DNA of 64,000 nt from Brumimicrobium glaciale (GTDB lineage: Bacteria > Bacteroidota > Bacteroidia > Flavobacteriales_D > Crocinitomicaceae). The notes under the pieces are model-generated. The model made no database searches. It was not told the origin of the DNA and saw only the letters and a list, made by a program, of their open reading frames with translations. The position numbers and the translations under genes were made by a program. The stretch lies in the NCBI RefSeq assembly GCF_004152935.1, contig NZ_SETE01000002.1, positions 124,001 to 188,000 on the forward strand. Direction: 5' to 3'. This document shows positions 1 through 64,000 of the stretch, one piece after another (the stretch's first letter is position 1; each line of letters begins with the position of its first letter).

Positions 1-835
1 CCAAGTTCCATTGTTAGCTGGGTTCCCTCCTAGCTGATCAAATAAATTCAATGTTGCAGAATTATCACATAAATTAATCGTGTTGTTATTTCCAGCGTTT
101 CCAGTTGAATTAATGTTTACCGTGACAGTTGAACTTTCTTGACATGTTCCAGTTCCAACAGTATAAGTGTAAATTCCAGCGTTCATTGTTGTTGGATTAA
201 ATGTTCCAAGATTTCCACCAGTTAAAGTTGAAGCACCTGACCAAATTCCATTATTATCAGGATTTCCTCCAAGCTGATCAAATAAATTCAATGTTGCAGA
301 ATTATCACATAAATTAATCGTGTTGTTATTTCCAGCGTTTCCAGTTGAATTAATATTTACAGTGACCGCTGAACTTCCTTGACATGTTCCAGTTCCAGCA
401 GTATAAGTGTAAATTCCAGCGTTCATTGTTGTTGGATTAAATGTTCCAAGATTTCCTCCTGTTAAAGTTGAAGCACCTGACCAAATTCCATTATTATCAG
501 GATTCCCTCCTAATTGATCAAATAAATTCAATGTTGCAGAATTATCACATAAATTAATCGTGTTGTTATTTCCAGCGTTTCCAGTTGAATTAATATTTAC
601 TGTGACCGTTGAACTTTCTTGACATGTTCCAGTTCCAACAGTATAAGTGTAAATTCCAGCATTCATTGTTGTTGGATTAAATGTTCCAAGATTTCCACCA
701 GTTAAAGCTGAAGCACCTGTCCAAGTTCCATTATTAGCAGGGTTCCCTCCTAGTTGATTAAATAAATTCACTGTTGGAGAAGTTGAACAAATATTCAAGT
801 TTCCATTTGAACCCGCGTTGGAAGAACTGCAGTTA
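1..835 (-). repeat. 240-bp in-frame tandem repeat array
   Basis: The same block starts at 33, 273 and 513, so the period is exactly 240 bp (80 codons); a more divergent unit starts near 753 and a partial unit fills 1-32. The three good units differ at only a few scattered positions, which suggests recent amplification or gene conversion. The period is a multiple of three, so copy-number change keeps the reading frame. The array continues beyond the left edge. Confidence 0.9.
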
Positions 836-1428
836 ACAGTCACATCATCAATTCTCCAGTATTCGGATCCAGCCCAAGTTTGAACAGAAATTCTAATTTG
901 TAAATTACTTCCAGTATTCGGAATACAACCGGTTGAGTAGGTCATCAATGGAGTATCGTCAGACGCAACGACATTTATATTACCACAAGCACCACTACAA
1001 TAAGATGAATTACTAGGGTCAACCCATCCATTTCCATCGATATTGTATTGAAAACGAACCCAATCCACAGAATTGCAACCCGTTCCACAACCTTCCATCG
1101 ATCCAACACTTTCTATACTGAAATCAATTTCTATGTTATTGCAATTTGAAATATCAATAGGTGAGGTAGTTTCCCAAATTGCCTCTCCATTGGTGTCATT
1201 ACCTTCAAAAACGCCAGCTTTAACTTCCCAATAATCCCCCGACAAACATGTTGGACATGAGGATGACCAATTTATTCCATTTGCAGTTCCAGATGTTGTT
1301 CCGTCTGCACTGTTAAATGATTCTTGAAATATGATTTGAGCATTGAGATTCGTTATGGAAGAGAAAATAATAATGGTATATATTACCATTATCAAAAACC
1401 TTCTATTGTAATCTATTTGAATTTTCAT
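1..1428 (-). CDS. Secreted repeat protein, N-terminal part (C-terminus outside window)
   Basis: The reading frame is open from an ATG at 1428 to the window edge, 476 codons, and its C-terminus lies outside. The N-terminus reads as a signal peptide: charged MKIQIDYNRR, a hydrophobic stretch (FLIMVIYTIIIFSSI), then LNAQ. About 230 residues of non-repeated sequence follow, containing Cys pairs and a VRFQYN/WRIDDV pattern like jelly-roll or LamG-type extracellular domains of Bacteroidota. From about residue 215 the protein becomes tandem 80-residue units with Asn/Gly/Thr-rich text such as LFDQLGGNPDNNG and YTYTVGTGTCQ, which resemble Ig-like/PKD-type adhesin repeats. By family it should be exported and probably surface-anchored through a C-terminal T9SS sorting domain, but that end is not visible. 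Function beyond a surface or adhesive role is unknown. Confidence 0.8.
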   Translation of the reverse strand, partial: MKIQIDYNRRFLIMVIYTIIIFSSITNLNAQIIFQESFNSADGTTSGTANGINWSSSCPTCLSGDYWEVKAGVFEGNDTNGEAIWETTSPIDISNCNNIEIDFSIESVGSMEGCGTGCNSVDWVRFQYNIDGNGWVDPSNSSYCSGACGNINVVASDDTPLMTYSTGCIPNTGSNLQIRISVQTWAGSEYWRIDDVTVNCSSSNAGSNGNLNICSTSPTVNLFNQLGGNPANNGTWTGASALTGGNLGTFNPTTMNAGIYTYTVGTGTCQESSTVTVNINSTGNAGNNNTINLCDNSATLNLFDQLGGNPDNNGIWSGASTLTGGNLGTFNPTTMNAGIYTYTAGTGTCQGSSAVTVNINSTGNAGNNNTINLCDNSATLNLFDQLGGNPDNNGIWSGASTLTGGNLGTFNPTTMNAGIYTYTVGTGTCQESSTVTVNINSTGNAGNNNTINLCDNSATLNLFDQLGGNPANNGTW

Positions 1429-1823
1429 AAACTTAAAATTATTGGATCGCACGAATTTAAAATGAAACAAAATTGTCCTGATTTATGAATTTATGTTCCG
1501 TCATTGCGCAAAGAAATAGTTTTTACTTCAAGTTGTTATTAACACTATATTATTAAATAAACTATTTGTCATATTCTCGCAGAATTGTTTTTTTTTCTAA
1601 CCACATATATTTATGTTTTACGACTTAATTTGGTATTCCACGAGTTGTTTTATGTCTTATCAAGAGAACCTAAAACTGCAAGTGAATTAAAAAAATATTT
1701 ATCAATTAAAATATTCTTAAATGAATTTGGTTTAATTGAAAAGATTCCAAATCGCAATGCGATAAGGAATCTCTTTTAATAACAACATATTAAGTCTTCT
1801 ATGGGTATTAAATATAATGTTCT
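1429..1823. other. Intergenic region between the repeat protein and parC
   Basis: AT-rich spacer. Apart from the terminator-like hairpin at 1739-1777 I see no gene. A 64-codon open frame at 1585-1779 has no family resemblance and includes the hairpin, so I do not call it. Confidence 0.6.
1739..1777 (-). terminator. Hairpin downstream of parC
   Basis: AAGATTCC pairs with GGAATCTCTT around an inner stem ATCGC-AAT-GCGAT. Read on the minus strand, the stem is followed by TTTTCAATT. It lies about 50 bases past the parC stop and is a plausible intrinsic terminator for the parE-parC operon. Confidence 0.55.
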
Positions 1824-4800
1824 TTATTTCTCATCTTTATCATCTGGCGAACTAAACAAATCCCATTCTACTTGCTGTGATGGTTTATCCTTAATTGGTC
1901 TTCTTGACAAACTTCTTTTACGAGCTTCGGGTTTTGGCGTTTCTTCTTCCTTAGGTTTATACTCATTTGTTTTCTGCTTAGGTACCGACTTTTCTTTTAA
2001 TTCAGTTTTCTGAACCTGATCTTCTTTCGCTTCAGGTTTTTCCTTAACCGCTTCGGAATTTGATCCTTTATTAACCATCGAATCTTCCTTTATTATGGAA
2101 TCCTTCTTCGCAGAATCTACTTCTTCCTTGATATTTTCTTTTACCGCCTTAGTTTTAACCTTTTTAACTTTCTTAACCGTTTTCTTCTTTTCTGAAACTG
2201 GCTTTTCTTTTACATTTCCACCATCTGATTTTGGTGCGTCGTTCTTTGGAGAATCGCCATCATCATCACCGTCATCATCGTCATTTTCCTCAGAATCTTC
2301 ATCATCAGCGTCTTCGTCGTCATCGTTATCTTTAGTGATATCGGTATCTTCAGAGTCATCTGAATCATCATCCTCATCGTCGTCTTCGTCTGAATCGTCG
2401 TCGTCAGTGTCATCTGTAGCATCATCTTCATCACCTGGCCAAGGTGTTTTACCTTGTATAGGATGTGTTAATTCAATCTCCTTGGTTTTCATCTTTTCTA
2501 ACTGATTACCAAGTGATTTCATTCCTTTCACATCAATAAATTCATCTAAACGCACTATTCTGTCCGGCAAATGTTTCGTTGCTTTCAGTAGTTTATTGTA
2601 AACGATTTTCACTTCTGGCTGATATGCTGTTGAAACTGCATCTAAATGTGAACCTTCTGTCTCACTGATAAATGGAACTCGACGGTCTGTTGTTACTTCA
2701 CAAACAAATCTTTTAGCATAATGCATGTCTTTTTCTGCATCATAATAAACTGCAGAAAGTGCGTGTTCTGGATTCCATTTCTCAATGTGAATCATGTCAT
2801 CGTCAAAATGCGTTGTTAAATCAAAAGTAGACAAACGGTATTCTCCATTCTTATATAAGGTCAAAATCTTATCGTCTCCTCTAAACTGACCAAGGAATTT
2901 TCCTCTTTGATCATCATTTAAACGTCCAACGATTTCGTCGTACCAGATTTTACGCGCTGCAAGTGTTGAACCTCCAACTTCTTTCTGAATAACTTTAGAA
3001 ACTGTTTCTTTACTTACGATATTTCCTTTCGCAGAACGACTTTTTATAATTTGCTCCCCTAAATCTAAGTCAAAACGTAATTTTTTCAAATGTGTTCTTG
3101 CTCTTAAATTTATAGTAACTACTTCTCTTTCCCCATTTTTATGCGCTGAGAAATAAAGTAAAGTTGAACCTTTTTTACCCGTCGTTAAATCATATTCTTT
3201 ATCTCGGGTAATGGAATTCACGAAGAAACGCTTCATAAATGCGTGTCCAGTCTTACCGTCTTTGTAGATCACATGATAAATTGTACGCTTATCCCCTCTT
3301 TTCCAGACGGCAGCATGCACAATTCCTTTACCGACAAATTTCTTATCCGCGACTTTGGTAATCATCATTTTACCTGTATCGAAAAAGATAATTACATCAT
3401 CAATTTCAGAACAGTCTTCAATATATTCAGCTTTTTTCAGCTTATATCCAACAAATCCCTCTTTGTAATCCACATACAATTTCTCGTTTGCGATAATTAC
3501 TTTCGAAGCATTGATATTGTCGAATACTCTAATTTCTGTTCTTCTTTCTTTTCCTTCACCAAAACGTTTTTTCAAATCCTTGAAGTAATCTACTGAGAAG
3601 TCAATAATGTTTTTAATATTATTAATTACAACAGTTAATTCCTCTTCAATCTTAGAAATAATCTCATCTGCTTTGAATTTATCAAACTTGGAAATACGCT
3701 TTATCTTGATTTCCGTTAAGCGAATGATATCATCTCTGGTTACTTCTCTTTTTAAATGTTTAGTGAATGGTTTTAATCCATTTTCAATTGCAGAAAGAAC
3801 GCCTTCCCAGGTTTCCTCCTCTTCAATTAGACTATAGACTTTATTTTCAATGAATATTCTTTCCAACGAACTGAAATGCCATTGCTCTTCTAGTTCCTCT
3901 TTGCGAATTTCAAGTTCACGCTTTAATAAGCGAACTGTGTTGTCAGTATTGTCTTTTAAGATTTCGCTCATTCCCATGAAGCGAGGTGTATCGCCATCAA
4001 TTACAGTCGAGTTTGGAGAAATAGAAACCTCACAATCTGTAAAAGCATAAAGCGCATCAATCAATTTATCTGGCGAAACATTACTCGCTAAGTGAATCAT
4101 GATTTCAGCTTCAGCAGCGGTATTGTCATCAATCCTGCGAATTTTAATTTTCCCTTTATCGTTGGCACGTAAAATAGAATCAATTAAAGACGAAGTATTC
4201 GTTCCAAAAGGAATTTCTGTAATCGTTAATGTTTTGTTGTCAATCTTATTGATTTTCGCACGAACTCTGACTTTTCCACCACGTAAACCATCGTTATAGT
4301 TAGTGAAATCAGCCATCCCTCCTGTTAGGAAATCAGGAAAAAACTCAACTTTCTTTCCACGTAAATGGTTAATCGAGTTATCAATTAATTCAATAAAGTT
4401 ATGTGGTAAAATCTTACAAGCCAATCCAACTGCAATTCCTTCAGCACCTTGAGCAAGTAATAATGGGAATTTCATCGGAAGATCTTCCGGTTCCTTATTT
4501 CTACCATCATAACTCGTAAGCCATTTGGTAGTTTTTGCGTTAAAAGCAACGTGTAAAGCAAATTTAGATAATCGGGCCTCAATATAACGTGGAGCAGCTG
4601 CACCGTCACCAGTCAGCGTATTACCCCAGTTTCCTTGCATGTCAATTAGCAATTCTTTTTGTCCCAATTGAACCAAAGCATCACCAATTGAAGCATCTCC
4701 GTGCGGGTGAAACTTCATGGTATTTCCGATGATATTCGCTACTTTATTGTAACGGCCATCTTCCAATTCCTTCATGGAGTGAAGAATTCGGCGTTGCACA

Positions 4801-5042
4801 GGTTTTAAACCATCATTTAACCCAGGAACAGCACGTTCAAGGATTACATAAGATGCATAATCTAGAAACCAATTTTCATAAAGTCCATCCAGTGAAATGA
4901 TATTCTCATCCACCTTTTTGATTCCATTTACATCACTGTTATCATCATTGATTTCGTCATTGGTTTCTTCATTTGTATCATCATTTTCAGAACCTGGAAC
5001 ATCCTTGTTCTCTTCGTCTTCATGATTATTATCTTCCGCCAT
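1824..5042 (-). CDS. parC: DNA topoisomerase IV subunit A
   Basis: Breakage-reunion subunit of topoisomerase IV, which decatenates and relaxes DNA together with ParE. The core starts near residue 50. PGLNDGLKPVQRRIL (about 73-87) and HPHGDASIGDALV (112-124, the quinolone-resistance region) are visible, and the catalytic Tyr is Y153 in AAAPRYIEARL. The C-terminal beta-pinwheel lacks a gyrase-type GyrA box, which favours ParC over GyrA. The protein has 1072 residues, about 200 more than is usual for Bacteroidota ParC. The extra length is a 40-residue acidic N-terminus plus a 203-residue tail from about residue 870: first about 60 residues that are roughly 70 percent Asp/Glu, then a Lys-rich low-complexity stretch, ending in QQVEWDLFSSPDDKDEK. 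The start codon is 3 bases after the parE stop, so the two are co-transcribed. Confidence 0.95.
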   Translation of the reverse strand: MAEDNNHEDEENKDVPGSENDDTNEETNDEINDDNSDVNGIKKVDENIISLDGLYENWFLDYASYVILERAVPGLNDGLKPVQRRILHSMKELEDGRYNKVANIIGNTMKFHPHGDASIGDALVQLGQKELLIDMQGNWGNTLTGDGAAAPRYIEARLSKFALHVAFNAKTTKWLTSYDGRNKEPEDLPMKFPLLLAQGAEGIAVGLACKILPHNFIELIDNSINHLRGKKVEFFPDFLTGGMADFTNYNDGLRGGKVRVRAKINKIDNKTLTITEIPFGTNTSSLIDSILRANDKGKIKIRRIDDNTAAEAEIMIHLASNVSPDKLIDALYAFTDCEVSISPNSTVIDGDTPRFMGMSEILKDNTDNTVRLLKRELEIRKEELEEQWHFSSLERIFIENKVYSLIEEEETWEGVLSAIENGLKPFTKHLKREVTRDDIIRLTEIKIKRISKFDKFKADEIISKIEEELTVVINNIKNIIDFSVDYFKDLKKRFGEGKERRTEIRVFDNINASKVIIANEKLYVDYKEGFVGYKLKKAEYIEDCSEIDDVIIFFDTGKMMITKVADKKFVGKGIVHAAVWKRGDKRTIYHVIYKDGKTGHAFMKRFFVNSITRDKEYDLTTGKKGSTLLYFSAHKNGEREVVTINLRARTHLKKLRFDLDLGEQIIKSRSAKGNIVSKETVSKVIQKEVGGSTLAARKIWYDEIVGRLNDDQRGKFLGQFRGDDKILTLYKNGEYRLSTFDLTTHFDDDMIHIEKWNPEHALSAVYYDAEKDMHYAKRFVCEVTTDRRVPFISETEGSHLDAVSTAYQPEVKIVYNKLLKATKHLPDRIVRLDEFIDVKGMKSLGNQLEKMKTKEIELTHPIQGKTPWPGDEDDATDDTDDDDSDEDDDEDDDSDDSEDTDITKDNDDDEDADDEDSEENDDDDGDDDGDSPKNDAPKSDGGNVKEKPVSEKKKTVKKVKKVKTKAVKENIKEEVDSAKKDSIIKEDSMVNKGSNSEAVKEKPEAKEDQVQKTELKEKSVPKQKTNEYKPKEEETPKPEARKRSLSRRPIKDKPSQQVEWDLFSSPDDKDEK

Positions 5043-5045
5043 ATT

Positions 5046-6929
5046 TTATGATGCTTTTTCTATTTTTTCTTTATCATTTTTGATTTCCTCCCCAATGTCT
5101 TTCTCAACGCGGAGATTATCAATAATGAATTCTTGTCGTGTTGGTGTGTTTTTACCCATATAGAAAGAAAGAACTTCTTCAATTGAAGCGCCTTTGCTTA
5201 ACATAACAGGTTCCAAACGAATATCTTCTCCGATAAAATACTTGAACTCATCAGGAGAAATCTCCCCAAGTCCCTTAAATCGAGTAATTTCAGATGTTTT
5301 CCCCAATTCCTCTAATGCATTTCTACGTTCTTCCTCAGAATAACAATACCTCGTTTTTTTCTTAGTTCGAACTCTAAACAATGGAGTTTGAAGCACATAA
5401 ACGTGATTTCGTTTGACTAAATCCGGGAAGAAGCGCAAGAAGAATGTCAACAATAACATACGAATGTGCATTCCATCGACATCGGCATCTGTTGCAATTA
5501 CAATCTTGTTGTATCTCAAATTGTCCATGTCATCCTCAATGTCTAAGGCGGCTTGAACAAGGTTAAATTCTTCGTTTTCGTAAACAACTTTCTTCGTTAA
5601 ACCATAAGTATTTAAAGGCTTACCTCGTAAACTGAAAACCGCTTGGGTATTCACATCTCGCGATTTGGTAATCGAACCAGAAGCTGAATCTCCCTCAGTG
5701 ATGAACAAAGTTGTTTCATCGCGTCGGTCATGCTTTAAATCGGTTAAATGAACACGACAATCACGTAATTTCTTGTTGTGTAAATTCGATTTTTTCGCTC
5801 TATCACGGGCAATTTTACGAATTCCGGAAAGTTCCTTGCGCTCTTTTTCAGATTGCTTGATTTTACTTTCTAGAATATCAGCCGTTTGTGTATTCTTATG
5901 AAGGTAATTGTCAAGATTTGTTTTCAGGAAATCATTAATGAAAGCACGCATTGACTTTCCTCCTGGTTCAATTTCTTGAGAACCTAATTTTGTTTTTGTT
6001 TGAGATTCGAAAATTGGCTCAACAACCTTTACAGCAACAGCAGCAACAATCGATTGACGAATATCTGAAGACTCGTAATTCTTTCCGTAAAAATCCTTGA
6101 TTACACGTGCTACAGATTCTCTAAAAGCACTGTGATGCGTTCCTCCTTGCGTTGTGTGCTGACCGTTTACGAAAGAATAATAATCCTCTCCGTAAGTTCG
6201 ACCATGCGTAAAAGCCACTTCAATATCGTGCCCTTCTAGGTGAACGATTGGATACAAAGGATCACCATCTTGGTTGTTTTCTAATAAATCTTTAAGTCCG
6301 TTCTTTGATTCGAATTTCTCGCCATTCAAATAAATAGCAAGTCCCCTATTCAAATAACAATAATTCCAAATCATCTTCTCGATGTATGGAATTTTAAAAG
6401 CGAATTTCTTAAATATTTGTTCATCTGGATAAAACTCAACAAAAGTTCCGTTGCGTTCCTCCGTTTTTTCCATTTTAGGGTCTTCTGTCAATACTCCACG
6501 CACAAACGAAGCACTTTTCAAGTCTCCTTCACGTACAGAATAAACCTTGAAATGACTACTCAAAGCATTTACAGCTTTGGTACCTACTCCGTTTAGACCA
6601 ACAGATTTCTTAAAAGCTTTGGAGTCATATTTCCCTCCGGTATTTATTTTTGAAACAACATCAACCACCTTTCCCAATGGAATTCCACGACCGTAATCAC
6701 GAATCGTAACCATTCCATTCTTGGTTTTGATGTCAATTCGTTTTCCATTCCCCATCACGAACTCATCGATACAGTTATCGATAACCTCTTTCATGAGGAT
6801 GTAAATCCCATCATCGGCAGAAGCTCCGTCCCCCAGCTTTCCAATATACATCCCTGGACGCAAGCGGATATGCTCCTTCCAGTCGAGTGAACGTATATTA
6901 TCTTCTGTATAATTATTCTCTTGAGCCAT
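5046..6929 (-). CDS. parE: DNA topoisomerase IV subunit B
   Basis: ATPase subunit of topoisomerase IV, GHKL fold. With the start chosen at 6929 ([10 protein letters not shown]) it has 627 residues. Visible elements are RLRPGMYIG (22-30), the catalytic/ATP-site segment [10 protein letters not shown] (47-56), DYGRGIP (78-84), the ATP lid [11 protein letters not shown] (111-121), the TOPRIM start [16 protein letters not shown] acidic [11 protein letters not shown], and the C-terminal [13 protein letters not shown]. An in-frame ATG at 6962 would add 11 residues, but a perfect promoter -7 box (TATATTTG, 6960-6967) overlaps that codon, so transcripts should begin downstream of it and 6929 is preferred. 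It is first gene of the parE-parC operon. Confidence 0.95.
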
Positions 6930-6959
6930 ATTTGTAACGCGAATTTTTGAGTATGCAAG

Positions 6960-6967
6960 CAAATATA
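6960..6967 (-). promoter_or_regulatory. Promoter -7 box for parE-parC
   Basis: TATATTTG on the minus strand matches the Bacteroidota TAnnTTTG box. The chosen parE ATG lies 30 bases downstream. No TTG was found at the ideal upstream spacing, so only half of the promoter is supported. Confidence 0.5.
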
Positions 6968-7105
6968 CTATCTATTTCTTAGTATTTTAGCACCTTTACG
7001 TTAAGGTTATACACGATGCATAGTTAATAGTAAAATCTATTTAATTTATGTTCTTAAAGTGACCAATATAAGGATTTTTTTTCAAAATAATAAACCGACT
7101 CGATT

Positions 7106-8218
7106 ATGAAATTCAGGTCTTTAATTCTTACTTTACATATAGTTATTCTAATCACTAGTAATCAACTGATTGCTCAAAATAGCAACAGTATAAATATTAC
7201 TCCAAAATTGGCATTAAATGCTTATTTAGAAACGTATTATGGTTATGATTTTGCTCAACCAGAAAATAATCGACGTCCCACTGTTTTGTATAATTTCACT
7301 GATCACAATAAAATTAACATCAATACAGGAATTATTGGTATTGATTATCGTGGAACTTATTTTCGATCTACACTTTCTTTCATTGGTGGGACTTATGCAA
7401 ATGAAAATTTAGCAGGTGAACCTAAGTTTTTCAATCATGTTTACGAAGCCAAATTTGGAGTTAAATTACTAAAAAACCATGCTTTATGGTTTGACTTCGG
7501 AATTATGGAATCCAATATTGGTTTTGAGAATGTGAGAAGCAATGAATGTTTTACTTTAACCAGAAGTTTAATGGCTGAGGGTTCTCCATATTATTTGACC
7601 GCAGCAAAATTAGGATATACCACAAAGAATAAAAAATGGGAAATGGAATTGCTTTTCTCAAACGGTTGGCAACAAATGGTAAATGGCTTCCCTTCTGTCG
7701 GACACACACTAAAATATAAACCAAAAGATGACTGGTTAATCAATAGCAGTTCATTTATTGGAAGAGTTAAATTGCCTGGAATTGTGCCCATTTTAACAAG
7801 AGAAGAATTTAGAATTTTCCATAATCTTTATGCGAAATATGAAAATAATAAATACGGTTTTATAGCAGGATTCGACTTTGGAATAGATCAACTGGTAGAA
7901 AACCGCGATGATGTTGGAAGCTGGATGAGTACGACAGCTGTTTTCAAGTATAAATTCAATAAAAGATGGTCAAGCGCAGTAAGGGCAGAATATTTCCTAG
8001 ACCCAAGCAATAGCGTTGCGAAAATTGATAATATCTATGGATTTGAAAATTTTGGAACTTCGTTGAATATAGACTATCAAATAGGCGGAGCGATTTTACT
8101 GAGAGTTGAAGGACGAATGTTAGCCGGAAAAGAAGCGTATTATATGATGAATGATTTACCTTCGAAGAGTAATTTTTATTTGGGTGGCGCGGTTGTGATT
8201 AGTATGTGGAAACAATAA
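7106..8218 (+). CDS. OmpL-like outer-membrane beta-barrel porin (BBP2 family)
   Basis: A 370-residue exported protein. The signal peptide covers about residues 1-23, ending LIAQ. The mature part opens with YLETYYGYDFAQPENNRRP, then HNKININTGIIGIDYRG, LSFIGGTYANENLAGEP and LWFDFGIMESNIGFE. These are landmarks of the putative beta-barrel porin-2 (OmpL-like) family, with alternating hydrophobic and polar strands to the end and a C-terminal GGAVVISMWKQ strand. It should sit in the outer membrane as a channel, but the substrate cannot be read from sequence. It stands alone: divergent from parE and followed by a palindromic repeat. Confidence 0.8.
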   Translation: MKFRSLILTLHIVILITSNQLIAQNSNSINITPKLALNAYLETYYGYDFAQPENNRRPTVLYNFTDHNKININTGIIGIDYRGTYFRSTLSFIGGTYANENLAGEPKFFNHVYEAKFGVKLLKNHALWFDFGIMESNIGFENVRSNECFTLTRSLMAEGSPYYLTAAKLGYTTKNKKWEMELLFSNGWQQMVNGFPSVGHTLKYKPKDDWLINSSSFIGRVKLPGIVPILTREEFRIFHNLYAKYENNKYGFIAGFDFGIDQLVENRDDVGSWMSTTAVFKYKFNKRWSSAVRAEYFLDPSNSVAKIDNIYGFENFGTSLNIDYQIGGAILLRVEGRMLAGKEAYYMMNDLPSKSNFYLGGAVVISMWKQ

Positions 8219-8220
8219 TT

Positions 8221-8272
8221 ATTTTACGTATTGTAGAGACGCTCTGCCGTACGTCTCTACAATACGTAAAAT
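8221..8272. repeat. Extragenic palindrome, GTAGAGACG type
   Basis: Two perfect 21-base arms (8221-8241 and 8252-8272) surround a 10-base loop, CTCTGCCGTA. The GTAGAGACG/CGTCTCTAC core is, from memory, a recurrent intergenic palindrome in Bacteroidota and Cyanobacteria. It directly follows the porin stop codon and could also end transcription, but there is no adjoining T-run. Confidence 0.85.
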
Positions 8273-8337
8273 AAAATACAATCTAAATTATCCACCTTTT
8301 TTCTATGCATACATAAAAACATTTATTAGTTTAGCGT

Positions 8338-9312
8338 ATGGAAAACAATGAAATCAAAGCGGCATTGAGTGAAATGCTCAACATCCGCTACCCTATCATA
8401 ATTGCGCCTATGTTTTTGGTATCCAATACCAAAATGATAATCGCTGGTGTTAAAGCTGGTGCTACAGCTGCTGTTCCTGCGATGAATTACAGAACTACTG
8501 ACGAACTCAGGGTTGCTATTCGAGAAATCAAAGAAAAAGCTGGAGGTCCATTTGGAATCAATTTGATTGTCAACAAAAGTAACTTTACTTATAAGGAGCA
8601 ATTGGCTGTCATTTGTGAGGAGAAAGTTGATTTCATCATTACAAGTTTAGGTTCTCCTGAAGAAACGATAAATCAAGCGCATAAACATGGAATCAAAGTT
8701 TTCTGTGATGTTACCAATCTAAAGTTCGCTAAGAAAGTGGAATCTTTGGGTGCTGATGCTGTTATAGCCGTTAACAAAGAAGCTGGTGGTCACGCTGGTA
8801 ATATTTCGATTAAGGATTTAGTTCCAGAATTGAAAAAACATTGTAAAATTCCAGTAATTTCTGCTGGTGGTGTTGGAAATGGCTACGAAATGAAAGATGT
8901 TATGGAATTAGGTGCTGATGGTTGTTCTATCGGATCTATTTTTATTGCCACGGATGAATCTGATGTAAGTCAGGAATACAAACAAGCTTGTGTCGATTAT
9001 GGAAAAGATGATATCGTAATGACAACAAAACTTTCTGGAACACCTTGTACCGTTATCAAAACTCCTTATGTTGAGAAAATCGGTACAGACCAAAATTGGC
9101 TAGAAAGGGTTTTAAATAAGAATAAAAGTCTAAAGAAATGGTTTAAAGCCTTTACTTTCTTACGTGGAATGAAAAGATTGCAAAAAGCTGCGTTTAGTGC
9201 GACATATAAGACACTTTGGTGCGCCGGACCAACAATTGAAGACGTGAAATCTATTCGTCCAATTAAAGAAATTATTGATCAACTTGTAGCAGAATACCAT
9301 GAAGAAAAATAA
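8338..9312 (+). CDS. Nitronate monooxygenase family FMN enzyme
   Basis: A 324-residue TIM-barrel flavoprotein of the nitronate monooxygenase / 2-nitropropane dioxygenase family, which oxidises nitronates with FMN; FabK-type enoyl reductases share the fold. Visible are the N-terminal YPIIIAPMFLVS, the segment NKEAGGHAG with the conserved active-site His, and the phosphate-binding PVISAGGVGNG followed by GADGCSIGSIFIATDES. The C-terminus (from about 255) carries a less typical basic segment. The next gene overlaps it by 14 bases, so the two are translationally coupled, and a DUF4442 hotdog protein as partner hints at acyl-chain or lipid-related chemistry rather than pure nitronate detoxification; that is inference. 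Confidence 0.85.
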   Translation: MENNEIKAALSEMLNIRYPIIIAPMFLVSNTKMIIAGVKAGATAAVPAMNYRTTDELRVAIREIKEKAGGPFGINLIVNKSNFTYKEQLAVICEEKVDFIITSLGSPEETINQAHKHGIKVFCDVTNLKFAKKVESLGADAVIAVNKEAGGHAGNISIKDLVPELKKHCKIPVISAGGVGNGYEMKDVMELGADGCSIGSIFIATDESDVSQEYKQACVDYGKDDIVMTTKLSGTPCTVIKTPYVEKIGTDQNWLERVLNKNKSLKKWFKAFTFLRGMKRLQKAAFSATYKTLWCAGPTIEDVKSIRPIKEIIDQLVAEYHEEK

Positions 9313-9772
9313 GATTTCACTAAGCAAAATGCGTCGCTTGTTGTGGTTAATGGGAATGTTTAAAATTCCTATGATTGCTTTTGTCAGACCAAAGTTGATG
9401 TTGTTGGATGAGAACAGTTCTCAAATCAGAATCAAACTCAAAAGACGCACAAAAAATCATTTAAAGTCAATGTACTTTGGAAGTTTAGCTGTCGGAGCAG
9501 ATATGGCCGCTGGATTACATGCTTTTTACTTTGCAGAAGAATCCGGTGTTAAAGTTTCATTTGCCTTCAAAGCTGTAAAAGCGGAGTTCTTGAAACGCGC
9601 AATGTCAGATGTTTACTTTAATTCTGATGAAGGTCAGATTGTTAAAAAAGCTTTTGATGAAGCAATGTCGACAAAAGAAAGAGTGAATAAATGGATTAAG
9701 GTTGAGGCGAAGAATACGGACAACGAGATTGTTGCGGTTTTTGATATGGAGATTTCGGTGAAGGTGCGGTAG
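9299..9772 (+). CDS. DUF4442 hotdog-fold protein (thioesterase-like)
   Basis: A 157-residue protein of the DUF4442 family, related to PaaI-type acyl-CoA thioesterases. The diagnostic segment is NHLKSMYFGSLAVGADMAAG (about 53-72), which occupies the position of the hotdog helix. The N-terminus is basic and hydrophobic (KMRRLLWLMGMFKIPMIAF), suggesting membrane contact. The start overlaps the preceding nitronate monooxygenase gene by 14 bases. Substrate is unknown. It is followed at once by an extragenic palindrome. Confidence 0.75.
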   Translation: MKKNKISLSKMRRLLWLMGMFKIPMIAFVRPKLMLLDENSSQIRIKLKRRTKNHLKSMYFGSLAVGADMAAGLHAFYFAEESGVKVSFAFKAVKAEFLKRAMSDVYFNSDEGQIVKKAFDEAMSTKERVNKWIKVEAKNTDNEIVAVFDMEISVKVR

Positions 9773-9778
9773 GGGCGG

Positions 9779-9818
9779 TTTGCAGTAAGGGCGATTTGCA
9801 AATCGACCCTACTGCAAA
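9779..9818. repeat. Extragenic palindrome, GGGCGATTTG type
   Basis: Arms 9779-9798 and 9799-9818 are complementary at 18 of 20 positions with almost no loop (core CGATTTG-CAAATCG). It starts 7 bases after the DUF4442 stop. It has the same placement (directly 3' of a gene) as the 8221 palindrome but a different sequence family. Confidence 0.75.
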
Positions 9819-9862
9819 CAATCCCCAAACATTTCCTATTTTCGCAACAAATTACAAGAATC

Positions 9863-10678
9863 ATGATTAAATTTCAAGGAACAGCCGACTACATAGCTTC
9901 ACACGATTTGTCAGTAGCTGTAAATGCTGCAATTACATTAGAAAAGCCATTATTGATTAAAGGAGAACCAGGAACGGGGAAAACTTTATTGGCGCACGAG
10001 ATTGCTAAAGCATTGGATAAGCCACTTTATACTTGGCACATTAAATCTACCACAACTGCTCAACAAGGTCTTTACGAGTACGATGCAGTCTCTCGTTTAC
10101 GTGATTCTCAATTGGGGAATGACAAAGTGGATAACATCGCTAATTACATCAACAAAGGGAAATTATGGCAAGCTTTTGAAGCAGATGAAAAGGTTGTTTT
10201 ATTGATTGATGAAATTGATAAAGCCGATATTGAATTTCCAAACGACTTATTGCTCGAACTCGATAAAATGCAGTTCTTCTGTTATGAAACGGGAGAAGAA
10301 GTTATCGCCAAGCACCGACCAATAATTATTATCACTTCCAATAATGAAAAGGAGTTACCGGATGCTTTCTTGCGTCGATGCTTCTTCCACTACATTTCTT
10401 TTCCTGACCGTGAAACGCTGAAAGAAATTGTAGCGGTTCATTATCCTGATTTAGAAGAACAATTGGTTGAAAGCGCGATGAAATTGTTTTATGAAATCCG
10501 AAATCAACGCAACATCAAGAAAAAACCTTCTACAAGTGAATTAATCGATTGGATTAAGCTTTTATTGGTTGGAAAAATCAATGCACAAGAGCTAGATGAT
10601 GTTATGGAAGGAAAAAGTGCAACTCCATTTTTAGGTGCTTTGCTAAAGAATGAGCACGACAAAGCCATGATTCGCTAA
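9863..10678 (+). CDS. MoxR-type AAA+ ATPase
   Basis: A 271-residue AAA+ ATPase. Walker A is GEPGTGKT (34-41), Walker B VVLLIDEID (111-119), followed by a sensor-1 segment IIIITSNNEKELPDAF and the arginine pair LRRCFFHY. MoxR ATPases act as chaperones that mature or insert cofactors into partner complexes, usually with a VWA-domain protein encoded next door. The next gene is a CoxE-like VWA protein 12 bases downstream on the same strand, so this is the standard ATPase/VWA pair. The client is not evident from the neighbourhood. Confidence 0.88.
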   Translation: MIKFQGTADYIASHDLSVAVNAAITLEKPLLIKGEPGTGKTLLAHEIAKALDKPLYTWHIKSTTTAQQGLYEYDAVSRLRDSQLGNDKVDNIANYINKGKLWQAFEADEKVVLLIDEIDKADIEFPNDLLLELDKMQFFCYETGEEVIAKHRPIIIITSNNEKELPDAFLRRCFFHYISFPDRETLKEIVAVHYPDLEEQLVESAMKLFYEIRNQRNIKKKPSTSELIDWIKLLLVGKINAQELDDVMEGKSATPFLGALLKNEHDKAMIR

Positions 10679-10690
10679 AACCCAAAGACT

Positions 10691-11878
10691 ATGTTTTTAG
10701 ACTTTTTCTTATTGCTTAAGGCAAAAGGTATTCCTGTTACTTTACGTGAATATTTGGATTTATTGGCTGCTTTAGATGCTAACGTTGCTGAATATAATGT
10801 GGATGATTTCTATTTTCTTTCTAGAACAGTTTTGGTGAAAAATGAAGAACATTTAGATTTGTACGATCAAATATTCGGTGTTTATTTTAAAGGAATTGAA
10901 CAAATTCAATCGTCAGATATTTTAAACATTCCAGATGAATGGTTACGCAAGAATGGCGAACGTTTATTCTCTCGTGAAGAATTGGAAAAGATTAAAAGTC
11001 AAGGTGATTTAGAGAGTCTATTGGATAGAATGGCGGAGCTTCTAAAAGAACAAAAAGAGCGTCACCAAGGTGGAAATAAATGGATTGGAACTGGTGGAAC
11101 TTCTCCTTTCGGTGCTTACGGCTATAATCCTGAAGGTGTTCGTATTGGACAAGATAAAAGTAGACACAGAAAAGCAGTAAAAGTTTGGGATAAACGCAGC
11201 TTTAAAGACTTGAGTCAAGATGAGGAACTGGACACCCGAAACATGAAAATGGCGCTTCGTAAGTTGCGCATTTTAAGTCGTGAAGGAAGAACGGAAGAAA
11301 TTGATTTAGGCAAAACAATTAAAAGCACCGCCAAAAACAGTGGAATGTTAGAAATCGAAATGGTTCCTTCTAAAAAGAATGTGGTAAAAGTGCTACTACT
11401 CTTTGATATTGGTGGTTCCATGGATGATCACATTGCTTTGTGTTCACAATTATTCTCTGCCGCGAAGTATGAATTTAAGCATCTAGAATTTTTCTATTTT
11501 CACAACTGCCTTTACGAAAACGTGTGGAAACAAAATGAACGCCGTTGGGATGATAAAACACCCACAGAAACCATTTTCAACACATTTAATGAAGATTACC
11601 GTGTTGTTTTCGTTGGAGATGCCTCTATGTCGCCTTATGAGATCTTTTCACGCATGGGAAGTGTTGAACATTACAATGACGAAGCAGGTCAAGTTTGGTT
11701 GCAGCGAATGATAGCACAATTTCCCTATTTTGTTTGGCTGAATCCAGTCGCAAAATCTGAATGGAAATATACGGAGTCTATTGGTATGATTCAAAAGATT
11801 ATGAAAGACAGAATGTTTCCGTTGACGATTAAAGGGATTGAGGAAGCAGTGGATGTTTTGAAGAGGAAAAAAAAGTGA
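10691..11878 (+). CDS. CoxE-like VWA domain protein
   Basis: A 395-residue soluble protein matching the CoxE-type VWA family, the usual partner of MoxR ATPases. The N-terminal half is helical, with FLLLKAKGIPVTLREYLDLL at about 4-23. A Gly-rich linker (GTGGTSPFGAYGYNPEG) follows, then the VWA domain. The metal-site motif reads DIGGSM at 239-244, so the usual D-x-S-x-S is D-x-G-x-S here: the first Ser is Gly. Other VWA landmarks (FVGDASMSPYEI) are intact, so it is probably functional or has weakened metal binding. It sits 12 bases after the ATPase gene and should form a two-gene operon with it. Confidence 0.8.
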   Translation: MFLDFFLLLKAKGIPVTLREYLDLLAALDANVAEYNVDDFYFLSRTVLVKNEEHLDLYDQIFGVYFKGIEQIQSSDILNIPDEWLRKNGERLFSREELEKIKSQGDLESLLDRMAELLKEQKERHQGGNKWIGTGGTSPFGAYGYNPEGVRIGQDKSRHRKAVKVWDKRSFKDLSQDEELDTRNMKMALRKLRILSREGRTEEIDLGKTIKSTAKNSGMLEIEMVPSKKNVVKVLLLFDIGGSMDDHIALCSQLFSAAKYEFKHLEFFYFHNCLYENVWKQNERRWDDKTPTETIFNTFNEDYRVVFVGDASMSPYEIFSRMGSVEHYNDEAGQVWLQRMIAQFPYFVWLNPVAKSEWKYTESIGMIQKIMKDRMFPLTIKGIEEAVDVLKRKKK

Positions 11879-12114
11879 CGCGGAGTTTTCGCAGAGGAGC
11901 TGAGTTCCGCAGAGCTGTTGGGACGCAGAGAGCACCTGCGGCATTTGGTATTTTTTCACAGAGATTCACGGAGGTTTTTTACAGAGGCCCACAGAGAAGG
12001 AAAAAGAAGGAATTCAATACCCAACCGTGTTAAACATTAATAATTAAACCTTAATAATTACTCTTTTTTCTTTCCGAACTTTGCGTGTCCTTTGCGCCCT
12101 CCGCGGTTAAAACA
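11879..12114. other. Intergenic spacer with degenerate simple repeats
   Basis: The first 120 bases are a low-complexity series of GCAGAG / CACAGAG words, and the end contains a CTTTGCGT...CTTTGCGCCC...CGCGG text that I recall as a common intergenic repeat in Bacteroidota. No gene or terminator is clear. Confidence 0.4.
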
Positions 12115-14199
12115 TTAATAAGCTCCCGAATATCTACGTATTACCCACTCCGTGGTAAACAACGCCACAATAACCAACATCAGCCAAACATAATCAATTA
12201 ACTTGTGGTAAGTGCTCGACTCATAAGCCACTGGAACGATGTCTTCTCGTTGATTAATATCATCTAAAATCGCTTGGTAATCGGCTAACATTGCAAATTT
12301 TCCTTGACCATTTTCCGCCATTTGTTTTAACAATTGGTGATTGGCTTTCGTGGTTTGTTTTTCTAATGCCAAATCCTTCACGCCAAATGTTCCCTCTTTG
12401 GCGAATGTTGATCCATTGTATGTCGTTGAAGCTTTCCAAGAATACCTTCCAGCGGATAATTGACCTAAATCTAAGCTGTATTCTTTGTCTAATGGCAGAA
12501 ACGAGTATTCAAATTTTTCTCCGTTGGGTTTACTTAATTCTAAATCGATTGTTGGATCAGTAATCGCTTCATAACTTTCATTGTAAAACGATGCTTTGAT
12601 GATCAAATCTTCTGTACTGCTCACCAATGAAGGCAATTGAATTCTTAATCTTGATGTATTTTCTTTTAGAATCAGGTATTGAACCGTTTTGTGAACGATT
12701 TCATTGAAATGTTCTTGATTTTGATTGGTTTGATAATCTGCTAATCTCCAACTCCAAAGTCCACTTCCATAAGTAACTGCAAACTTTTTGTCTTGCTTTC
12801 CTCCAAAAAAGAACAAAGGATCTGATTTCTTTATCGCTCCTAATCTTTGAAATGCAAGAATTGAAGCGGTGTTCGCATAATTTACATTGCCATAATGTGC
12901 ATTCAACGGAGGAAAATTATCCATCATTTTTCTCGTTTCTGGAGATAATTTGAATAAACTGAAGCCTTGATTGTAAGCTGCGCCAAAATTATCAGCTGAG
13001 CCTGTTGTGTTAATATTTGCAGACAATTGAAGTTTGCCTATATCAAGTCGAGAGGTTTGGGTTGTAATAATGTACCAAGCCGGAATTTGCTCCGCTGTAA
13101 TTTGGTCAAATGCTTTTTGATTTTTTGAAACTCCAGGATTATGCCAAATAATTAAATCAAAAGGAGAATAATCTGTAGGTAATTCATTCGCTGTAACAGT
13201 TTTTACTTCTAAGTTGTTTTCAGTAATCAATGCACTTTTTATTGCTCCAACGTCCGGATTTAAAGCTTCTGCGATGATTAAGACATTGCTTCTGTCGTCT
13301 AAAACCTCAACATAAAACGTCTTTTCGTTATTATCAAGGTTAAATTCATTGGCTATTGAACTAATAGTTACAGTATATTCATGAACTCCAATTGATTTTG
13401 CATCTAAAAGAAAGTCTGCTTTTACTAAACTGTATTCACTTTCTTGGTGTTTAAGCGACTTTGAAGCAATTACTTTTCCATCTTCTTTTAGTTGTAATTC
13501 AAAAGATGTAGATGGAGTTTTATTTCCTTCGATACTTATTTCAACTGGAAATTTATTGTCTAAAAATGCAATTTCATTGGCAACTATACCTTTTACAAGA
13601 TGATCAACTTTTTGAATTGTGTCTCCTACACTTAATGTATAAACTGGAGTCTTCTTAAATTTCTCTGCAACTAAAAGTGGTGTTGAACCAGCGTTAAAAT
13701 TCCCATCTGAAAGTAAAACAATTGCTCCTATATTTCTACCGTAGTAATTATCATAAGCTTTATTAAGGACATTACTTAGATTCGTTTCCGAATTATTAAA
13801 AACCAATGAATCAACACTTTCTAAATCATTATATAAAGTAAATATTGAATGATTATAATCAGAATTAAAACTAGAATTAGCCGTATTTAAAAATGCTTTT
13901 GTTTGGTTTTTGACTTCTGCACTGTCAGAATAATTCAGCATTGATTCAGAATCATCAACTATCGTAATTATGAGTGGTTGATCGATTTCGCTATCCATTC
14001 CTTTAATCAGAATTCCCAATAAAAGAACCCCCAAAAGGAATAATCCTAAACTGCGCAAACTGATTAAAAGAAAACGTTTGAAGTTAGAAATCTCTTTAAC
14101 CCAAGATTTTTTTCTGTACAATAAAAGTGATAAAGCAACCGCCACAACTGCCCATGGGAGAAGCGTCCACATTGGTATGTCGCTAAATAATTCTGTCAT
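12115..14199 (-). CDS. VWA-domain membrane protein
   Basis: A 694-residue protein with two N-terminal membrane segments (about 11-28 and 43-65), a VWA domain with intact MIDAS D82-x-S84-x-S86 (DDSES) and VLLSDGNFNAG, a long periplasmic part made of beta-rich repeats, and a final membrane helix (YVWLMLVIVALFTTEWVI, about 665-685) followed by a short basic tail. The layout resembles the BatA/BatB-like aerotolerance and related large VWA membrane proteins of Bacteroidota; a glutamine-amidotransferase-like segment often occurs in the middle of such proteins and LIIWHNPGVS may mark it. Function is unknown. Its start is 8 bases past the upstream dehydrogenase stop, so they are probably co-transcribed. 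Confidence 0.65.
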   Translation of the reverse strand: MTELFSDIPMWTLLPWAVVAVALSLLLYRKKSWVKEISNFKRFLLISLRSLGLFLLGVLLLGILIKGMDSEIDQPLIITIVDDSESMLNYSDSAEVKNQTKAFLNTANSSFNSDYNHSIFTLYNDLESVDSLVFNNSETNLSNVLNKAYDNYYGRNIGAIVLLSDGNFNAGSTPLLVAEKFKKTPVYTLSVGDTIQKVDHLVKGIVANEIAFLDNKFPVEISIEGNKTPSTSFELQLKEDGKVIASKSLKHQESEYSLVKADFLLDAKSIGVHEYTVTISSIANEFNLDNNEKTFYVEVLDDRSNVLIIAEALNPDVGAIKSALITENNLEVKTVTANELPTDYSPFDLIIWHNPGVSKNQKAFDQITAEQIPAWYIITTQTSRLDIGKLQLSANINTTGSADNFGAAYNQGFSLFKLSPETRKMMDNFPPLNAHYGNVNYANTASILAFQRLGAIKKSDPLFFFGGKQDKKFAVTYGSGLWSWRLADYQTNQNQEHFNEIVHKTVQYLILKENTSRLRIQLPSLVSSTEDLIIKASFYNESYEAITDPTIDLELSKPNGEKFEYSFLPLDKEYSLDLGQLSAGRYSWKASTTYNGSTFAKEGTFGVKDLALEKQTTKANHQLLKQMAENGQGKFAMLADYQAILDDINQREDIVPVAYESSTYHKLIDYVWLMLVIVALFTTEWVIRRYSGAY

Positions 14200-14207
14200 T
14201 TTATAGA

Positions 14208-15437
14208 TTAATGCTGGCTTACTTCTTTACCAGCCAAATAAGCTGACAAATACTTAAAATCGTAGGTTAACTTTCCATCTTTTGATGTTTGAGAACCTCT
14301 TTCAATAATACTGTGTGGATCTTCACCAAAAAGAGCTGGAAAAACACCTTTTATCAACTCATTACCAAAGTCTTTTGAAGCATCTTTAGGTAATTCACAA
14401 GGCAAATTATCAACCGCCATTACAGCAATTGCATTTTGATTTTCGAAATCAACTTCTTCTTCTGTCTCAGGATCATATCCATAAATAGGGTCTGCAATTG
14501 TGCTTGGACGAATTGTAGAAGCAACTGGGCCATCAATATCGCATGAAATGTCTGCAATCACAGAAACACGAATGTCTTTACTTTTGAGGTCTTCACGGGT
14601 TACTAAAAACGGTGAGCTGTTTTCCCAATAATGACAAGCAATGTATAAATCTGCTTCTTTTAAATAACGCGGGAATGTTGAGTGATGACCAGAACCATCT
14701 TCGAAATAAACATCTCTGTCAAATTCTTTTCCGTCATTTCGTGCAACATAATCTGCTGTTCCCAAATGCGTAAAAACGGGTTCATCAAAAGAGTCTTCCA
14801 AAAACTCTTCCGGCGTAACTTCTGATATCGGTAATTTATTGATCACTTCTAAAGCGCCATGTCCTACTCTACCAAATCCTGTAATGACTATTTTAGTGTC
14901 CTTTAGTAATTTAACTTTTAATAATTCACTTTCCATTTCTTTACGATCTGCGCACTGATGAGCAGGTTTTAAGTTGTAAAGTGAATGTTTAAGTCCGTAT
15001 GTTCTAAAACCGTTATAACAACCAACAATTCCAGCATAACGACCAAATCCAATAATTCTTTTATCGGTTTTGTCGGTTAATACTTCGTAATCTGTTAATT
15101 GAATTCTTTTATCAATAATCGCCCTTAATAAATCTCTGTTGTAAGGTTGCTCCTTAAATGTATGAGAAAAGAAGAAGAACTGTTTGTTGGGAATTAAGTC
15201 TTCGATATTGACTTCTTTAACGCCCATTATGATATCACAATCTTCCAAAGAGTCTACAAGTGGAACGCCCAAATCAGAATATTCGCTGTCTTTAAAAGCC
15301 CTTACAGAACTTCTTTGTACAACTAATTCAACATTTGGATACTCTTCCATAACGCGAAGACACTGTTCTGGAGATAGAGGGACACGTGCGTCTGATGGAA
15401 CTTTCCCCTCTTTTATGATACCAATTTTTGTTGTCAT
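14208..15437 (-). CDS. NAD(P)-dependent oxidoreductase, alanine/saccharopine dehydrogenase-like
   Basis: A 409-residue two-domain dehydrogenase. The N-terminus (KIGIIKEGKVPSDARVPLSP) is the catalytic domain signature shared by alanine dehydrogenase, the transhydrogenase alpha subunit and lysine-forming saccharopine dehydrogenase. The Rossmann nucleotide loop is GFGRVGHG near residue 186, and DISCDIDGPVASTIRPSTIADPIYGYDP is typical of the saccharopine dehydrogenase branch. The fold and cofactor are secure, whereas the substrate is not: a lysine, saccharopine or amino-acid substrate is an inference from family. It is the first gene of a two-gene unit with the downstream VWA protein. Confidence 0.7.
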   Translation of the reverse strand: MTTKIGIIKEGKVPSDARVPLSPEQCLRVMEEYPNVELVVQRSSVRAFKDSEYSDLGVPLVDSLEDCDIIMGVKEVNIEDLIPNKQFFFFSHTFKEQPYNRDLLRAIIDKRIQLTDYEVLTDKTDKRIIGFGRYAGIVGCYNGFRTYGLKHSLYNLKPAHQCADRKEMESELLKVKLLKDTKIVITGFGRVGHGALEVINKLPISEVTPEEFLEDSFDEPVFTHLGTADYVARNDGKEFDRDVYFEDGSGHHSTFPRYLKEADLYIACHYWENSSPFLVTREDLKSKDIRVSVIADISCDIDGPVASTIRPSTIADPIYGYDPETEEEVDFENQNAIAVMAVDNLPCELPKDASKDFGNELIKGVFPALFGEDPHSIIERGSQTSKDGKLTYDFKYLSAYLAGKEVSQH

Positions 15438-15620
15438 TATAATGTGTTTTTACAAAAATAACAGAATAAAACGACTTTAGGATTTGGATTACATGAAAAC
15501 TATATGCTGTCTTTTCCGAATTGATAAAAGACTTTATATCTCTTTGTATATGAAGGCTGTATTCTGATTATTTAAACTAATTTTCAATACTATTCTTTTG
15601 GTAGGAGCTCTTAAATAAAA

Positions 15621-18038
15621 TTACTCATCCATTTCAGCCTCCTTAACCTTCTCGCGTAAGACTTTATCTTTTGTTGTTAAATTCCCAAATTTGTAAGACA
15701 ATGTCAGATATAATCGACGTGTTGTCCATTTGTAATCTGTTTTTTGTACTACATCTCCATCGTTTATTTCAAAGTAGAATCCCATTTGATCAAATATATC
15801 AGAAACCCGCACTCCTAAAACTAATTTCTTGTCCATTAAAGTACGCGTAAAGCCTACATCAATTCCTGGATTTCTTTGATAGAATCCTTGAACTGTGTAA
15901 CGTGGTGCAATGTATTGCGCATTCACTTGAATTGCGGTTGTGTTATCGAAGAATGAAAATGTTGAATTCAATTTTGCATCCCAACTAACGCCTTTGTTGC
16001 TCAGTTGTGTTCCTCCTACGTTTGCTGATATACGGCTTTCGTAAGCATTTACAGAAATCATATTTCTCCACCAACTAAAAGGTGAATATGTTCCGATTAA
16101 TTCTACTCCATAGTCATAGCTTTCGTCAACGTTTGCGAAAGTTGTTACACTTAGCCCACTTTCGTAAAACTGACGAATACGTTGAATTCTATCAACTGTT
16201 TCTTTAAAGTATAATGTGCTTGTTAAACTTACTTTCTTCCACATTTTCTCATATCCTAATTCATAAGAATTGATGTATTCTGGTCTGATTTCCGGATTTC
16301 CTCTCATTAAATTTAAAGGATCACTATAAGTTGGAAAAGGATTTAGTTCTCTTGATCCTGGACGGTTAATTCTGCGGCTATAACTAGCAAAAAGCTCTCC
16401 CTTATCTTTTCCTCCATAAACTACGTGCACTGATGGAAAAAAGCTGAAGTAATCGTTTTTGAAAGATTCATTTGTGGTGAGTAAACGAGGTTCTGTAAAC
16501 GCTTGTTCTAACCTCACTCCTGCTTGGTATTTCAATTTTTTAGTGACTTGGTGACCAAATATTCCATAGGCTGAAAATATGTCTTCGTTAAACTGAAGTT
16601 CATTATTTACGTTTGGATCTGGAATTACGCCACCCGTTAACGTGTCATAATATTCAAGAAAGTTGGATTCATTTTGTCTATTTACGATTGCTTGAAGTCC
16701 TGTCTCATACTTCATTTTATCGTTTATGTTCCTTACTAAATCTGCTGTTAAAGTAAATTTGCTGTTGTAATCTTCACGAATTTGATTCTGGAATCTGTAA
16801 TTATTTGCGGCTGGCGTTCCATCTGGATTAAAATAATATTCCTCAAACTCTCCTATCGAACTTTCATCTCCAATAGATTGCGTTGCTGCGAGTATTAAAT
16901 TTCCTTTTTTGTCATTAAAATCTAATTTATAATTGGCATTCAAATCTATTGAATTACGATTTCTTGGATCATAAACTTCACGGTCCCAATATTGATAAAG
17001 TTCGTCATTATAATACAACTCATTGGTTTGTTTTCCATTTCTAATTCTGTCTGTATAGGTTCCAGATGCAGAAATTCCGATTACTTGATTCTCTTTAATA
17101 AAGAAATCTGCACCAACTTTTCCAGTATGCGATTCTCTAAAGTCAGTTCCTAATCGTTTTTGATTTAAAAATTCAATTGTATCTCCAATTCTTGATGTTC
17201 TTTCATTAAAGTTATTTCTAAATCCTTCTCGGTAACGGTATGAATAATTCGTGTAGAAATTCATTTTTTCGTTTCTGATATTGAATCCAACTGATGCACT
17301 GTATAGGTTTTCACTTGCTGCTGATAATTGCACGTTGGTATTGATTCCACGCAATTTTTTCTTTTTCAAAACGATATTGATGATTCCAGCTGTTCCCTCA
17401 GGATTGTATTTTGCAGATGGATTGGTTACCAATTCTATGCGCTCTATTGCACTTGCTGGAATTCCGTCTAATGCTCCATCTCCACTCGATAATGCACTTT
17501 GTCGGCCATCGATTAGAATTGTTACGCTTCCACTACCTCTTAAGGAAACATTTCCATCATTGTCTACTTCAACGGATGGAATATTGTTTAAAACCTCGGT
17601 CAATCCACCGCCAACAGCAGTCATGTCTTCACTAACATTGTAAGTTCTTTTGTCAATACTTGACTCCATTAAAGAAGTTTCTCCTTTAATGACAACTTCT
17701 TCAAATTCTTGACTTTTTAAAGAAATCATGGTAATCGTTCCTAGGTTTTCTTTTTGATTTGGCTTCGTTATATTGATGCCTTTAAGAGTCAAATCTTCAA
17801 ATCCAAAAAAGGACAGAATTGCATAATAATTTCCTTGAGGTACATCGCTCATCGCTATTTTACCTGATGCAGCGGAATATTCACCTGACACAACTGATGA
17901 GTCTTTTGGTGAGAACAAACGAAAGTTTGCATATTCGATGGGATCATTATTTTCATCCATAACCCGCAAGGAAATTTGCCCTTGTGAAAATGTTGTAAAT
18001 CCAATAAGTACTAAAGATAAACTGAGTAAAATACGCAT
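15621..18038 (-). CDS. Outer-membrane receptor, CarboxypepD-regulatory/plug/beta-barrel family
   Basis: An 805-residue TonB-dependent-receptor-like protein. I place the start at 18038 (MRILLSLSLVLIGFTTFSQ), which gives a clean signal peptide; an upstream ATG at 18074 adds 12 residues and breaks it. After cleavage comes a carboxypeptidase-regulatory-like beta domain (QISLRVMDENNDPIEYANF), then a plug (about 115-220) with SLRGSGSVTILIDGR, and an outer-membrane barrel of the OMP_b-brl_3 type (KVSLTSTLYFKETVDRIQ, GVRLEQAFTEPR). It should import or bind an unknown ligand. It ends with a charged TKDKVLREKVKEAEMDE tail instead of the usual aromatic last strand. The neighbouring MarR gene, upstream on the same strand, may control it. 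Confidence 0.82.
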   Translation of the reverse strand: MRILLSLSLVLIGFTTFSQGQISLRVMDENNDPIEYANFRLFSPKDSSVVSGEYSAASGKIAMSDVPQGNYYAILSFFGFEDLTLKGINITKPNQKENLGTITMISLKSQEFEEVVIKGETSLMESSIDKRTYNVSEDMTAVGGGLTEVLNNIPSVEVDNDGNVSLRGSGSVTILIDGRQSALSSGDGALDGIPASAIERIELVTNPSAKYNPEGTAGIINIVLKKKKLRGINTNVQLSAASENLYSASVGFNIRNEKMNFYTNYSYRYREGFRNNFNERTSRIGDTIEFLNQKRLGTDFRESHTGKVGADFFIKENQVIGISASGTYTDRIRNGKQTNELYYNDELYQYWDREVYDPRNRNSIDLNANYKLDFNDKKGNLILAATQSIGDESSIGEFEEYYFNPDGTPAANNYRFQNQIREDYNSKFTLTADLVRNINDKMKYETGLQAIVNRQNESNFLEYYDTLTGGVIPDPNVNNELQFNEDIFSAYGIFGHQVTKKLKYQAGVRLEQAFTEPRLLTTNESFKNDYFSFFPSVHVVYGGKDKGELFASYSRRINRPGSRELNPFPTYSDPLNLMRGNPEIRPEYINSYELGYEKMWKKVSLTSTLYFKETVDRIQRIRQFYESGLSVTTFANVDESYDYGVELIGTYSPFSWWRNMISVNAYESRISANVGGTQLSNKGVSWDAKLNSTFSFFDNTTAIQVNAQYIAPRYTVQGFYQRNPGIDVGFTRTLMDKKLVLGVRVSDIFDQMGFYFEINDGDVVQKTDYKWTTRRLYLTLSYKFGNLTTKDKVLREKVKEAEMDE

Positions 18039-18140
18039 AGAAAAAAATTGAGCTACGAAATTATAAAATTGCATTCGGATTATTGTTTAAATTAACGTTA
18101 TAGTAACGTCTGTGTGAGAACAGATGAAATGAAGAGTTGT

Positions 18141-18587
18141 TTATTGTTCTCTAAACTTATTCAGTAAATGATTCAAAGTGTTTACTTCAACCTCGGTTAA
18201 ATTTTTATCGAAATAATTATCTTCAAATTGAACATCTAGTTGCGATAGGGTTTCAAGTCCTAGGTCAGTGATTTCAATATTCACTATTCTTCGGTCCTCA
18301 TTGCTTCGGGCTCTTTTCACAAAGTCTTTTATAATTAACTTATCAATTAATCGCGTTGTATTAGGTGATTTTTCAACCATTCTATTTTTAACAGTCTTAA
18401 TACTGAGTTCTGTTTTTGCTCCACGCAGAATTCTTAAAATATTGAATTGTGCTAATGTTAAATCAAAAGCTTCTAACTGATTGTTGTAATAAACCCCAAT
18501 GTAATTAGATGTATATCTAATATTGATAATTGCTTTGTGGTGTTCATCTTTAAAATTAGCGGTTATAATCTCCTCAATTTTCTTCAT
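18141..18587 (-). CDS. MarR family transcriptional regulator
   Basis: A 148-residue winged-helix repressor. The order is a helical dimer arm (to about 40), LTLAQFNILRIL, the recognition helix region SPNTTRLIDKLIIKDFVKR, and the wing with the conserved R-x-N-E-D-R-R pattern (RARSNEDRRIVNIEITDLG), then the second dimer helix. The start at 18587 (MKKIEEII) is chosen because a perfect promoter (-33 TTG, 19-base spacer, -7 TATATTTG) sits 6 bases before it, making the mRNA leaderless or nearly so. MarR proteins generally sense small ligands and repress neighbouring genes. Candidates are the adjacent outer-membrane receptor downstream or the divergent histidine kinase. Confidence 0.85.
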   Translation of the reverse strand: MKKIEEIITANFKDEHHKAIINIRYTSNYIGVYYNNQLEAFDLTLAQFNILRILRGAKTELSIKTVKNRMVEKSPNTTRLIDKLIIKDFVKRARSNEDRRIVNIEITDLGLETLSQLDVQFEDNYFDKNLTEVEVNTLNHLLNKFREQ

Positions 18588-18593
18588 ATTCTG

Positions 18594-18623
18594 CAAATAT
18601 AAATACCTTGGTAACATATTCAA
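18594..18623 (-). promoter_or_regulatory. Promoter of the MarR gene
   Basis: On the minus strand TTG, 19 bases, then TATATTTG, an exact match to TTG-N17-23-TAnnTTTG. The -7 box is 18594-18601 and ends 6 bases before the ATG at 18587, so transcription should begin at or within a few bases of the start codon. Confidence 0.7.
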
Positions 18624-18727
18624 AATTAAATGCTTTTATTGAATCATTCTAAATTAGAGTTTTATGAATTGAGATTTTAATTAAAAGTTAAACACGACTT
18701 CTAAAAATTAATAATTAGTTTTAAAAA

Positions 18728-19780
18728 ATGGGAAAACATAAACTGCTCTATTGGATCGTTCAACTTATCGCTTGGGGATTTTTATGCGGTATTATTGGAA
18801 TAGCAGCTGTTATTCAAGGTGAATTTAACTTCCAAACGGGGCTCAAGTTGCTTGAGTTGTATATTTTACTGATTCTTTTCTCGAACAGTATTCGTTGGGT
18901 TTTTATTCGAAGAAATTGGCTTAACTTCAAGTTGGCTCCTTTAATCCCTAGAGTAATGACGTTTTCTTTACTTCTTTCAGCCTTGTTAATGTTGATTACC
19001 AATCTAACTAACGTTGCTTTTTATGATGAAAATTGGCTTACATTTTCTGAGTTTTTAGTCAATACCCTACTCTACTCCTTGTTTTTAATCATGTGGAGTG
19101 CTGTTTACCTGACTTATCATTTGCTTCAAAAATCCCGACTTCAAGAAATTAATAATTTGAAATTGCAAGCCAGTCAAACGCAAAACGAGTTAAAGACTTT
19201 AAGAGATCAGCTGAACCCTCACTTTTTATTCAATTCTTTAAACAGCATTCGTGCATTAATAGAAATTGAGCCGAATACTGCAAAATCAGCAATTACGACA
19301 CTCTCTAGTTTATTGCGAAATTCATTATTGTTGGGTAAAAAATCTTTTATAAGTCTGCAGGAAGAAATGCAACTTGTTGAAGAATACTTAAAACTAGAGA
19401 AGATCCGTTACGAAGAGAGATTAAGTTATACACTTGAAAATAAAATTAAAAACACAATTCATATTCCTCCATTTTTAGTTCAAAGTATGGTTGAAAACGC
19501 TATTAAACATGGAATTTCAAAAAAAGTTAAAGGTGGTGAGATCTATGTGATTATTAGTTTTGATAAGGACAATCTCATCATGGAAGTAATCAACGACGGA
19601 AAATATAATGAGAATCAAAATTCCGGAATAGGTATTAAAAACACCAAAAGAAGATTAGAAATTATTTATGGACAATCAGCAGGATTTGAAATAAATAACA
19701 AGGAAAACAAAGTCCATTCTTATATTTGGATTAATAAAGTCAAATTAATAGAAACAAATTATGAAAGCAATAATAATTGA
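18728..19780 (+). CDS. LytS-type sensor histidine kinase
   Basis: A 350-residue membrane kinase. About four transmembrane helices occupy residues 8-130, with no separate ligand-binding domain. A coiled-coil segment (about 134-160) leads to the His_kinase domain, with the phosphorylated His at H165 in LRDQLNPHFLFNSLNSI. The ATP-binding part has the N box MVENAIKHGI and the Gly motif GKYNENQNSGIGIKNTKRR. It should autophosphorylate and pass the phosphate to the LytTR regulator encoded next, whose start lies 20 bases inside this gene, so the two are translationally coupled. The gene is divergent from the MarR gene across a spacer of about 140 bases. The signal is unknown. Confidence 0.9.
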   Translation: MGKHKLLYWIVQLIAWGFLCGIIGIAAVIQGEFNFQTGLKLLELYILLILFSNSIRWVFIRRNWLNFKLAPLIPRVMTFSLLLSALLMLITNLTNVAFYDENWLTFSEFLVNTLLYSLFLIMWSAVYLTYHLLQKSRLQEINNLKLQASQTQNELKTLRDQLNPHFLFNSLNSIRALIEIEPNTAKSAITTLSSLLRNSLLLGKKSFISLQEEMQLVEEYLKLEKIRYEERLSYTLENKIKNTIHIPPFLVQSMVENAIKHGISKKVKGGEIYVIISFDKDNLIMEVINDGKYNENQNSGIGIKNTKRRLEIIYGQSAGFEINNKENKVHSYIWINKVKLIETNYESNNN

Positions 19781-20495
19781 CGATGAACGATTGGCCCGCC
19801 AGGAATTAAAACACTTGTTGGAGGCTCACAAAGACACTATCACTGTTATTGGAGAAGCTACTAATGGGAAAGAAGGAATTGCATTAATTAAAGAATTATC
19901 ACCGGATTTGGTTTTTCTAGACATTCAAATGCCTGAAATGAATGGTTTTGAAATGTTGAAACAGCTGGAGGAAATTCCTAAAGTTATTTTCGTTACGGCT
20001 TATGATGACCATGCTTTAGATGCTTTTAAAGTTAATGCTTTGGATTATCTCCTAAAACCAGTTGAACCTGAGTTATTGAAGGGAACAATAGAGAAATTAG
20101 TGAATCATAGCGAAGAAGATTTCTTTTCATCTGATGAAAATCATCGGTCGGAGAGAAAACTCACAATTCAAGACCATATTTTTCTTAAAGATGGTGAAAA
20201 GTGCTTTTTCCCAGAATTGAAAGATGTCCGTTACTTCGAGAGTCAAGGCAATTATGTTCGTGTCTTCTTTAACAATGAACGTCCGATGATTTTAAGAAGT
20301 TTGAATGCTTTACAAGATAGATTATCTACAGAAGACTTTTTTAGGGCCAATAGAAAATATTTAATTAACATTCATCACATAGAAAGTATCGAAAACTGGT
20401 TCAATGGAGGATTAAAAGTGAAACTTTCAGATGATATCGAAATTGAAGTCTCTAGGCGACAAACAATAAGGTTCAAGGACATCATGATGTTGTAG
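19761..20495 (+). CDS. LytTR family response regulator
   Basis: A 244-residue regulator. The receiver domain has the acidic pair D7/D8, the phospho-acceptor D54 in DLVFLDIQMPEMNG, VTAYDDHALDAF and the conserved Lys in YLLKPVEPE. A linker rich in Glu and Ser leads to a C-terminal LytTR DNA-binding domain (about 140-244): DVRYFESQGNYVRVFF, FFRANRKYLINIHHIESIE, and EIEVSRRQTIRFKDIM. The start overlaps the kinase gene by 20 bases, so the pair form one two-component system. Its targets are not visible nearby. Confidence 0.92.
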   Translation: MKAIIIDDERLARQELKHLLEAHKDTITVIGEATNGKEGIALIKELSPDLVFLDIQMPEMNGFEMLKQLEEIPKVIFVTAYDDHALDAFKVNALDYLLKPVEPELLKGTIEKLVNHSEEDFFSSDENHRSERKLTIQDHIFLKDGEKCFFPELKDVRYFESQGNYVRVFFNNERPMILRSLNALQDRLSTEDFFRANRKYLINIHHIESIENWFNGGLKVKLSDDIEIEVSRRQTIRFKDIMML

Positions 20496-20540
20496 TTGAA
20501 AAATTATTTTAACAAATTATAAGTATAAATTATCATTTCA

Positions 20541-20572
20541 TTGTGATTTTTGAAATGTAAAATGTAATTTTG
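20541..20572 (+). promoter_or_regulatory. Promoter of the RRM protein gene
   Basis: TTG at 20541, 21 bases, then TAATTTTG at 20565-20572, an exact match to the Bacteroidota promoter. The ATG is at 20602, giving a 5' leader of about 22 bases. Confidence 0.65.
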
Positions 20573-20601
20573 CTAATAATATTGAGAGAAACAATTTAAA
20601 C

Positions 20602-21072
20602 ATGACAAATATTTTTATCGCCAACCTAGATTTTGGTATAACTTCTGATGACCTTAGGGCTACTTTTTCGCAATTTGGTGAAGTTACTTACGCACATGTG
20701 GTTTATGACAATAAAACAAAAAAGTCAAAAGGCTTTGGTTACATTGAGATGGAAGACCTTTCACAAGCAAATACTGCTATCAATTCTTTGAATGGAATGG
20801 ATGTGAACGGAAGAGTTTTAGATGTGAAACTAGCTACTCCAAAAGAAAAGCGTCCACAAACTATCGATAATCCAAAGCCGAAAGAAACTTTTGCCCCGAA
20901 AACCTCAAGAGAAACGAGAAAACCTAGAGAGCCTAGAGAGCCGAGAGAAGTTAGAGAGCCAAGAGCTCCTCGTCCACCTAGAGAAGATAACGTGGAAAGA
21001 AAAGAAGTTAAGGAAGTTAAGACCGTTGAAAAAAGGGTGATGAGACCAAGGAGAAAAAAGAAAGAAGATTAA
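20602..21072 (+). CDS. RRM-domain RNA-binding protein
   Basis: A 156-residue protein with one RNA recognition motif: RNP2 IFIANL (4-9) and RNP1 KGFGYIEM (43-50), both with the aromatic residues that stack on RNA. After residue 85 the protein is low-complexity and basic, rich in Arg, Pro and Glu with REPREPREVREP-like repeats, ending in a Lys/Arg cluster. Bacterial RRM proteins of this shape are abundant in Bacteroidota, where they affect RNA stability or cold response, but the specific targets here are unknown. It is a single gene with its own clear promoter. Confidence 0.9.
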   Translation: MTNIFIANLDFGITSDDLRATFSQFGEVTYAHVVYDNKTKKSKGFGYIEMEDLSQANTAINSLNGMDVNGRVLDVKLATPKEKRPQTIDNPKPKETFAPKTSRETRKPREPREPREVREPRAPRPPREDNVERKEVKEVKTVEKRVMRPRRKKKED

Positions 21073-22099
21073 TAACTCTGCCTGACTCCTAAATCAGATC
21101 TATTTTCATCTTTTATCCAACAAACTGAGTATTCTTTAAATGCTTTGGGTTTAACCTCACATCGACAAGCTCAGTACAGATGTGGTTAATAATTAATTGT
21201 AAATTAGATTCCTCTTTTACGAACATCCCTATTTACTGTGCACTCGAATATATTTCTTGAAAAGACTAAGTTTCTATGCGGGCAGAAAGCCCAGCTCAAA
21301 TCAGCAGGATACAGCGCGTCCTGCTGAATAAGTAATATAATCCAGCACCCTGAAAAAGCAAATTATTTTTTTTTAGTCAAAACCATCTAAAATTAATAAA
21401 GTAATGATTTTGCTAATCTTTGACGACTAGATCTTAAAAACAGAACACTAATTATCTTACACGAGGATTTAGCGCACCAAAATATAATTGGTTCTATATG
21501 ATTTTGTGTGGGTAAATTTAAAATCTATGGTTTTAATTGAAGCCAAACGATTCTTAATTTGGTTCTACTTTTATTTAAATGGAAATTTTCTTTTACAATA
21601 CAATTGGCTTAATTTGATAAATCCCTGTTATTTAAGTATTTATTATTCAAAATCCCAGAGGGACGACATGTTAATAGGGATGGGCTAAAGCCCTTCCGTC
21701 AAACGAAACAATCCGAAACAAAACCCCACAAAATCGACCTAATTGCATGCAATTAGGTCGATTTTGTGGGGTTTTGTATTATATCTATTTGTTTTAAACC
21801 AAGGACTTACGTCCTTGGCTATTAATATGCCGTCCCGATGGGACTAACCAACTGGAATAGAGACTATCATATGCTTGCTTGTGAAAATGAAATGATAATT
21901 TTGATAAATACTTTAAAATACAACTCGTGTAGGTTACAGTTGAATTCGTAGTAGAACTATTAATCTTTCGAAGGATTAAAATTGATTACGCACAGTATTT
22001 CATAAAGAGCCATAAAATTATCCCGGATACTGCGTGTTTATTAAAAGGAATACCATTTAAAAGATGAGTTAAAAATCAGATTCTAAGCTAAACCAAGCG
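21073..22099. other. 1-kb intergenic region holding dispersed repeat copy 1
   Basis: The first 400 bases contain a hairpin around a degenerate GACAAGCTCAGTAC palindrome (21151-21187) and a 9-bp stem TCAGCAGGA/TCCTGCTGA (21301-21327). The remainder, 21490-22012, is the structured dispersed repeat. A 66-codon open frame inside it (21488-21688) is conserved in copy 2 only because that segment aligns without gaps, and it resembles no known protein. Confidence 0.6.
21490..22012 (+). repeat. Structured dispersed repeat, copy 1 (full)
   Basis: Aligns with 36730-37241 along its whole length and, in its 5' tip and right half, with 52608-52868 (opposite strand). It contains a closing stem (21660-21677 with 21819-21836, 16 of 18 pairs), a hairpin (21678-21697), a perfect 60-bp palindrome (21718-21777, centred on TTGCATGCAA) and a hairpin CCAAGGAC-TTAC-GTCCTTGG (21799-21818). 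The hairpins abut the closing stem with no gap. The outer ends are GGTTCTAT and AGAGCCA. Confidence 0.85.
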
Positions 22100-22816
22100 C
22101 TACTTAAACAAATCTGGATGTAAGAATTTATAATGCTCCAGCTTATCCTGAATATAAACTATTAAATCATAGTCTGAGGCTGTTTTAAGAAAATGCTCGT
22201 CAATATTTAAGAAGTTTATAAAAGCAGTAAACTGTTCTTCTTCCAAATAAACAACATCATAAGAAACATAAGTACGCAAAAGTTCTTTTACAACATTCGT
22301 CATGTTGTCTTTGTGCTCCATTTCAGCAACGAGTCGCTTGGACTGCGCTTTGTCACTAAACCTTTCGTATAATGCTGTAATCGGACTCTTAAAAATATCT
22401 ATTCCTGTTACTGTTCTTGTTTCTCTCTGACTCAATGCTTCACGTTCTTCCTTAATTTTCTCTAAAGATTTAATCGGATATACCTGAATTTCTTTAAAGT
22501 TCTGAATATTTGGACTTAAATAAATGATTGTGTCAATCGAACATTTGTTTTGAGCAGGAATATCAATAAATTTCTTCCCATAACCTTTTACAGAGAATGC
22601 AATCTTATCTCCAGGTCGTACATAAACAGAAAATTCGCCATTTGGTCTACCAAATACACCTTGTTGTGTGGTTACATTAATAACCATCAAGTTGTAAAAA
22701 CTTTGCACCATTGCAGTATCACGGACAGATCCTTTTAAATAGATTTCTTCACATTGACCTTGAACCATTGTCCAACTCGCTAATGCTAAACCGAAAGTGA
22801 GTACTGTTTTTTTCAT
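22100..22816 (-). CDS. Exported protein with carboxypeptidase-regulatory-like domain
   Basis: A 238-residue secreted or periplasmic protein. The signal peptide is MKKTVLTFGLALASWTMVQGQ. The next 85 residues (IYLKGSVRDTAMVQSFYNLMVIN...GEFSVYVRPGDKIAFSVKGY) look like the carboxypeptidase-regulatory-like beta-sandwich that precedes many Bacteroidota receptors, but no plug or barrel follows. The C-terminal half is helical and charged (KIKEEREALSQRETRTVTG, LYERFSDKAQSKRLVAEM). I do not recognise a function; proteins of this shape are usually annotated as hypothetical. It is transcribed divergently from mnmA, and an operator-like dyad (22856-22869) sits about 40 bases upstream of its start, where it could overlap its promoter. 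Confidence 0.65.
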   Translation of the reverse strand: MKKTVLTFGLALASWTMVQGQCEEIYLKGSVRDTAMVQSFYNLMVINVTTQQGVFGRPNGEFSVYVRPGDKIAFSVKGYGKKFIDIPAQNKCSIDTIIYLSPNIQNFKEIQVYPIKSLEKIKEEREALSQRETRTVTGIDIFKSPITALYERFSDKAQSKRLVAEMEHKDNMTNVVKELLRTYVSYDVVYLEEEQFTAFINFLNIDEHFLKTASDYDLIVYIQDKLEHYKFLHPDLFK

Positions 22817-22855
22817 GCTGGTAAATATATTGAAAAAATGTTGTTCTTTGCTGAT

Positions 22856-22998
22856 GTTACATTTGTAACCTTGTTAAAAGAATACAAAATCCAAATGTTT
22901 ACTTTTGTAATTAACTATAAAGTCTGAGAAAATTCAACTATATACATTTGTAACTTAAACTCAAATTCACATGGATAAACGATGTTTACAATTGTAAC
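22856..22998. promoter_or_regulatory. Cluster of four XRE-operator-like dyads upstream of mnmA
   Basis: Four 14-base dyads with the form KTTACnnTTGTAAY: GTTACATTTGTAAC (22856-22869), TTTACTTTTGTAAT (22898-22911), TATACATTTGTAAC (22941-22954) and TTTACAATTGTAAC (22985-22998). Spacing is 42-44 bases, about four helical turns. The first three each contain a TAnnTTTG promoter box. Related dyads flank the XRE gene at 24.7 kb, so that protein is the likely binder (inference). Confidence 0.65.
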
Positions 22999-23009
22999 AT
23001 TTATTCATT

Positions 23010-23039
23010 TTGTTTAGCCATAAAACTTACGTAAATTTG
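23010..23039 (+). promoter_or_regulatory. Promoter of mnmA
   Basis: TTG at 23010-23012, 19 bases, TAAATTTG at 23032-23039; exact consensus, with the mnmA ATG 18 bases downstream. The nearest dyad (22985-22998) ends 11 bases upstream of the -33 element. Confidence 0.65.
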
Positions 23040-23057
23040 CACTCTTAAATTTATAGA

Positions 23058-24239
23058 ATGAAACGTGTAGTAGTAGGATTATCTGGAGGTGTAGATTCAA
23101 GTGTAGCGGCCTATCTGTTGAAGGAACAGGGTTATGATGTTATTGGTTTATTCATGAAGAACTGGCATGATGAGTCTGTTACGCTTTCTGATGAATGTCC
23201 GTGGATTGATGATGCAAATGATGCTTTACTTGTAGCCAATAAACTCGGAATCCCTTTTCAGGTGATTGATTTGAGTAAGGAATACAAGGAACGTATTGTT
23301 GAGTATATGTTTGATGAATATGCGTCCGGACGTACTCCTAACCCAGATGTTTTGTGTAACCGTGAAATCAAGTTCGATGTTTTTATGGAACGCGCGCTTG
23401 AATTGGGTGTTGATTACGTAGCTACTGGACATTATTGCAGACGCAAAGACAATCCGGATGGTAGTGTTAGTTTGTTGGCTGGACTGGACCGCAATAAGGA
23501 TCAGTCTTATTTTCTATGTCAGTTAAACCAAGATCAGTTGAGTAAAGCACTTTTCCCTGTTGGTGATTTGCAAAAAGATGAAGTAAGAAGGATAGCGAAA
23601 GAACAAGATTTAATTACTGCTGATAAAAAGGACTCTCAAGGTCTTTGTTTTATTGGTAAAGTCAGTCTTCCAGAGTTTTTACAGCAGCAACTTAAAGTAA
23701 TGAAAGGTAAAGTTATTGAAGTACCTGAAAGTTTGCCTGTTCTAACCAAATTCCATGAAATTCCTCGTGATTTTGATCATATTGAAGAGCTAGTTGCTCC
23801 TATTCATTTTAAGGAGGAAGACGGAATTGTAGTTGCAGAGCATCAAGGAGCTCACTTTTACACGATTGGACAGAGAAAAGGTTTGGCAATTGGCGGTAGA
23901 CCAAATCCGTCGTTTGTACTTGAAGTTAATACTACAAATAACCTGATTTTCAGTGGACAAAATGATACTCATCTTGGTTTGAATAAACCTGCTTTAAAAA
24001 TTGATAATGAGTCTATTATTTATGCTAATCTAAATAATGAGTTTAATATCAATAAGGTCACAGATGTAATGGTTAGAATTCGTTATCGTCAGTCATTACA
24101 AAAAGCGAAAGTTTTACGTAAAAATGACTTTACTTATGTTTTGTTTGATGAATTACAGCGCGGCATAACGCCAGGACAGTTTTGTGCTTTTTATGACAAT
24201 AACGACGAATTATTGGGTTCTGGAGTAATTAGTGTTTAG
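23058..24239 (+). CDS. mnmA: tRNA 2-thiouridine(34) synthase MnmA
   Basis: A 393-residue enzyme that adds sulfur to uridine 34 of Lys, Glu and Gln tRNAs, using ATP and persulfide sulfur. The PP-loop is SGGVDSS at 9-15. The two catalytic cysteines are C100 ([12 protein letters not shown]) and C197 ([10 protein letters not shown]), at almost the same positions as in the E. coli enzyme. The C-terminal domain has the typical [10 protein letters not shown] and [20 protein letters not shown]. The last 11 bases overlap the tail of the convergent XRE gene. An essential-type tRNA gene beside an XRE repressor and an array of operator dyads is unusual. Confidence 0.95.
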
Positions 24240-24675
24240 GAACTGTCTCTTCAAATGTACCATCATCATAAAAAACTAGGATTTTTGTAATCTTGCGTTG
24301 ACTATCTAGGTCGGGTTCTCTATTTTCGACAGGCTTCTCGCGCGACACACCCTTATATTCGCCAGGTTCTTCTTCATGAATGGTTTGAATTGGGGCATTC
24401 ACTTCAGTGGTAACGTTTCGTTCTTCTTTAACTTCTATTTCTTCCGTCGATCCACTTATTTTACCTATTCTCTTCCCTGTTACCAGCCAATCTGCGTTTA
24501 CTTTAGGAAAAGTTACCAAGATCTTTTGAATAAAATCTATACTGGGTTTATTACGTCCAGCCAATACATGTGAAATACTAGAACGCTGAACTCCAATTTC
24601 ATCTGCAAAAGATGCGTTGGTCATTCCGTTCATTTTTATTACCATTTGTAATCTTTCGCTTATCGACATATACAT
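24229..24675 (-). CDS. XRE family helix-turn-helix regulator
   Basis: A 148-residue DNA-binding protein. The N-terminal HTH_3 domain spans about 6-62: [50 protein letters not shown], with [11 protein letters not shown] as the recognition helix region. The rest is charged linker ([15 protein letters not shown]) and a short C-terminal end ([17 protein letters not shown]); no LexA-type peptidase domain is present. Two start codons are possible, ATG at 24675 and ATG at 24669; the second begins directly at MSISERLQ. Its 3' end overlaps mnmA by 11 bases. Operator-like dyads lie just upstream (24682-24791) and upstream of mnmA, so autoregulation is likely. The family resembles phage-type cI/Cro repressors, but no phage genes are nearby. 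Confidence 0.85.
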
Positions 24676-24681
24676 TTGTTT

Positions 24682-24791
24682 ATTGTAAAAGTAACATTTT
24701 TTAATCTAAGAGTTACATAAGTGAATATATTATTTTTGAATAGGTTTACTTTTGTAACCTTGGATAAATTCCAGATAGTTACTTTTGTAAA
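24682..24791. promoter_or_regulatory. XRE-operator-like dyad cluster upstream of the XRE gene
   Basis: Two strong dyads, TTTACTTTTGTAAC (24745-24758) and GTTACTTTTGTAAA (24778-24791), and two weaker ones, ATTGTAAAAGTAAC (24682-24695) and GTTACATAAGTGAA (24712-24725), stand 30-33 bases apart. The nearest one covers a TACTTTTA -7-like box a few bases before the XRE start codon on the minus strand, which is the position of a classical repressor operator. Confidence 0.6.
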
Positions 24792-24932
24792 CAGTATTTA
24801 CATCATTATCCAAGTCGATAAAGATGTATTCGCTAGTATTCCCTGTGTATTGACGATGAAAAAAATTAAAAACCAATAGAGTTGATTACAATTGGTTATT
24901 CCCTGTTGTTAATGGTAGACTTCAGAATAATA

Positions 24933-24962
24933 TTCTAAACGACTAACCAGTTAATATCTTTG
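24933..24962 (+). promoter_or_regulatory. Promoter in front of the RNA candidate
   Basis: TTC at 24933, 19 bases, TATCTTTG at 24955-24962. The -7 box is exact and the -33 element has one change from TTG. Predicted transcription start is about 24968-24970. Confidence 0.5.
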
Positions 24963-24967
24963 TGGAA

Positions 24968-25112
24968 TGACAGTCAATTTGGGAGTCTCTCGGGTACAGT
25001 GTTGCTCAATCTCTGCTAGAACAACACTTTCCCCGACCTATAGATCTTAAAACTTATCATTTCAGAATGCAACTACTGAGAAGCTCTCCTACCTCTGGCG
25101 GAATCCCTTCTT
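24968..25112 (+). ncRNA. Structured ncRNA candidate, possibly 6S RNA
   Basis: There is no open frame here, but a promoter lies directly upstream. The text can fold into one long rod: GGGA (24981) with UCCC (25103-25106), an imperfect stem with G-U pairs, GGGUA with UACCU, then CAGU-GUUGC with GCAAC-U-ACUG, leaving a small 3' side hairpin GAGA-AGC-UCUC in an internal loop. An alternative local stem AGUGUUG/CAACACU plus UCGGG/CCCGA competes. Rod shape, length near 140-150 nt, an asymmetric bubble and the segment CUUAAAACU recall 6S RNA, the sigma-factor-sequestering RNA. I cannot confirm this without a covariance-model search. It could instead be another structured RNA or a leader. Confidence 0.4.
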
Positions 25113-25550
25113 TTATTTCATAAAACGTGATTTTACGTTTTATGTTAAGTACATTCTAATGTTAATTTCTAGGTTTTTTTAACTGAGTAATTTCAAAATT
25201 CCATTAAAGTCAGGGTAGAACTTTGTTATTAAACTAAGGAATTGATTCACTCCTTCACTCCTATTAAAAATAGCGTTGTGAAAATATAACTAAACTATTT
25301 AGGGAACCTAAAAATTCTCTTTGGACTTCTTTTACTCAGATAATTAATGTGATCGTGATATATATTCTGATTTTGATACTAATTTATGGATTGAGTACCT
25401 AATACTGGGAAGGTAAATTAAGTAAGTTATGTTGTTTATGCTGGTTTTGTTGGTTCTTCAGCTACTAAAGTTTAGCTACCGTGTCTACTGTGCCTATTGT
25501 GTCAACGCTTAGTTACGCTGGCTGAGCGGAGTCGAAACCAGACAGTTCAA

Positions 25551-25579
25551 CAAAAAAAGAGGAGCCATAACTCCTCTTT
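25551..25579 (-). terminator. Intrinsic terminator after the 64-residue protein gene
   Basis: AAAGAGGAG-CCATAA-CTCCTCTTT gives a perfect 9-bp stem. On the minus strand it is followed by a run of seven T. It lies about 55 bases after the stop of the gene at 25633. Confidence 0.8.
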
Positions 25580-25632
25580 GATTAAATAAAACAACGTTAA
25601 ACTATAAACTATTGAACAAAAGCATATTGCAA

Positions 25633-25827
25633 TTAGTTTTTTGAGAATCCACAAGTAAATAGATCATCATGTTCAATTTTTTGTGATGGATATTTTCTTA
25701 CAACATCCATTAATTGGGCTACTTCAAATATCGTTAACTTACTTTCAATTCCTTGATTATGGTGCTTTGTTAATTGCTCTTTGGCAATATTCAAACGATT
25801 AAGTGCTATTACATATCGATTCATCAT
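25633..25827 (-). CDS. Small uncharacterised protein
   Basis: I start it at the ATG at 25827 (an adjacent ATG at 25824 is equally possible), giving 63-64 residues; a TTG at 25866 would extend it by 13. The sequence MMNRYVIALNRLNIAKEQLTKHHNQGIESK is helical and basic, followed by LTIFEVAQLMDVVRKYPSQKIEHDDLFTCG. I recognise no domain. Support for a real gene is the strong terminator at 25551-25579 and its isolated position with a TATATTTC promoter-like box about 70 bases upstream. It might be a small adaptor or part of the XRE-controlled patch, but that is only position-based. Confidence 0.55.
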   Translation of the reverse strand: MMNRYVIALNRLNIAKEQLTKHHNQGIESKLTIFEVAQLMDVVRKYPSQKIEHDDLFTCGFSKN

Positions 25828-25966
25828 ATCTTTCTGATTAAAATAACTTCTCCTTGTTACGCGCAATTAATCAAGAGGTTACAATTTTCGAAATATAATT
25901 GACATATTTAAATTATTTTATGAATAATTCATTCAATTAACTGGAACTGAATTACTGAATAATAGA

Positions 25967-26503
25967 CTAGTAAGGGTTGTATTTGTTTTTTACATTTTTA
26001 TTCGACTTCTCATTACTTTCTGACCCTAAGAGCATTCCAAGTATTAAAATAAGGATGTAAAATGGAAATAAAATGACTTTAAATACTCTCTTTATTATGA
26101 ACTTATACCCTCTTCTGGACTTTACTTTTGACTTAATGTTTGAATTTGTTTTTGACTTTACCTCTACTCTAGAATTGACTTTTGTTTTATGGATTAAAGT
26201 TTTTGACTTTATTCTAAAACGAAATTTAGATTTAGATTTTTCTTTTGATTTTTTTGGTCCTTCATCTCCTTGATCTAGTTTGAAGAATCTATTCGCCCGA
26301 CTCATCAATATTTCAGCAAGTCCATATTCCCTAATGTTTGTCAAAGAATATTCTTTATAGCTTAATAAAAACTGAAACATAACTGTCTTTAACTGAATAA
26401 GTAATGAAATACTTAACTCGGTAGCTTCTTGCTTAATCTGAATTGCCTCTTCCCTGAGTTCTTCTATTGCAATTCTGTTCTCCTGTGAAATCGTTATGTA
26501 CAT
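25967..26503 (-). CDS. Uncharacterised Lys-rich protein with one C-terminal membrane helix
   Basis: A 178-residue protein from the ATG at 26503 (an upstream TTG is possible but less likely). Residues 1-70 are helical (ISQENRIAIEELREEAIQIKQEATELSISLLIQ). Residues 85-130 are a dense Lys/Ser/Arg stretch with alternating SK and RK pairs, for example KSKEKSKSKFRFRIKSK and KVKSRRGYKF. A hydrophobic helix follows (VILFPFYILILILGMLLGS, about 145-165), then a polar Asn/Lys end. The predicted topology is a highly basic soluble part anchored at its C-terminus. No family is recognised. The positive charge could bind nucleic acid or anionic lipid. It lies between unknown genes and has a GATATTTG promoter-like box about 20 bases upstream. 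Confidence 0.5.
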   Translation of the reverse strand: MYITISQENRIAIEELREEAIQIKQEATELSISLLIQLKTVMFQFLLSYKEYSLTNIREYGLAEILMSRANRFFKLDQGDEGPKKSKEKSKSKFRFRIKSKTLIHKTKVNSRVEVKSKTNSNIKSKVKSRRGYKFIIKRVFKVILFPFYILILILGMLLGSESNEKSNKNVKNKYNPY

Positions 26504-26590
26504 GACTATAATTGTTGTTCGGTACAAATATCTTGAAGTTCACTGTAACTTTTGGAGCAATTAAGCGGTATACATATATTAAGTGAATTC

Positions 26591-26627
26591 ATTAAACTTA
26601 ATTAAGCAGATTAAGCTGTAGATTAAG
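26591..26627. promoter_or_regulatory. Four direct ATTAA(G/A) repeats upstream of the 26654 gene
   Basis: ATTAAAC at 26591, ATTAAGC at 26601 and 26610, and ATTAAG at 26622, spaced 9-12 bases (about one turn), just upstream of the -7 box at 26639. It looks like a helix-phased regulator site. No binder is known; the adjacent gene product is a candidate. Confidence 0.4.
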
Positions 26628-26638
26628 TTAAGTTTTTC

Positions 26639-26646
26639 TATTTTTG
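26639..26646 (+). promoter_or_regulatory. Promoter -7 box for the 26654 gene
   Basis: TATTTTTG, an exact TAnnTTTG, ends 7 bases before the ATG at 26654, so the mRNA should be leaderless or nearly so. No TTG is found at the ideal spacing upstream, but the ATTAAG repeats fill that position. Confidence 0.5.
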
Positions 26647-26653
26647 CTAATTC

Positions 26654-27757
26654 ATGAGACTTGCTGGCACATATCACCCCATTCCTTATCTTATAGAAAG
26701 GATAACTGAGTTTCTGCCCGGAGTCACGGTCACATCTGCTATTTGGGTAGATTTTGACAAGCAAATTTACACTACAAATGACGCTAACTCACTGAATGAC
26801 TACCTAAAAGTTAAGGCGCAAAACATCAGAAATACAAAGCTTAATTCAGAATGGTCTAATCAATCAGAGCCATTTTCAGAGATAAAGAAGTCGAAAAACC
26901 AGCTGACTTTCGAAGATGAAGACGCTATGAATGTACTAAAACTGTACTTCCCTTCTCCTGTTGATGATTTTAAAGACTTAATCTTAATTGCTTTTCCGCA
27001 AAATGTCTTTCTTAAAAGTTTGAATGCTAAATTCAAAGGAATTAGTACGCAAGAGAAACATATTCTAAGTAATATTCTAAGTTCTATTTTCTCTGCTGAA
27101 CACAAAAGGGTAATTGAAGAAAGAGAGTTTCTTTCTAGTGTGGAATATATTAATCGCAAAAAAGACGCACGAATTAAGCAATTGACTGATGATTTAAAAT
27201 CTACTGAACAATTATACAGTTCTTCGATTCGTAATATTATCAACGATTTTAAAAATAAACTGGAAAAGCAACTCAACAAGACATTTGTGATTAACAATCA
27301 TGTAATTTATAAATTAGCCAAAGAGCGATTGACAATTGAAAATATAGAATTGGCGATTAAAAATGCGGTTTACCTAGCTTATAACTTGAGCGTTTCGGAA
27401 GACTCTATTCAAATTACAGTGGATCACATTCAATTGGATAAATTGCAACAAATCAAAAATAAACCTGCTTCTGCAACAATCGTAAATGATGGCAGAACCG
27501 CTACTCTGCTTGACAAATATGAAGAAGCTGCAATTCGTGCTTCTGCATTTGGTATGGTCATCAACGGTAAGAATGTTGCCGCTCAATTGGATCCACCAGT
27601 TACTCCGCCTGCCATTACAGATGCGATTAAAAAGAAGAAAACGAAAATCGCCTATTTACTTCAGCAATATCCAGAAAAATGGTCAAACATTCGAAAAGAA
27701 ATTCGACCAATTTCAATTCTAGATCAGTCAATTAACTCGATAAGTAACGCTTCTTAG
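26654..27757 (+). CDS. Uncharacterised protein, possible C-terminal DNA-binding domain
   Basis: A 367-residue soluble protein with no signal peptide that I do not recognise. Residues 1-140 look like a compact alpha/beta domain (GTYHPIPYLIERITEFLPGV, VTSAIWVDFDKQIY, LIAFPQNVF). Residues 140-200 are helical and charged with coiled-coil character (KRVIEEREFLSSVEYINRKK, IKQLTDDLKSTEQLY). Residues 205-275 form a helix-rich region. The C-terminus (about 285-345; LLDKYEEAAIRASAFGMVINGKNVAAQL, then AITDAIKKKKTKIAYLLQQYPEKW) resembles a helix-turn-helix-like DNA-binding end. If so it may be a transcription factor that reads the ATTAAG repeats in front of its own gene. This is speculation from layout, not family knowledge. 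Confidence 0.6.
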   Translation: MRLAGTYHPIPYLIERITEFLPGVTVTSAIWVDFDKQIYTTNDANSLNDYLKVKAQNIRNTKLNSEWSNQSEPFSEIKKSKNQLTFEDEDAMNVLKLYFPSPVDDFKDLILIAFPQNVFLKSLNAKFKGISTQEKHILSNILSSIFSAEHKRVIEEREFLSSVEYINRKKDARIKQLTDDLKSTEQLYSSSIRNIINDFKNKLEKQLNKTFVINNHVIYKLAKERLTIENIELAIKNAVYLAYNLSVSEDSIQITVDHIQLDKLQQIKNKPASATIVNDGRTATLLDKYEEAAIRASAFGMVINGKNVAAQLDPPVTPPAITDAIKKKKTKIAYLLQQYPEKWSNIRKEIRPISILDQSINSISNAS

Positions 27758-27859
27758 AAACACCTGGATAAATTCTTGTTGAAAAGTCGGGACAACTCTT
27801 TAACTCATAAATCCATTATTTTCAATGCTATTGATATATTCGTATGAAATCATTAGTTC

Positions 27860-30166
27860 ATGAAAAATACATTCTTAGTTCTCTCTTTATTGATGGGTTT
27901 TCAATTTCATTTATTAGCTCAAATCGAAGCTGGAATTGAGCTCAAAGAAATCATGTCAGGAAATTCTTTTATCGGTCACCAACCTTTTGATATAAAATGG
28001 TCTGTTGATGGTAATTCAATTTTTTATTCAAAAGATACCGATTCAACAGATTACGCTCAGATTTATGAATATTCCTTAAAGTCGAAAGAGACCACATTGA
28101 TTGGATTAGACCAACGAAATGGTTTGAATTATTACGCTAACTCTTCTTTATTACTTAATAATAATGAATTGTATTATTTCGATTCAAAATCAAAGCAGAG
28201 AATTTCAGTTATTGATTCCCGAGATCAGAAAAGCGAATTACAACATGTAAATAATAATCAGAAAGTCTACTTCAGACAAAATAACAACCTCTTCTCCTAC
28301 GCTTATTCTACTGGAAAATTGAAACAAGTCACCAATTTTGAAATGAAGTCAAAAAATAATGAAGAAAAAAATGACTACTATTCAAAAGAAGAATCTGTTT
28401 TGTTTGATTATTACAAAGATCAACAGAAGCTAAAAAATTTACCTAAAAAAGAAGATTTCGCTATTTCATTAAATGATAAAAATCTAAACTCAATTCAAAT
28501 CTCCCCTAATGAAGAGTTTATAGTTTACAGAACTTCAGATAAATCAAAAGATAAATTCACAAAAGTTCCACATTATATTGCCAAAGATGGATACACACAA
28601 ATAGAAAATGCCCGTGCAAAAGTAGGAACAAAAACACTGACTGATATAGAATTAAATATTTACAACATCAGTAAAGACAGCATTTATAGACTAGATTTTA
28701 GTTTTTTAAATGGAATTCGTAAGCGTCCTGCTTATCAAAATGAATATGGATTTACTGGCGAGCTTGAAAATGACAAAATCTTAGTCATTCATGAAGTTGA
28801 CTTTTCAAAGTCGGGTAATTTTGCTTTGATTTCCATAAAAAGTCAAGACAATAAAGACCGGTGGTTAGCAATTTATGATTTTAAAGCAAAAAAACTAAAA
28901 GAGATTGAACATCAGCACAATGAAGCTTGGATTGGTGGACCAGGAATTTCAGGCTGGAATTTCATTAAAGGAAATATGGGTTGGATAAATGAGTATCAAG
29001 TTTACTTTCAAAGTGAGGAATCTGGTTACAGTCATCTTTACCTTTATGATATGAAATCCAATTCAACAAAGGCATTGACAAGTGGTGATTTTGAAATTCA
29101 TAATGTAGAATTAAGTAAATCTAGAAAGCATCTTTTCATTACAGCTAATAAAACACATCCTGGAAATAGAGATTTTTATAAGTTGGATATTTCCACCAAA
29201 GAATTAACTCCACTTCTTTCAAAAGATGGAAATCATGAGGTGACTTTAAGTCCAGATGAAAAGTGGATGGCCGTCCGTTATTCTTACAAGAATAAACCTT
29301 GGGAAGTATACATCGCTCCATTGAAAGAAAATGCTGTATTAACTCAAATTACCACTTCAACAAAAGATTCATTTAAAAACACTAAATGGATTGAACCTGA
29401 GTTAATAACATTCACATCAAAAGACGGAAAAAATATTAATGCTAGAGTATATAAACCAGCCGAATCTAATGGAAATAAAGCTGCTGTAATCTTCGTTCAT
29501 GGCGCTGGATATTTGCAGAACGCACACAATTGGTGGAGCTCTTATTATCGTGAATATATGTTCCATAATCTGCTCGTTGAAAAAGGATATACAGTTTTAG
29601 ATATTGATTATCGTGCAAGTGAAGGTTATGGTAGAGAACACAGAACCGACATTTACAGGGAGATGGGAGGATTAGATTTAAGTGATAACATAGATGGACG
29701 TTCTTACCTTATTAAAGAACATGGAATTGATCCAGAAAAAGTAGGGATTTACGGTGGATCTTATGGTGGATTCATCACTTTGATGGCATTGCTGAAGCAT
29801 CCAGGTGTTTTTGCTTGTGGTGGTGCCTTGCGCTCTGTTACGGATTGGGCACATTATAATCACGAATATACATCCAACATTCTAAATACACCTGAATTAG
29901 ATTCAATGGCTTATCGAAAAAGCAGTCCAATTTATTATGCAGATGGACTTCAAGATCGTTTGATTTTATTTCATGGAATGATAGATGACAATGTTCAATA
30001 TCAAGATGTAATTAGATTAAACCAACGCTTTATTGAATTAGGTAAAACAAATTGGAATTTAGTGAGTTACCCATTCGAAAGACATAGTTTTAAATCAACA
30101 AGTTCTTGGACAGACGAATACAGTAGGTTACTTAAAATGTTTGATGAGGAGTTGTTGGGTAAATAG
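27860..30166 (+). CDS. S9 family prolyl oligopeptidase, DPP-IV type
   Basis: A 768-residue exported serine peptidase. The signal peptide is about 1-20 (FLVLSLLMGFQFHLLAQ). Residues 30-480 form a beta-propeller with WD/DPP repeats, and the C-terminal alpha/beta hydrolase domain carries the triad S634 (GIYGGSYGGF), D709 (HGMIDDNV) and H742 (FERHSF), with spacing as in human DPP-IV. It should remove Xaa-Pro or similar dipeptides from peptides in the periplasm. It stands as a single gene between the unknown 26654 gene and ispH. A TATATTCG promoter-like sequence lies about 20 bases upstream of the ATG. Confidence 0.88.
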   Translation: MKNTFLVLSLLMGFQFHLLAQIEAGIELKEIMSGNSFIGHQPFDIKWSVDGNSIFYSKDTDSTDYAQIYEYSLKSKETTLIGLDQRNGLNYYANSSLLLNNNELYYFDSKSKQRISVIDSRDQKSELQHVNNNQKVYFRQNNNLFSYAYSTGKLKQVTNFEMKSKNNEEKNDYYSKEESVLFDYYKDQQKLKNLPKKEDFAISLNDKNLNSIQISPNEEFIVYRTSDKSKDKFTKVPHYIAKDGYTQIENARAKVGTKTLTDIELNIYNISKDSIYRLDFSFLNGIRKRPAYQNEYGFTGELENDKILVIHEVDFSKSGNFALISIKSQDNKDRWLAIYDFKAKKLKEIEHQHNEAWIGGPGISGWNFIKGNMGWINEYQVYFQSEESGYSHLYLYDMKSNSTKALTSGDFEIHNVELSKSRKHLFITANKTHPGNRDFYKLDISTKELTPLLSKDGNHEVTLSPDEKWMAVRYSYKNKPWEVYIAPLKENAVLTQITTSTKDSFKNTKWIEPELITFTSKDGKNINARVYKPAESNGNKAAVIFVHGAGYLQNAHNWWSSYYREYMFHNLLVEKGYTVLDIDYRASEGYGREHRTDIYREMGGLDLSDNIDGRSYLIKEHGIDPEKVGIYGGSYGGFITLMALLKHPGVFACGGALRSVTDWAHYNHEYTSNILNTPELDSMAYRKSSPIYYADGLQDRLILFHGMIDDNVQYQDVIRLNQRFIELGKTNWNLVSYPFERHSFKSTSSWTDEYSRLLKMFDEELLGK

Positions 30167-30247
30167 TCAAATAATTAAAAACGAAGTAAAACAAAGACAT
30201 TATTTAGGTGTTATCCAATTGATATGTCTGAATCAATAAATAAGCAT

Positions 30248-30255
30248 TATCTTTG
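30248..30255 (+). promoter_or_regulatory. Promoter -7 box for ispH
   Basis: TATCTTTG 22 bases before the ispH ATG. The nearest TTG is 26 bases upstream, slightly beyond the normal spacer. Confidence 0.45.
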
Positions 30256-30277
30256 AATTGTAAAATAGAATAGTAAG

Positions 30278-31507
30278 ATGAAAGAGTTTGATATCCCAGA
30301 GTTTTACCGCTCTCCTATTATATCCAAAGTTAAAAATCTGCGCAAAGTTGCAGATCCTAGAAAAAAAGACTTTACCCCTACGATATTGGACTTCGGTCCA
30401 GTTCGTTTCCATATAGCGCGCCATTTTGGATTTTGTTATGGTGTAGAGAATGCAATTGAAATTTCATATAAAGCAATTGTAGAAAATAGAGGGAAACGTA
30501 TCTTCTTGTTGAGTCAGATGATTCACAATCCTAATGTTAATGCCGATTTACTTGACAACGGAATTCAGTTCTTACAAGATACAGAAGGAAATGAATTGAT
30601 CAGTTTTGATGAATTGAAACCCGAAGATGTTGTAATTATCCCTGCGTTTGGAGCTCCAATTGAAACCATTGTTCGACTTGAAAATAAAGGTGTTGATGTG
30701 AAAGCATACAATACAACCTGTCCATTTGTGGAGAAAGTTTGGAACCGATCAAAAAGTTTAGGAGAAACAGAACACAGTATTATTATTCACGGAAAACACA
30801 ACCATGAAGAAACAAGAGCTACTTTTTCCCATAGTTCGGCCAGCTCCCCTTCTGTTGTTGTTCGTGATATTGGAGATGCTGTTTATTTGATGGAAATCGT
30901 GTTGGGGAATAAGCCAAAAGAAGATTTTTATACTTATTTCAAAGATAAACATACTGTAGGATTTGATGTTGACAAACATTTAGACAAACTAGGTGTCGTG
31001 AATCAAACAACAATGTTGGCAACAGAGACCCAAGAAATTGCAGATTTTGTTAAAGACACGATGATTCATAAATACGGGGAGGATAAAATCAAGAATCATT
31101 TTGCAGACACCCGCGATACTTTGTGTTATGCGACCAATGACAATCAAAGATCTACCTATGCATTAATGGAGTCAAATGCTGATTTAGCGATTATTGTAGG
31201 CGGTTATAATAGTTCAAACACAACACATTTAGTTGAATTATTAGAAGAAAAATATCCAAGCTACTTTATCAATACAGAGGAAGATATTAAAAGTGAAACA
31301 GAAATTAAACACTTCAACATTCATTCAAAAGAAGTTGAAACTTCACATGAATACCTTCCAAAAAAAGATGTTTTAGATATCGTTCTTACTTCTGGAGCAT
31401 CTTGTCCAGACGCTGTCGTGGATCGTGTTCTGCATCAAGTACTATCGTATTTCAGTGATACAAAGTCAATTGAAGAAGTGATTTCAGCATCAGCAAAGAA
31501 TATTTAA
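30278..31507 (+). CDS. ispH: 4-hydroxy-3-methylbut-2-enyl diphosphate reductase
   Basis: Last enzyme of the MEP isoprenoid pathway; reduces HMBPP to IPP and DMAPP with a [4Fe-4S] cluster. It has 409 residues, the longer form typical of Bacteroidota, with an extra N-terminal segment and an internal insertion around residues 215-240. The three cluster cysteines are C53 (RHFGFCYGVENA), C148 (TTCPFVEKVW) and C376 (SGASCPDAVVDRVL). The segment HGKHNHEETRATFSH holds the conserved His. It is followed by the SRP RNA gene on the same strand, with its own promoter. Confidence 0.93.
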   Translation: MKEFDIPEFYRSPIISKVKNLRKVADPRKKDFTPTILDFGPVRFHIARHFGFCYGVENAIEISYKAIVENRGKRIFLLSQMIHNPNVNADLLDNGIQFLQDTEGNELISFDELKPEDVVIIPAFGAPIETIVRLENKGVDVKAYNTTCPFVEKVWNRSKSLGETEHSIIIHGKHNHEETRATFSHSSASSPSVVVRDIGDAVYLMEIVLGNKPKEDFYTYFKDKHTVGFDVDKHLDKLGVVNQTTMLATETQEIADFVKDTMIHKYGEDKIKNHFADTRDTLCYATNDNQRSTYALMESNADLAIIVGGYNSSNTTHLVELLEEKYPSYFINTEEDIKSETEIKHFNIHSKEVETSHEYLPKKDVLDIVLTSGASCPDAVVDRVLHQVLSYFSDTKSIEEVISASAKNI

Positions 31508-31525
31508 ATATTTTTAGAATATTGC

Positions 31526-31555
31526 TTGCAGACTGAAATGTAATTACTACTTTTG
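31526..31555 (+). promoter_or_regulatory. Promoter of the SRP RNA gene
   Basis: TTG at 31526-31528, 19 bases, then TACTTTTG at 31548-31555; exact consensus. Initiation is expected close to 31560, where the RNA's closing stem begins. Confidence 0.7.
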
Positions 31556-31559
31556 CGGC

Positions 31560-31657
31560 GGGGTAAGTCATGTACGACTAGCTCCTTCTGAACCCCCCAG
31601 GACGGGAACGTAGCAAGGGTAAGAAGTTGTAGCAGTGCGATGCATTAAGCTTACCCC
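31560..31657 (+). ncRNA. ffs: Signal recognition particle RNA (4.5S type)
   Basis: The RNA of the signal recognition particle, which with Ffh targets membrane proteins. The terminal stem is GGGGTAAG (31560-31567) with CTTACCCC (31650-31657). The conserved tip, CCCCCCAGGACGGGAACG followed by TAGCAAGGG, contains the GGAA-type tetraloop and the asymmetric internal loop bound by Ffh. Its length of about 98 nt is normal for the small bacterial form. A run of eight T begins at 31661 and serves as terminator. Own promoter at 31526-31555. No protein is read from this strand; a 60-codon antisense frame is a shadow. Confidence 0.92.
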
Positions 31658-31886
31658 ACTTTTTTTTCCTCTCCACCACCATTTCCAAAATCTTCTCGCT
31701 TCAAAAATACAACAAGTCACTGTCAATGATTGGTAATCTAACCGCGTCATTTAATACAGCCTTTACATTACACAATCTTTATTATATATTCTTAATCTTT
31801 GAATTTGCGTCAAAATCAATTTTAAAATTAATTTAACTGATTTTGAAACACGAAATTAAAGAAGTTGCAAAACTATTTTAAAAACT

Positions 31887-31979
31887 ATGAATTTATGTGT
31901 TTTGGTTTTTAAGAAAGAGAGCAGTGCCTTCATTGTTCTTGGCGGTGCTCTACTCGGTTTCCTACTGACCCTGATATAA
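31887..31979 (+). CDS. Possible 30-residue membrane micro-protein
   Basis: ATG at 31887 to TAA at 31979 encodes MNLCVLVFKKESSAFIVLGG and then ALLGFLLTLI: a short basic N-terminus and one hydrophobic, Gly-rich helix, resembling the start of YtxH-like small membrane proteins. Codons are more GC-rich than the surrounding spacer. There is no family match I can name and no exact promoter. The bases AGAGCA...TGCTCT inside it can also pair, so it might be part of a structured RNA instead. Confidence 0.3.
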   Translation: MNLCVLVFKKESSAFIVLGGALLGFLLTLI

Positions 31980-32085
31980 TTTTATTCCACACCATTAACT
32001 TCTAACAATTTAATATACAAGTGTTTAAAAGTGTTAAATTTCATGATTTAATTCAAGATACCTAGGTTATGCAAACATAATAAAG

Positions 32086-32166
32086 TACTTTTGTAACGAT
32101 TTAGGTGGTTAAGTTAGGTTGATATGCAAGAGGAAAAGACGCTCGTTTTTTCCTCTTGTTGTTTTA
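32086..32166 (+). ncRNA. Small RNA candidate with promoter and terminator
   Basis: TACTTTTG (32086-32093) is an exact -7 box. A transcript from about 32099 would run through GGTGGTTAAGTTAGGTTG to a hairpin CAAGAGGAAAA/TTTTCCTCTTG (32127-32158) followed by TTGTTTTAT, giving about 65 nt. The box lies inside AGTACTTTTGTAAC (32084-32097), 12 of 14 matches to the operator dyad found at 22.9 and 24.7 kb. No credible peptide is encoded. Confidence 0.4.
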
Positions 32167-32395
32167 TATAATGTCAACTCCCTGTTTCTACTGCATTCCT
32201 GTTAAGAATTTTAACTAACCTTCTTATTCTTGAGTGAGTTTTAATAATTGTATTGTTTTATTTTAATTTTTAAAATCAGCCTAAAACAAAAAAAAGTTAA
32301 TCAGTTATGTTTCATGAATAAAGGATTTTATACCACACTACCGTGAACATATTCAAAAAAAAATAAAGATTTCATACAACTCCTAAGTATTGTTG

Positions 32396-32403
32396 TATCT
32401 TTG
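32396..32403 (+). promoter_or_regulatory. Promoter -7 box for pyrG
   Basis: TATCTTTG followed by a C-run, CCCCCC; the ATG is 28 bases downstream. A TTC stands 22 bases upstream in the -33 place. Confidence 0.5.
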
Positions 32404-32413
32404 CCCCCCGTAG

Positions 32414-34042
<1,629 letters not shown>

Positions 34043-34090
34043 AATAAACATAAATAAGGTATAGAAATATAGTTTTAGAAATAAAGTGTA

Positions 34091-36052
34091 ATGGATAAAA
34101 ATACAATTATTGGTTTAGGTTTAATTGGTGTAATACTTGCACTTTTTACCTTCTTTAACCAACCTTCAGAAGAAGAGCTTAAAGAAAGAATGGCTCAGCA
34201 AGAACAAATTGCACAAAGTCAAAAAGATGCAGTTGAAAAAGCTGACAAAAAAGAAAAAGTTGAGAAAAAGGCTGTTGAAAAAACAGAACCTATTGCGAAA
34301 TTAGATTTAAAAGGTGAACCTGTTCTTGATAGTTTAGGAAATGTTGTTTACACAACAGAAGTAACTCCAGTCAAAAAAGAGGGTATTGTTAAAGCCCGAG
34401 ATGTTGAAGAGGAAACTTACTTCCTAGAAAACGAAAAGTTAAAAGTTGTTTTAACGAACAAAGGTGGTGGTGTTAAAAGTGTTTATTTAAAAGATCATCA
34501 AACTTATGATGACTTCAGAAAAAACGAGGGGACAGATAAGATTGAACCACTTCAACTATTCAATGAAGAGGTTGCTTCTAACGGACTAGTTTTTAACACT
34601 GATGATGGGGAGCAAAACACTTCAGGAATTGCTTTTGAGATTTCGAAAAACACGGATAGTTACATTTCATTTATTGCTAACTTTAAAGGAGGAAAATCAA
34701 TTGAACAAATTTATTCTATAACTCCAGATCAATACCACATTAATTATGAGGTAAAGATGAATGGTTTTGAAGGAGAAGTAAATCCTGAGAAAGTATTTTT
34801 AGACTGGCACGTTGAGCTATTAAAAACAGAACGTTTATTAACTGAACAACGTAGGATTTCAACGGTATTCTTTAAAGAGAAAAATGGTTCATACGATTAT
34901 TTATCTGAACATTCTGATGATGAGTTCAACGCTGAAACTGATGTTGATTGGGTAGCCTTTAAACAAAGTTACTTCTCCTCTATCATGATGCCTGAGAAAG
35001 GATTCAAAAAAGAAGGTACTTCATTTAAAGTGACTAATTATGCTGAAGGTTCTGAGAAAGATTCATCACATATTAAAGTATACAATTCTAGTTTAAATCT
35101 AGCAATTAGCAATACTGGTAACGGTAGCGCTGAGATGAAATGGTTCTTTGGTCCTAACGATTACGATTTATTAGAGTCTTATGCGAACGGAACGGAAGAC
35201 ATTATCAACTACGGTTGGGGATTGTTTAGATGGATCAATATCTATGCTATTCAACCATTATTTGTTTGGTTGGCTGCTTTTGGAATGAACTTAGGGATTG
35301 CAATTTTATTATTGACAGTAGGTATAAAGTTAATTTTAACTCCTATTCAATGGAAAATGTATGCTTCTTCTGCTAAAATGAGAATTTTGAAACCAGAAGT
35401 TGAAGAAATTAACAAGAAATTTCCAGAGAAAGATGACGCAATGAAAAAACAAATGGAAATGATGTCGCTCTACCGAGAGTCTGGCGCTAGTCCACTTGCG
35501 GGCTGTGTTCCTATGTTAATTCAAATGCCAATTTTATTTGCGGTATTCCGTTTCTTCCCAAGTACATTTACATTGCGTCAAGAAAGTTTCTTGTGGGCAG
35601 AGGATTTATCTAGTTATGACTCTGTTTTAGACTTGAGTTTTAACATTCCTTTCTATGGAGCTCACGTAAGTTTATTTACGTTATTAATGGCTGTGACTAC
35701 TTTATTCTACACTGTTTTGAACAGTAGTAACATGCAACAACCATCACAACCTGGAATGCCAAACATGAAAGTCATCATGTACTTCTTCCCTTTTATGATG
35801 ATTTTCTTCTTCAATAATTATGCATCTGGATTGAGTTATTATTACTTTATCTCTACATTGATGTCTATTTTAACAATGGTAATGATTAAAAACTTCTTTG
35901 TTAATGAAGATAAATTGAAAGCTAAAATGGCTGCTCGCCAAGTGGCAAGCAAAAAAGATGGTGGGAAGAAAAAAGGAAAGTCAAAATTCCAAGAACGTTT
36001 GGAGCAAATGCAAAAAGCACAACAAGAAAAATTGAAAAACGGTAAGAAATAA
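34091..36052 (+). CDS. yidC: Membrane protein insertase YidC
   Basis: Inserts and folds inner-membrane proteins, alone or with SecYEG. The 653-residue length is the Gram-negative form. There is an N-terminal anchor helix (about 5-20), a Glu/Lys-rich linker (30-90), a large periplasmic beta domain (about 110-360), and the conserved core from about 370 with five helices, including LFRWINIYAIQPLFVWLAAFG, the cytoplasmic hairpin KPEVEEINKKF and SPLAGCVPMLIQMPILFAVF. The conserved hydrophilic-groove residue should be a basic residue in the first core helix (R of GLFRW). It ends in a Lys-rich tail. It shares the pyrG transcript and is followed by a strong terminator. Confidence 0.95.
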   Translation: MDKNTIIGLGLIGVILALFTFFNQPSEEELKERMAQQEQIAQSQKDAVEKADKKEKVEKKAVEKTEPIAKLDLKGEPVLDSLGNVVYTTEVTPVKKEGIVKARDVEEETYFLENEKLKVVLTNKGGGVKSVYLKDHQTYDDFRKNEGTDKIEPLQLFNEEVASNGLVFNTDDGEQNTSGIAFEISKNTDSYISFIANFKGGKSIEQIYSITPDQYHINYEVKMNGFEGEVNPEKVFLDWHVELLKTERLLTEQRRISTVFFKEKNGSYDYLSEHSDDEFNAETDVDWVAFKQSYFSSIMMPEKGFKKEGTSFKVTNYAEGSEKDSSHIKVYNSSLNLAISNTGNGSAEMKWFFGPNDYDLLESYANGTEDIINYGWGLFRWINIYAIQPLFVWLAAFGMNLGIAILLLTVGIKLILTPIQWKMYASSAKMRILKPEVEEINKKFPEKDDAMKKQMEMMSLYRESGASPLAGCVPMLIQMPILFAVFRFFPSTFTLRQESFLWAEDLSSYDSVLDLSFNIPFYGAHVSLFTLLMAVTTLFYTVLNSSNMQQPSQPGMPNMKVIMYFFPFMMIFFFNNYASGLSYYYFISTLMSILTMVMIKNFFVNEDKLKAKMAARQVASKKDGGKKKGKSKFQERLEQMQKAQQEKLKNGKK

Positions 36053-36079
36053 ACACTGTTTTACTTTACAAAATACAGG

Positions 36080-36118
36080 ATCAGCCTTATTCATTTTTGA
36101 GTAAGGCTGATTTTTTTT
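36080..36118 (+). terminator. Intrinsic terminator after yidC
   Basis: ATCAGCCTTA pairs with TAAGGCTGAT across a 12-base loop and is followed by eight T. It begins 27 bases after the yidC stop. Confidence 0.9.
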
Positions 36119-36203
36119 GCTGATTAGTTAATTATGGACAAACTCCAAATATTTTTATTACTATATTTATTGAGATTAATTAATAAATCTTAATTCCTTA
36201 TAA

Positions 36204-36689
36204 ATGTATAAATCTGGCGCTGCTCCACTCCTTCAAACATTCAACTTTAAAAAGTACTTCTTATTTTTATTATTTGGATTGTTCTTTGCTTCCGTTTCAT
36301 TAACACAAAATAATAATTCAGGTAAACTAATTATTGAAGTCAGTAATACCAATAATAACAAAGGCAAGATTGGAGTGAGTGTATTTAATTCATCTGATGG
36401 TTTTCCAAACGCTACTAATAAAGCGAAATATTTAGTTCTGGGTAATATCGCGGGGAATGCTTCTCGTATTGAAATAGAAAACATGCCTTTTGGTGAATAT
36501 GCCGTTAGTATAATTCATGATGAGAATGAAAATAATAAACTAGAAACAAATTTTTTAGGAATTCCTAATGAAGGAATTGGAATGAGTAATGACGCAAAAG
36601 GAACTTTTGGACCTCCCAATTTTGAACAAGCTAAATTTAAGTTTTCAAAAAATAATCAAGCTATTCAGATCAATATGGTTTATTACTAG
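36204..36689 (+). CDS. DUF2141 exported protein
   Basis: A 161-residue secreted protein. The hydrophobic segment YFLFLLFGLFFASVSLTQ (about 18-35) ends a signal peptide that is unusually long at its N-terminus (MYKSGAAPLLQTFNFKK), so a later start is possible. The mature part is the DUF2141 beta-sandwich: KLIIEVSNTNNNKGKIGVSVFNSSDGFP, MPFGEYAVSIIHDENENNKLETNFLGIPNEGIG, and GTFGPPNFEQAKF are diagnostic. Location is periplasm or outside; function is unknown. It stands alone between a terminator and a dispersed repeat. Confidence 0.8.
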   Translation: MYKSGAAPLLQTFNFKKYFLFLLFGLFFASVSLTQNNNSGKLIIEVSNTNNNKGKIGVSVFNSSDGFPNATNKAKYLVLGNIAGNASRIEIENMPFGEYAVSIIHDENENNKLETNFLGIPNEGIGMSNDAKGTFGPPNFEQAKFKFSKNNQAIQINMVYY

Positions 36690-36729
36690 AATACTAGGAA
36701 AACAATGATGCCTGAACAATAAATATCTC

Positions 36730-37241
36730 GGTTCTATGTGATTTTGTGTGGGTAGATTTAAAATCTATGCTTTTAATTGAAGCTAAACGATTGTTAATTT
36801 GGTTCTACTTTTATTTAAATAGACACTTTCTATTAAAATACATTTCGCTTAACTTCATAAATTACTGTTATTTAAGTGTTTATTGTTCGAAGTCACAGAG
36901 GGACGGCATGTTAATAGGGATGGACGTAAGTCCATCCGCCAAACGATACAAACCCAACAAAATCGACCTAATTGCATGCAATTAGGTCGATTTTGTTGGG
37001 TTTTGTATTATATCTATTTGTTTTAAACCAAGGACTTACGTCCTTGGCTATTAATATGCCGCCCCTCCGGGACTAATCTATTGAAATACAGACATCTATG
37101 TCCTTGTTTGTAAATATTAAATGTTAATTTTGATAAATACTTTGAAATACAACTCGTGTAGGTTACAGTTAAATTCGTACTAGAACTATTAATTTTTCAA
37201 AGGATTAAAATTGATTACCCACAGTATTTCATATAGAGCCA
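36730..37241 (+). repeat. Structured dispersed repeat, copy 2 (full)
   Basis: Aligns with 21490-22012. Closing stem 36900-36917 with 37048-37065 (16 of 18), hairpin GGATGGAC-GTAA-GTCCATCC (36918-36937), long palindrome centred near 36976 (inner 27-base arms), and hairpin CCAAGGAC-TTAC-GTCCTTGG (37028-37047). Relative to copy 1 the palindrome has CCCAAC/GTTGGG in place of CCCCAC/GTGGGG and the small hairpin GAC/GTC in place of GGC/GCC, so changes are paired. Confidence 0.85.
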
Positions 37242-37261
37242 ATATCTTTTTAAAGATTGTC

Positions 37262-37269
37262 TATTTTTG
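37262..37269 (+). promoter_or_regulatory. Promoter -7 box for the Sua5-type gene
   Basis: TATTTTTG, exact TAnnTTTG, 66 bases before the chosen ATG at 37336. A TTG in-frame start at 37312 lies between and is less likely. Confidence 0.45.
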
Positions 37270-37335
37270 GCCCATAAATTATTTTACATTTCATTTTTTT
37301 GACTAACTTACTTGAGTAATCTAAAAAATGAATCT

Positions 37336-37950
37336 ATGTTAATAGAAATTAATAACAACAACATCGATAAACGACTAATCGATGACATTGTAAAAGAGTT
37401 GAGAAAAGGCGAAATCATTATTTATCCAACCGATTCAGTTTATGCAATTGGATGTGATTTAAAAAACAAAAAAGCTTTAGAAAAGTTAGCTAAGTTTAAA
37501 GGTATGAAGCTTAAACAATCTAAGTTTTCAATTATCTGCAAAGATCTTAGTCAGGTTTCTGAATATGTTAAACACTTGCCCCAGCCTACGTTTAAAATGA
37601 TGAAAAAATCATTACCTGGTCCATTCACCTACATTTTAAATGCTTCAAGTGAAGTCACAAAATTATTTGATACAAATAGAACCGAATTAGGGATAAAAAT
37701 TCCAGATAACAATATCGTTTTGGCAATTGTTGAAGCTTTAGGAAATCCTTTGGTAACAACTTCTTTGAATAATAACGAAGATGAAATGTTGGAATACTTT
37801 ATTGATCCTTATAAGATATACGAACAATTCGATGAACAAGTAAATACAATTATTGATGGAGGACCTGGGAAACTAGAAGCTTCTACAGTTATTGATTGTA
37901 CTGGTGATGCACCTGAAATTATTCGTCAAGGTGTTGGACAATTAGATTAA
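37336..37950 (+). CDS. L-threonylcarbamoyladenylate synthase family (Sua5/YciO/YrdC)
   Basis: A 204-residue protein of the TsaC/Sua5/YciO fold, which makes threonylcarbamoyl-AMP for the t6A37 tRNA modification. Signatures are KGEIIIYPTDSVYAIGCD, the Lys/Ser-rich loop KLKQSKFSIICKDLSQVSEYV, PGPFTYILNAS, ELGIKIPDNN, GNPLVTTSLN and the end STVIDCTGDAPEIIRQGVGQ. No Sua5 C-terminal domain. It could be the TsaC ortholog or the YciO paralog; the text KGMKLKQSKF in place of a canonical KxR motif favours YciO-like. Strong terminator downstream. Confidence 0.85.
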   Translation: MLIEINNNNIDKRLIDDIVKELRKGEIIIYPTDSVYAIGCDLKNKKALEKLAKFKGMKLKQSKFSIICKDLSQVSEYVKHLPQPTFKMMKKSLPGPFTYILNASSEVTKLFDTNRTELGIKIPDNNIVLAIVEALGNPLVTTSLNNNEDEMLEYFIDPYKIYEQFDEQVNTIIDGGPGKLEASTVIDCTGDAPEIIRQGVGQLD

Positions 37951-37970
37951 ATGTTTTTTTTAGTAATGTA

Positions 37971-38011
37971 AAAGGGTTGTTGGCGGTTTTGCCAGCAGCC
38001 CTTTTTTTTTG
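37971..38011 (+). terminator. Intrinsic terminator after the Sua5-type gene
   Basis: AAGGGTTGTTGGC pairs with GCCAGCAGCCCTT (two G-U pairs) across GGTTTT, followed by nine or more T. It starts 20 bases past the stop codon. Confidence 0.88.
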
Positions 38012-38288
38012 TTCAATATAGAAAAGTGTGGTTAATTTAATTTACGATAATAAAACTTGGATCTACCACGAATTTAGTGGAATATCGCGTGCCATTGAGA
38101 ATAAACCTTAAAGACTTTTCTAAAAATATACTTTTTTTTTAAAATCCGCGATTATCCGAAAACACCACAGGTGAAAAAATCCACGATCATCCGCGTTGCT
38201 AAAACGGTGACTGAGTATTCTAAGATATAACCTAAATATTTTGATGTAATTTTCATTCTTTTAAAAACGTTTTCCATTTGCCGCATTT

Positions 38289-38342
38289 CCTTCGACAGGC
38301 TCAGTCAACGGATTGCTCTTCGGTGACTGAGCTTGTCGAAGG
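38289..38342. repeat. Extragenic palindrome, CTTCGACAGGCTCAG type
   Basis: Arms CCTTCGACAGGCTCAGTCA (38289-38307) and 38324-38342 pair at 18 of 19 positions, with a 16-base loop. The same family occurs at 56461-56514 and as half-copies near 21165, 25520 and 57612. Confidence 0.85.
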
Positions 38343-38592
38343 CCCGTGTCATCCTCGTTCCATTACAGCGCAGCCAAAAAGATCAATCAAAGCTCTTGGG
38401 TCTTCATTTTGCATAAAGCTTGTTATTTACAATAAACCATTAAAATCAGAGTAGAACTTAAAACTTTATAGTGTTATCCATTTAAATCGCAGAACCTTTT
38501 CTTTTAAATATTGCCTCCTTTAGAATGCGGATAAAATTCTTACAAATGAGTAAGTCAAAGGCGTGCGTAATCATCTTGCATAAATAAAATAG

Positions 38593-38630
38593 ATCCTTCG
38601 GAAAACAAGTTTTATTGTTTTCCGAAGGAT
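38593..38630. repeat. Extragenic palindrome, ATCCTTC type
   Basis: Perfect 16-base arms (ATCCTTCGGAAAACAA at 38593-38608 and its complement at 38615-38630) with loop GTTTTA. Related copies at 52376-52417 and 58697-58738 share ATCCTTyrATC arms followed by GACA or similar text. Confidence 0.8.
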
Positions 38631-38908
38631 GACATTTCGATAAGCTCACCACGACAAGCTCTTTGCAACGCTGTGCAACGCGTGATTGTTATAGGTAGGG
38701 GTTAAAAAATGGGTGGATGAAATGGTCATCCTAAAAATCGATAAAATCTATGACCTTTTGGATTGAAGGATCGATTTTAGATTACTGATTTATGGCCATT
38801 ATTGCCGGTTTGGAAAGTATGTATTATGCTGGTTTAATTCCTGCGCTCTAAATGAGTAATCCTAAAGCTTTATTTATTCGTTATAGGATCTTTTACTTAA
38901 AACAGAAA

Positions 38909-39808
38909 TTATTCTTTCAACCTCCAAACCTTAATTTTTCGATCATCGCCAACAGTAGCAAAAGATTCCTCTGAAATTTTCACAATTCGATTCACTGTAT
39001 GTCTGTGACCTCTGTCTTTAAATTCTATTCTTTCAATAATTGAAATATCTTCAGTATTCCAAAGTTTAATGCTTTTATCGAAACTTACAGAAACCATTTT
39101 TTGTTTATTGTCAAAAAAATCTAAATCGTAAACTGCATAATTGTGTGCAGGAATACTCAGCAGAAGTTTCTCTTCTTTCCAATTCCATTTTTTGATGTGT
39201 GCATCTTTTCCTCCGGTGTATAAAAAGTCACCATCAAACAAAGCACAATTTGCTCCGTCTTTATGTGCTTTAAATTCATGAATAAGATTAAAAAATGAAG
39301 TTTCAAGAATTCTAATATATCCGTCCTGACCACAGATTGCGATAAATTCTCCATTTTTACTCAAGGAAATCTCACGAATCTTACCGCAATTGTAAGGCAA
39401 GGTAATTAGTAAATCAAAAGTTTTAGCATCCCAAACACAGAAAACGCCATCATTATCACCAGAGTAAAAATGTTGCTTTTCTTTACTATAAGTCAGCGCA
39501 AAAACTGCAACTTTGTGTTGTGTTAGTAATCTAACCTCTTCTCTTTTTTCAGTATCAATAACATGAATACCACCATTATTAGACCCAACGGCCAATAGTT
39601 TCGATTCAGGAGAAAAAGCAATATTATATGCCGAGCGTTCTAATTTTACAGCAAAATTAGTTTGTTCACCAGTATTTGGATCCCATTGCGCTACAAATTT
39701 ATCGGCACTTGTAGTAAAAATAAAAGGGTCACAAAATATCGCATCATAAATAGCACCATTGTGACCACTTATCGATTGAATATTTTCTAACCCCTTAATC
39801 TTTTCCAT
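38909..39808 (-). CDS. WD40-repeat protein
   Basis: A 299-residue cytoplasmic protein made of six to seven WD40 blades: SGHNGAIYDAIF...VAQWDPNTG, AYNIAFSPESKLLAVGSNNGGIHVID, VAVFALTYSKE...GVFCVWDAKT, IREISLSKNGEFIAICGQDGYIRILE, DGANCALFDG...AHIKKWNWKE, YAVYDLDFFD...SIKLWNTED, and RHTVNRIVKISEESFATVGDDRKIKVW. The Trp-Asp/Asn endings and GH-type openings mark a beta-propeller used for protein binding. There is no enzyme domain. It starts 5 bases after the phosphosulfolactate synthase gene stop, so the two share a transcript with the TPR gene upstream. Confidence 0.88.
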   Translation of the reverse strand: MEKIKGLENIQSISGHNGAIYDAIFCDPFIFTTSADKFVAQWDPNTGEQTNFAVKLERSAYNIAFSPESKLLAVGSNNGGIHVIDTEKREEVRLLTQHKVAVFALTYSKEKQHFYSGDNDGVFCVWDAKTFDLLITLPYNCGKIREISLSKNGEFIAICGQDGYIRILETSFFNLIHEFKAHKDGANCALFDGDFLYTGGKDAHIKKWNWKEEKLLLSIPAHNYAVYDLDFFDNKQKMVSVSFDKSIKLWNTEDISIIERIEFKDRGHRHTVNRIVKISEESFATVGDDRKIKVWRLKE

Positions 39809-39813
39809 TTTTA

Positions 39814-40629
39814 TTAATCTTCATCAATATCATCAGAATTTACTTGCTTTAAACGATCTGCATAATCAGCAGGAAGGTTTTCAAAGAAAGTATCTCCACG
39901 CAATCCAATACGCAAACATTCCAATGGAATAACTTCGTGAGGTGCTATATTTCCAAGGTTAACATTTGCTCCAAACAACTTAATAAACCAAACTTGTTGA
40001 TTTTTAATTGGCGCTTCCCAAAGGATGCTATTAGGTTCTATCTTTGCAATAATCTTATTAATTAAGAAAGTATGCGCAGTTCCGTTAGGCCTAAAGACAC
40101 CAACATTCCCACTCTCTCTACCTTCAGCAATCACTTTCCAAGAACCAGCTTCTAACTCAGTACTCATCATTTTAATCCACTTATTAGGTGAAATTAAAAT
40201 TCCAGAATCCTTAGAACCAACTTCAGACAGAACAGTTCTATCTTTTGCCATTGTTCTAATTAACTCACATTTTTCATCGTGAGGAATAATGATTGAACCA
40301 TCTGAAATTTCAGCCAAATCCAAATCATATTTATCAACCAACCTAAGGTAGTCTTCAAACATTCCTCTAGCATAAAATGCTTCGAAAAGTGTTCCCCCAA
40401 AATATGGACGAATATTGTGTGCTTTATATAGTGCTATTTTCTTTTCCAAATCATTGGTCACGAAAGCAGTACCAAATCCAAACTTCACAATATCTGTAAG
40501 GTGTTCATTGGCTTCTATAAAGTCTGCTGTTTGGGAAAGGCTTAAGCCTTTATCCATCATCATTGTCAATCCCTTTTCCCGAGGTTTGTCGAGTCTTTCA
40601 GGGATAAATGGTAAACTAAAATTCTTCAT
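39814..40629 (-). CDS. Phosphosulfolactate synthase family protein
   Basis: A 271-residue TIM-barrel protein of the ComA/phosphosulfolactate synthase family, which adds sulfite to phosphoenolpyruvate. Landmarks are FIPERLDKPREKGLTMMMDKG near the start, DIVKFGFGTAF, YFGGTLFEAF, YDLDLAEISDGSI, LSEVGSKDSG, WKVIAEGRESGNVGVF, and LWEAPIKNQQVWFIKLFGANVNLGNI. In archaea it feeds coenzyme M; bacteria have no such pathway, and in Bacteroidota a link to sulfonolipid or sulfolactate metabolism is possible but unproven. The start at 40629 (MKNFSLPF) overlaps the upstream TPR gene by 14 bases; an ATG at 40653 would add 8 residues. Confidence 0.82.
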   Translation of the reverse strand: MKNFSLPFIPERLDKPREKGLTMMMDKGLSLSQTADFIEANEHLTDIVKFGFGTAFVTNDLEKKIALYKAHNIRPYFGGTLFEAFYARGMFEDYLRLVDKYDLDLAEISDGSIIIPHDEKCELIRTMAKDRTVLSEVGSKDSGILISPNKWIKMMSTELEAGSWKVIAEGRESGNVGVFRPNGTAHTFLINKIIAKIEPNSILWEAPIKNQQVWFIKLFGANVNLGNIAPHEVIPLECLRIGLRGDTFFENLPADYADRLKQVNSDDIDED

Positions 40630-42046
40630 TGTCTTTACTTTCATCAAGTTCATGTAACCGGTCTATAAAATATGACGCTTTATTCATTTCAGGGAAATGT
40701 AAAAATAAACTTTTCGCTAAAATAATATCATTTTCCAAGACTTCATCAAAAATTATCATGGATTCAGATTGATTTCCAACCATCCAATGACAATAACAAA
40801 GTACCATTTTGGTTACATTATTATTAATTAATTCTTTATTCTTTTCAACCGCTTCAAAAACTAATTCCATAGATTGACCAGCTAAAAAAGAAAGATAATC
40901 AATGATTATTTCTTTATCGTTAGGTTCTAAGTTAATGGCTTTTTCGTAGGCTTTTAACGCTTGTTCATTTTGTTCTTTATTTTCGTAAGCATTTGCTAAT
41001 GCTCTCCAATAATCTCCTCTATCCGGTTCTAAATCAACAGCTACTAATAACTCTTGAACCGCACGTGTATATTTTTCCATTAAATCACTCATGATTCCTT
41101 TACCCAACCAGGCATCTGATAATTGAGGCAAAAGAACTGTACTTTTATGGTACATTTCATAAGCTTTTTCATAGTTAGCTAATTCTTCATAACACTCTCC
41201 CATAGAACAAAATACCATTGGATCATTTTTGTCTAATTCAAGGCATTTTTTATAATACTCTAGAGCGGACTCAATTTTATTGGCATCTAAATAGGCATTT
41301 GCAATATTATATAGTGCAGGTACAAAATCATCTTGAATAACAATAGCATATTCGTAAGCCCATATAGCTTCTTCGGTTTTATCCATTTTCGAATACGTAT
41401 TTCCTAAATTATACCAAGAAGTATACGAATACGGATCTTCATCAATATAACTTAAAAAGCTCTTTACAGCATTTTCGTAATCGCCTATTTTTTCATAGCA
41501 ATGCGCTAATTCATAAGCCATTAAATCACTAATAAATCCTTCTTTGATGGTACTCGTTAAAATATTAATTGCAGATTGATAATCTTCCTTGCTTTCTAAC
41601 TCCATCGCTAAATCAATCGCAATTTCTATTTTCTCGTCACCTGTTGCAACTAGAAAAGCCTTACGGAAATATTTTACAGATTGATCGCTGTGTTTCAATT
41701 GACTGTAACATGAAGCAATCGACAATAGAACATCTAAATTATTAGGTTCAATTTGCTCAAGATTAATTAATTTTTTTAACGCCGTATTTGTGTTGCCTGT
41801 CATGGACATCACTTGCGCTTGACGAATAATAATTGTGCTGTTAGTAGGGAAATGCTGAAGCGCTTTTTCAGCGGCCCATTCTGCTTTGTTTAATTGGTTT
41901 GAAATCATTAAATGATCCAAGATGAATTCCACATCTTCTGAATCTATATAAATATATTCATTTCGCTCATACATCTCATCAAAGTTGGCTAAACTTCGTT
42001 GATAATCATGGTTTAACCAATCTTCTTCATTTTCTTCTTCAAACAT
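40616..42046 (-). CDS. TPR-repeat protein
   Basis: A 476-residue soluble protein of about ten tetratricopeptide repeats with an acidic N-terminus (MFEEENEEDWLNHDYQRSL). Clear units include YTSWYNLGNTYSKMDKTEEAIWAYEYAIVIQDDFVPALYN, LYNIANAYLDANKIESALEYYKKCLELDKNDP and WRALANAYENKEQNEQALKAYEKAINLEPND, each with the W-LG-Y-A-A-P pattern. It has no signal peptide, so it acts in the cytoplasm as a scaffold. It is first gene of a three-gene operon with phosphosulfolactate synthase (overlap 14 bases) and a WD40 protein; two protein-binding scaffolds bracketing one enzyme is a notable arrangement. Confidence 0.9.
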   Translation of the reverse strand: MFEEENEEDWLNHDYQRSLANFDEMYERNEYIYIDSEDVEFILDHLMISNQLNKAEWAAEKALQHFPTNSTIIIRQAQVMSMTGNTNTALKKLINLEQIEPNNLDVLLSIASCYSQLKHSDQSVKYFRKAFLVATGDEKIEIAIDLAMELESKEDYQSAINILTSTIKEGFISDLMAYELAHCYEKIGDYENAVKSFLSYIDEDPYSYTSWYNLGNTYSKMDKTEEAIWAYEYAIVIQDDFVPALYNIANAYLDANKIESALEYYKKCLELDKNDPMVFCSMGECYEELANYEKAYEMYHKSTVLLPQLSDAWLGKGIMSDLMEKYTRAVQELLVAVDLEPDRGDYWRALANAYENKEQNEQALKAYEKAINLEPNDKEIIIDYLSFLAGQSMELVFEAVEKNKELINNNVTKMVLCYCHWMVGNQSESMIIFDEVLENDIILAKSLFLHFPEMNKASYFIDRLHELDESKDNEEF

Positions 42047-42114
42047 AGCGCTAAGATACGAAATTCTAATTCAAATGTATTTAAAATAACGTTGAAACAC
42101 GCCTTTGTTTTAAA

Positions 42115-42147
42115 CAAAAAGATGCACTAAATAAGTCTAGCACATCT
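42115..42147 (-). terminator. Terminator after the 77-residue protein gene
   Basis: On the minus strand AGATGTGCTA pairs with TAGTGCATCT (two wobble pairs), followed by TTTTTGTTT. It starts about 10 bases past the stop. Confidence 0.75.
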
Positions 42148-42156
42148 TCTATTTTT

Positions 42157-42390
42157 CTAACCTACACCTGTATTTGCTTTTGGTGGAATGGTTAATATCG
42201 TTTCTTTATTCATAACACCTTCTAAAGTCCCTTCCCTGTTTGCATAAACCGCTGTGAGATGGTCAAATACTTCCCTTTGTCTGTCGGGGAAATCTTGAGC
42301 GATCTTCGGTGATAGATATTTATTTCCCGGATCGTGTCTGTCAAAAAATTCATTTAACTTTTGCTCGTACATTTGTGGTGTATATTTCAT
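42157..42390 (-). CDS. Small conserved-looking protein of unknown function
   Basis: A 77-residue soluble protein: KYTPQMYEQKLNEFFDRHDPGNKYLSPKIAQDF, then PDRQREVFDHLTAVYANREGTLEGVM. The N-terminal half is amphipathic helix rich in charged residues; a Pro-rich tail IPPKANTGVG ends it. There is no signal peptide or membrane helix. I do not recognise a named family. Support is a normal ATG, codon use like its neighbours, and a dedicated terminator immediately downstream. It is transcribed as a single gene. Confidence 0.6.
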   Translation of the reverse strand: MKYTPQMYEQKLNEFFDRHDPGNKYLSPKIAQDFPDRQREVFDHLTAVYANREGTLEGVMNKETILTIPPKANTGVG

Positions 42391-42516
42391 ATCTTTTTTT
42401 TATCAAAGTAGAAATAATACGCTGAAATATAAAATTTTGAAAGTTAAAAAATGCAAAGTGTTTTGATTCAAACCCCCACCTTAAGCTGATGTCTAAAGCG
42501 AAATATTTAACAGCGA

Positions 42517-42978
42517 TTATTTAATTTCTAACAAATCTACATCAAAAACGAGCACAGTATTTGGCTTAATAGAACCAGAACCACTTTCTCCATAGCCTAA
42601 CTTTGAAGGAATCAATAAAACACCCTTTCCTCCTTCTTTAAAATATGGAATTCCTTCTGTCCAACCTTTAATAACTTGTTGTAAATTAAAAGTTATTCCT
42701 TCTTCATCACTTTGATCAAAAACGTTTCCATCAGTCGTGTATCCTTTATACCTTACTGTAACATTGTCATTTGATACTGGATGATTTCCTGTTCCATCAT
42801 CAGTTATTACATAATATAATCCTGATGATGTTTTAACTGCGTCTAGCTTTTTATTTGAAATATATTCTTCTATTTCTTTCGTGTCCTTATCAAATTGATC
42901 TTCTGCACTTAAGTTTTTCTCACAAGAAGTTCCAAATAACAATATACCTATAGAAGCAAATAATATAATCTTTTTCAT
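42517..42978 (-). CDS. FKBP-type peptidyl-prolyl isomerase lipoprotein
   Basis: A 153-residue lipoprotein. The lipobox LFGTSC ends at C19 and a charged linker follows. The FKBP domain begins at about residue 55: SSGLYYVITDDGTGNHP, NVTVRYKGYTTDGNVFDQSD, FNLQQVIKGWTEGIPYFKEGGKGVLLIPSKLGYGESG, and NTVLVFDVDLLEI, with the usual active-site aromatics. It should catalyse prolyl isomerisation during folding in the periplasm, anchored to a membrane by its lipid. Single gene with a good -7 box upstream. Confidence 0.9.
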   Translation of the reverse strand: MKKIILFASIGILLFGTSCEKNLSAEDQFDKDTKEIEEYISNKKLDAVKTSSGLYYVITDDGTGNHPVSNDNVTVRYKGYTTDGNVFDQSDEEGITFNLQQVIKGWTEGIPYFKEGGKGVLLIPSKLGYGESGSGSIKPNTVLVFDVDLLEIK

Positions 42979-42992
42979 GTTTTATTTTTTTT

Positions 42993-43000
42993 CAAAATTA
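42993..43000 (-). promoter_or_regulatory. Promoter -7 box for the FKBP gene
   Basis: TAATTTTG on the minus strand, 14 bases before the ATG at 42978. No TTG at ideal spacing was located. Confidence 0.45.
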
Positions 43001-43153
43001 AGGAATACTAAATGATATATTCGAAAAATTCCATAAATGATTATAGCACTTTCCTAAATTTACACCAATTTAGACATTAGATGTTAGATATTGACATTTT
43101 CAGAAGCTTAAGCTAGATGCATTAAAGTGCATGGTTTAAACTATTTCTGATAC

Positions 43154-43190
43154 CAAAAAAAAGGGACTAACGTTTCCGCCAATCCCTTCT
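43154..43190 (-). terminator. Terminator after the outer-membrane barrel gene
   Basis: On the minus strand AAGGGA-(loop)-TCCCTT is followed by TTTTTTTT, about 25 bases past the stop at 43214. The stem is short but the T-run is strong. Confidence 0.7.
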
Positions 43191-43213
43191 TTAATAATAT
43201 AATTCCTATATGA

Positions 43214-43960
43214 TTAGAATCTCCATCCTAAACGTAAAGAACCTTGAGTACCTAAATAAGACTCACTACCACCAAGTGCAGTAAATTTATTTTCAGTTGG
43301 AGTTCCACCTAATAAGAAATTATCAGTTCTTTCACTGTCTTTGAAGTTGTAACCAGTGATACCAACACCTAATTCAACACCTACATATACATTCTCTACA
43401 AAGTAGAAATCCATACCTAGACCGATAGTACCACCAATTAATGAGTAACCACCCATTGCTTCGTAATTGTAATCAGCGTTATAACCTGTACCAGGAACCC
43501 CTAAAGCACCGTCATTATAATCAGTTCCAGTAGTCGTTTGCTTACCAAAACCAAAATTAATTCCAATGTAAGAATATGGATCTAATTTTTGAGTTCCTAA
43601 GAAATGGTATTCTGCTCCTACTTGGAAAATTGCAGCCATTCTATCTACTTCTAATGTTCCTTCTTCTCCAGTACCATCTGCATTTTCAGAAAAACGAGTA
43701 GTTGTATTCATTGCACTTCCTAAATTGTCTCCTAGACTAATTTGTAGACGTACACCTATGTTTTCATTTACGAAATAACGACCTCTTAAAGCAGGTGTTG
43801 TCCAAGTAATACCGTTTCCAAAATTCTCTGTTAGAGTCGTCTCTATAGAAAATGGAGTTGCGTCAGTTGCTTTTTCTACTTCTGCATAAGTTTGTGCGTT
43901 AACACTGCTTACAAATAAAGCAGACATTGCTAGGCAACCTGTTAAAATAACTTTTTTCAT
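43214..43960 (-). CDS. Outer-membrane beta-barrel protein (OmpA/OmpW-like size)
   Basis: A 248-residue exported protein. The signal peptide MKKVILTGCLAMSALFVSSVNAQ is clear. The mature part consists of alternating strands (LRGRYFVNENIGVRLQISLGDN, MAAIFQVGAEYHFLGTQKLDPYSYIGINFGFG, GGTIGLGMDFYFVENVYVGVELGVGITGYN) and ends in an outer-membrane C-terminal strand, QGSLRLGWRF, with final Phe. This fits an eight-stranded barrel of the general porin/OmpW-like class. Function is unknown; it is probably an abundant structural barrel. Confidence 0.8.
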   Translation of the reverse strand: MKKVILTGCLAMSALFVSSVNAQTYAEVEKATDATPFSIETTLTENFGNGITWTTPALRGRYFVNENIGVRLQISLGDNLGSAMNTTTRFSENADGTGEEGTLEVDRMAAIFQVGAEYHFLGTQKLDPYSYIGINFGFGKQTTTGTDYNDGALGVPGTGYNADYNYEAMGGYSLIGGTIGLGMDFYFVENVYVGVELGVGITGYNFKDSERTDNFLLGGTPTENKFTALGGSESYLGTQGSLRLGWRF

Positions 43961-44086
43961 AATTATAAGTTTTAATAATTCGATTTAAAGATAACAAGAC
44001 TTTAGATTTAATCATACTTTTTACGTCATATTTTTCAATAGCTAAATGTTAATAACCGTTCAATCAATAGACTTATAGACTTAAAT

Positions 44087-44866
44087 TTATTCAATCTTAA
44101 TAGTTAAACCATCAAAAGCAGGTGAAACGGACCTCGGAAGCTTAGCTTTTATCTGCTCATGGGTTCCAAATAAATGAGAAATATGGGTTAAATAGCTTTG
44201 CTTGGGATGTAAGTAGTTGATAATATCTAGGGCTTCCTCCAAATTCAAATGAGAAATATGTGGTTCTTCTCTTAAACAGTCGATAATTAACGTCTCCACT
44301 CCTTTTAGTTTTTTCAATTCTTCAACCGGAATGGTCTTAACATCTGTAAGGTAGGCAAAGTCCCCTATTCTATAACCGAAAACTGGCATCTTATAGTGAT
44401 AAGTCAGGATCGGTGTAATCATTGGTCCATCTGGCAATTGAAAAGGTTTGTTCTCAATAATATTAATGTTTACACGCGGCGCTCCTGGATAAACATTGGT
44501 TCCGAAAGCATAATGAAATTCGTTTTTTAAAGCATCTGAAACAGCATCGGTACAAAATAGCTCCATGCTCCTGCCCTCTAGAAAATTAAAAGATCTAACA
44601 TCGTCCATTCCTGCAACATGGTCTTTGTGTTCATGTGTGTAAATAACAGCACGCAAACTTCGGACGTCCTCTCTGAGCATTTGCTGACGAAAATCAGGTC
44701 CTGAGTCAATGACAAAGTTTTGATCATTCCAAGTAAATAAAATTGAACTTCTTAACCGATTATCTTTTGCATCTTTTGAAGTACAGACTTCACATTGACA
44801 TCCAATTACCGGAACTCCTTGCGAGGTTCCCGATCCTAAAACTTTTACAGTAAGCTTTTCTTTCAT
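44087..44866 (-). CDS. MBL-fold metallo-hydrolase, PhnP-like
   Basis: A 259-residue cytoplasmic enzyme of the metallo-beta-lactamase fold. The metal ligands lie in THEHKDH (H78, H80, D82, H83), followed by GMDDVRSFNF, with later His residues in LTHISHLFGTHEQIKAKL. The N-terminus KVLGSGTSQGVPVIGCQCEVC with three cysteines is the PhnP-type segment, where cysteines bind a structural zinc. PhnP cleaves cyclic ribose phosphates, but in Bacteroidota these homologs occur outside phn operons, so the substrate is unknown. Confidence 0.82.
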   Translation of the reverse strand: MKEKLTVKVLGSGTSQGVPVIGCQCEVCTSKDAKDNRLRSSILFTWNDQNFVIDSGPDFRQQMLREDVRSLRAVIYTHEHKDHVAGMDDVRSFNFLEGRSMELFCTDAVSDALKNEFHYAFGTNVYPGAPRVNINIIENKPFQLPDGPMITPILTYHYKMPVFGYRIGDFAYLTDVKTIPVEELKKLKGVETLIIDCLREEPHISHLNLEEALDIINYLHPKQSYLTHISHLFGTHEQIKAKLPRSVSPAFDGLTIKIE

Positions 44867-44945
44867 ATTCCTTAAAATTATAAACTAATACCAATTTATC
44901 TTTCAATTGATGGATAAAATTTCATTTACTGTAATTATTAGGCAT

Positions 44946-44978
44946 AAAAAAAGTCCAGACGATAACGCCTGGACTTTT
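44946..44978 (-). terminator. Terminator after the T9SS protein gene
   Basis: AAAAGTCCAG-(loop)-CTGGACTTTT is a perfect 10-bp stem flanked on the minus strand by a T-run. It follows the stop at 44999 by about 20 bases and may work in both directions. Confidence 0.85.
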
Positions 44979-44998
44979 CTATATATAAGGTTAAGTTA

Positions 44999-46780
44999 TT
45001 ACTTAATCACTTTAAATGTTTTCACACTGTTTGCAGTACGAACGTTTACGAAATAAACACCAGCATTTAAATTTGCAGTATTTACAGTAACGTTTGCTGA
45101 AGAAACAGAAGAAGTATAAACAACACTTCCTGATGCAGAAACAACTTCTACAGTTTCAAGTAAACCATTCTCGTTTGTAATGTTCAATACATCAGTAACA
45201 GGATTAGGGTATACAGAAACACCTGTAAACTCATTATCTGATAAACCAACAACATCTTCAACAGAACATGGGAAGATTTGGTAACCTTCTGTAAATGGAT
45301 TACTGTTGTCAAATTGTTTACCAATACCCATCATGTTAAATGCACCTAATGGTGTAGCTGCATTAGCTAAAGAAGAAGCATAAGTAACTCTTACCATAAA
45401 AGTAGTAGTTCCGTCTGTTACATCAATGTTACCATTATCTGGCCATGTAGCTTCACCATTTACTAGTGTAAGGTTTTCAATTTTAATAAATTGGCTTTCA
45501 GTTGACTCATCTAACATTGTTACAACAGTTGGAGCTTGTAAAGCAGCACCTTGAGAAACAACAGTGATAGTGATTGGGTTAATTTGAATTATTCCGTTGA
45601 ATTGGCTGATTTCACCATCGATTGTAACTTCATCACCTTCTGTTGGCATGAAAGTACCGATATCATCAAAGCTAAATACCATTATTCCATCATTGTTGTC
45701 ATCAATCAAAGTTAGATCGTATCCAGATCCTGTACCTCTAAAGTTATCACAGTGAAGAACACCAGTTAAAGTTACAAACTCACCATTTGAAGTACCAACA
45801 CCGTCAGCATCAATACCTGTTACAGCAGCAACAGTACTAGCAGTAAAGTCAACAACTTGACCTTCCAAAGTAACAGTTACGTCAGTAGATCCGGTAGAAG
45901 TAATTAATAAATCACCATTTGATGGATTAGCAATTACTGCACCATTCAAACGAACATAAACAGGAGTCGCAGCAACTACACCAGTTCCAAAAGGAATTGT
46001 TACAGAAGCACCAAACCCAGTACCTGAAGTTAAAGAAATCTCATAGTCTCCTGAATTAACAGAAATCATAATATCAGCAGTCAAGTCAATTCCTGATACA
46101 TCAAATGATTCTTCATCTGATGGCGCACCAACAATTTGAGTGAATCCAGCAACAACACCTGCAGAAGCAGTTACTGTTGGAGTTCCTGATGCAGTATAAA
46201 TGTAAGATCCTGCGTTTGCAATAACTTCGAAAGTTGTTGTTCCACAAAGTCCGTCTACACCACCGTTAGCGAATGTCCAATTTCCTGGTACAAAAACTCC
46301 ATCAGGACCTGTATAGTCCATTCTTTTTGCGTATCCATCTTTGTATTCCCATATTTCACCAGTTCCATCAATAAGTTCAACACCATAAGTATCTATAACA
46401 TTAGATGTAGTTGTTTCGATAATTCTTACACCATCGTCACCATTAAAATTCATTGCACTTCCTGTAACCTCATAAGAGTTAGTTACGTTAGGAAATTCAG
46501 TTGAAAAATTTGTAGCTGTTGTATTGGTAGCATATAAATAGACAAAGTCATCTGTTATAGTTCCAAGAGGCGTTAAATCAAATGCATCTGCCCATGGATT
46601 ACCATTCCCTTGTTTTTCTAAAGTATAGTTTGAGAAATCGACAGTTCCTTGTGCATAGATTTCAAGTACTTTTGGAGTTCCTCCTGTACAATCACCATCC
46701 AAAATCATGGTAATGATTGGAGTTTGTCCCATTACGGTTGATGTTATAAACAACATCATTAATAAGTAAATTTTTTTCAT
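44999..46780 (-). CDS. T9SS-secreted protein with lamin-tail-like and DUF5689-like regions
   Basis: A 593-residue secreted protein. The start at 46780 (MKKIYLLMMLFITSTVMGQ) gives a clean signal peptide and lies downstream of an exact promoter box at 46806-46813; a further upstream ATG (46834) would put the box inside the gene. The N-terminal third (KVLEIYAQGTVDFSNYTLEKQGNG, GDDGVRIIETTTSNVIDTYG) is lamin-tail-domain-like. A middle beta-domain follows, then an OB-fold/DUF5689-like part (LTGVLHCDNFRGTGSGYDLTLIDDN, GDEVTIDGEISQFNGIIQINP). The C-terminal 75 residues (VYPNPVTDVLNITNENG...GVYFVNVRTANSVKTFKVIK) are a type A sorting domain. It resembles cell-surface nucleases, but no nuclease domain is visible. 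Confidence 0.82.
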   Translation of the reverse strand: MKKIYLLMMLFITSTVMGQTPIITMILDGDCTGGTPKVLEIYAQGTVDFSNYTLEKQGNGNPWADAFDLTPLGTITDDFVYLYATNTTATNFSTEFPNVTNSYEVTGSAMNFNGDDGVRIIETTTSNVIDTYGVELIDGTGEIWEYKDGYAKRMDYTGPDGVFVPGNWTFANGGVDGLCGTTTFEVIANAGSYIYTASGTPTVTASAGVVAGFTQIVGAPSDEESFDVSGIDLTADIMISVNSGDYEISLTSGTGFGASVTIPFGTGVVAATPVYVRLNGAVIANPSNGDLLITSTGSTDVTVTLEGQVVDFTASTVAAVTGIDADGVGTSNGEFVTLTGVLHCDNFRGTGSGYDLTLIDDNNDGIMVFSFDDIGTFMPTEGDEVTIDGEISQFNGIIQINPITITVVSQGAALQAPTVVTMLDESTESQFIKIENLTLVNGEATWPDNGNIDVTDGTTTFMVRVTYASSLANAATPLGAFNMMGIGKQFDNSNPFTEGYQIFPCSVEDVVGLSDNEFTGVSVYPNPVTDVLNITNENGLLETVEVVSASGSVVYTSSVSSANVTVNTANLNAGVYFVNVRTANSVKTFKVIK

Positions 46781-46805
46781 AGTTATTTTTTTAAATGATT
46801 TTTTA

Positions 46806-46813
46806 CAAAAATA
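46806..46813 (-). promoter_or_regulatory. Promoter -7 box for the T9SS protein gene
   Basis: TATTTTTG on the minus strand, 25 bases before the ATG at 46780. It sits inside the longest possible frame, which is why the shorter start is chosen. Confidence 0.45.
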
Positions 46814-46886
46814 TAATAACTTATCCTTAATCACATTAAGGAAACGTTAAGTCTTATCCAATAGTTATTAACAATAAATTAAATCA

Positions 46887-47681
46887 TTACTCTTTAATGA
46901 TGATTGTTTTGGTGTCATATCCAAAAACAGTAAAATGTCCCAGTGCTTCTTTAGACCAGTTAGATGTTGGATTTGCAGGTGCGGCTGAAGCTCCTGAACC
47001 TGATGCAATATCCTGCAACTCTTGAAAGTAAGTGTAAGATTTTTTACTGTAAGAAATTAACTCTATACTCACAGTATCATCCACTTGATATAATTCTGTG
47101 AATATTGGAACGCTTTGCGTATTTCCTTCTGAGAAACTATCATCAAACAAAAACTGATCTCTAATTTCTCGCTTATATTCTCCATTTACCTTACGTATTG
47201 CACGATAAAAGTTTGGACCTACGGGATCTGTTGCATTCATAAAAATGACATAACCTTCTTCAGAAAATGGTGATTCTTCTTGAAACTCTGCATTTAAAGA
47301 ATCTAATGGAACAACATTTACTAAATCATCAGATGCTTCGTAGATATCACCAGCAACATTTATCCTAATTTTGTATTGACTGCCAAATATTGGAACATAG
47401 TTTTCTAAAAGATAAGTTCCATCCCCTTGATTACTTAGTAATGTGGTAACTCCGTTTGCATCCGTTATTTCAACAGTTGCACTATTAATTTGAGGATAAT
47501 TATCAGCTGAAAATACACTTATAGTTTTTGAAAGCTTAACGAAAACTTCTTGTTTTATAACGTCGTATTTAGCTTCAATAACCATTTTTGGTTCTGCATC
47601 GTCTACTTTTAAATCAATTACCTTTTGACATGAAGTTGTTGCCAAAAGAAAAAGAATGGAGATATAAAATATATTTTTCAT
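46887..47681 (-). CDS. DUF4249 lipoprotein
   Basis: A 264-residue lipoprotein. The start at 47681 (MKNIFYISILFLLATTSCQKVIDL) puts the lipobox Cys at residue 18; an ATG farther upstream (47786) is inside the receptor gene and is rejected. The body matches DUF4249: KMVIEAKYDVIKQEVFVKLSKTISVFSADNYPQI, SATVEITDANGVTTLL, DGTYLLENYVPIFGSQYKI. This family is encoded beside TonB-dependent receptors in Bacteroidota and is thought to be a surface partner, comparable in role to SusD but unrelated in sequence. Its start is one base past the receptor stop, so the pair is translationally coupled. Confidence 0.85.
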   Translation of the reverse strand: MKNIFYISILFLLATTSCQKVIDLKVDDAEPKMVIEAKYDVIKQEVFVKLSKTISVFSADNYPQINSATVEITDANGVTTLLSNQGDGTYLLENYVPIFGSQYKIRINVAGDIYEASDDLVNVVPLDSLNAEFQEESPFSEEGYVIFMNATDPVGPNFYRAIRKVNGEYKREIRDQFLFDDSFSEGNTQSVPIFTELYQVDDTVSIELISYSKKSYTYFQELQDIASGSGASAAPANPTSNWSKEALGHFTVFGYDTKTIIIKE

Positions 47682-47682
47682 C

Positions 47683-50022
47683 TTATTTAAAGTTAAAGTT
47701 ATAAGTAATTGAAGGTATAATTTTAAACAATGCGGTTTGAACAGCTTGTGTTTGCCCAGTTTGATTGTCTTCAAAATCATCAACAAACCTTATAGAGAAA
47801 GCGTTTTCTCTATTGTAAACATTGTAAATTGAGAAGCTTAAATTGTGTTTGTAGTTCTTGCGTTCTTTCAAATACCAAGTCAAACCTAAATCTAACCTGT
47901 GATAATCTGGTAATCTATTTGCATTTCGCTTTCCAACATAAGGTACTTCATAACCATCCATTTCATATAAAGCGCTTGGAAAAGTTACAGCATCACCTGT
48001 GTAATAAACAAAACTTGTACTCACAACAAGTTTTTTATTAATGTCATAAGTTAATACTAAGTTCAAATCATGAATTCTATCTTGTCTTGCAGAAAACTCC
48101 GTTCCTCCATCAATATCTTCAAATGATCTTAAAGCGCGAGATAAAGTATAATTGAACCATCCTGTAAGTTTTCCTTTTGTTTTCTTTATTTGAAACTCCA
48201 CGCCATAAGCTCTTCCTTCACCATAAACTAACTCTCTTTCGATTTGACTATTCAGCAATAAGTTAGCGTTTGGTTTGTAGTCAATTTGATTTTGTAACCA
48301 TTTGTAATATGTTTCAACAGAAACTTGGTACTCATCTTTTTTGAAATTTTTGTAATATCCTAAGGCCAATTGATCTCCAATTTGCGGTTTAACATTATTT
48401 GAAGTAGGAACCCAAACATCTGTTGGACTGCTTGTAGTAGCATTCGATAATTGATGAATGTATTGAAATATTCTATTGTATCCTGCCTTAATAGAATTGC
48501 TTTCGTTGATTATAAAACTTGCTGAAAGTCGAGGTTCAAAACCTTGATAATACTTTATAGATTCCCAAGAATCATAGGTTTTTTCAGATAAAACCTCTCC
48601 ATTTTCAGCGAATTCATAAGCTGTTCCTGTTCCCATATAGTTGAAACCTGAATATCTCAAACCATACATAAACGCCCAGCGATTTCCAACAGTCTGTTCG
48701 TTTTGAAGGTAACCTCCGATTTCTAATGCATGTCTTTTGGGTAAATTGATTTGATTAAAACCTATATTGGCTCCACTCTCCAAGACACCTGGTTCGAAAG
48801 TATGGTGAATTCCATTAAAACCAAACTTTAAACTATTGTTTGAGTTCAAGAAATAACTATAATCTTGTTTTAAGTTAAAATCTCTTATGGAAGATCTTAT
48901 TCCAAATCCATCTTCACCTTGTCCAATGCTGAATTCATAATCGAAAGAGCTATAAATAAATGAGGTGTTCACAAATAGCTTGTCGTTATACAAGTGATTC
49001 CATCTTAAAGTCCCTGTTTTATTTCCCCAATTGAAACCAAAATCTTCATTAACCGCAAATTTGTCTCTACCAAAATATCCAGAAATATAGATTCTATCTT
49101 TATCGCTGATTTTATAGTTAACCTTTGCATTCAAATCATAAAAAAACAATTTTGCATCTCTAATGTCTTCATCTGGAGCAAAAACTAAAAATAAATCGGC
49201 ATAACTTCTTCTTCCAGAAATTATGAATGAGCTTTTGTCTTTAACAATTGGACCTTCAAGCGTTAAACGGGATGAAATTAGACCGATTCCACCAGAAGCT
49301 GCGAAATTTTTATTGTTCCCATCACGCATTCTAACATCCATAACAGAAGAAGCACGACCACCATATTCGGCTGGAATTCCAGACTTATACAATGAAACAT
49401 CTTTGATAGCATCAGAATTAAAAACAGAGAAAAACCCTAATAAGTGTGATGCATTGTAAACAGTAGATTCGTCCAGAAGTATTAAGTTTTGATCTGCACC
49501 TCCCCCTCTAACGTAGAATCCTGTACTTCCTTCTCCTCCACCTTTTACACCTGGTGTAAGCTGCAATGTTTTCATAACATCTTGCTCACCGAATAAGATA
49601 GGAATTGTTTTAATTGATTGGGGATCTAAACGCGTTACTTCCATTTGAGCTGAAGTAATATTTTCATTGGTTCTTTTGGATGTAATTTCTACTTCTTCAA
49701 GCTCTTGAATTTCTTTAGACAGGAAAAGCTCCAAATTTATTAAGGTGTCTTGTGTAAAAGTTAAATCTAGCACTTGTTCCTCAAAACCTGAATTTCTGTA
49801 AATCAATTGATGTTTTCCTGCAGGAATGGAAAGCGAATAGAACCCATAAATATTTGTTCTTGCTCCGGTATTACTCATATCCGATACAATTACAGAAGCT
49901 CCAAAAAGGTCTTCACCATTTCTTCCATCAGTTATACTTCCACTGATGGTTATGTTTTGGGAAAATGAGTGTAATGCAGTAGTAATACAAAATGCTAAAA
50001 TAAGTAAGCTTTTTTGTTTCAT
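47683..50022 (-). CDS. TonB-dependent receptor
   Basis: A 779-residue outer-membrane receptor. The start at 50022 (MKQKSLLILAFCITTALHSFSQ) gives a good signal peptide; an ATG at 50052 adds 10 residues. The order is a carboxypeptidase-regulatory-like domain (ISGSITDGRNGEDLFGASVIV), a plug (QDVMKTLQLTPGVKGGGEGSTGFYVRGGGADQNLILLDES), and a barrel (WGNKTGTLRWNHLYNDKLFV, GNRWAFMYGLRYSGFNYMG, RLDLGLTWYLKERKNYKHNLSFSIYNVYNRENAF). The last strand is KIIPSITYNFNF, with terminal Phe-Lys. It should take up an unknown substrate with energy from TonB; the following DUF4249 lipoprotein is its likely surface partner. Confidence 0.9.
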   Translation of the reverse strand: MKQKSLLILAFCITTALHSFSQNITISGSITDGRNGEDLFGASVIVSDMSNTGARTNIYGFYSLSIPAGKHQLIYRNSGFEEQVLDLTFTQDTLINLELFLSKEIQELEEVEITSKRTNENITSAQMEVTRLDPQSIKTIPILFGEQDVMKTLQLTPGVKGGGEGSTGFYVRGGGADQNLILLDESTVYNASHLLGFFSVFNSDAIKDVSLYKSGIPAEYGGRASSVMDVRMRDGNNKNFAASGGIGLISSRLTLEGPIVKDKSSFIISGRRSYADLFLVFAPDEDIRDAKLFFYDLNAKVNYKISDKDRIYISGYFGRDKFAVNEDFGFNWGNKTGTLRWNHLYNDKLFVNTSFIYSSFDYEFSIGQGEDGFGIRSSIRDFNLKQDYSYFLNSNNSLKFGFNGIHHTFEPGVLESGANIGFNQINLPKRHALEIGGYLQNEQTVGNRWAFMYGLRYSGFNYMGTGTAYEFAENGEVLSEKTYDSWESIKYYQGFEPRLSASFIINESNSIKAGYNRIFQYIHQLSNATTSSPTDVWVPTSNNVKPQIGDQLALGYYKNFKKDEYQVSVETYYKWLQNQIDYKPNANLLLNSQIERELVYGEGRAYGVEFQIKKTKGKLTGWFNYTLSRALRSFEDIDGGTEFSARQDRIHDLNLVLTYDINKKLVVSTSFVYYTGDAVTFPSALYEMDGYEVPYVGKRNANRLPDYHRLDLGLTWYLKERKNYKHNLSFSIYNVYNRENAFSIRFVDDFEDNQTGQTQAVQTALFKIIPSITYNFNFK

Positions 50023-50216
50023 TGTTTGATGTTTATTTAATATAGGAGACAACTAAATTTCTAAAATGTTCGGTCGAATTAAATTTATACATATCCTTAT
50101 TTCGTCAATATGCTGATTTACTTCTAAAATCCAAGAAGTACAAATGTAGTTTAAATTCAGAAATGCTTTACAATATTATTGATAGAGAACTCTTTATTTA
50201 AATTTTAACCTAAATA

Positions 50217-51092
50217 CTAATGAGTAATTATGACCTTTCTTTTGAATGATGTGTTTTTAGTAGACGCATGAATAAAGTAAATTCCATTTGGAATATCTTT
50301 CGAACTAAAGCTATAAATAGTATTGAAATCTTTATTCATCTCAATAGGAATGAGCTTTCCATTTAAATCGATTAGTTGAAAATCAAGAACTAACTCAAGC
50401 GCTCCAAAATCAATATTCACTTGTTGATTGGCTGGAAGTGGATAAACTTTAATTTCTGTATTTGGCATTTCATTTAAATCGATTGAAACAGTATTCAGTG
50501 TTCCGCATGTGAAATTTCCTTTTTTGTAATAATATAGTTTTCTGTCTTCTAAATAGGGAAAAGGGCTGCTGGGATCATAATGATAAGTCCAAACCGTTCC
50601 TACTCCTCTGCCGGAAAGTCTAATGATATGATTAGATTCGAATACAGGTGGGTAGCTATCATATCCGTTAATTTCCAAATTGCATAAATTGACATCGTAA
50701 TCTATAATCGTGTCTGGAAAATAAAAATATGTGGAATCTAGGTACTCATCATAGATTTCAAAACTACCGCCAAATTGAGAGATTGGATTATTTAGGTTTG
50801 TAATGTAATAGTTTGTTGTGTCGTAAGAATAATAATGCGCTGTTCCACCATTTCCATCTGGTCCGTTTGAATAATTTGATTCACTTTGGGTGTAGAAAAT
50901 AGTGTCATTATTTTGAGAGAAGTGCTTATCAATAATCGTGTTTCGCTCGACCATTGTACCAGGGTAATTATTAAAACTATAATGAAATTCATCCCCTATT
51001 TCAAAATCCCAAACCTCACCTCTGGTCAAAACAGATTGACTATAAGCAACAAAAGAAGATAAAACTGTTAAGGCGAGTAGTAATTCTTTCAT
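50217..51092 (-). CDS. T9SS type A cargo protein
   Basis: A 291-residue secreted protein. The signal peptide is MKELLLALTVLSSFVAYSQ. The mature part begins VLTRGEVWDFEIGDEFHYSFNNYPG and is beta-rich with many Tyr and Asn; I recognise no catalytic domain. The C-terminal 70 residues (EIKVYPLPANQQVNIDFGALELVLDF...IPNGIYFIHASTKNTSFKRKVIITH) are a T9SS type A sorting domain, although VYPLPA replaces the usual VYPNPA. Expected location is secreted or on the surface. It is the gene just upstream of the TonB receptor on the same strand, but 165 bases separate them. Confidence 0.82.
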   Translation of the reverse strand: MKELLLALTVLSSFVAYSQSVLTRGEVWDFEIGDEFHYSFNNYPGTMVERNTIIDKHFSQNNDTIFYTQSESNYSNGPDGNGGTAHYYSYDTTNYYITNLNNPISQFGGSFEIYDEYLDSTYFYFPDTIIDYDVNLCNLEINGYDSYPPVFESNHIIRLSGRGVGTVWTYHYDPSSPFPYLEDRKLYYYKKGNFTCGTLNTVSIDLNEMPNTEIKVYPLPANQQVNIDFGALELVLDFQLIDLNGKLIPIEMNKDFNTIYSFSSKDIPNGIYFIHASTKNTSFKRKVIITH

Positions 51093-51222
51093 TTAGTAAA
51101 TATAAGAAACAATTTATAGAATACTAAATACCAATAAATTGAATTATATAGTTTCTGATCGAAAACAGGCGGACTTTATAAATTCCATACTGTTTTCGAC
51201 CAGAAAGTTTATAAAACTAGAA

Positions 51223-52194
51223 TTACTTTTTATGCAATTGTGCAAAATCCTTAGCATGGTAAGTCAAAATAGCATTTGCTCCTGCTCTTCTCATACTTAA
51301 AAGTGTTTCTTGCATTGTAGCATCATAATTTAGCCAACCTTTTTCCGAAGCTGCTTTTACCATAGCATATTCTCCAGAAACATTATATGCAGTAATTGGA
51401 AGAACAAAGTTTTCACTTAGCACATGAATAACATCTAAATAAGAAAGGGCAGGCTTAACCATTAAAAAGTCAGCTCCTTCTTCAACATCCAGAATCGCTT
51501 CAAGAATGGCTTCTTTTTTATTGGCTGGATTCATTTGATACGATTTTTTATCACCAGATTTAGGCGTAGAATCTAATGCATCTCTAAAAGGACCATAAAA
51601 AGCACTTGCATATTTTGCACTGTATGCCATTATACTAGTTTGATCGTAACTATTGTCATCTAGAATTTCACGAATTGCTCTAATTCTACCATCCATCATA
51701 TCAGAAGGTCCGATGATATCAAACCCTGCTTGTGCTTGTGCCAAACTCATATTTGCCAAAACAGGAAGCGTTTCATCATTCAATATAATTCCATTTTCAA
51801 CAATTCCATCATGTCCATCAGTACTGTATGGATCTAAAGCAACATCGCTCATCAAAGCGATTTCTGGAAAACGTTTTTTAATTTCAGTAGCTACTTTAAG
51901 GTAAAAATTATTTTCATCTGCACTGTATTCTCCCCTTTTCGTTTTGTATTTTTCTGGAACGACTGGAAAAAGAACGAAATTTTGTATTCCTAGTTCGATA
52001 CATTCTTCGATTTCTGCTAGAACTTTTTCCGTCCCCCAACGAAAAATACCAGGCATAGAAATAATCTCAGATTTTTCATTTGGGTTTTCAGCAACAAACA
52101 AAGGATAAATTAGATGAGAAACGCTTAAATTCGTTTCTTCCACCATTCCTCTAATGGCAGCTGATTTTCTGTTTCTACGTGGACGCTGATACAT
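51223..52194 (-). CDS. hemB: Porphobilinogen synthase (delta-aminolevulinic acid dehydratase)
   Basis: Condenses two 5-aminolevulinate molecules into porphobilinogen in heme synthesis. A 323-residue TIM-barrel enzyme with N-terminal arm MYQRPRRNRKSAAIRGMV. The Schiff-base lysines are in SIMAYSAKYASAFYGPFRDAL and DFLMVKPALSY. The metal region DVALDPYSTDGHDG carries Asp and His in place of the Cys triad of zinc-type enzymes, so a magnesium-dependent form is expected. Length is normal. An exact TAAATTTG box lies about 40 bases upstream (52233-52240). Confidence 0.94.
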   Translation of the reverse strand: MYQRPRRNRKSAAIRGMVEETNLSVSHLIYPLFVAENPNEKSEIISMPGIFRWGTEKVLAEIEECIELGIQNFVLFPVVPEKYKTKRGEYSADENNFYLKVATEIKKRFPEIALMSDVALDPYSTDGHDGIVENGIILNDETLPVLANMSLAQAQAGFDIIGPSDMMDGRIRAIREILDDNSYDQTSIMAYSAKYASAFYGPFRDALDSTPKSGDKKSYQMNPANKKEAILEAILDVEEGADFLMVKPALSYLDVIHVLSENFVLPITAYNVSGEYAMVKAASEKGWLNYDATMQETLLSMRRAGANAILTYHAKDFAQLHKK

Positions 52195-52232
52195 ATCTAA
52201 ATATTATTTTGTGATACAATTATTTTCGATTA

Positions 52233-52240
52233 CAAATTTA
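52233..52240 (-). promoter_or_regulatory. Promoter -7 box for hemB
   Basis: TAAATTTG on the minus strand, 38 bases before the hemB ATG. No TTG at the ideal distance was found. Confidence 0.45.
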
Positions 52241-52375
52241 AGATTAAAAGACATCGTTACTAGTTTTAACAGTAAAGAAATTCAAAATGATTCCTTTCTG
52301 AATTAAAGAATATGCCTATCCTTTTCTTTACCCCTAAATATTTACAAGCTGAACAATTTTAGGAATACATAAGAA

Positions 52376-52417
52376 ATCCTTCAATCGAAAAATTAAAGAT
52401 TTTATCGATTGAAGGAT
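52376..52417. repeat. Extragenic palindrome, ATCCTTC type
   Basis: ATCCTTCAATCGA (52376-52388) and its exact complement (52405-52417), 16-base loop. The trailing GACAG matches the text after the 38593 copy. Confidence 0.75.
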
Positions 52418-52607
52418 GACAGACTAATAGAGGTGTGCATTCAAAAAGTAGGAAGAAAATAATAATTAAGAGTATAACTTTTTTAGGGGTAAGATGCCCG
52501 ATAAGCATTTTAAAAATAAATATTTTAATTCATAATAAATTTCATAATTATTTCAAGTCTAGTTAACACTAATTAAAACCTTCAAAAGATATCAATTTGA
52601 GAAATTA

Positions 52608-52868
52608 GCTTTATATGAAATGCTATGAGTAATCAATTTTAATCCTTCGAAAAATTAAAAGTTCTACTACGAATTTAACTGTAACCTAAACGAGTTGTGT
52701 TTTAAAGCATTTATCAAAATCATCATTTATTTTTTACAATCAAGTATATGGCACCCTGTTTTTCAGTTGGTTAGTCCCGGCGGGACGGCATATTAGTAAC
52801 CAAGGACGTAAGTCCTTGGTTTAAAACAAATAGATATAATACAAAACCCCACAAAATCATATAGAACC
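52608..52868 (-). repeat. Structured dispersed repeat, copy 3 (internally deleted)
   Basis: On the minus strand it keeps GGTTCTATATGATTTTGTG, then jumps directly to the GGGTTTTGTATTATATC text that follows the long palindrome in copies 1 and 2, and continues to the right end. The missing 260 bases lie exactly between two GATTTTGTG direct repeats (in copy 1 at 21500-21508 and 21760-21768). The CCAAGGAC hairpin and the right strand of the closing stem are retained. Confidence 0.85.
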
Positions 52869-52890
52869 GTAAAAATTATCAATTACGACT

Positions 52891-52987
52891 GGACACTAAA
52901 TAAGTATTATTCGAGTTAATCCAAATCATTCGTTAATTTTGTGATAATTTCACGGGGACACCTCCCAATTTTAGTAGTTTAGTGTCC
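52891..52987. repeat. 97-bp element with 10-bp inverted ends
   Basis: GGACACTAAA at 52891-52900 and TTTAGTGTCC at 52978-52987. The inner end GGGGACACCTCCCAATTTTAG resembles, from memory, ends of IS3-type elements, so it may be a transposon-end relic or a MITE. It contains the promoter box TAATTTTG (52934-52941) of the 53013 gene. It could also be a paired regulator site; I cannot decide. Confidence 0.4.
52934..52941 (+). promoter_or_regulatory. Promoter -7 box for the LTA-synthase-like operon
   Basis: TAATTTTG, with TTC 21 bases upstream in place of TTG. The ATG at 53013 lies 71 bases downstream. It falls inside the 97-bp inverted-repeat element. Confidence 0.45.
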
Positions 52988-53012
52988 TAAAAAAAAGTAA
53001 TTTCCCTTTTGA

Positions 53013-54899
53013 ATGAATAGTAACGCATTGTTTCTCACAAAGAATATACAACTACTTAAGCGATTAGGGATTATTTTGTTGATGATGACCATTGCGCGTC
53101 TTGTCTTTTACTTTGTAAATTCAGATGCTTTTACAGATGTGAAATTATATGATTTTTTCGTCGGAATTTGGATGGACTCAATTGCAATTGGAATGTACAC
53201 CATTCCTTTTTATATATTATCTCTTTTGCCCCTTCCTTATTATCATCAAAAATGGTATCAAATCGTTTTAAAAACAATCTTTCATATCACAAATTCAATC
53301 ATGATTGCTTTGAATTTGATTGATGTTGAGTATTTTAAATTCACTGCAAAAAGAAGTACAGCAGACTTATTTTCTATGGTTTCAACGGGAAATGACATGA
53401 ATCAACTACTTGTGACATTTATGGTTGATTTTTGGTGGTTGATTTTATTGTTTATCACACTGATTTTCATCAGTAATTGGCTGTATAACAAAACAATAAA
53501 CTACGAAAAGAAAAAGAGAAATCTGTATGTTGATATATTGAATTTCATTATTGTCTTTGCAGCTATTTTCATAGTTGGAAGAGGCGGATTAGCTTACCGA
53601 CCAGCTGATATGTTAACAGCTTCTCAATTAACGAATCCTGATAAAACAGCCCTTGTAGCCAATACTCCACTTTCGATTATAAAAACAATTGGGAAATCTT
53701 CCTTAATCGAACAAAACTTCTTTGAAGAAGGAAGTAGTAAAATATATTCACCGATACGCAAGGGAACAACCAAACACCAATTGCGAAAGGACGTGAACGT
53801 AATGGTAATTATACTAGAGAGTTTTGGCAATGAATGGATTGGGAAAAAGACAGGGGGAGAATTCACTCCATTCTTAGATTCCTTATTGGATCAATCGCTT
53901 TATTTTGATAATGCATTTGCCAATGGAAAGAAGTCAATAGAAGCTGTTCCGGCCATTTTTGCTGGAATACCAAGTATGTTGGATAATCCATATATTTCTT
54001 CTTCATACGGAACGAATTCTATTACTGCATTGCCTCAATTGTTAAAAGAAAAAGGATATTCTTCAGCATTTTATCATGGCGCAACAAATGGTTCAATGAA
54101 GTTTGATGTTTTCGCAGCTCATCTAGGATTTGATCATTATTTTGGTAGAAAAGAATACGGAAATGAAGACCATACAGATGAAACTTGGGGAGTTTTGGAC
54201 GAGTATTTTATGCCATGGACGGCACAATCAATTACCAAGGAATTAAAAGAACCTTTTTTGGCTGGCTTATTTTCTTTGTCATCTCATCACCCTTATTTTG
54301 TGCCAGAAGAATACAGAGCTAAATTACCGAGCGGAAAACATCCTATGGCGAAATCTATTGCTTATGCAGACATGAGTTTGCGCTTATTCTTTCAGGAAGC
54401 AAAAAAACAACCTTGGTATGAGAATACTGTTTTTGTGATTTGTGCAGATCATACACCAGCCGGAACATCCGTTCGCTATAACAGAAGAATTGGTATGTAT
54501 CAAATTCCGATTGCTTTTTATGATCCTCAAGGTCAAATACAACCCGAAGTGAATAGTCAACTGTTTAATCAAATTGATATAATGCCAAGCATTTTAGATT
54601 TAACAGGATATTCAAAGGATACTTATACTTTTGGGAATTCTTATTTATCCAATGATAATCAAGTTCCTTTTTCAATAAATTATATTGCCAATTCTCACAT
54701 GCTTTTTAAAGGTGATTATATGTTGAATTTTGTTTTAGATAAACCTACTGGATTATACAATTACAAATCAGACACCTTAATGAAATTTGATTCACTTTCT
54801 TACTACCCAGAAGTAAAGAAAGAAATGACACAACAATTAAAAGGAATTATTCAGCGTTATAACCACGACTTGATTCACAATACCATGAAGTTAAAATGA
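53013..54899 (+). CDS. LTA-synthase-family sulfatase/phosphoglycerol transferase-like protein
   Basis: A 628-residue membrane enzyme. About five N-terminal membrane helices (to residue 195) are followed by an external alkaline-phosphatase-superfamily domain. VNVMVIILESFGNEWIG provides the first metal Glu, FANGKKSIEAVPAIFAGIPS the nucleophile region (Ser in place of LtaS Thr, as is usual in Gram-negative relatives), YHGATNGSMKFDVFAAHLGFDHYFG, LFSLSSHHPYF and FVICADHTPAG the remaining metal ligands. The family transfers phosphoglycerol or phosphoethanolamine to glycans or lipids. A Gram-negative with no lipoteichoic acid would use it for envelope decoration; substrate unknown. The next gene overlaps it by 4 bases (ATGA). 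Confidence 0.82.
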   Translation: MNSNALFLTKNIQLLKRLGIILLMMTIARLVFYFVNSDAFTDVKLYDFFVGIWMDSIAIGMYTIPFYILSLLPLPYYHQKWYQIVLKTIFHITNSIMIALNLIDVEYFKFTAKRSTADLFSMVSTGNDMNQLLVTFMVDFWWLILLFITLIFISNWLYNKTINYEKKKRNLYVDILNFIIVFAAIFIVGRGGLAYRPADMLTASQLTNPDKTALVANTPLSIIKTIGKSSLIEQNFFEEGSSKIYSPIRKGTTKHQLRKDVNVMVIILESFGNEWIGKKTGGEFTPFLDSLLDQSLYFDNAFANGKKSIEAVPAIFAGIPSMLDNPYISSSYGTNSITALPQLLKEKGYSSAFYHGATNGSMKFDVFAAHLGFDHYFGRKEYGNEDHTDETWGVLDEYFMPWTAQSITKELKEPFLAGLFSLSSHHPYFVPEEYRAKLPSGKHPMAKSIAYADMSLRLFFQEAKKQPWYENTVFVICADHTPAGTSVRYNRRIGMYQIPIAFYDPQGQIQPEVNSQLFNQIDIMPSILDLTGYSKDTYTFGNSYLSNDNQVPFSINYIANSHMLFKGDYMLNFVLDKPTGLYNYKSDTLMKFDSLSYYPEVKKEMTQQLKGIIQRYNHDLIHNTMKLK

Positions 54900-55762
54900 A
54901 AAAAAGTATTCGTTTTATAATAAACCCTATCTCTGGGATTGGTAAGAAAAATATTTTACCAGAATTGATTCAAGAACATTTGGATCATTCAGCGTTTACT
55001 TACGACATTGTATTCACGGAACACAGAGGTCACGCGAGGACATTGAGCCAAGAAGCTGCTGAAAAAGGAATTGACATTGTTTGCGTTGCAGGTGGTGATG
55101 GTTCAGTAAATGAAGCCGGCACAGCTTTGATTAACACAAAAACAGCCTTAGCAATTCTGCCAACAGGATCCGGTAATGGAATTGCACGACACTTGGGTTT
55201 ATCATTGAAGTTAAAGTCGATGATTCAGCGCATCAATGAATATAAATTAGATACTATTGACACGGTATCACTCAATAGTAGAAAGGCAATTGGCGTTTCG
55301 GGGTTTGGTTTTGATGCTTTAATTGCCAAAAGATTTGACGAATATCATACCCGTGGATTTTTAAGTTATGCTAAGCTTGTTTTAAAAGAATTCAGACATT
55401 ACGAAGGAATAAGCGTGGTTTTAAATGATAATGAAGAATACTCGAACCTATTGTTTTGTAGTATCGCCAATACTTCCCAATTCGGTAACGGATTTTATAT
55501 CTCACCCGAAGCAGACATTAAAGATGGTCAATTTGATATCGTTTTTATAGAGCTTCCTCCTATTTTTGGATTTGTTGGATTACTTATTTCGTCTATTCGT
55601 GGAACGGTTCATAAATCGAAATATGTGAAATTAGTTCAAACTAATGAAGCCAGTATTCGTGTTAAAAGTAGCACTGCGCATATAGATGGTGAACCCATAG
55701 ACTTTAAAGATTTATCGATTAATTTAAAAAGTAATCCGGCTTCTTTATCTGTTATAGTATGA
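54896..55762 (+). CDS. Diacylglycerol/sphingosine kinase-like lipid kinase
   Basis: A 288-residue protein of the DAGK catalytic family (YegS/BmrU type). Visible are KKSIRFIINPISGIGKKN at the start, the ATP-binding GGDGSVNEAG, ILPTGSGNGIARHLGL, GFGFDALIAKRFDEY, and the C-terminal SSTAHIDGEPIDFKD. It phosphorylates a lipid with ATP at the inner membrane. It overlaps the LTA-synthase-like gene by 4 bases and the ung gene by 4 bases, so all three are translationally coupled; phosphoglycerol-transfer reactions release diacylglycerol, and recycling it by this kinase is a sensible link (inference). In sphingolipid-making Bacteroidota the substrate could instead be a sphingoid base. Confidence 0.85.
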   Translation: MKKSIRFIINPISGIGKKNILPELIQEHLDHSAFTYDIVFTEHRGHARTLSQEAAEKGIDIVCVAGGDGSVNEAGTALINTKTALAILPTGSGNGIARHLGLSLKLKSMIQRINEYKLDTIDTVSLNSRKAIGVSGFGFDALIAKRFDEYHTRGFLSYAKLVLKEFRHYEGISVVLNDNEEYSNLLFCSIANTSQFGNGFYISPEADIKDGQFDIVFIELPPIFGFVGLLISSIRGTVHKSKYVKLVQTNEASIRVKSSTAHIDGEPIDFKDLSINLKSNPASLSVIV

Positions 55763-56424
55763 TAGAAAAATTACATTCTTCTTGGAAAAAAGTACTCAGT
55801 GAAGAAATTTCTAAACCTTATTTTGAAGCTTTAGAAAAATCAATAGACGAGGAATACAAATTACACACTTGCTTTCCTAAAAAAGAAGATCTTTTCGCTG
55901 CATTTAATTTTACACCTCTTGATAAAGTAAAAGTCGTGATCATTGGTCAAGATCCTTATCACGGAATTGGTCAAGCCAACGGATTGTGTTTTTCAGTTAA
56001 TCCTGACATCGCTCCTCCTCCATCGTTAATCAATATTTTTAAGGAATTAAATCAAGACCTTGCAGTTCCAATTCCAAACAATGGAGATTTATCAAGATGG
56101 GCAAAACAAGGCGTACTTTTATTGAATGCAACTTTAACTGTGCGAGCTCATGAAGCAGGTTCACACCAGAAAAAAGGTTGGGAAACCTTCACAGATCAAG
56201 TTATAAAATCGATATCCGATGAAAAAGAAAATGTGATTTTTCTACTTTGGGGAGGTTTCGCTAAAAAGAAAGCAAAACTTATTGATTCCGAGAAACACCC
56301 TGTTTTAATGAGCGGACATCCTTCGCCACTAAGCGCTAACCGAGGATATTGGTTGGGAAACAAACATTTTAGTCAGGTGAATGAAATTTTGAAGGGATTG
56401 GGAGAAGATAAGATTGAATGGTAG
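55759..56424 (+). CDS. ung: Uracil-DNA glycosylase
   Basis: Removes uracil from DNA. A 221-residue family-1 enzyme: GQDPYHGIGQANGLCFSV with catalytic D65 (63-68 is GQDPYH), PPPSLINIFKEL, GVLLLNATLTVRAHEAGSH, VIFLLWGGFAKKK, and the DNA-intercalation loop HPSPLSANRGYWL with the catalytic His. Length is normal. The start overlaps the lipid kinase by 4 bases, which makes a functionally mixed operon. Confidence 0.95.
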   Translation: MIEKLHSSWKKVLSEEISKPYFEALEKSIDEEYKLHTCFPKKEDLFAAFNFTPLDKVKVVIIGQDPYHGIGQANGLCFSVNPDIAPPPSLINIFKELNQDLAVPIPNNGDLSRWAKQGVLLLNATLTVRAHEAGSHQKKGWETFTDQVIKSISDEKENVIFLLWGGFAKKKAKLIDSEKHPVLMSGHPSPLSANRGYWLGNKHFSQVNEILKGLGEDKIEW

Positions 56425-56460
56425 AGAATTGAATATCAATACGCTACCGATGATTTCGTC

Positions 56461-56514
56461 GCCTTCGACAAGCTAGTCACCGAAGAATAATCCGTTGACT
56501 AGCCTGTCGAAGGC
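56461..56514. repeat. Extragenic palindrome, CTTCGACAGGCTAGTC type
   Basis: Arms GCCTTCGACAAGCTAGTCA (56461-56479) and 56496-56514 pair at 18 of 19 positions around a 16-base loop. Same family as 38289-38342. It lies between the convergent ung and RES genes. Confidence 0.85.
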
Positions 56515-56548
56515 AATGTAGGCAAATAGAAAAAAGTTTTGAAAAGAC

Positions 56549-57016
56549 TTAATGCTGTATTCGTTTTAATCTTTCATCAACGTTTAGTCTAATAAAGTCT
56601 ACTACTTCAACTTTTCCAAAATCTTTGTACAAAGGATTCAAGATAATATTAGATTCCAAGCTAACAATAGTGGACGGTACTTTTAATGCAAACATATTTC
56701 GATCTTTTGCAAGGTTTGTAAATAATTCAGTAGTACTAGAAGAGTAAGGATATTGACTCCACCTTTCTGGAAGTTCTTTTAATTCTTGAATTAAAAATTC
56801 ATTCGGAAACTTTATTTTAGCAACTAATAATTCTTTGGGTAAGTTTGAAATATTTTCAGAGTGTACATAATATTCTAACAAAGCTAAAGAAATGTTTTCT
56901 GAACAATAAACAGCACGAGTACCCACTTCATTCCATCTCCCACCAACTTTTTCAGCTCCAATCCCAGTTAGTGTCGCCTCCTTATACTTCACATTAGCAA
57001 TTCGATATACAATCAT
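56549..57016 (-). CDS. RES-domain toxin
   Basis: A 155-residue toxin of the RES family, which acts on NAD+. The conserved fold is recognised from MIVYRIANVKYKEATLTGIGAEKVGGRWNEVGTRAVYCSENISLALLEYYVHSE: Arg at residue 5, GGRWN, AVYCSENISLALLE with Glu and Ser of the Arg-Glu-Ser triad. The C-terminus ends in RLNVDERLKRIQH. It overlaps the upstream antitoxin gene by one base (TAATG), the usual arrangement for this pair. Confidence 0.88.
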   Translation of the reverse strand: MIVYRIANVKYKEATLTGIGAEKVGGRWNEVGTRAVYCSENISLALLEYYVHSENISNLPKELLVAKIKFPNEFLIQELKELPERWSQYPYSSSTTELFTNLAKDRNMFALKVPSTIVSLESNIILNPLYKDFGKVEVVDFIRLNVDERLKRIQH

Positions 57017-57516
57017 TAGCTATACACATTATATTGAATTCTAACTATCTCATTCTCGACAATTTCAAATCCAAAACTACTGTCCAATAATTCAAAAGGT
57101 TTCTTATTACCTAAGGCCTTTGATGGAGTCATTAACCAGTTTTTAAAGTTTTCTTTAGCATCAAAAACCTCATAACCTTGACCAAATAAACGAGCTAGCT
57201 TATAAATTCTTTCAGATGTTTCTTTATCATAAATAGATTTTTTCTGCATGCTACTTATCGATGTAGGCAAAATGAATTCCAGCTCTTTTTCTGATAACCC
57301 AATTATGGCTAATAAATGCTTCCATTCCGGTTTTTTCACACCTTCTCTAATACGGTTGATTAATTCTAATTTGTATTCTGGGGAATCCTTAGAGTTTTCA
57401 ACCACCCAAGAAGGTGAGAATTTTGAAAAATTAAGCGCATTGATATCAGAATTTGATTTCTTACCTTTTCGTTGAGCGCTTAGCCTCTTAGAAGATTTTG
57501 ACAATTTCGAATCCAT
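57016..57516 (-). CDS. Xre/MbcA/ParS-type antitoxin (DUF2384)
   Basis: A 166-residue antitoxin for the RES toxin. The N-terminal 40 residues are basic and disordered-looking (KLSKSSKRLSAQRKGKKSNSD). A helical Xre-like DNA-binding part follows (HLLAIIGLSEKELEFILPTSISSMQKK), and the C-terminal toxin-binding domain (ERIYKLARLFGQGYEVFDAKENFKNWLMTPSKALGNKKPFELLDSSFG) is the DUF2384 signature. The promoter region carries TATATTTA about 40 bases upstream. The antitoxin should repress this promoter, as in related systems. Confidence 0.88.
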   Translation of the reverse strand: MDSKLSKSSKRLSAQRKGKKSNSDINALNFSKFSPSWVVENSKDSPEYKLELINRIREGVKKPEWKHLLAIIGLSEKELEFILPTSISSMQKKSIYDKETSERIYKLARLFGQGYEVFDAKENFKNWLMTPSKALGNKKPFELLDSSFGFEIVENEIVRIQYNVYS

Positions 57517-57681
57517 GATTGTATTTTTACAAGTATCTAGTGGTAAATATACAATATTAATAGCTCATACCAATGACTGCGTTTGCCAAAGTCAACAGAA
57601 TAGTTTGAAACGAAGTTATTCCGCGGTGACTGAGCGAAGTCGAAGGCTCCGCACTCACAAAAATTTTTCATCTTCCTGTCC

Positions 57682-58374
57682 TTAAATTTTTCCGTTCTCC
57701 ACAAAACTATAATATCCAGTATCTGCGATTATCAAATGATCTATGATAGGCAAATCAATTAATTTCCCAAATTGAATTAATCTTTTGGTTAAATCGAGGT
57801 CTTGACTACTTGGCATTAATCTTCCTGAAGGATGATTGTGGAGCAGAATACAAGAAGACGCTTTCATGTCTAAGAGTTCTTTAAATATTAGTTTTCCATC
57901 GGCTACTGTTCCTGATCTCCCTCCTTTTGAAACGAGTTTATTTCCTAATATTCTATTGCTTCGTGATAAACCTAAAACCCTGAACTCTTCATGTTCTAAG
58001 TCTTGGAAATCTGATTTAACGTAATTGTAAGCATCTATAGCCTGACTGACTTTTGGAGGTATTGGAATTTCATCCGAAGCTCTTCGGCGACCTAATTCCA
58101 TCACTGCGATAATACTAATGGCTTTGGCATCTCCAACACCTGAGAATTTCATCAGATCAACCTGACTCATTTTTCCCAGTTTATAAAGACTGTCATCATT
58201 GGCTACTAAAATTTCTTTTGCTAATTCAACAGCAGATTTGTTTCTTGTTCCAGAACCCAGTACAATTGCTATTAATTCAGCATTTGTTAAAGATGCTCTT
58301 CCAATGTTTTGAAGCTTCTCTCTTGGCCTATCTTCCTCAGCCCAAGACTTGATTGTTGTGTTATTTACATACAT
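57682..58374 (-). CDS. radC: RadC-family JAB-domain protein
   Basis: A 230-residue protein. The N-terminal helix-hairpin-helix part contains KLGKMSQVDLMKFSGVGDAKAISIIAVMELGRR; the C-terminal JAB/JAMM domain holds LGLSRSNRILGNKLVSKGG and the metal motif ILLHNHPSGRLMPSSQDLDL (His-x-His ... Asp). It was once called a DNA-repair protein; the biochemical role is still unclear, and related proteins often accompany mobile elements. Here it lies just upstream of a RES-Xre pair on the same strand, separated by about 165 bases. Confidence 0.9.
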   Translation of the reverse strand: MYVNNTTIKSWAEEDRPREKLQNIGRASLTNAELIAIVLGSGTRNKSAVELAKEILVANDDSLYKLGKMSQVDLMKFSGVGDAKAISIIAVMELGRRRASDEIPIPPKVSQAIDAYNYVKSDFQDLEHEEFRVLGLSRSNRILGNKLVSKGGRSGTVADGKLIFKELLDMKASSCILLHNHPSGRLMPSSQDLDLTKRLIQFGKLIDLPIIDHLIIADTGYYSFVENGKI

Positions 58375-58696
58375 AATTTTGATTTAGGTTATATTAAGGT
58401 AGTGAAATATGTGAGATTGACAATTTTTTTGAGAATTTGTTTTTTTGTGAATTCGTGGATTCACAAAAAATAGACATATTTAAAACCACAACATTCTATA
58501 ACTATAAAACGCTCATTTCTATTCCTCGTCATATTTTTTATTGGTGATACTTTAATTATTAAGACTTCAAAAAAATAATGATCCGATTCTGCAAGCTCTG
58601 TTCATTCCTAAAAAGAGTAAACCTTTAATATCAGCAAGATCACTCATTAAAATTTATTTGCAACAAGTTCGCAAAATAATTTTAGCAAGACATGTC

Positions 58697-58738
58697 ATCC
58701 TTTAATCAAAAAATCTGTGATTGTAGTGATTGAAGGAT
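58697..58738. repeat. Extragenic palindrome, ATCCTTC type
   Basis: ATCCTTTAATCA (58697-58708) with TGATTGAAGGAT (58727-58738), 11 of 12 matches, preceded by TGTC as in the reverse complement of the other copies' GACA. Confidence 0.7.
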
Positions 58739-58890
58739 CCTTCAGTTGACGGAGAGCTTTTGTTGGAGAACTTAGCCCTTGTGCTTTATAATACGTCAGG
58801 ACATCTTTTTAAAAACTTATTGAAGTGAAAATAAAACCAACAACATGATGAGAATAATTAGAACTGCTCCCTAAAAGACAACTATAAACC

Positions 58891-58928
58891 AAAAAAAAAT
58901 GCTGCTCCATATTGGAACAGCATTTTAA
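58891..58928 (-). terminator. Likely terminator of the aconitase gene
   Basis: On the minus strand AAAATGCTG-TTCC-(loop)-GGAGCAGCATTTT is followed by nine T. It lies about 130 bases past the aconitase stop. Confidence 0.75.
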
Positions 58929-59059
58929 ATATATTTCTAATTGTTTGAATTAGAATTTTCGTTAGCTAGACGCATGAAGATTTTTAGAAAGTAAGTTGAC
59001 TTTTGTCAATGTCTTTTTAAAAATCAATTGCAACGAAGTTAACGGACATTCTAAACAAA

Positions 59060-61327
59060 CTAAGCGTTTGCTTTTCTTCTGATTAAATTCAACGCAGAAC
59101 CCGCTCTAAACCACTCAATTTGTTGTGCATTATAAGTATGATTCAATTTGATTTGATCTTTTGAACCATCTTTATGCTCAACCTCTAGCGTTAATTGTTT
59201 GTCTGGTGCGAATTCATTTAAATCAGTCAAGTTGAAAGTATCATCTTCTTTGATTTTGTCATAATCTGCTTCAGTTGCGAACGTTAAACCTAACATCCCT
59301 TGTTTTTTCAAGTTAGTTTCGTGGATACGCGCAAATGATTTTACGATTACTGCAATCACACCTAAGAAACGTGGCTCCATTGCTGCGTGCTCACGAGAAG
59401 AACCTTCTCCATAATTATGGTCACCCACAACGATTGATTGAATTCCAGCTGCTTTGTATGCACGACCTGTTGCAGGAACTTCTCCCTTTTCACCAGTCAA
59501 TTGATTCACTACTGAGTTTGTCGCTTTACCGTATGCATTAACCGCACCAATTAAACAGTTATTTGAAATATTATCTAAGTGTCCACGGTAACGTAACCAA
59601 GGTCCAGCCATAGAAATATGGTCAGTAGTACATTTTCCGAATGCTTTGATTAACAACTTCATTCCAGTGATGTTTTCACCATTCCAAGGCTCGAAAGGAG
59701 TCAATAATTGTAAACGATCTGAATCTGGATTTACAACCACATTGATTCCGCTACCATCTTTTGCTGGTTCTTGATATCCGTTGTCTTCTACATCAAATCC
59801 TTTTTCTGGTAATTCAATTCCAGTTGGTGGATCCAATTTAATCTCTTCTCCATCTGCATTCGTTAAAGTATCCGTTAAAGGATTAAAGTCCAAACGACCA
59901 GCGATTGCCATTGCAGCAACTAATTCTGGTGATGTAACGAAAGCATGAGTATTTGGATTTCCATCAGCACGCTTAGAGAAGTTTCTGTTGAAAGAATGAA
60001 TAATTGTATTCTTTTCTTGCTTATCTGCACCTGCTCTGTCCCATTGTCCAATACAAGGTCCACAAGCATTTGTAAAGATAGTTGCATCTAAATCTTCAAA
60101 TACACCTAATAAACCATCACGTTCTGCAGTAAATCTTACTTGCTCAGAACCTGGATTGATTCCTAATTCAGAAACCGTTTTTAATTTTTTATCGACTGCT
60201 TGTTTTGCAATTGAAGCTGCACGTGTTAAATCCTCGTAAGAAGAGTTCGTACAAGAACCAATTAATCCCCATTCGATATCTAATGGCCAACCATTTTTCT
60301 TAGCTACTTCTCCTAATTTGTCAATTGGAGTTGCTAAATCTGGCGTAAACGGTCCATTTACGTGTGGCATTAATTCGCTCAAGTTAATTTCAATTACTTG
60401 GTCGAAATATTTTTCTGGTTCTGCGTAAACTTCAGCATCACCTGTTAAATGTTCAGCTACTTTATCAGCCAACTCAACAACGTCTGCACGTCCAGTTGCT
60501 GTTAAATAGCGACGCATAGAATCATCGTAACCAAAAGTTGAAGTTGTTGCTCCAATTTCAGCTCCCATGTTACAAATTGTTCCTTTTCCTGTTGCAGAAA
60601 GTGATTTAGCACCTTCTCCGAAATATTCTACTATACAACCAGTTCCACCTTTTACAGTAAGAATTCCAGCCACTTTAAGAATAACATCTTTAGAAGCTGT
60701 CCAACCGCTCAGTTTTCCAGTTAATTTAATTCCGATTAATTTTGGAAATTTCAATTCCCAAGGCATTCCTGCCATAACATCAACAGCATCAGCACCACCA
60801 ACACCAATTGCTACCATTCCTAAACCACCTGCGTTAACAGTGTGAGAATCTGTACCAATCATCATTCCACCTGGGAATGCGTAATTTTCTAAAACTACTT
60901 GGTGAATAATTCCTGCGCCTGGCTTCCAAAATCCAATTCCGTATTTATCACATACAGAACTTAGGAAATTAAATACCTCATGATTTTTATTTAAGCTTTC
61001 TTGTAAATCCTTGTCAGCTCCAATTTTGGCTTGGATAAGGTGATCACAATGTGCAGTTGAAGGTACAGAAACTTTACTTTTTCCTGCTTGCATAAATTGC
61101 AATAAAGCCATTTGAGCTGTTGCATCTTGCATAGCCACTCTGTCAGGTGCAAAATCAACGTAAGAACCTCCACGTTTGAATTCTGTATCTGCAGCACCAT
61201 CCCAAAGGTGAGTGTAAAGAATTTTCTCTGACAAAGTCAAAGGTTTGTTTACTATCTTTCTTGCCGCAGCTATACGTTCAGGGTATCGCTCGTAAACGGC
61301 TTTAATCATATCAATATCAAAGGCCAT
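59060..61327 (-). CDS. acn: Aconitate hydratase, mitochondrial type
   Basis: Isomerises citrate to isocitrate in the TCA cycle with a [4Fe-4S] cluster. A 755-residue protein of the mitochondrial/eukaryote-like branch common in Bacteroidota, not the AcnB layout. The start [29 protein letters not shown] aligns with such enzymes. Cluster Cys residues lie in [12 protein letters not shown] and [18 protein letters not shown]; the substrate-binding segments [19 protein letters not shown] and [22 protein letters not shown] are intact. A TTG-N20-TATCTTCG promoter-like pair is present about 40 bases upstream, one base off consensus. Confidence 0.94.
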
Positions 61328-61434
61328 AATCTATTATTTTATAATTAAAATTTAATTTTTTTAAGCATTGCGAAGATAGCAAATTAAGGCTTTAATAGCA
61401 AGCTACGTAGTGCTTTTATGAAAAACTATTATTT

Positions 61435-62193
61435 TTAGCTGCTCGGAATATTCTTTACAAATATGTGTTTTGAGCGACTATTTGGTGCTTGACGTTCTTC
61501 AATTTGAACTGTTCCTATAGAATCCATCAAAGGTGTCAGTTTGTAAAAACCGAAGTTACGTGGATCAAAATTAGGCTGTTTCTTATTAATTAAAGAACCA
61601 ACATCACCCAAAAATGCCCAACCATCATCATCTGCACAATCGTAGATTGATTGACGAATTAAACGTGTAACTTCTGGAGTTAAGTTTTGAACTGTTTTTT
61701 TCGCTTTCGCCTTAACTTTACCTTTTCCTTTCTTTTCATCTTTTTCATCAACTTCATCTGCTTTTAGAATCTCTAAATAGATGAATTTATCACAAGCGAC
61801 AATAAAAGGTTCTGGTGTTTTTTTCTCCCCTATTCCAATCACGTATTGACTAGACTCTCTCAATCGAGTGGCTAATCTGGTGAAATCTGAATCTGAAGAC
61901 ACGATACAAAAACCATCCGTTTTACCGCCATAGAGAATATCCATAGCGTCGATAATCATTGCTGAATCGGTGGCGTTTTTACCTTGTGTATAACCATATT
62001 GTTGTATCGGTTGAATGGCATTTTCTAATAGAAGATTTTTCCATTTTGATAAATGCGGCTTTGTCCAATCTCCGTAAATTCTTTTAATTGATGGTGTTCC
62101 ATACTTTGCGATTTCTTCCATCATTTCCTTGATGTATCTACTAGGTACGTTATCTCCGTCTATCAGTACGGCTAAATTTGAGTCTTTTTTCAT
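61435..62193 (-). CDS. NYN-domain protein with C-terminal OST-HTH/LOTUS domain
   Basis: A 252-residue protein. The N-terminal NYN (LabA/DUF88, PIN-like) domain reads NLAVLIDGDNVPSRYIKEMMEEIAKYG, IKRIYGDWTKPHLSKWKNLL, KNATDSAMIIDAMDILY and GFCIVSSDSDFTRLATRLRE, with the acidic residues of a metal-dependent RNase-like site. A Lys-rich linker (KKGKGKVKAKAKK) leads to a C-terminal OST-HTH/LOTUS domain (PEVTRLIRQSIYDCADDDGWAFLGDVGSLINKKQPNFDPRNFGFYKLTPLMDSI), an RNA-binding winged helix. It probably acts on RNA. It follows the MORN protein gene by 25 bases in the same transcript. Confidence 0.9.
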   Translation of the reverse strand: MKKDSNLAVLIDGDNVPSRYIKEMMEEIAKYGTPSIKRIYGDWTKPHLSKWKNLLLENAIQPIQQYGYTQGKNATDSAMIIDAMDILYGGKTDGFCIVSSDSDFTRLATRLRESSQYVIGIGEKKTPEPFIVACDKFIYLEILKADEVDEKDEKKGKGKVKAKAKKTVQNLTPEVTRLIRQSIYDCADDDGWAFLGDVGSLINKKQPNFDPRNFGFYKLTPLMDSIGTVQIEERQAPNSRSKHIFVKNIPSS

Positions 62194-62218
62194 ATATTTT
62201 AATTTGATTTAGAAATGC

Positions 62219-63310
62219 TTATCCCTTTTTCCAGAATTGCCACCATTTCTTTGATTTTGTTGTTGGAACTTCATCATCTTCAGTTTTACCTTTAGATTTA
62301 TCTCCTCCAAATGTTTCTATTTCATTACCATATTCATCAAAAACATGATTTTCAATTAATTCATCTTTTTTATAATAGGCTTGTCTTTTGAGTTTATTGT
62401 CAGGAAAACGTTCGATAAACTCACCATGCTTCATTCCTTTTTTATATGTTTCAAGCGATTGAATGTGACCCTGGATATAAAAGGATTTGAATGTACCTTC
62501 TTTAACGTCATCAGCCCAGTTTTCAGTTTTTAAAAGGTTTCCGTCATTATAGTAATATTTCCATTCCCCTTCTTTTTTACCTTGCTTATAAAGTCGTTCT
62601 TGAAGAATGTTCCCTTCGTAAGTGTATTCAATATATGCACCGTCAAAAAGTCCAGCTTTATAATTTATTTCAGTCTTTACTCTTGAATCTAAATAATAAT
62701 CTGTTTTTAAACCATCCAATAAACCATTTGCATAGTTTTCTATTTTAAATGTATCATTTTGGTAGACAGCATATTCAATAAATCTATCGGCATTATCAAT
62801 GGTTATTTTAAACTTTTCAGTTCCTGTTTTGTACTGTCTGTAAAAAATAGATTGTCCATGTTTTGCACCATTCAAATAGTTGATGTGCCAAGCAACCAAT
62901 CCGCTTGTGTCATTATAGAAAGTCCATCTTCCATTTTCTTGACCAACTATATGATTTCTTACTACTTGTGGACAACCAGATTGGTAATAAGTTGTATCAA
63001 TTCCGTCTACTTTTCCACCTGAAAAATGTACCAAACGCTCTCGTAAACCATTCATGTGGCATGTTTCACAATCTCCTGAGTATGGATTCCCAGATGTACG
63101 TGTAAGCACAAGTTTTGAATCTTGATCTACTTCAAGGTTTTCGTTACAATCTACAATATTGTCGCCATCCTTACATTCCCAATTGACATATTTTTTACCT
63201 AGTCTTTCGGCAGCTTTAGTAAAACAAGGAGCTCTTCTAACATCACCAATTTGTGAAAATACTACTGATGATATTATAATAATTAGGAATGTAAGACTAC
63301 TTTTCATCAT
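62219..63310 (-). CDS. Exported MORN-repeat protein (YwqK-like)
   Basis: A 363-residue exported protein. The signal peptide SSLTFLIIIISSVVFSQ is clear. The mature part is six or more MORN-type repeats: NGAKHGQSIFY, NGLLDGLKTDYY, AGLFDGAYIEYTYE, QGKKEGEWKYYYNDG, DDVKEGTFKSFY, KGMKHGEFIERFPDN, each with Gly and aromatics. The N-terminal 90 residues have paired Cys. The C-terminus is Lys/Trp-rich (KSKKWWQFWKKG). The start is ATG at 63310, overlapping the thioesterase stop by 4 bases (ATGA). The family is often labelled YwqK antitoxin-like, but exported MORN proteins are more likely envelope-associated; function unknown. Confidence 0.85.
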   Translation of the reverse strand: MMKSSLTFLIIIISSVVFSQIGDVRRAPCFTKAAERLGKKYVNWECKDGDNIVDCNENLEVDQDSKLVLTRTSGNPYSGDCETCHMNGLRERLVHFSGGKVDGIDTTYYQSGCPQVVRNHIVGQENGRWTFYNDTSGLVAWHINYLNGAKHGQSIFYRQYKTGTEKFKITIDNADRFIEYAVYQNDTFKIENYANGLLDGLKTDYYLDSRVKTEINYKAGLFDGAYIEYTYEGNILQERLYKQGKKEGEWKYYYNDGNLLKTENWADDVKEGTFKSFYIQGHIQSLETYKKGMKHGEFIERFPDNKLKRQAYYKKDELIENHVFDEYGNEIETFGGDKSKGKTEDDEVPTTKSKKWWQFWKKG

Positions 63311-63708
63311 GCTGTTTCTTCGAGTTGTTTAAATGCTTCAATAAATTCTGGAAAAACTTTCACACTAGACTTACTTCTAAAATCAAAACAAACCAATTTT
63401 GATGCTCCTGTTGTGCGCAATTCGCCTTCTACAGTAACTTTATATCCAAATGTGAAACTTTTATCTCCAATTTCAATTAAATGTAGAGAAATTTCAGGAA
63501 AATCATGTAAGAAAATTGGTTTTAAATAAGTAACCTCATTTTTCACGAGTAATGTTCCTTGCTTTTTGTAATCCCAATCAGCTCCTACTAATTGACCAAA
63601 ATAATGCATTCTTGCTTGTTCGAAATAACTGAGGTAAACCGCGTTGTTAACGTGTCCCATCATGTCGCAATCTGCAAATCTAACTTGAATTTTTGTTGGC
63701 TTAATCAT
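63307..63708 (-). CDS. Acyl-CoA thioesterase, YbgC/4HBT type
   Basis: A 133-residue hotdog-fold thioesterase. KIQVRFADCDMMGHVNNAVYLSYFEQARMHYFG is the classical 4-hydroxybenzoyl-CoA thioesterase signature, with catalytic Asp and the HVNNAVYLSYFE helix start. Later segments (VKNEVTYLKPIFLHDFPEISL, KSFTFGYKVTVEG) complete the fold. It hydrolyses acyl-CoA thioesters, and specificity is unknown. It overlaps both neighbours by 4 bases, so it is in the middle of a coupled operon. Confidence 0.9.
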   Translation of the reverse strand: MIKPTKIQVRFADCDMMGHVNNAVYLSYFEQARMHYFGQLVGADWDYKKQGTLLVKNEVTYLKPIFLHDFPEISLHLIEIGDKSFTFGYKVTVEGELRTTGASKLVCFDFRSKSSVKVFPEFIEAFKQLEETA

Positions 63709-64000
63709 TTATCTAATTTTGTGTATTTTGAATTATTACTAATAAACTCAGGTACTATATGTTTCATCTGTTTTACTATCGCTTCATTATTCTGATCTTC
63801 AAATAAAACTATTAGTTTTTCTATTTCATCAATCACACCATCTGGACTAGGACGATTTCTTGCTCTTAAAATTTGAGCATGATGTGTCGGTAATGCATTT
63901 TCTTGATCAGCTAAAAGCTCTTCATATAGCTTTTCACCGGGTCTTAATCCTGAAATATTGATTTCTATATCTTTATCAAGTTCTAAGCCTGATAAGCGAA
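63705..64000 (-). CDS. C-terminus of a nucleoside-diphosphate sugar epimerase/dehydratase (CapD/FlaA1-like)
   Basis: Partial: the coding frame runs in from the right edge and ends with TGA at 63705, overlapping the thioesterase ATG by 4 bases. The visible 98 residues read LSGLELDKDIEINISGLRPG, EKLYEELLADQENALPTHH, RARNRPSPDGVIDEIEKL, and end NNSKYTKLDK. The SGLRPGEKLYEELL text is diagnostic of the polysaccharide-biosynthesis CapD/WbpM/FlaA1 family, which modifies UDP-linked sugars. The catalytic SDR part and any membrane domain lie outside. Confidence 0.85.
   Translation of the reverse strand, partial: RLSGLELDKDIEINISGLRPGEKLYEELLADQENALPTHHAQILRARNRPSPDGVIDEIEKLIVLFEDQNNEAIVKQMKHIVPEFISNNSKYTKLDK

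Follow-up and report, generated by a model that had tools for sequence, protein, structure and literature searches.

Phased palindromic dyads beside mnmA and an XRE-type gene of Brumimicrobium glaciale as candidate operators of the XRE protein

The repressor and Cro proteins of phage 434 use several operators and regulate their own synthesis. Autoregulation is also known for the type II antitoxin-like XRE regulators HigA and HipB. Among the Bacteroidota, the non-canonical, S24-type LexA proteins have a phage-repressor-like helix-turn-helix (HTH) and, for some genes, several sites per promoter; one member, the SOS regulator of Elizabethkingia anophelis, binds TTAC-AAATT-GTAA, a TTAC-N5-GTAA site (PMC8565304).

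The DNA analysed here is a 64-kb stretch of Brumimicrobium glaciale, referred to as the window in its full length. Brumimicrobium is a genus of the Crocinitomicaceae in the Flavobacteriales. Two arrays of short palindromic dyads, A and B, stand near mnmA and a gene for an XRE-type regulator. Based on comparison between genomes, both arrays are very probably operators of the neighbouring XRE protein, which would regulate its own gene and the p238/mnmA gene pair. That the dyads and the protein form an operator/regulator pair of a known general kind, acting as a fairly ordinary local gene switch, is a well-supported reading of the sequences.

The XRE protein resembles the phage 434 proteins in its predicted HTH fold, in a 14-bp palindromic candidate site with a weakly specified centre and in the presence of several candidate operators with probable autoregulation. 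In contrast to 434 repressor, it has only a short beta hairpin in place of a repressor-type C-terminal domain, the half-site sequence differs, and no phage genes were recognised among the XRE neighbours examined. Compared to the non-canonical LexA proteins described in PMC8565304, the XRE protein has no S24 domain, the spacer between TTAC and GTAA is 4 bp and not 5, and there is no sign of an SOS regulon. The HTH and the palindromic candidate operators are shared with HigA and HipB, but the XRE protein scores below the curated cut-offs of both families (18.3 against 47.7 for HigA and 13.8 against 79 for HipB). Its gene neighbours are mnmA, p77 or pyrD; none is a recognised toxin gene, and p77 matches no Pfam or NCBIfam family.

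Arrangement of the dyads and the XRE protein

The genes and dyads of the locus are as follows.

22100..22816, minus strand: p238, transcribed divergently from mnmA and a possible array A target; its 238-aa product begins, judged by eye, like a signal peptide
22856..22869, unstranded: candidate operator dyad A1, the closest to p238, with a perfect GTTACATTTGTAAC; matrix score 17.2
22898..22911, unstranded: candidate operator dyad A2, matrix score 16.2
22941..22954, unstranded: candidate operator dyad A3, matrix score 13.9
22985..22998, unstranded: candidate operator dyad A4, nearest to mnmA, matrix score 18.4
23058..24239, plus strand: mnmA (tRNA 2-thiouridylase; Pfam tRNA_Me_trans, 278 bits), convergent with the XRE gene
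24229..24675, minus strand: XRE gene, 148 aa (Pfam HTH_3, AlphaFold2 model, Foldseek)
24712..24725, unstranded: candidate operator dyad B1, the lowest score of the XRE-side array, 11.6
24745..24758, unstranded: candidate operator dyad B2, matrix score 17.9
24778..24791, unstranded: candidate operator dyad B3, matrix score 17.1

Reading rightward, the order is p238, mnmA and the XRE gene, beyond which no convincing gene follows for about 950 bp. The divergent genes p238 and mnmA are separated by 241 bp, in which array A lies; array B lies before the XRE gene. The similarity of p238 to known families is weak, with 27.4 bits for BamP (cut-off 230) and 17.8 bits for CarbopepD_reg_2 (cut-off 32.2). 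The other neighbour of the XRE gene in the window, p77, is a conserved small ORF of 77 aa without a Pfam or NCBIfam match. The roughly 840 bp from array B to p77 (24792-25632) contain no convincing gene or Rfam match, and the best Rfam hit for an RNA element beside the XRE gene had an E value of 0.14, below the cut-off of that family. The gap between XRE and p77 is shorter in loci L037-L039 and not in L036. Elsewhere in the window, Rfam recognises a Bacteroidales_small_SRP RNA at 31554-31660 (plus strand, 102 bits) and three Acido-Lenti-1 RNA matches above the gathering score, at 21799-21845, at 37028-37074 (plus strand) and at 52773-52819 (minus strand).

To avoid circularity, the 16-column matrix used for scoring was derived from 84 training sites, all of them in front of XRE orthologues from other families than that of the window. 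The motif is the 14-bp palindrome (G/T)TTACA-NN-TGTAA(C/A). The four centre letters were left free in the training sites, yet A predominates at the first and T at the last of these positions (82% of the 84 sites, both strands counted). At a score of at least 11, the 64 kb contain eight matches, compared to a mean of 2.8 in five first-order Markov shuffles. The plain consensus GTTACANNTGTAAC has one perfect and one single-mismatch dyad in the window, both in array A, where 0.03 and 0.1 would be expected.

Seven of the eight matches coincide with dyads listed in a preliminary description of the locus, which had counted eight around mnmA and the XRE gene. The remaining one of its eight, at 24682, scores below 8 and consists of a GTTAC half-site next to a TACTTTTA box on the XRE strand; a further relative that it placed at 32084 also scores below 8. 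The regular spacing it described was confirmed, with steps of 42, 43 and 44 bp in array A and of 33 and 33 bp among 24712, 24745 and 24778. Its statement that no comparable dyad lies inside genes is not quite right, as the eighth match, at 22670 inside p238, scores 11.6, equal to the dyad at 24712.

The XRE protein belongs to the XRE/Cro-CI HTH group by both domain and fold, with a Pfam HTH_3 score of 35.7 bits (cut-off 23) and five helices in the AlphaFold2 model (residues 5-15, 20-27, 31-38, 46-55 and 61-66). The model consists of a 434-Cro-like HTH, a linker of low confidence and a confident C-terminal beta hairpin. Foldseek places chains of 434 repressor and Cro at the top of its matches, with E values of about 0.002 and none at 0.001 or below, and a sequence search of the PDB returned one weak match, to a designed protein. 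A C-terminal S24 peptidase domain is absent: the only families found are HTH_3 and HTH_19, and the model has just the beta hairpin after the linker. The score against the RstR phage repressor family (NF041951) is 37.7 bits, under the curated cut-off of 80. Among 52 aligned sequences D138 is invariant, and Y136 and F141 are nearly so. A dimer of this HTH would read the 14-bp palindrome (G/T)TTACA-NN-TGTAA(C/A); on helically phased sites such dimers would occupy neighbouring positions, with cooperativity probable and the conserved C-terminal beta hairpin as its possible means.

Association of the dyads with the XRE gene

The XRE protein has one match in its own genome and is present in 32 of 59 genomes, its own included. 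It is also found in the best 80 of 111 loci of a species-wide collection, which extend from the Flavobacteriales to the Bacteroidales. Conserved palindromes stand before the regulator's own gene, as in autoregulated operator/repressor pairs: all 20 XRE-bearing genomes of the family, none of which was used for training, have a site scoring at least 12 within 350 bp upstream of XRE, compared to 16 of 1000 shuffled upstream regions (1.6%), and 13 of the 20 have two or more sites at 11. Among 102 XRE upstream regions overall, most of which supplied training sites, 84 have a site at 12 and 59 have two or more; this set excludes L007-L010, duplicates of L036-L039, as well as L098, L103, L105 and L106, in which the XRE ORF falls outside the cluster. 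The core TTACN4GTAA occurs 108 times in 32.6 kb upstream of XRE and 93 times in the other 813 kb of these 110 loci. This count is conservative, with minus-strand loci among L007-L035 left unturned and four loci being duplicates.

The dyads accompany the XRE gene into differing gene neighbourhoods, and their presence varies with the recognition helix. The strict core is mostly present with the helices QRSSISH, NRATISH and ARASVSH, is mixed with QPSGISH-like helices, and is absent in 12 of 12 loci with SEGALSS- or SPGSLSS-like helices. The comparison supports the operator character of the dyads. It also bears out the earlier suggestion of the XRE protein as binder: since the same palindromes accompany related genes in many members of the phylum, they are very probably docking sites of this protein.

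Binding by another regulator, for example a non-canonical S24-type LexA of the Bacteroidota, with XRE merely a target, was considered with regard to the similar E. anophelis SOS site. That site has a 5-bp spacer (PMC8565304), compared to 4 here, and its binder is S24-type, in contrast to the XRE protein with its HTH families only. The clustered dyads lie at XRE loci and not at SOS genes (10 of the 15 other cores in the own genome were examined), they follow XRE to different neighbourhoods, and they are missing where the recognition helix differs. It is quite unlikely that another regulator is the binder and XRE only a target; the cassette may have a second regulator besides XRE. It should be mentioned that many Bacteroidaceae-like XRE loci (L091-L115) have a different dyad, GTTTA-N6-TAAAC, just downstream of a -7 box. 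With up to one mismatch, it precedes 10 of 16 Bacteroidaceae-like XRE genes and 21 of 64 of the rest, and because of these proportions its reading as a possible operator of a diverged recognition helix is suggestive only.

The spacings between dyads follow the DNA helix, in agreement with the phased multi-site arrays of the preliminary description. Among 100 adjacent spacings upstream of XRE (sites at score 11, at least 12 bp apart), 17 fall at 23-25 bp, 20 at 32-35 bp, 3 at 42-45 bp, 5 at 52-56 bp, 2 at 65-66 bp and 20 at 189-192 bp; the rest are scattered, e.g. at 28 and 47-48 bp. The spacings of 189-192 bp come chiefly from Flavobacteriales loci with a 99-aa XRE. The resultant length of the 100 spacings is 0.59 at a period of 10.5 bp, compared to 0.32 at 10 bp and 0.40 at 11 bp, and for the 43 distinct spacings it is 0.37 at 10.5 bp; no p-value is attached to the phasing because many of the loci are related. 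Dimers on adjacent sites would face roughly the same side of the DNA. A corresponding figure for the region between mnmA and p238 was set aside, the resultant of its 31 spacings (omitting the long gaps of 185 bp in the window and 95 bp in G011) being 0.80 at 10.5 bp and 0.78 at 11 bp.

Over the whole genome the motif is not enriched. The core TTACWWWWGTAA has 20 matches in the 4.27 Mb of the own genome, five of them at this locus, compared to 40 for the reversed pattern as a composition control; the longer motif with one mismatch allowed has 16 forward and 32 reversed matches. The dyads stand out by being clustered locally and by the conservation of this clustering. The counts, below those of the reversed pattern, would be in keeping with an origin of the dyads by chance in A+T-rich DNA. 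The clustering, conservation and phasing argue against such an origin, and the XRE and mnmA upstream tests are strongly contrary to it unless the samples are atypical; chance is an extremely improbable explanation.

Among the cores outside the locus (10 of 15 examined), six lie inside ORFs, one of them with a score of 18.4 (L126), a further departure from the claim that comparable dyads avoid genes. The other four stand 23-70 bp before a gene and coincide with a TAnnTTTG box facing it. Such single dyads look accidental, and a genome-wide regulon was rejected as an interpretation. Tandem cores 8-36 bp apart have nine matches in six of 10 genus genomes, eight of which fall within the XRE/mnmA locus of G000 (the own genome), G003, G006, G007 and G008; the ninth, in G004, is about 5 kb from XRE and has mixed centres. 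A strict tandem pair is absent at this locus in five of the 10 genomes. The reversed pattern gives five tandem matches in the same genomes (in G000, two against two). On these counts, what speaks for the tandem cores is their place in the genome rather than how many there are.

Promoter boxes and the targets of array A

Flavobacterial sigma-A promoters have a TTG or TTTG element near -33. A TAnnTTTG box at -7 is part of their consensus (PMC9723704). Two features of this kind lie outside the dyads.

22822..22829, minus strand: -7-like box TATATTTA before p238, with no TTG at 15-23 bp in the window
23009..23039, plus strand: predicted mnmA sigma-A promoter, TTTG-N19-TAAATTTG, with its box at 23032

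It had been noted that most dyads contain a promoter box, and binding was proposed to cover this -7 element. The first part holds by letters, the boxes TACATTTG and TACTTTTG of the TAnnTTTG type being literally present in the dyads. No -33 element accompanies such a box facing mnmA, p238 or XRE: the exact boxes inside the mnmA-side dyads (22858, 22900 and 22943) have no TTG at 15-23 bp, and those inside the XRE-side dyads are oriented away from XRE, a single one (24780) having CTTG at 17. The sole box with TTTG at a spacing of 19 is the one at 23032. The same TTTG-N19-TAnnTTTG arrangement is found 49-51 bp before mnmA in five of five genus sequences, including L037 with its distant array, each time outside the dyads. 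Since the dyad boxes have no TTG and the complete promoter lies outside the dyads, promoter occlusion fails as a mechanism, at least for mnmA.

The same boxes raise the question of whether the dyads are tandem sigma-A -7 boxes that are palindromic by chance, the arrays being multiple promoters. Single dyads elsewhere do behave like -7 boxes. The best one outside the locus, a perfect dyad (L128, G000:C1:465145), stands 43 bp before the tRNA-modification gene queA (Pfam Queuosine_synth). Across 17 relatives a dyad-like score is kept there in three (G002, G003 and G004) and a TAnnTTTG box in most (by eye), so that the comparison suggests a -7 box and the queA dyad was rejected as a conserved operator. 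In the arrays, however, the dyads remain symmetric despite a variable centre, which in 17 of the 84 training sites is TTACAATTGTAA, without TTTG. This variation, together with the missing TTG elements and the orientation of the XRE-side boxes away from XRE, makes multiple promoters an unlikely explanation of the arrays.

If the arrays are operators of the XRE protein, the position of array B before the XRE gene would imply negative autoregulation, and that of array A between the divergent p238 and mnmA promoters would imply control of p238, mnmA or both. Array A lies upstream of the -33 and -7 boxes of mnmA and not on them, so an effect on mnmA may be activation or upstream interference and not plain blocking. 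In five of five genus sequences the p238 ATG is preceded by the TATATTTA box, whose start is 12-16 bp away, and the nearest dyad core ends 27 bp before this box in four of them and 22 bp in L039. Such a layout would fit an activator-dependent promoter.

Comparison of orthologous XRE-mnmA pairs, recommended in the preliminary description, links the sites before mnmA to an adjacent XRE gene. Two or more sites at 10.5 stand upstream of mnmA in 13 of 19 XRE-adjacent genomes and in none of 13 family genomes without XRE, compared to 0.13% of shuffled regions. The Fisher p value of 1.2e-4 overstates the independence of the cases because the adjacency label is clustered on the mnmA tree; it needs six changes there, two forced by well-supported branches, which means more than one event and far fewer than 32 independent cases. 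The test excludes six genomes from other families, G024 (no upstream sequence) and G030 (a weak, non-adjacent XRE match), and no mnmA match was obtained in G029 and G035. One site each precedes mnmA in the XRE-absent G032 and in G030, outside the test. Five of the 19 XRE-adjacent genomes have no site at 10.5 within 500 bp before mnmA: G004 has its array at p238, G017 has only 207 bp of sequence, and G015, G023 and G026 have no sites.

The geometry of the sites relative to mnmA and p238 differs between species. In B. mesophilum (G004, L037) p238 and mnmA lie about 400 bp further apart, and the array has kept its place next to p238, its nearest site being 503 bp from mnmA. The distance from the start of the nearest dyad to the p238 ATG is 49-54 bp in six genus genomes (G000-G005). 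Together with the conserved predicted promoter of mnmA itself, these observations favour array A serving p238 only, with mnmA a bystander. Against this, sites are nearer to mnmA than to p238 in G007, G009 and G018 and about midway in G025. An exclusive role for p238 is a serious possibility at somewhat less than an even chance; it is compatible with XRE operators, and the two estimates overlap. With array A read as an XRE operator region, control of p238 is likely and control of mnmA is possible, as judged from site positions. Adjacency of mnmA to XRE occurs in the family of the window and in two MAG loci for which no family is given (L065 and L082), and mnmA was not found in the XRE loci of ten genomes outside the family. 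The arrays would belong to the regulator, and mnmA is probably no special case in the window.

XRE loci with pyrD and TerC-type neighbours

In the best 80 of 111 loci, a dihydroorotate dehydrogenase gene (pyrD) follows XRE on the same strand within 300 bp in 32, and pyrK and then pyrD follow in 13 more, i.e. pyrD in 45 of 80. Many of these loci are close relatives, and the pyrD and pyrK clusters were Pfam-checked on four representatives. In L060 and L064 a site overlaps the start of pyrD, beginning 8 bp ahead of it; in L080 the site begins 24 bp ahead. These loci lead to the prediction that pyrimidine synthesis is controlled by XRE through pyrD in many Bacteroidota. In the own genome of the window pyrD is located elsewhere (C7), with no site scoring at least 9 in the surrounding 2.4 kb.

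Genes for TerC-family membrane proteins adjoin XRE in L045, L054, L055, L048, L052 and L057; XRE precedes them in one set of these loci and follows them in the other (L045 and L048 were Pfam-checked). On the contig of L046, labelled as a Lachnospiraceae MAG, XRE and its neighbours are almost identical to those of the Epilithonimonas locus L045, and it is probably a mis-binned contig.

Tentatively, and with appreciable doubt, these loci may represent a phylum-wide, apparently undescribed family of small XRE autoregulators, built from an HTH and a C-terminal beta hairpin with the pattern Y-x-D-x-x-F. Their phased arrays would travel with the gene and capture an adjacent gene, cooperative filling acting as the switch. 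In many Bacteroidota the captured genes might be pyrD or pyrK-pyrD; some Flavobacteriales would have TerC-type transporter genes in this place and the Crocinitomicaceae p238/mnmA. No description of the XRE family was found in the titles and abstract openings of the open-access literature, and an account elsewhere is possible. The comparison assigns a DNA motif, with exact sites, to an uncharacterised regulator family of the Flavobacteriales and Bacteroidales.
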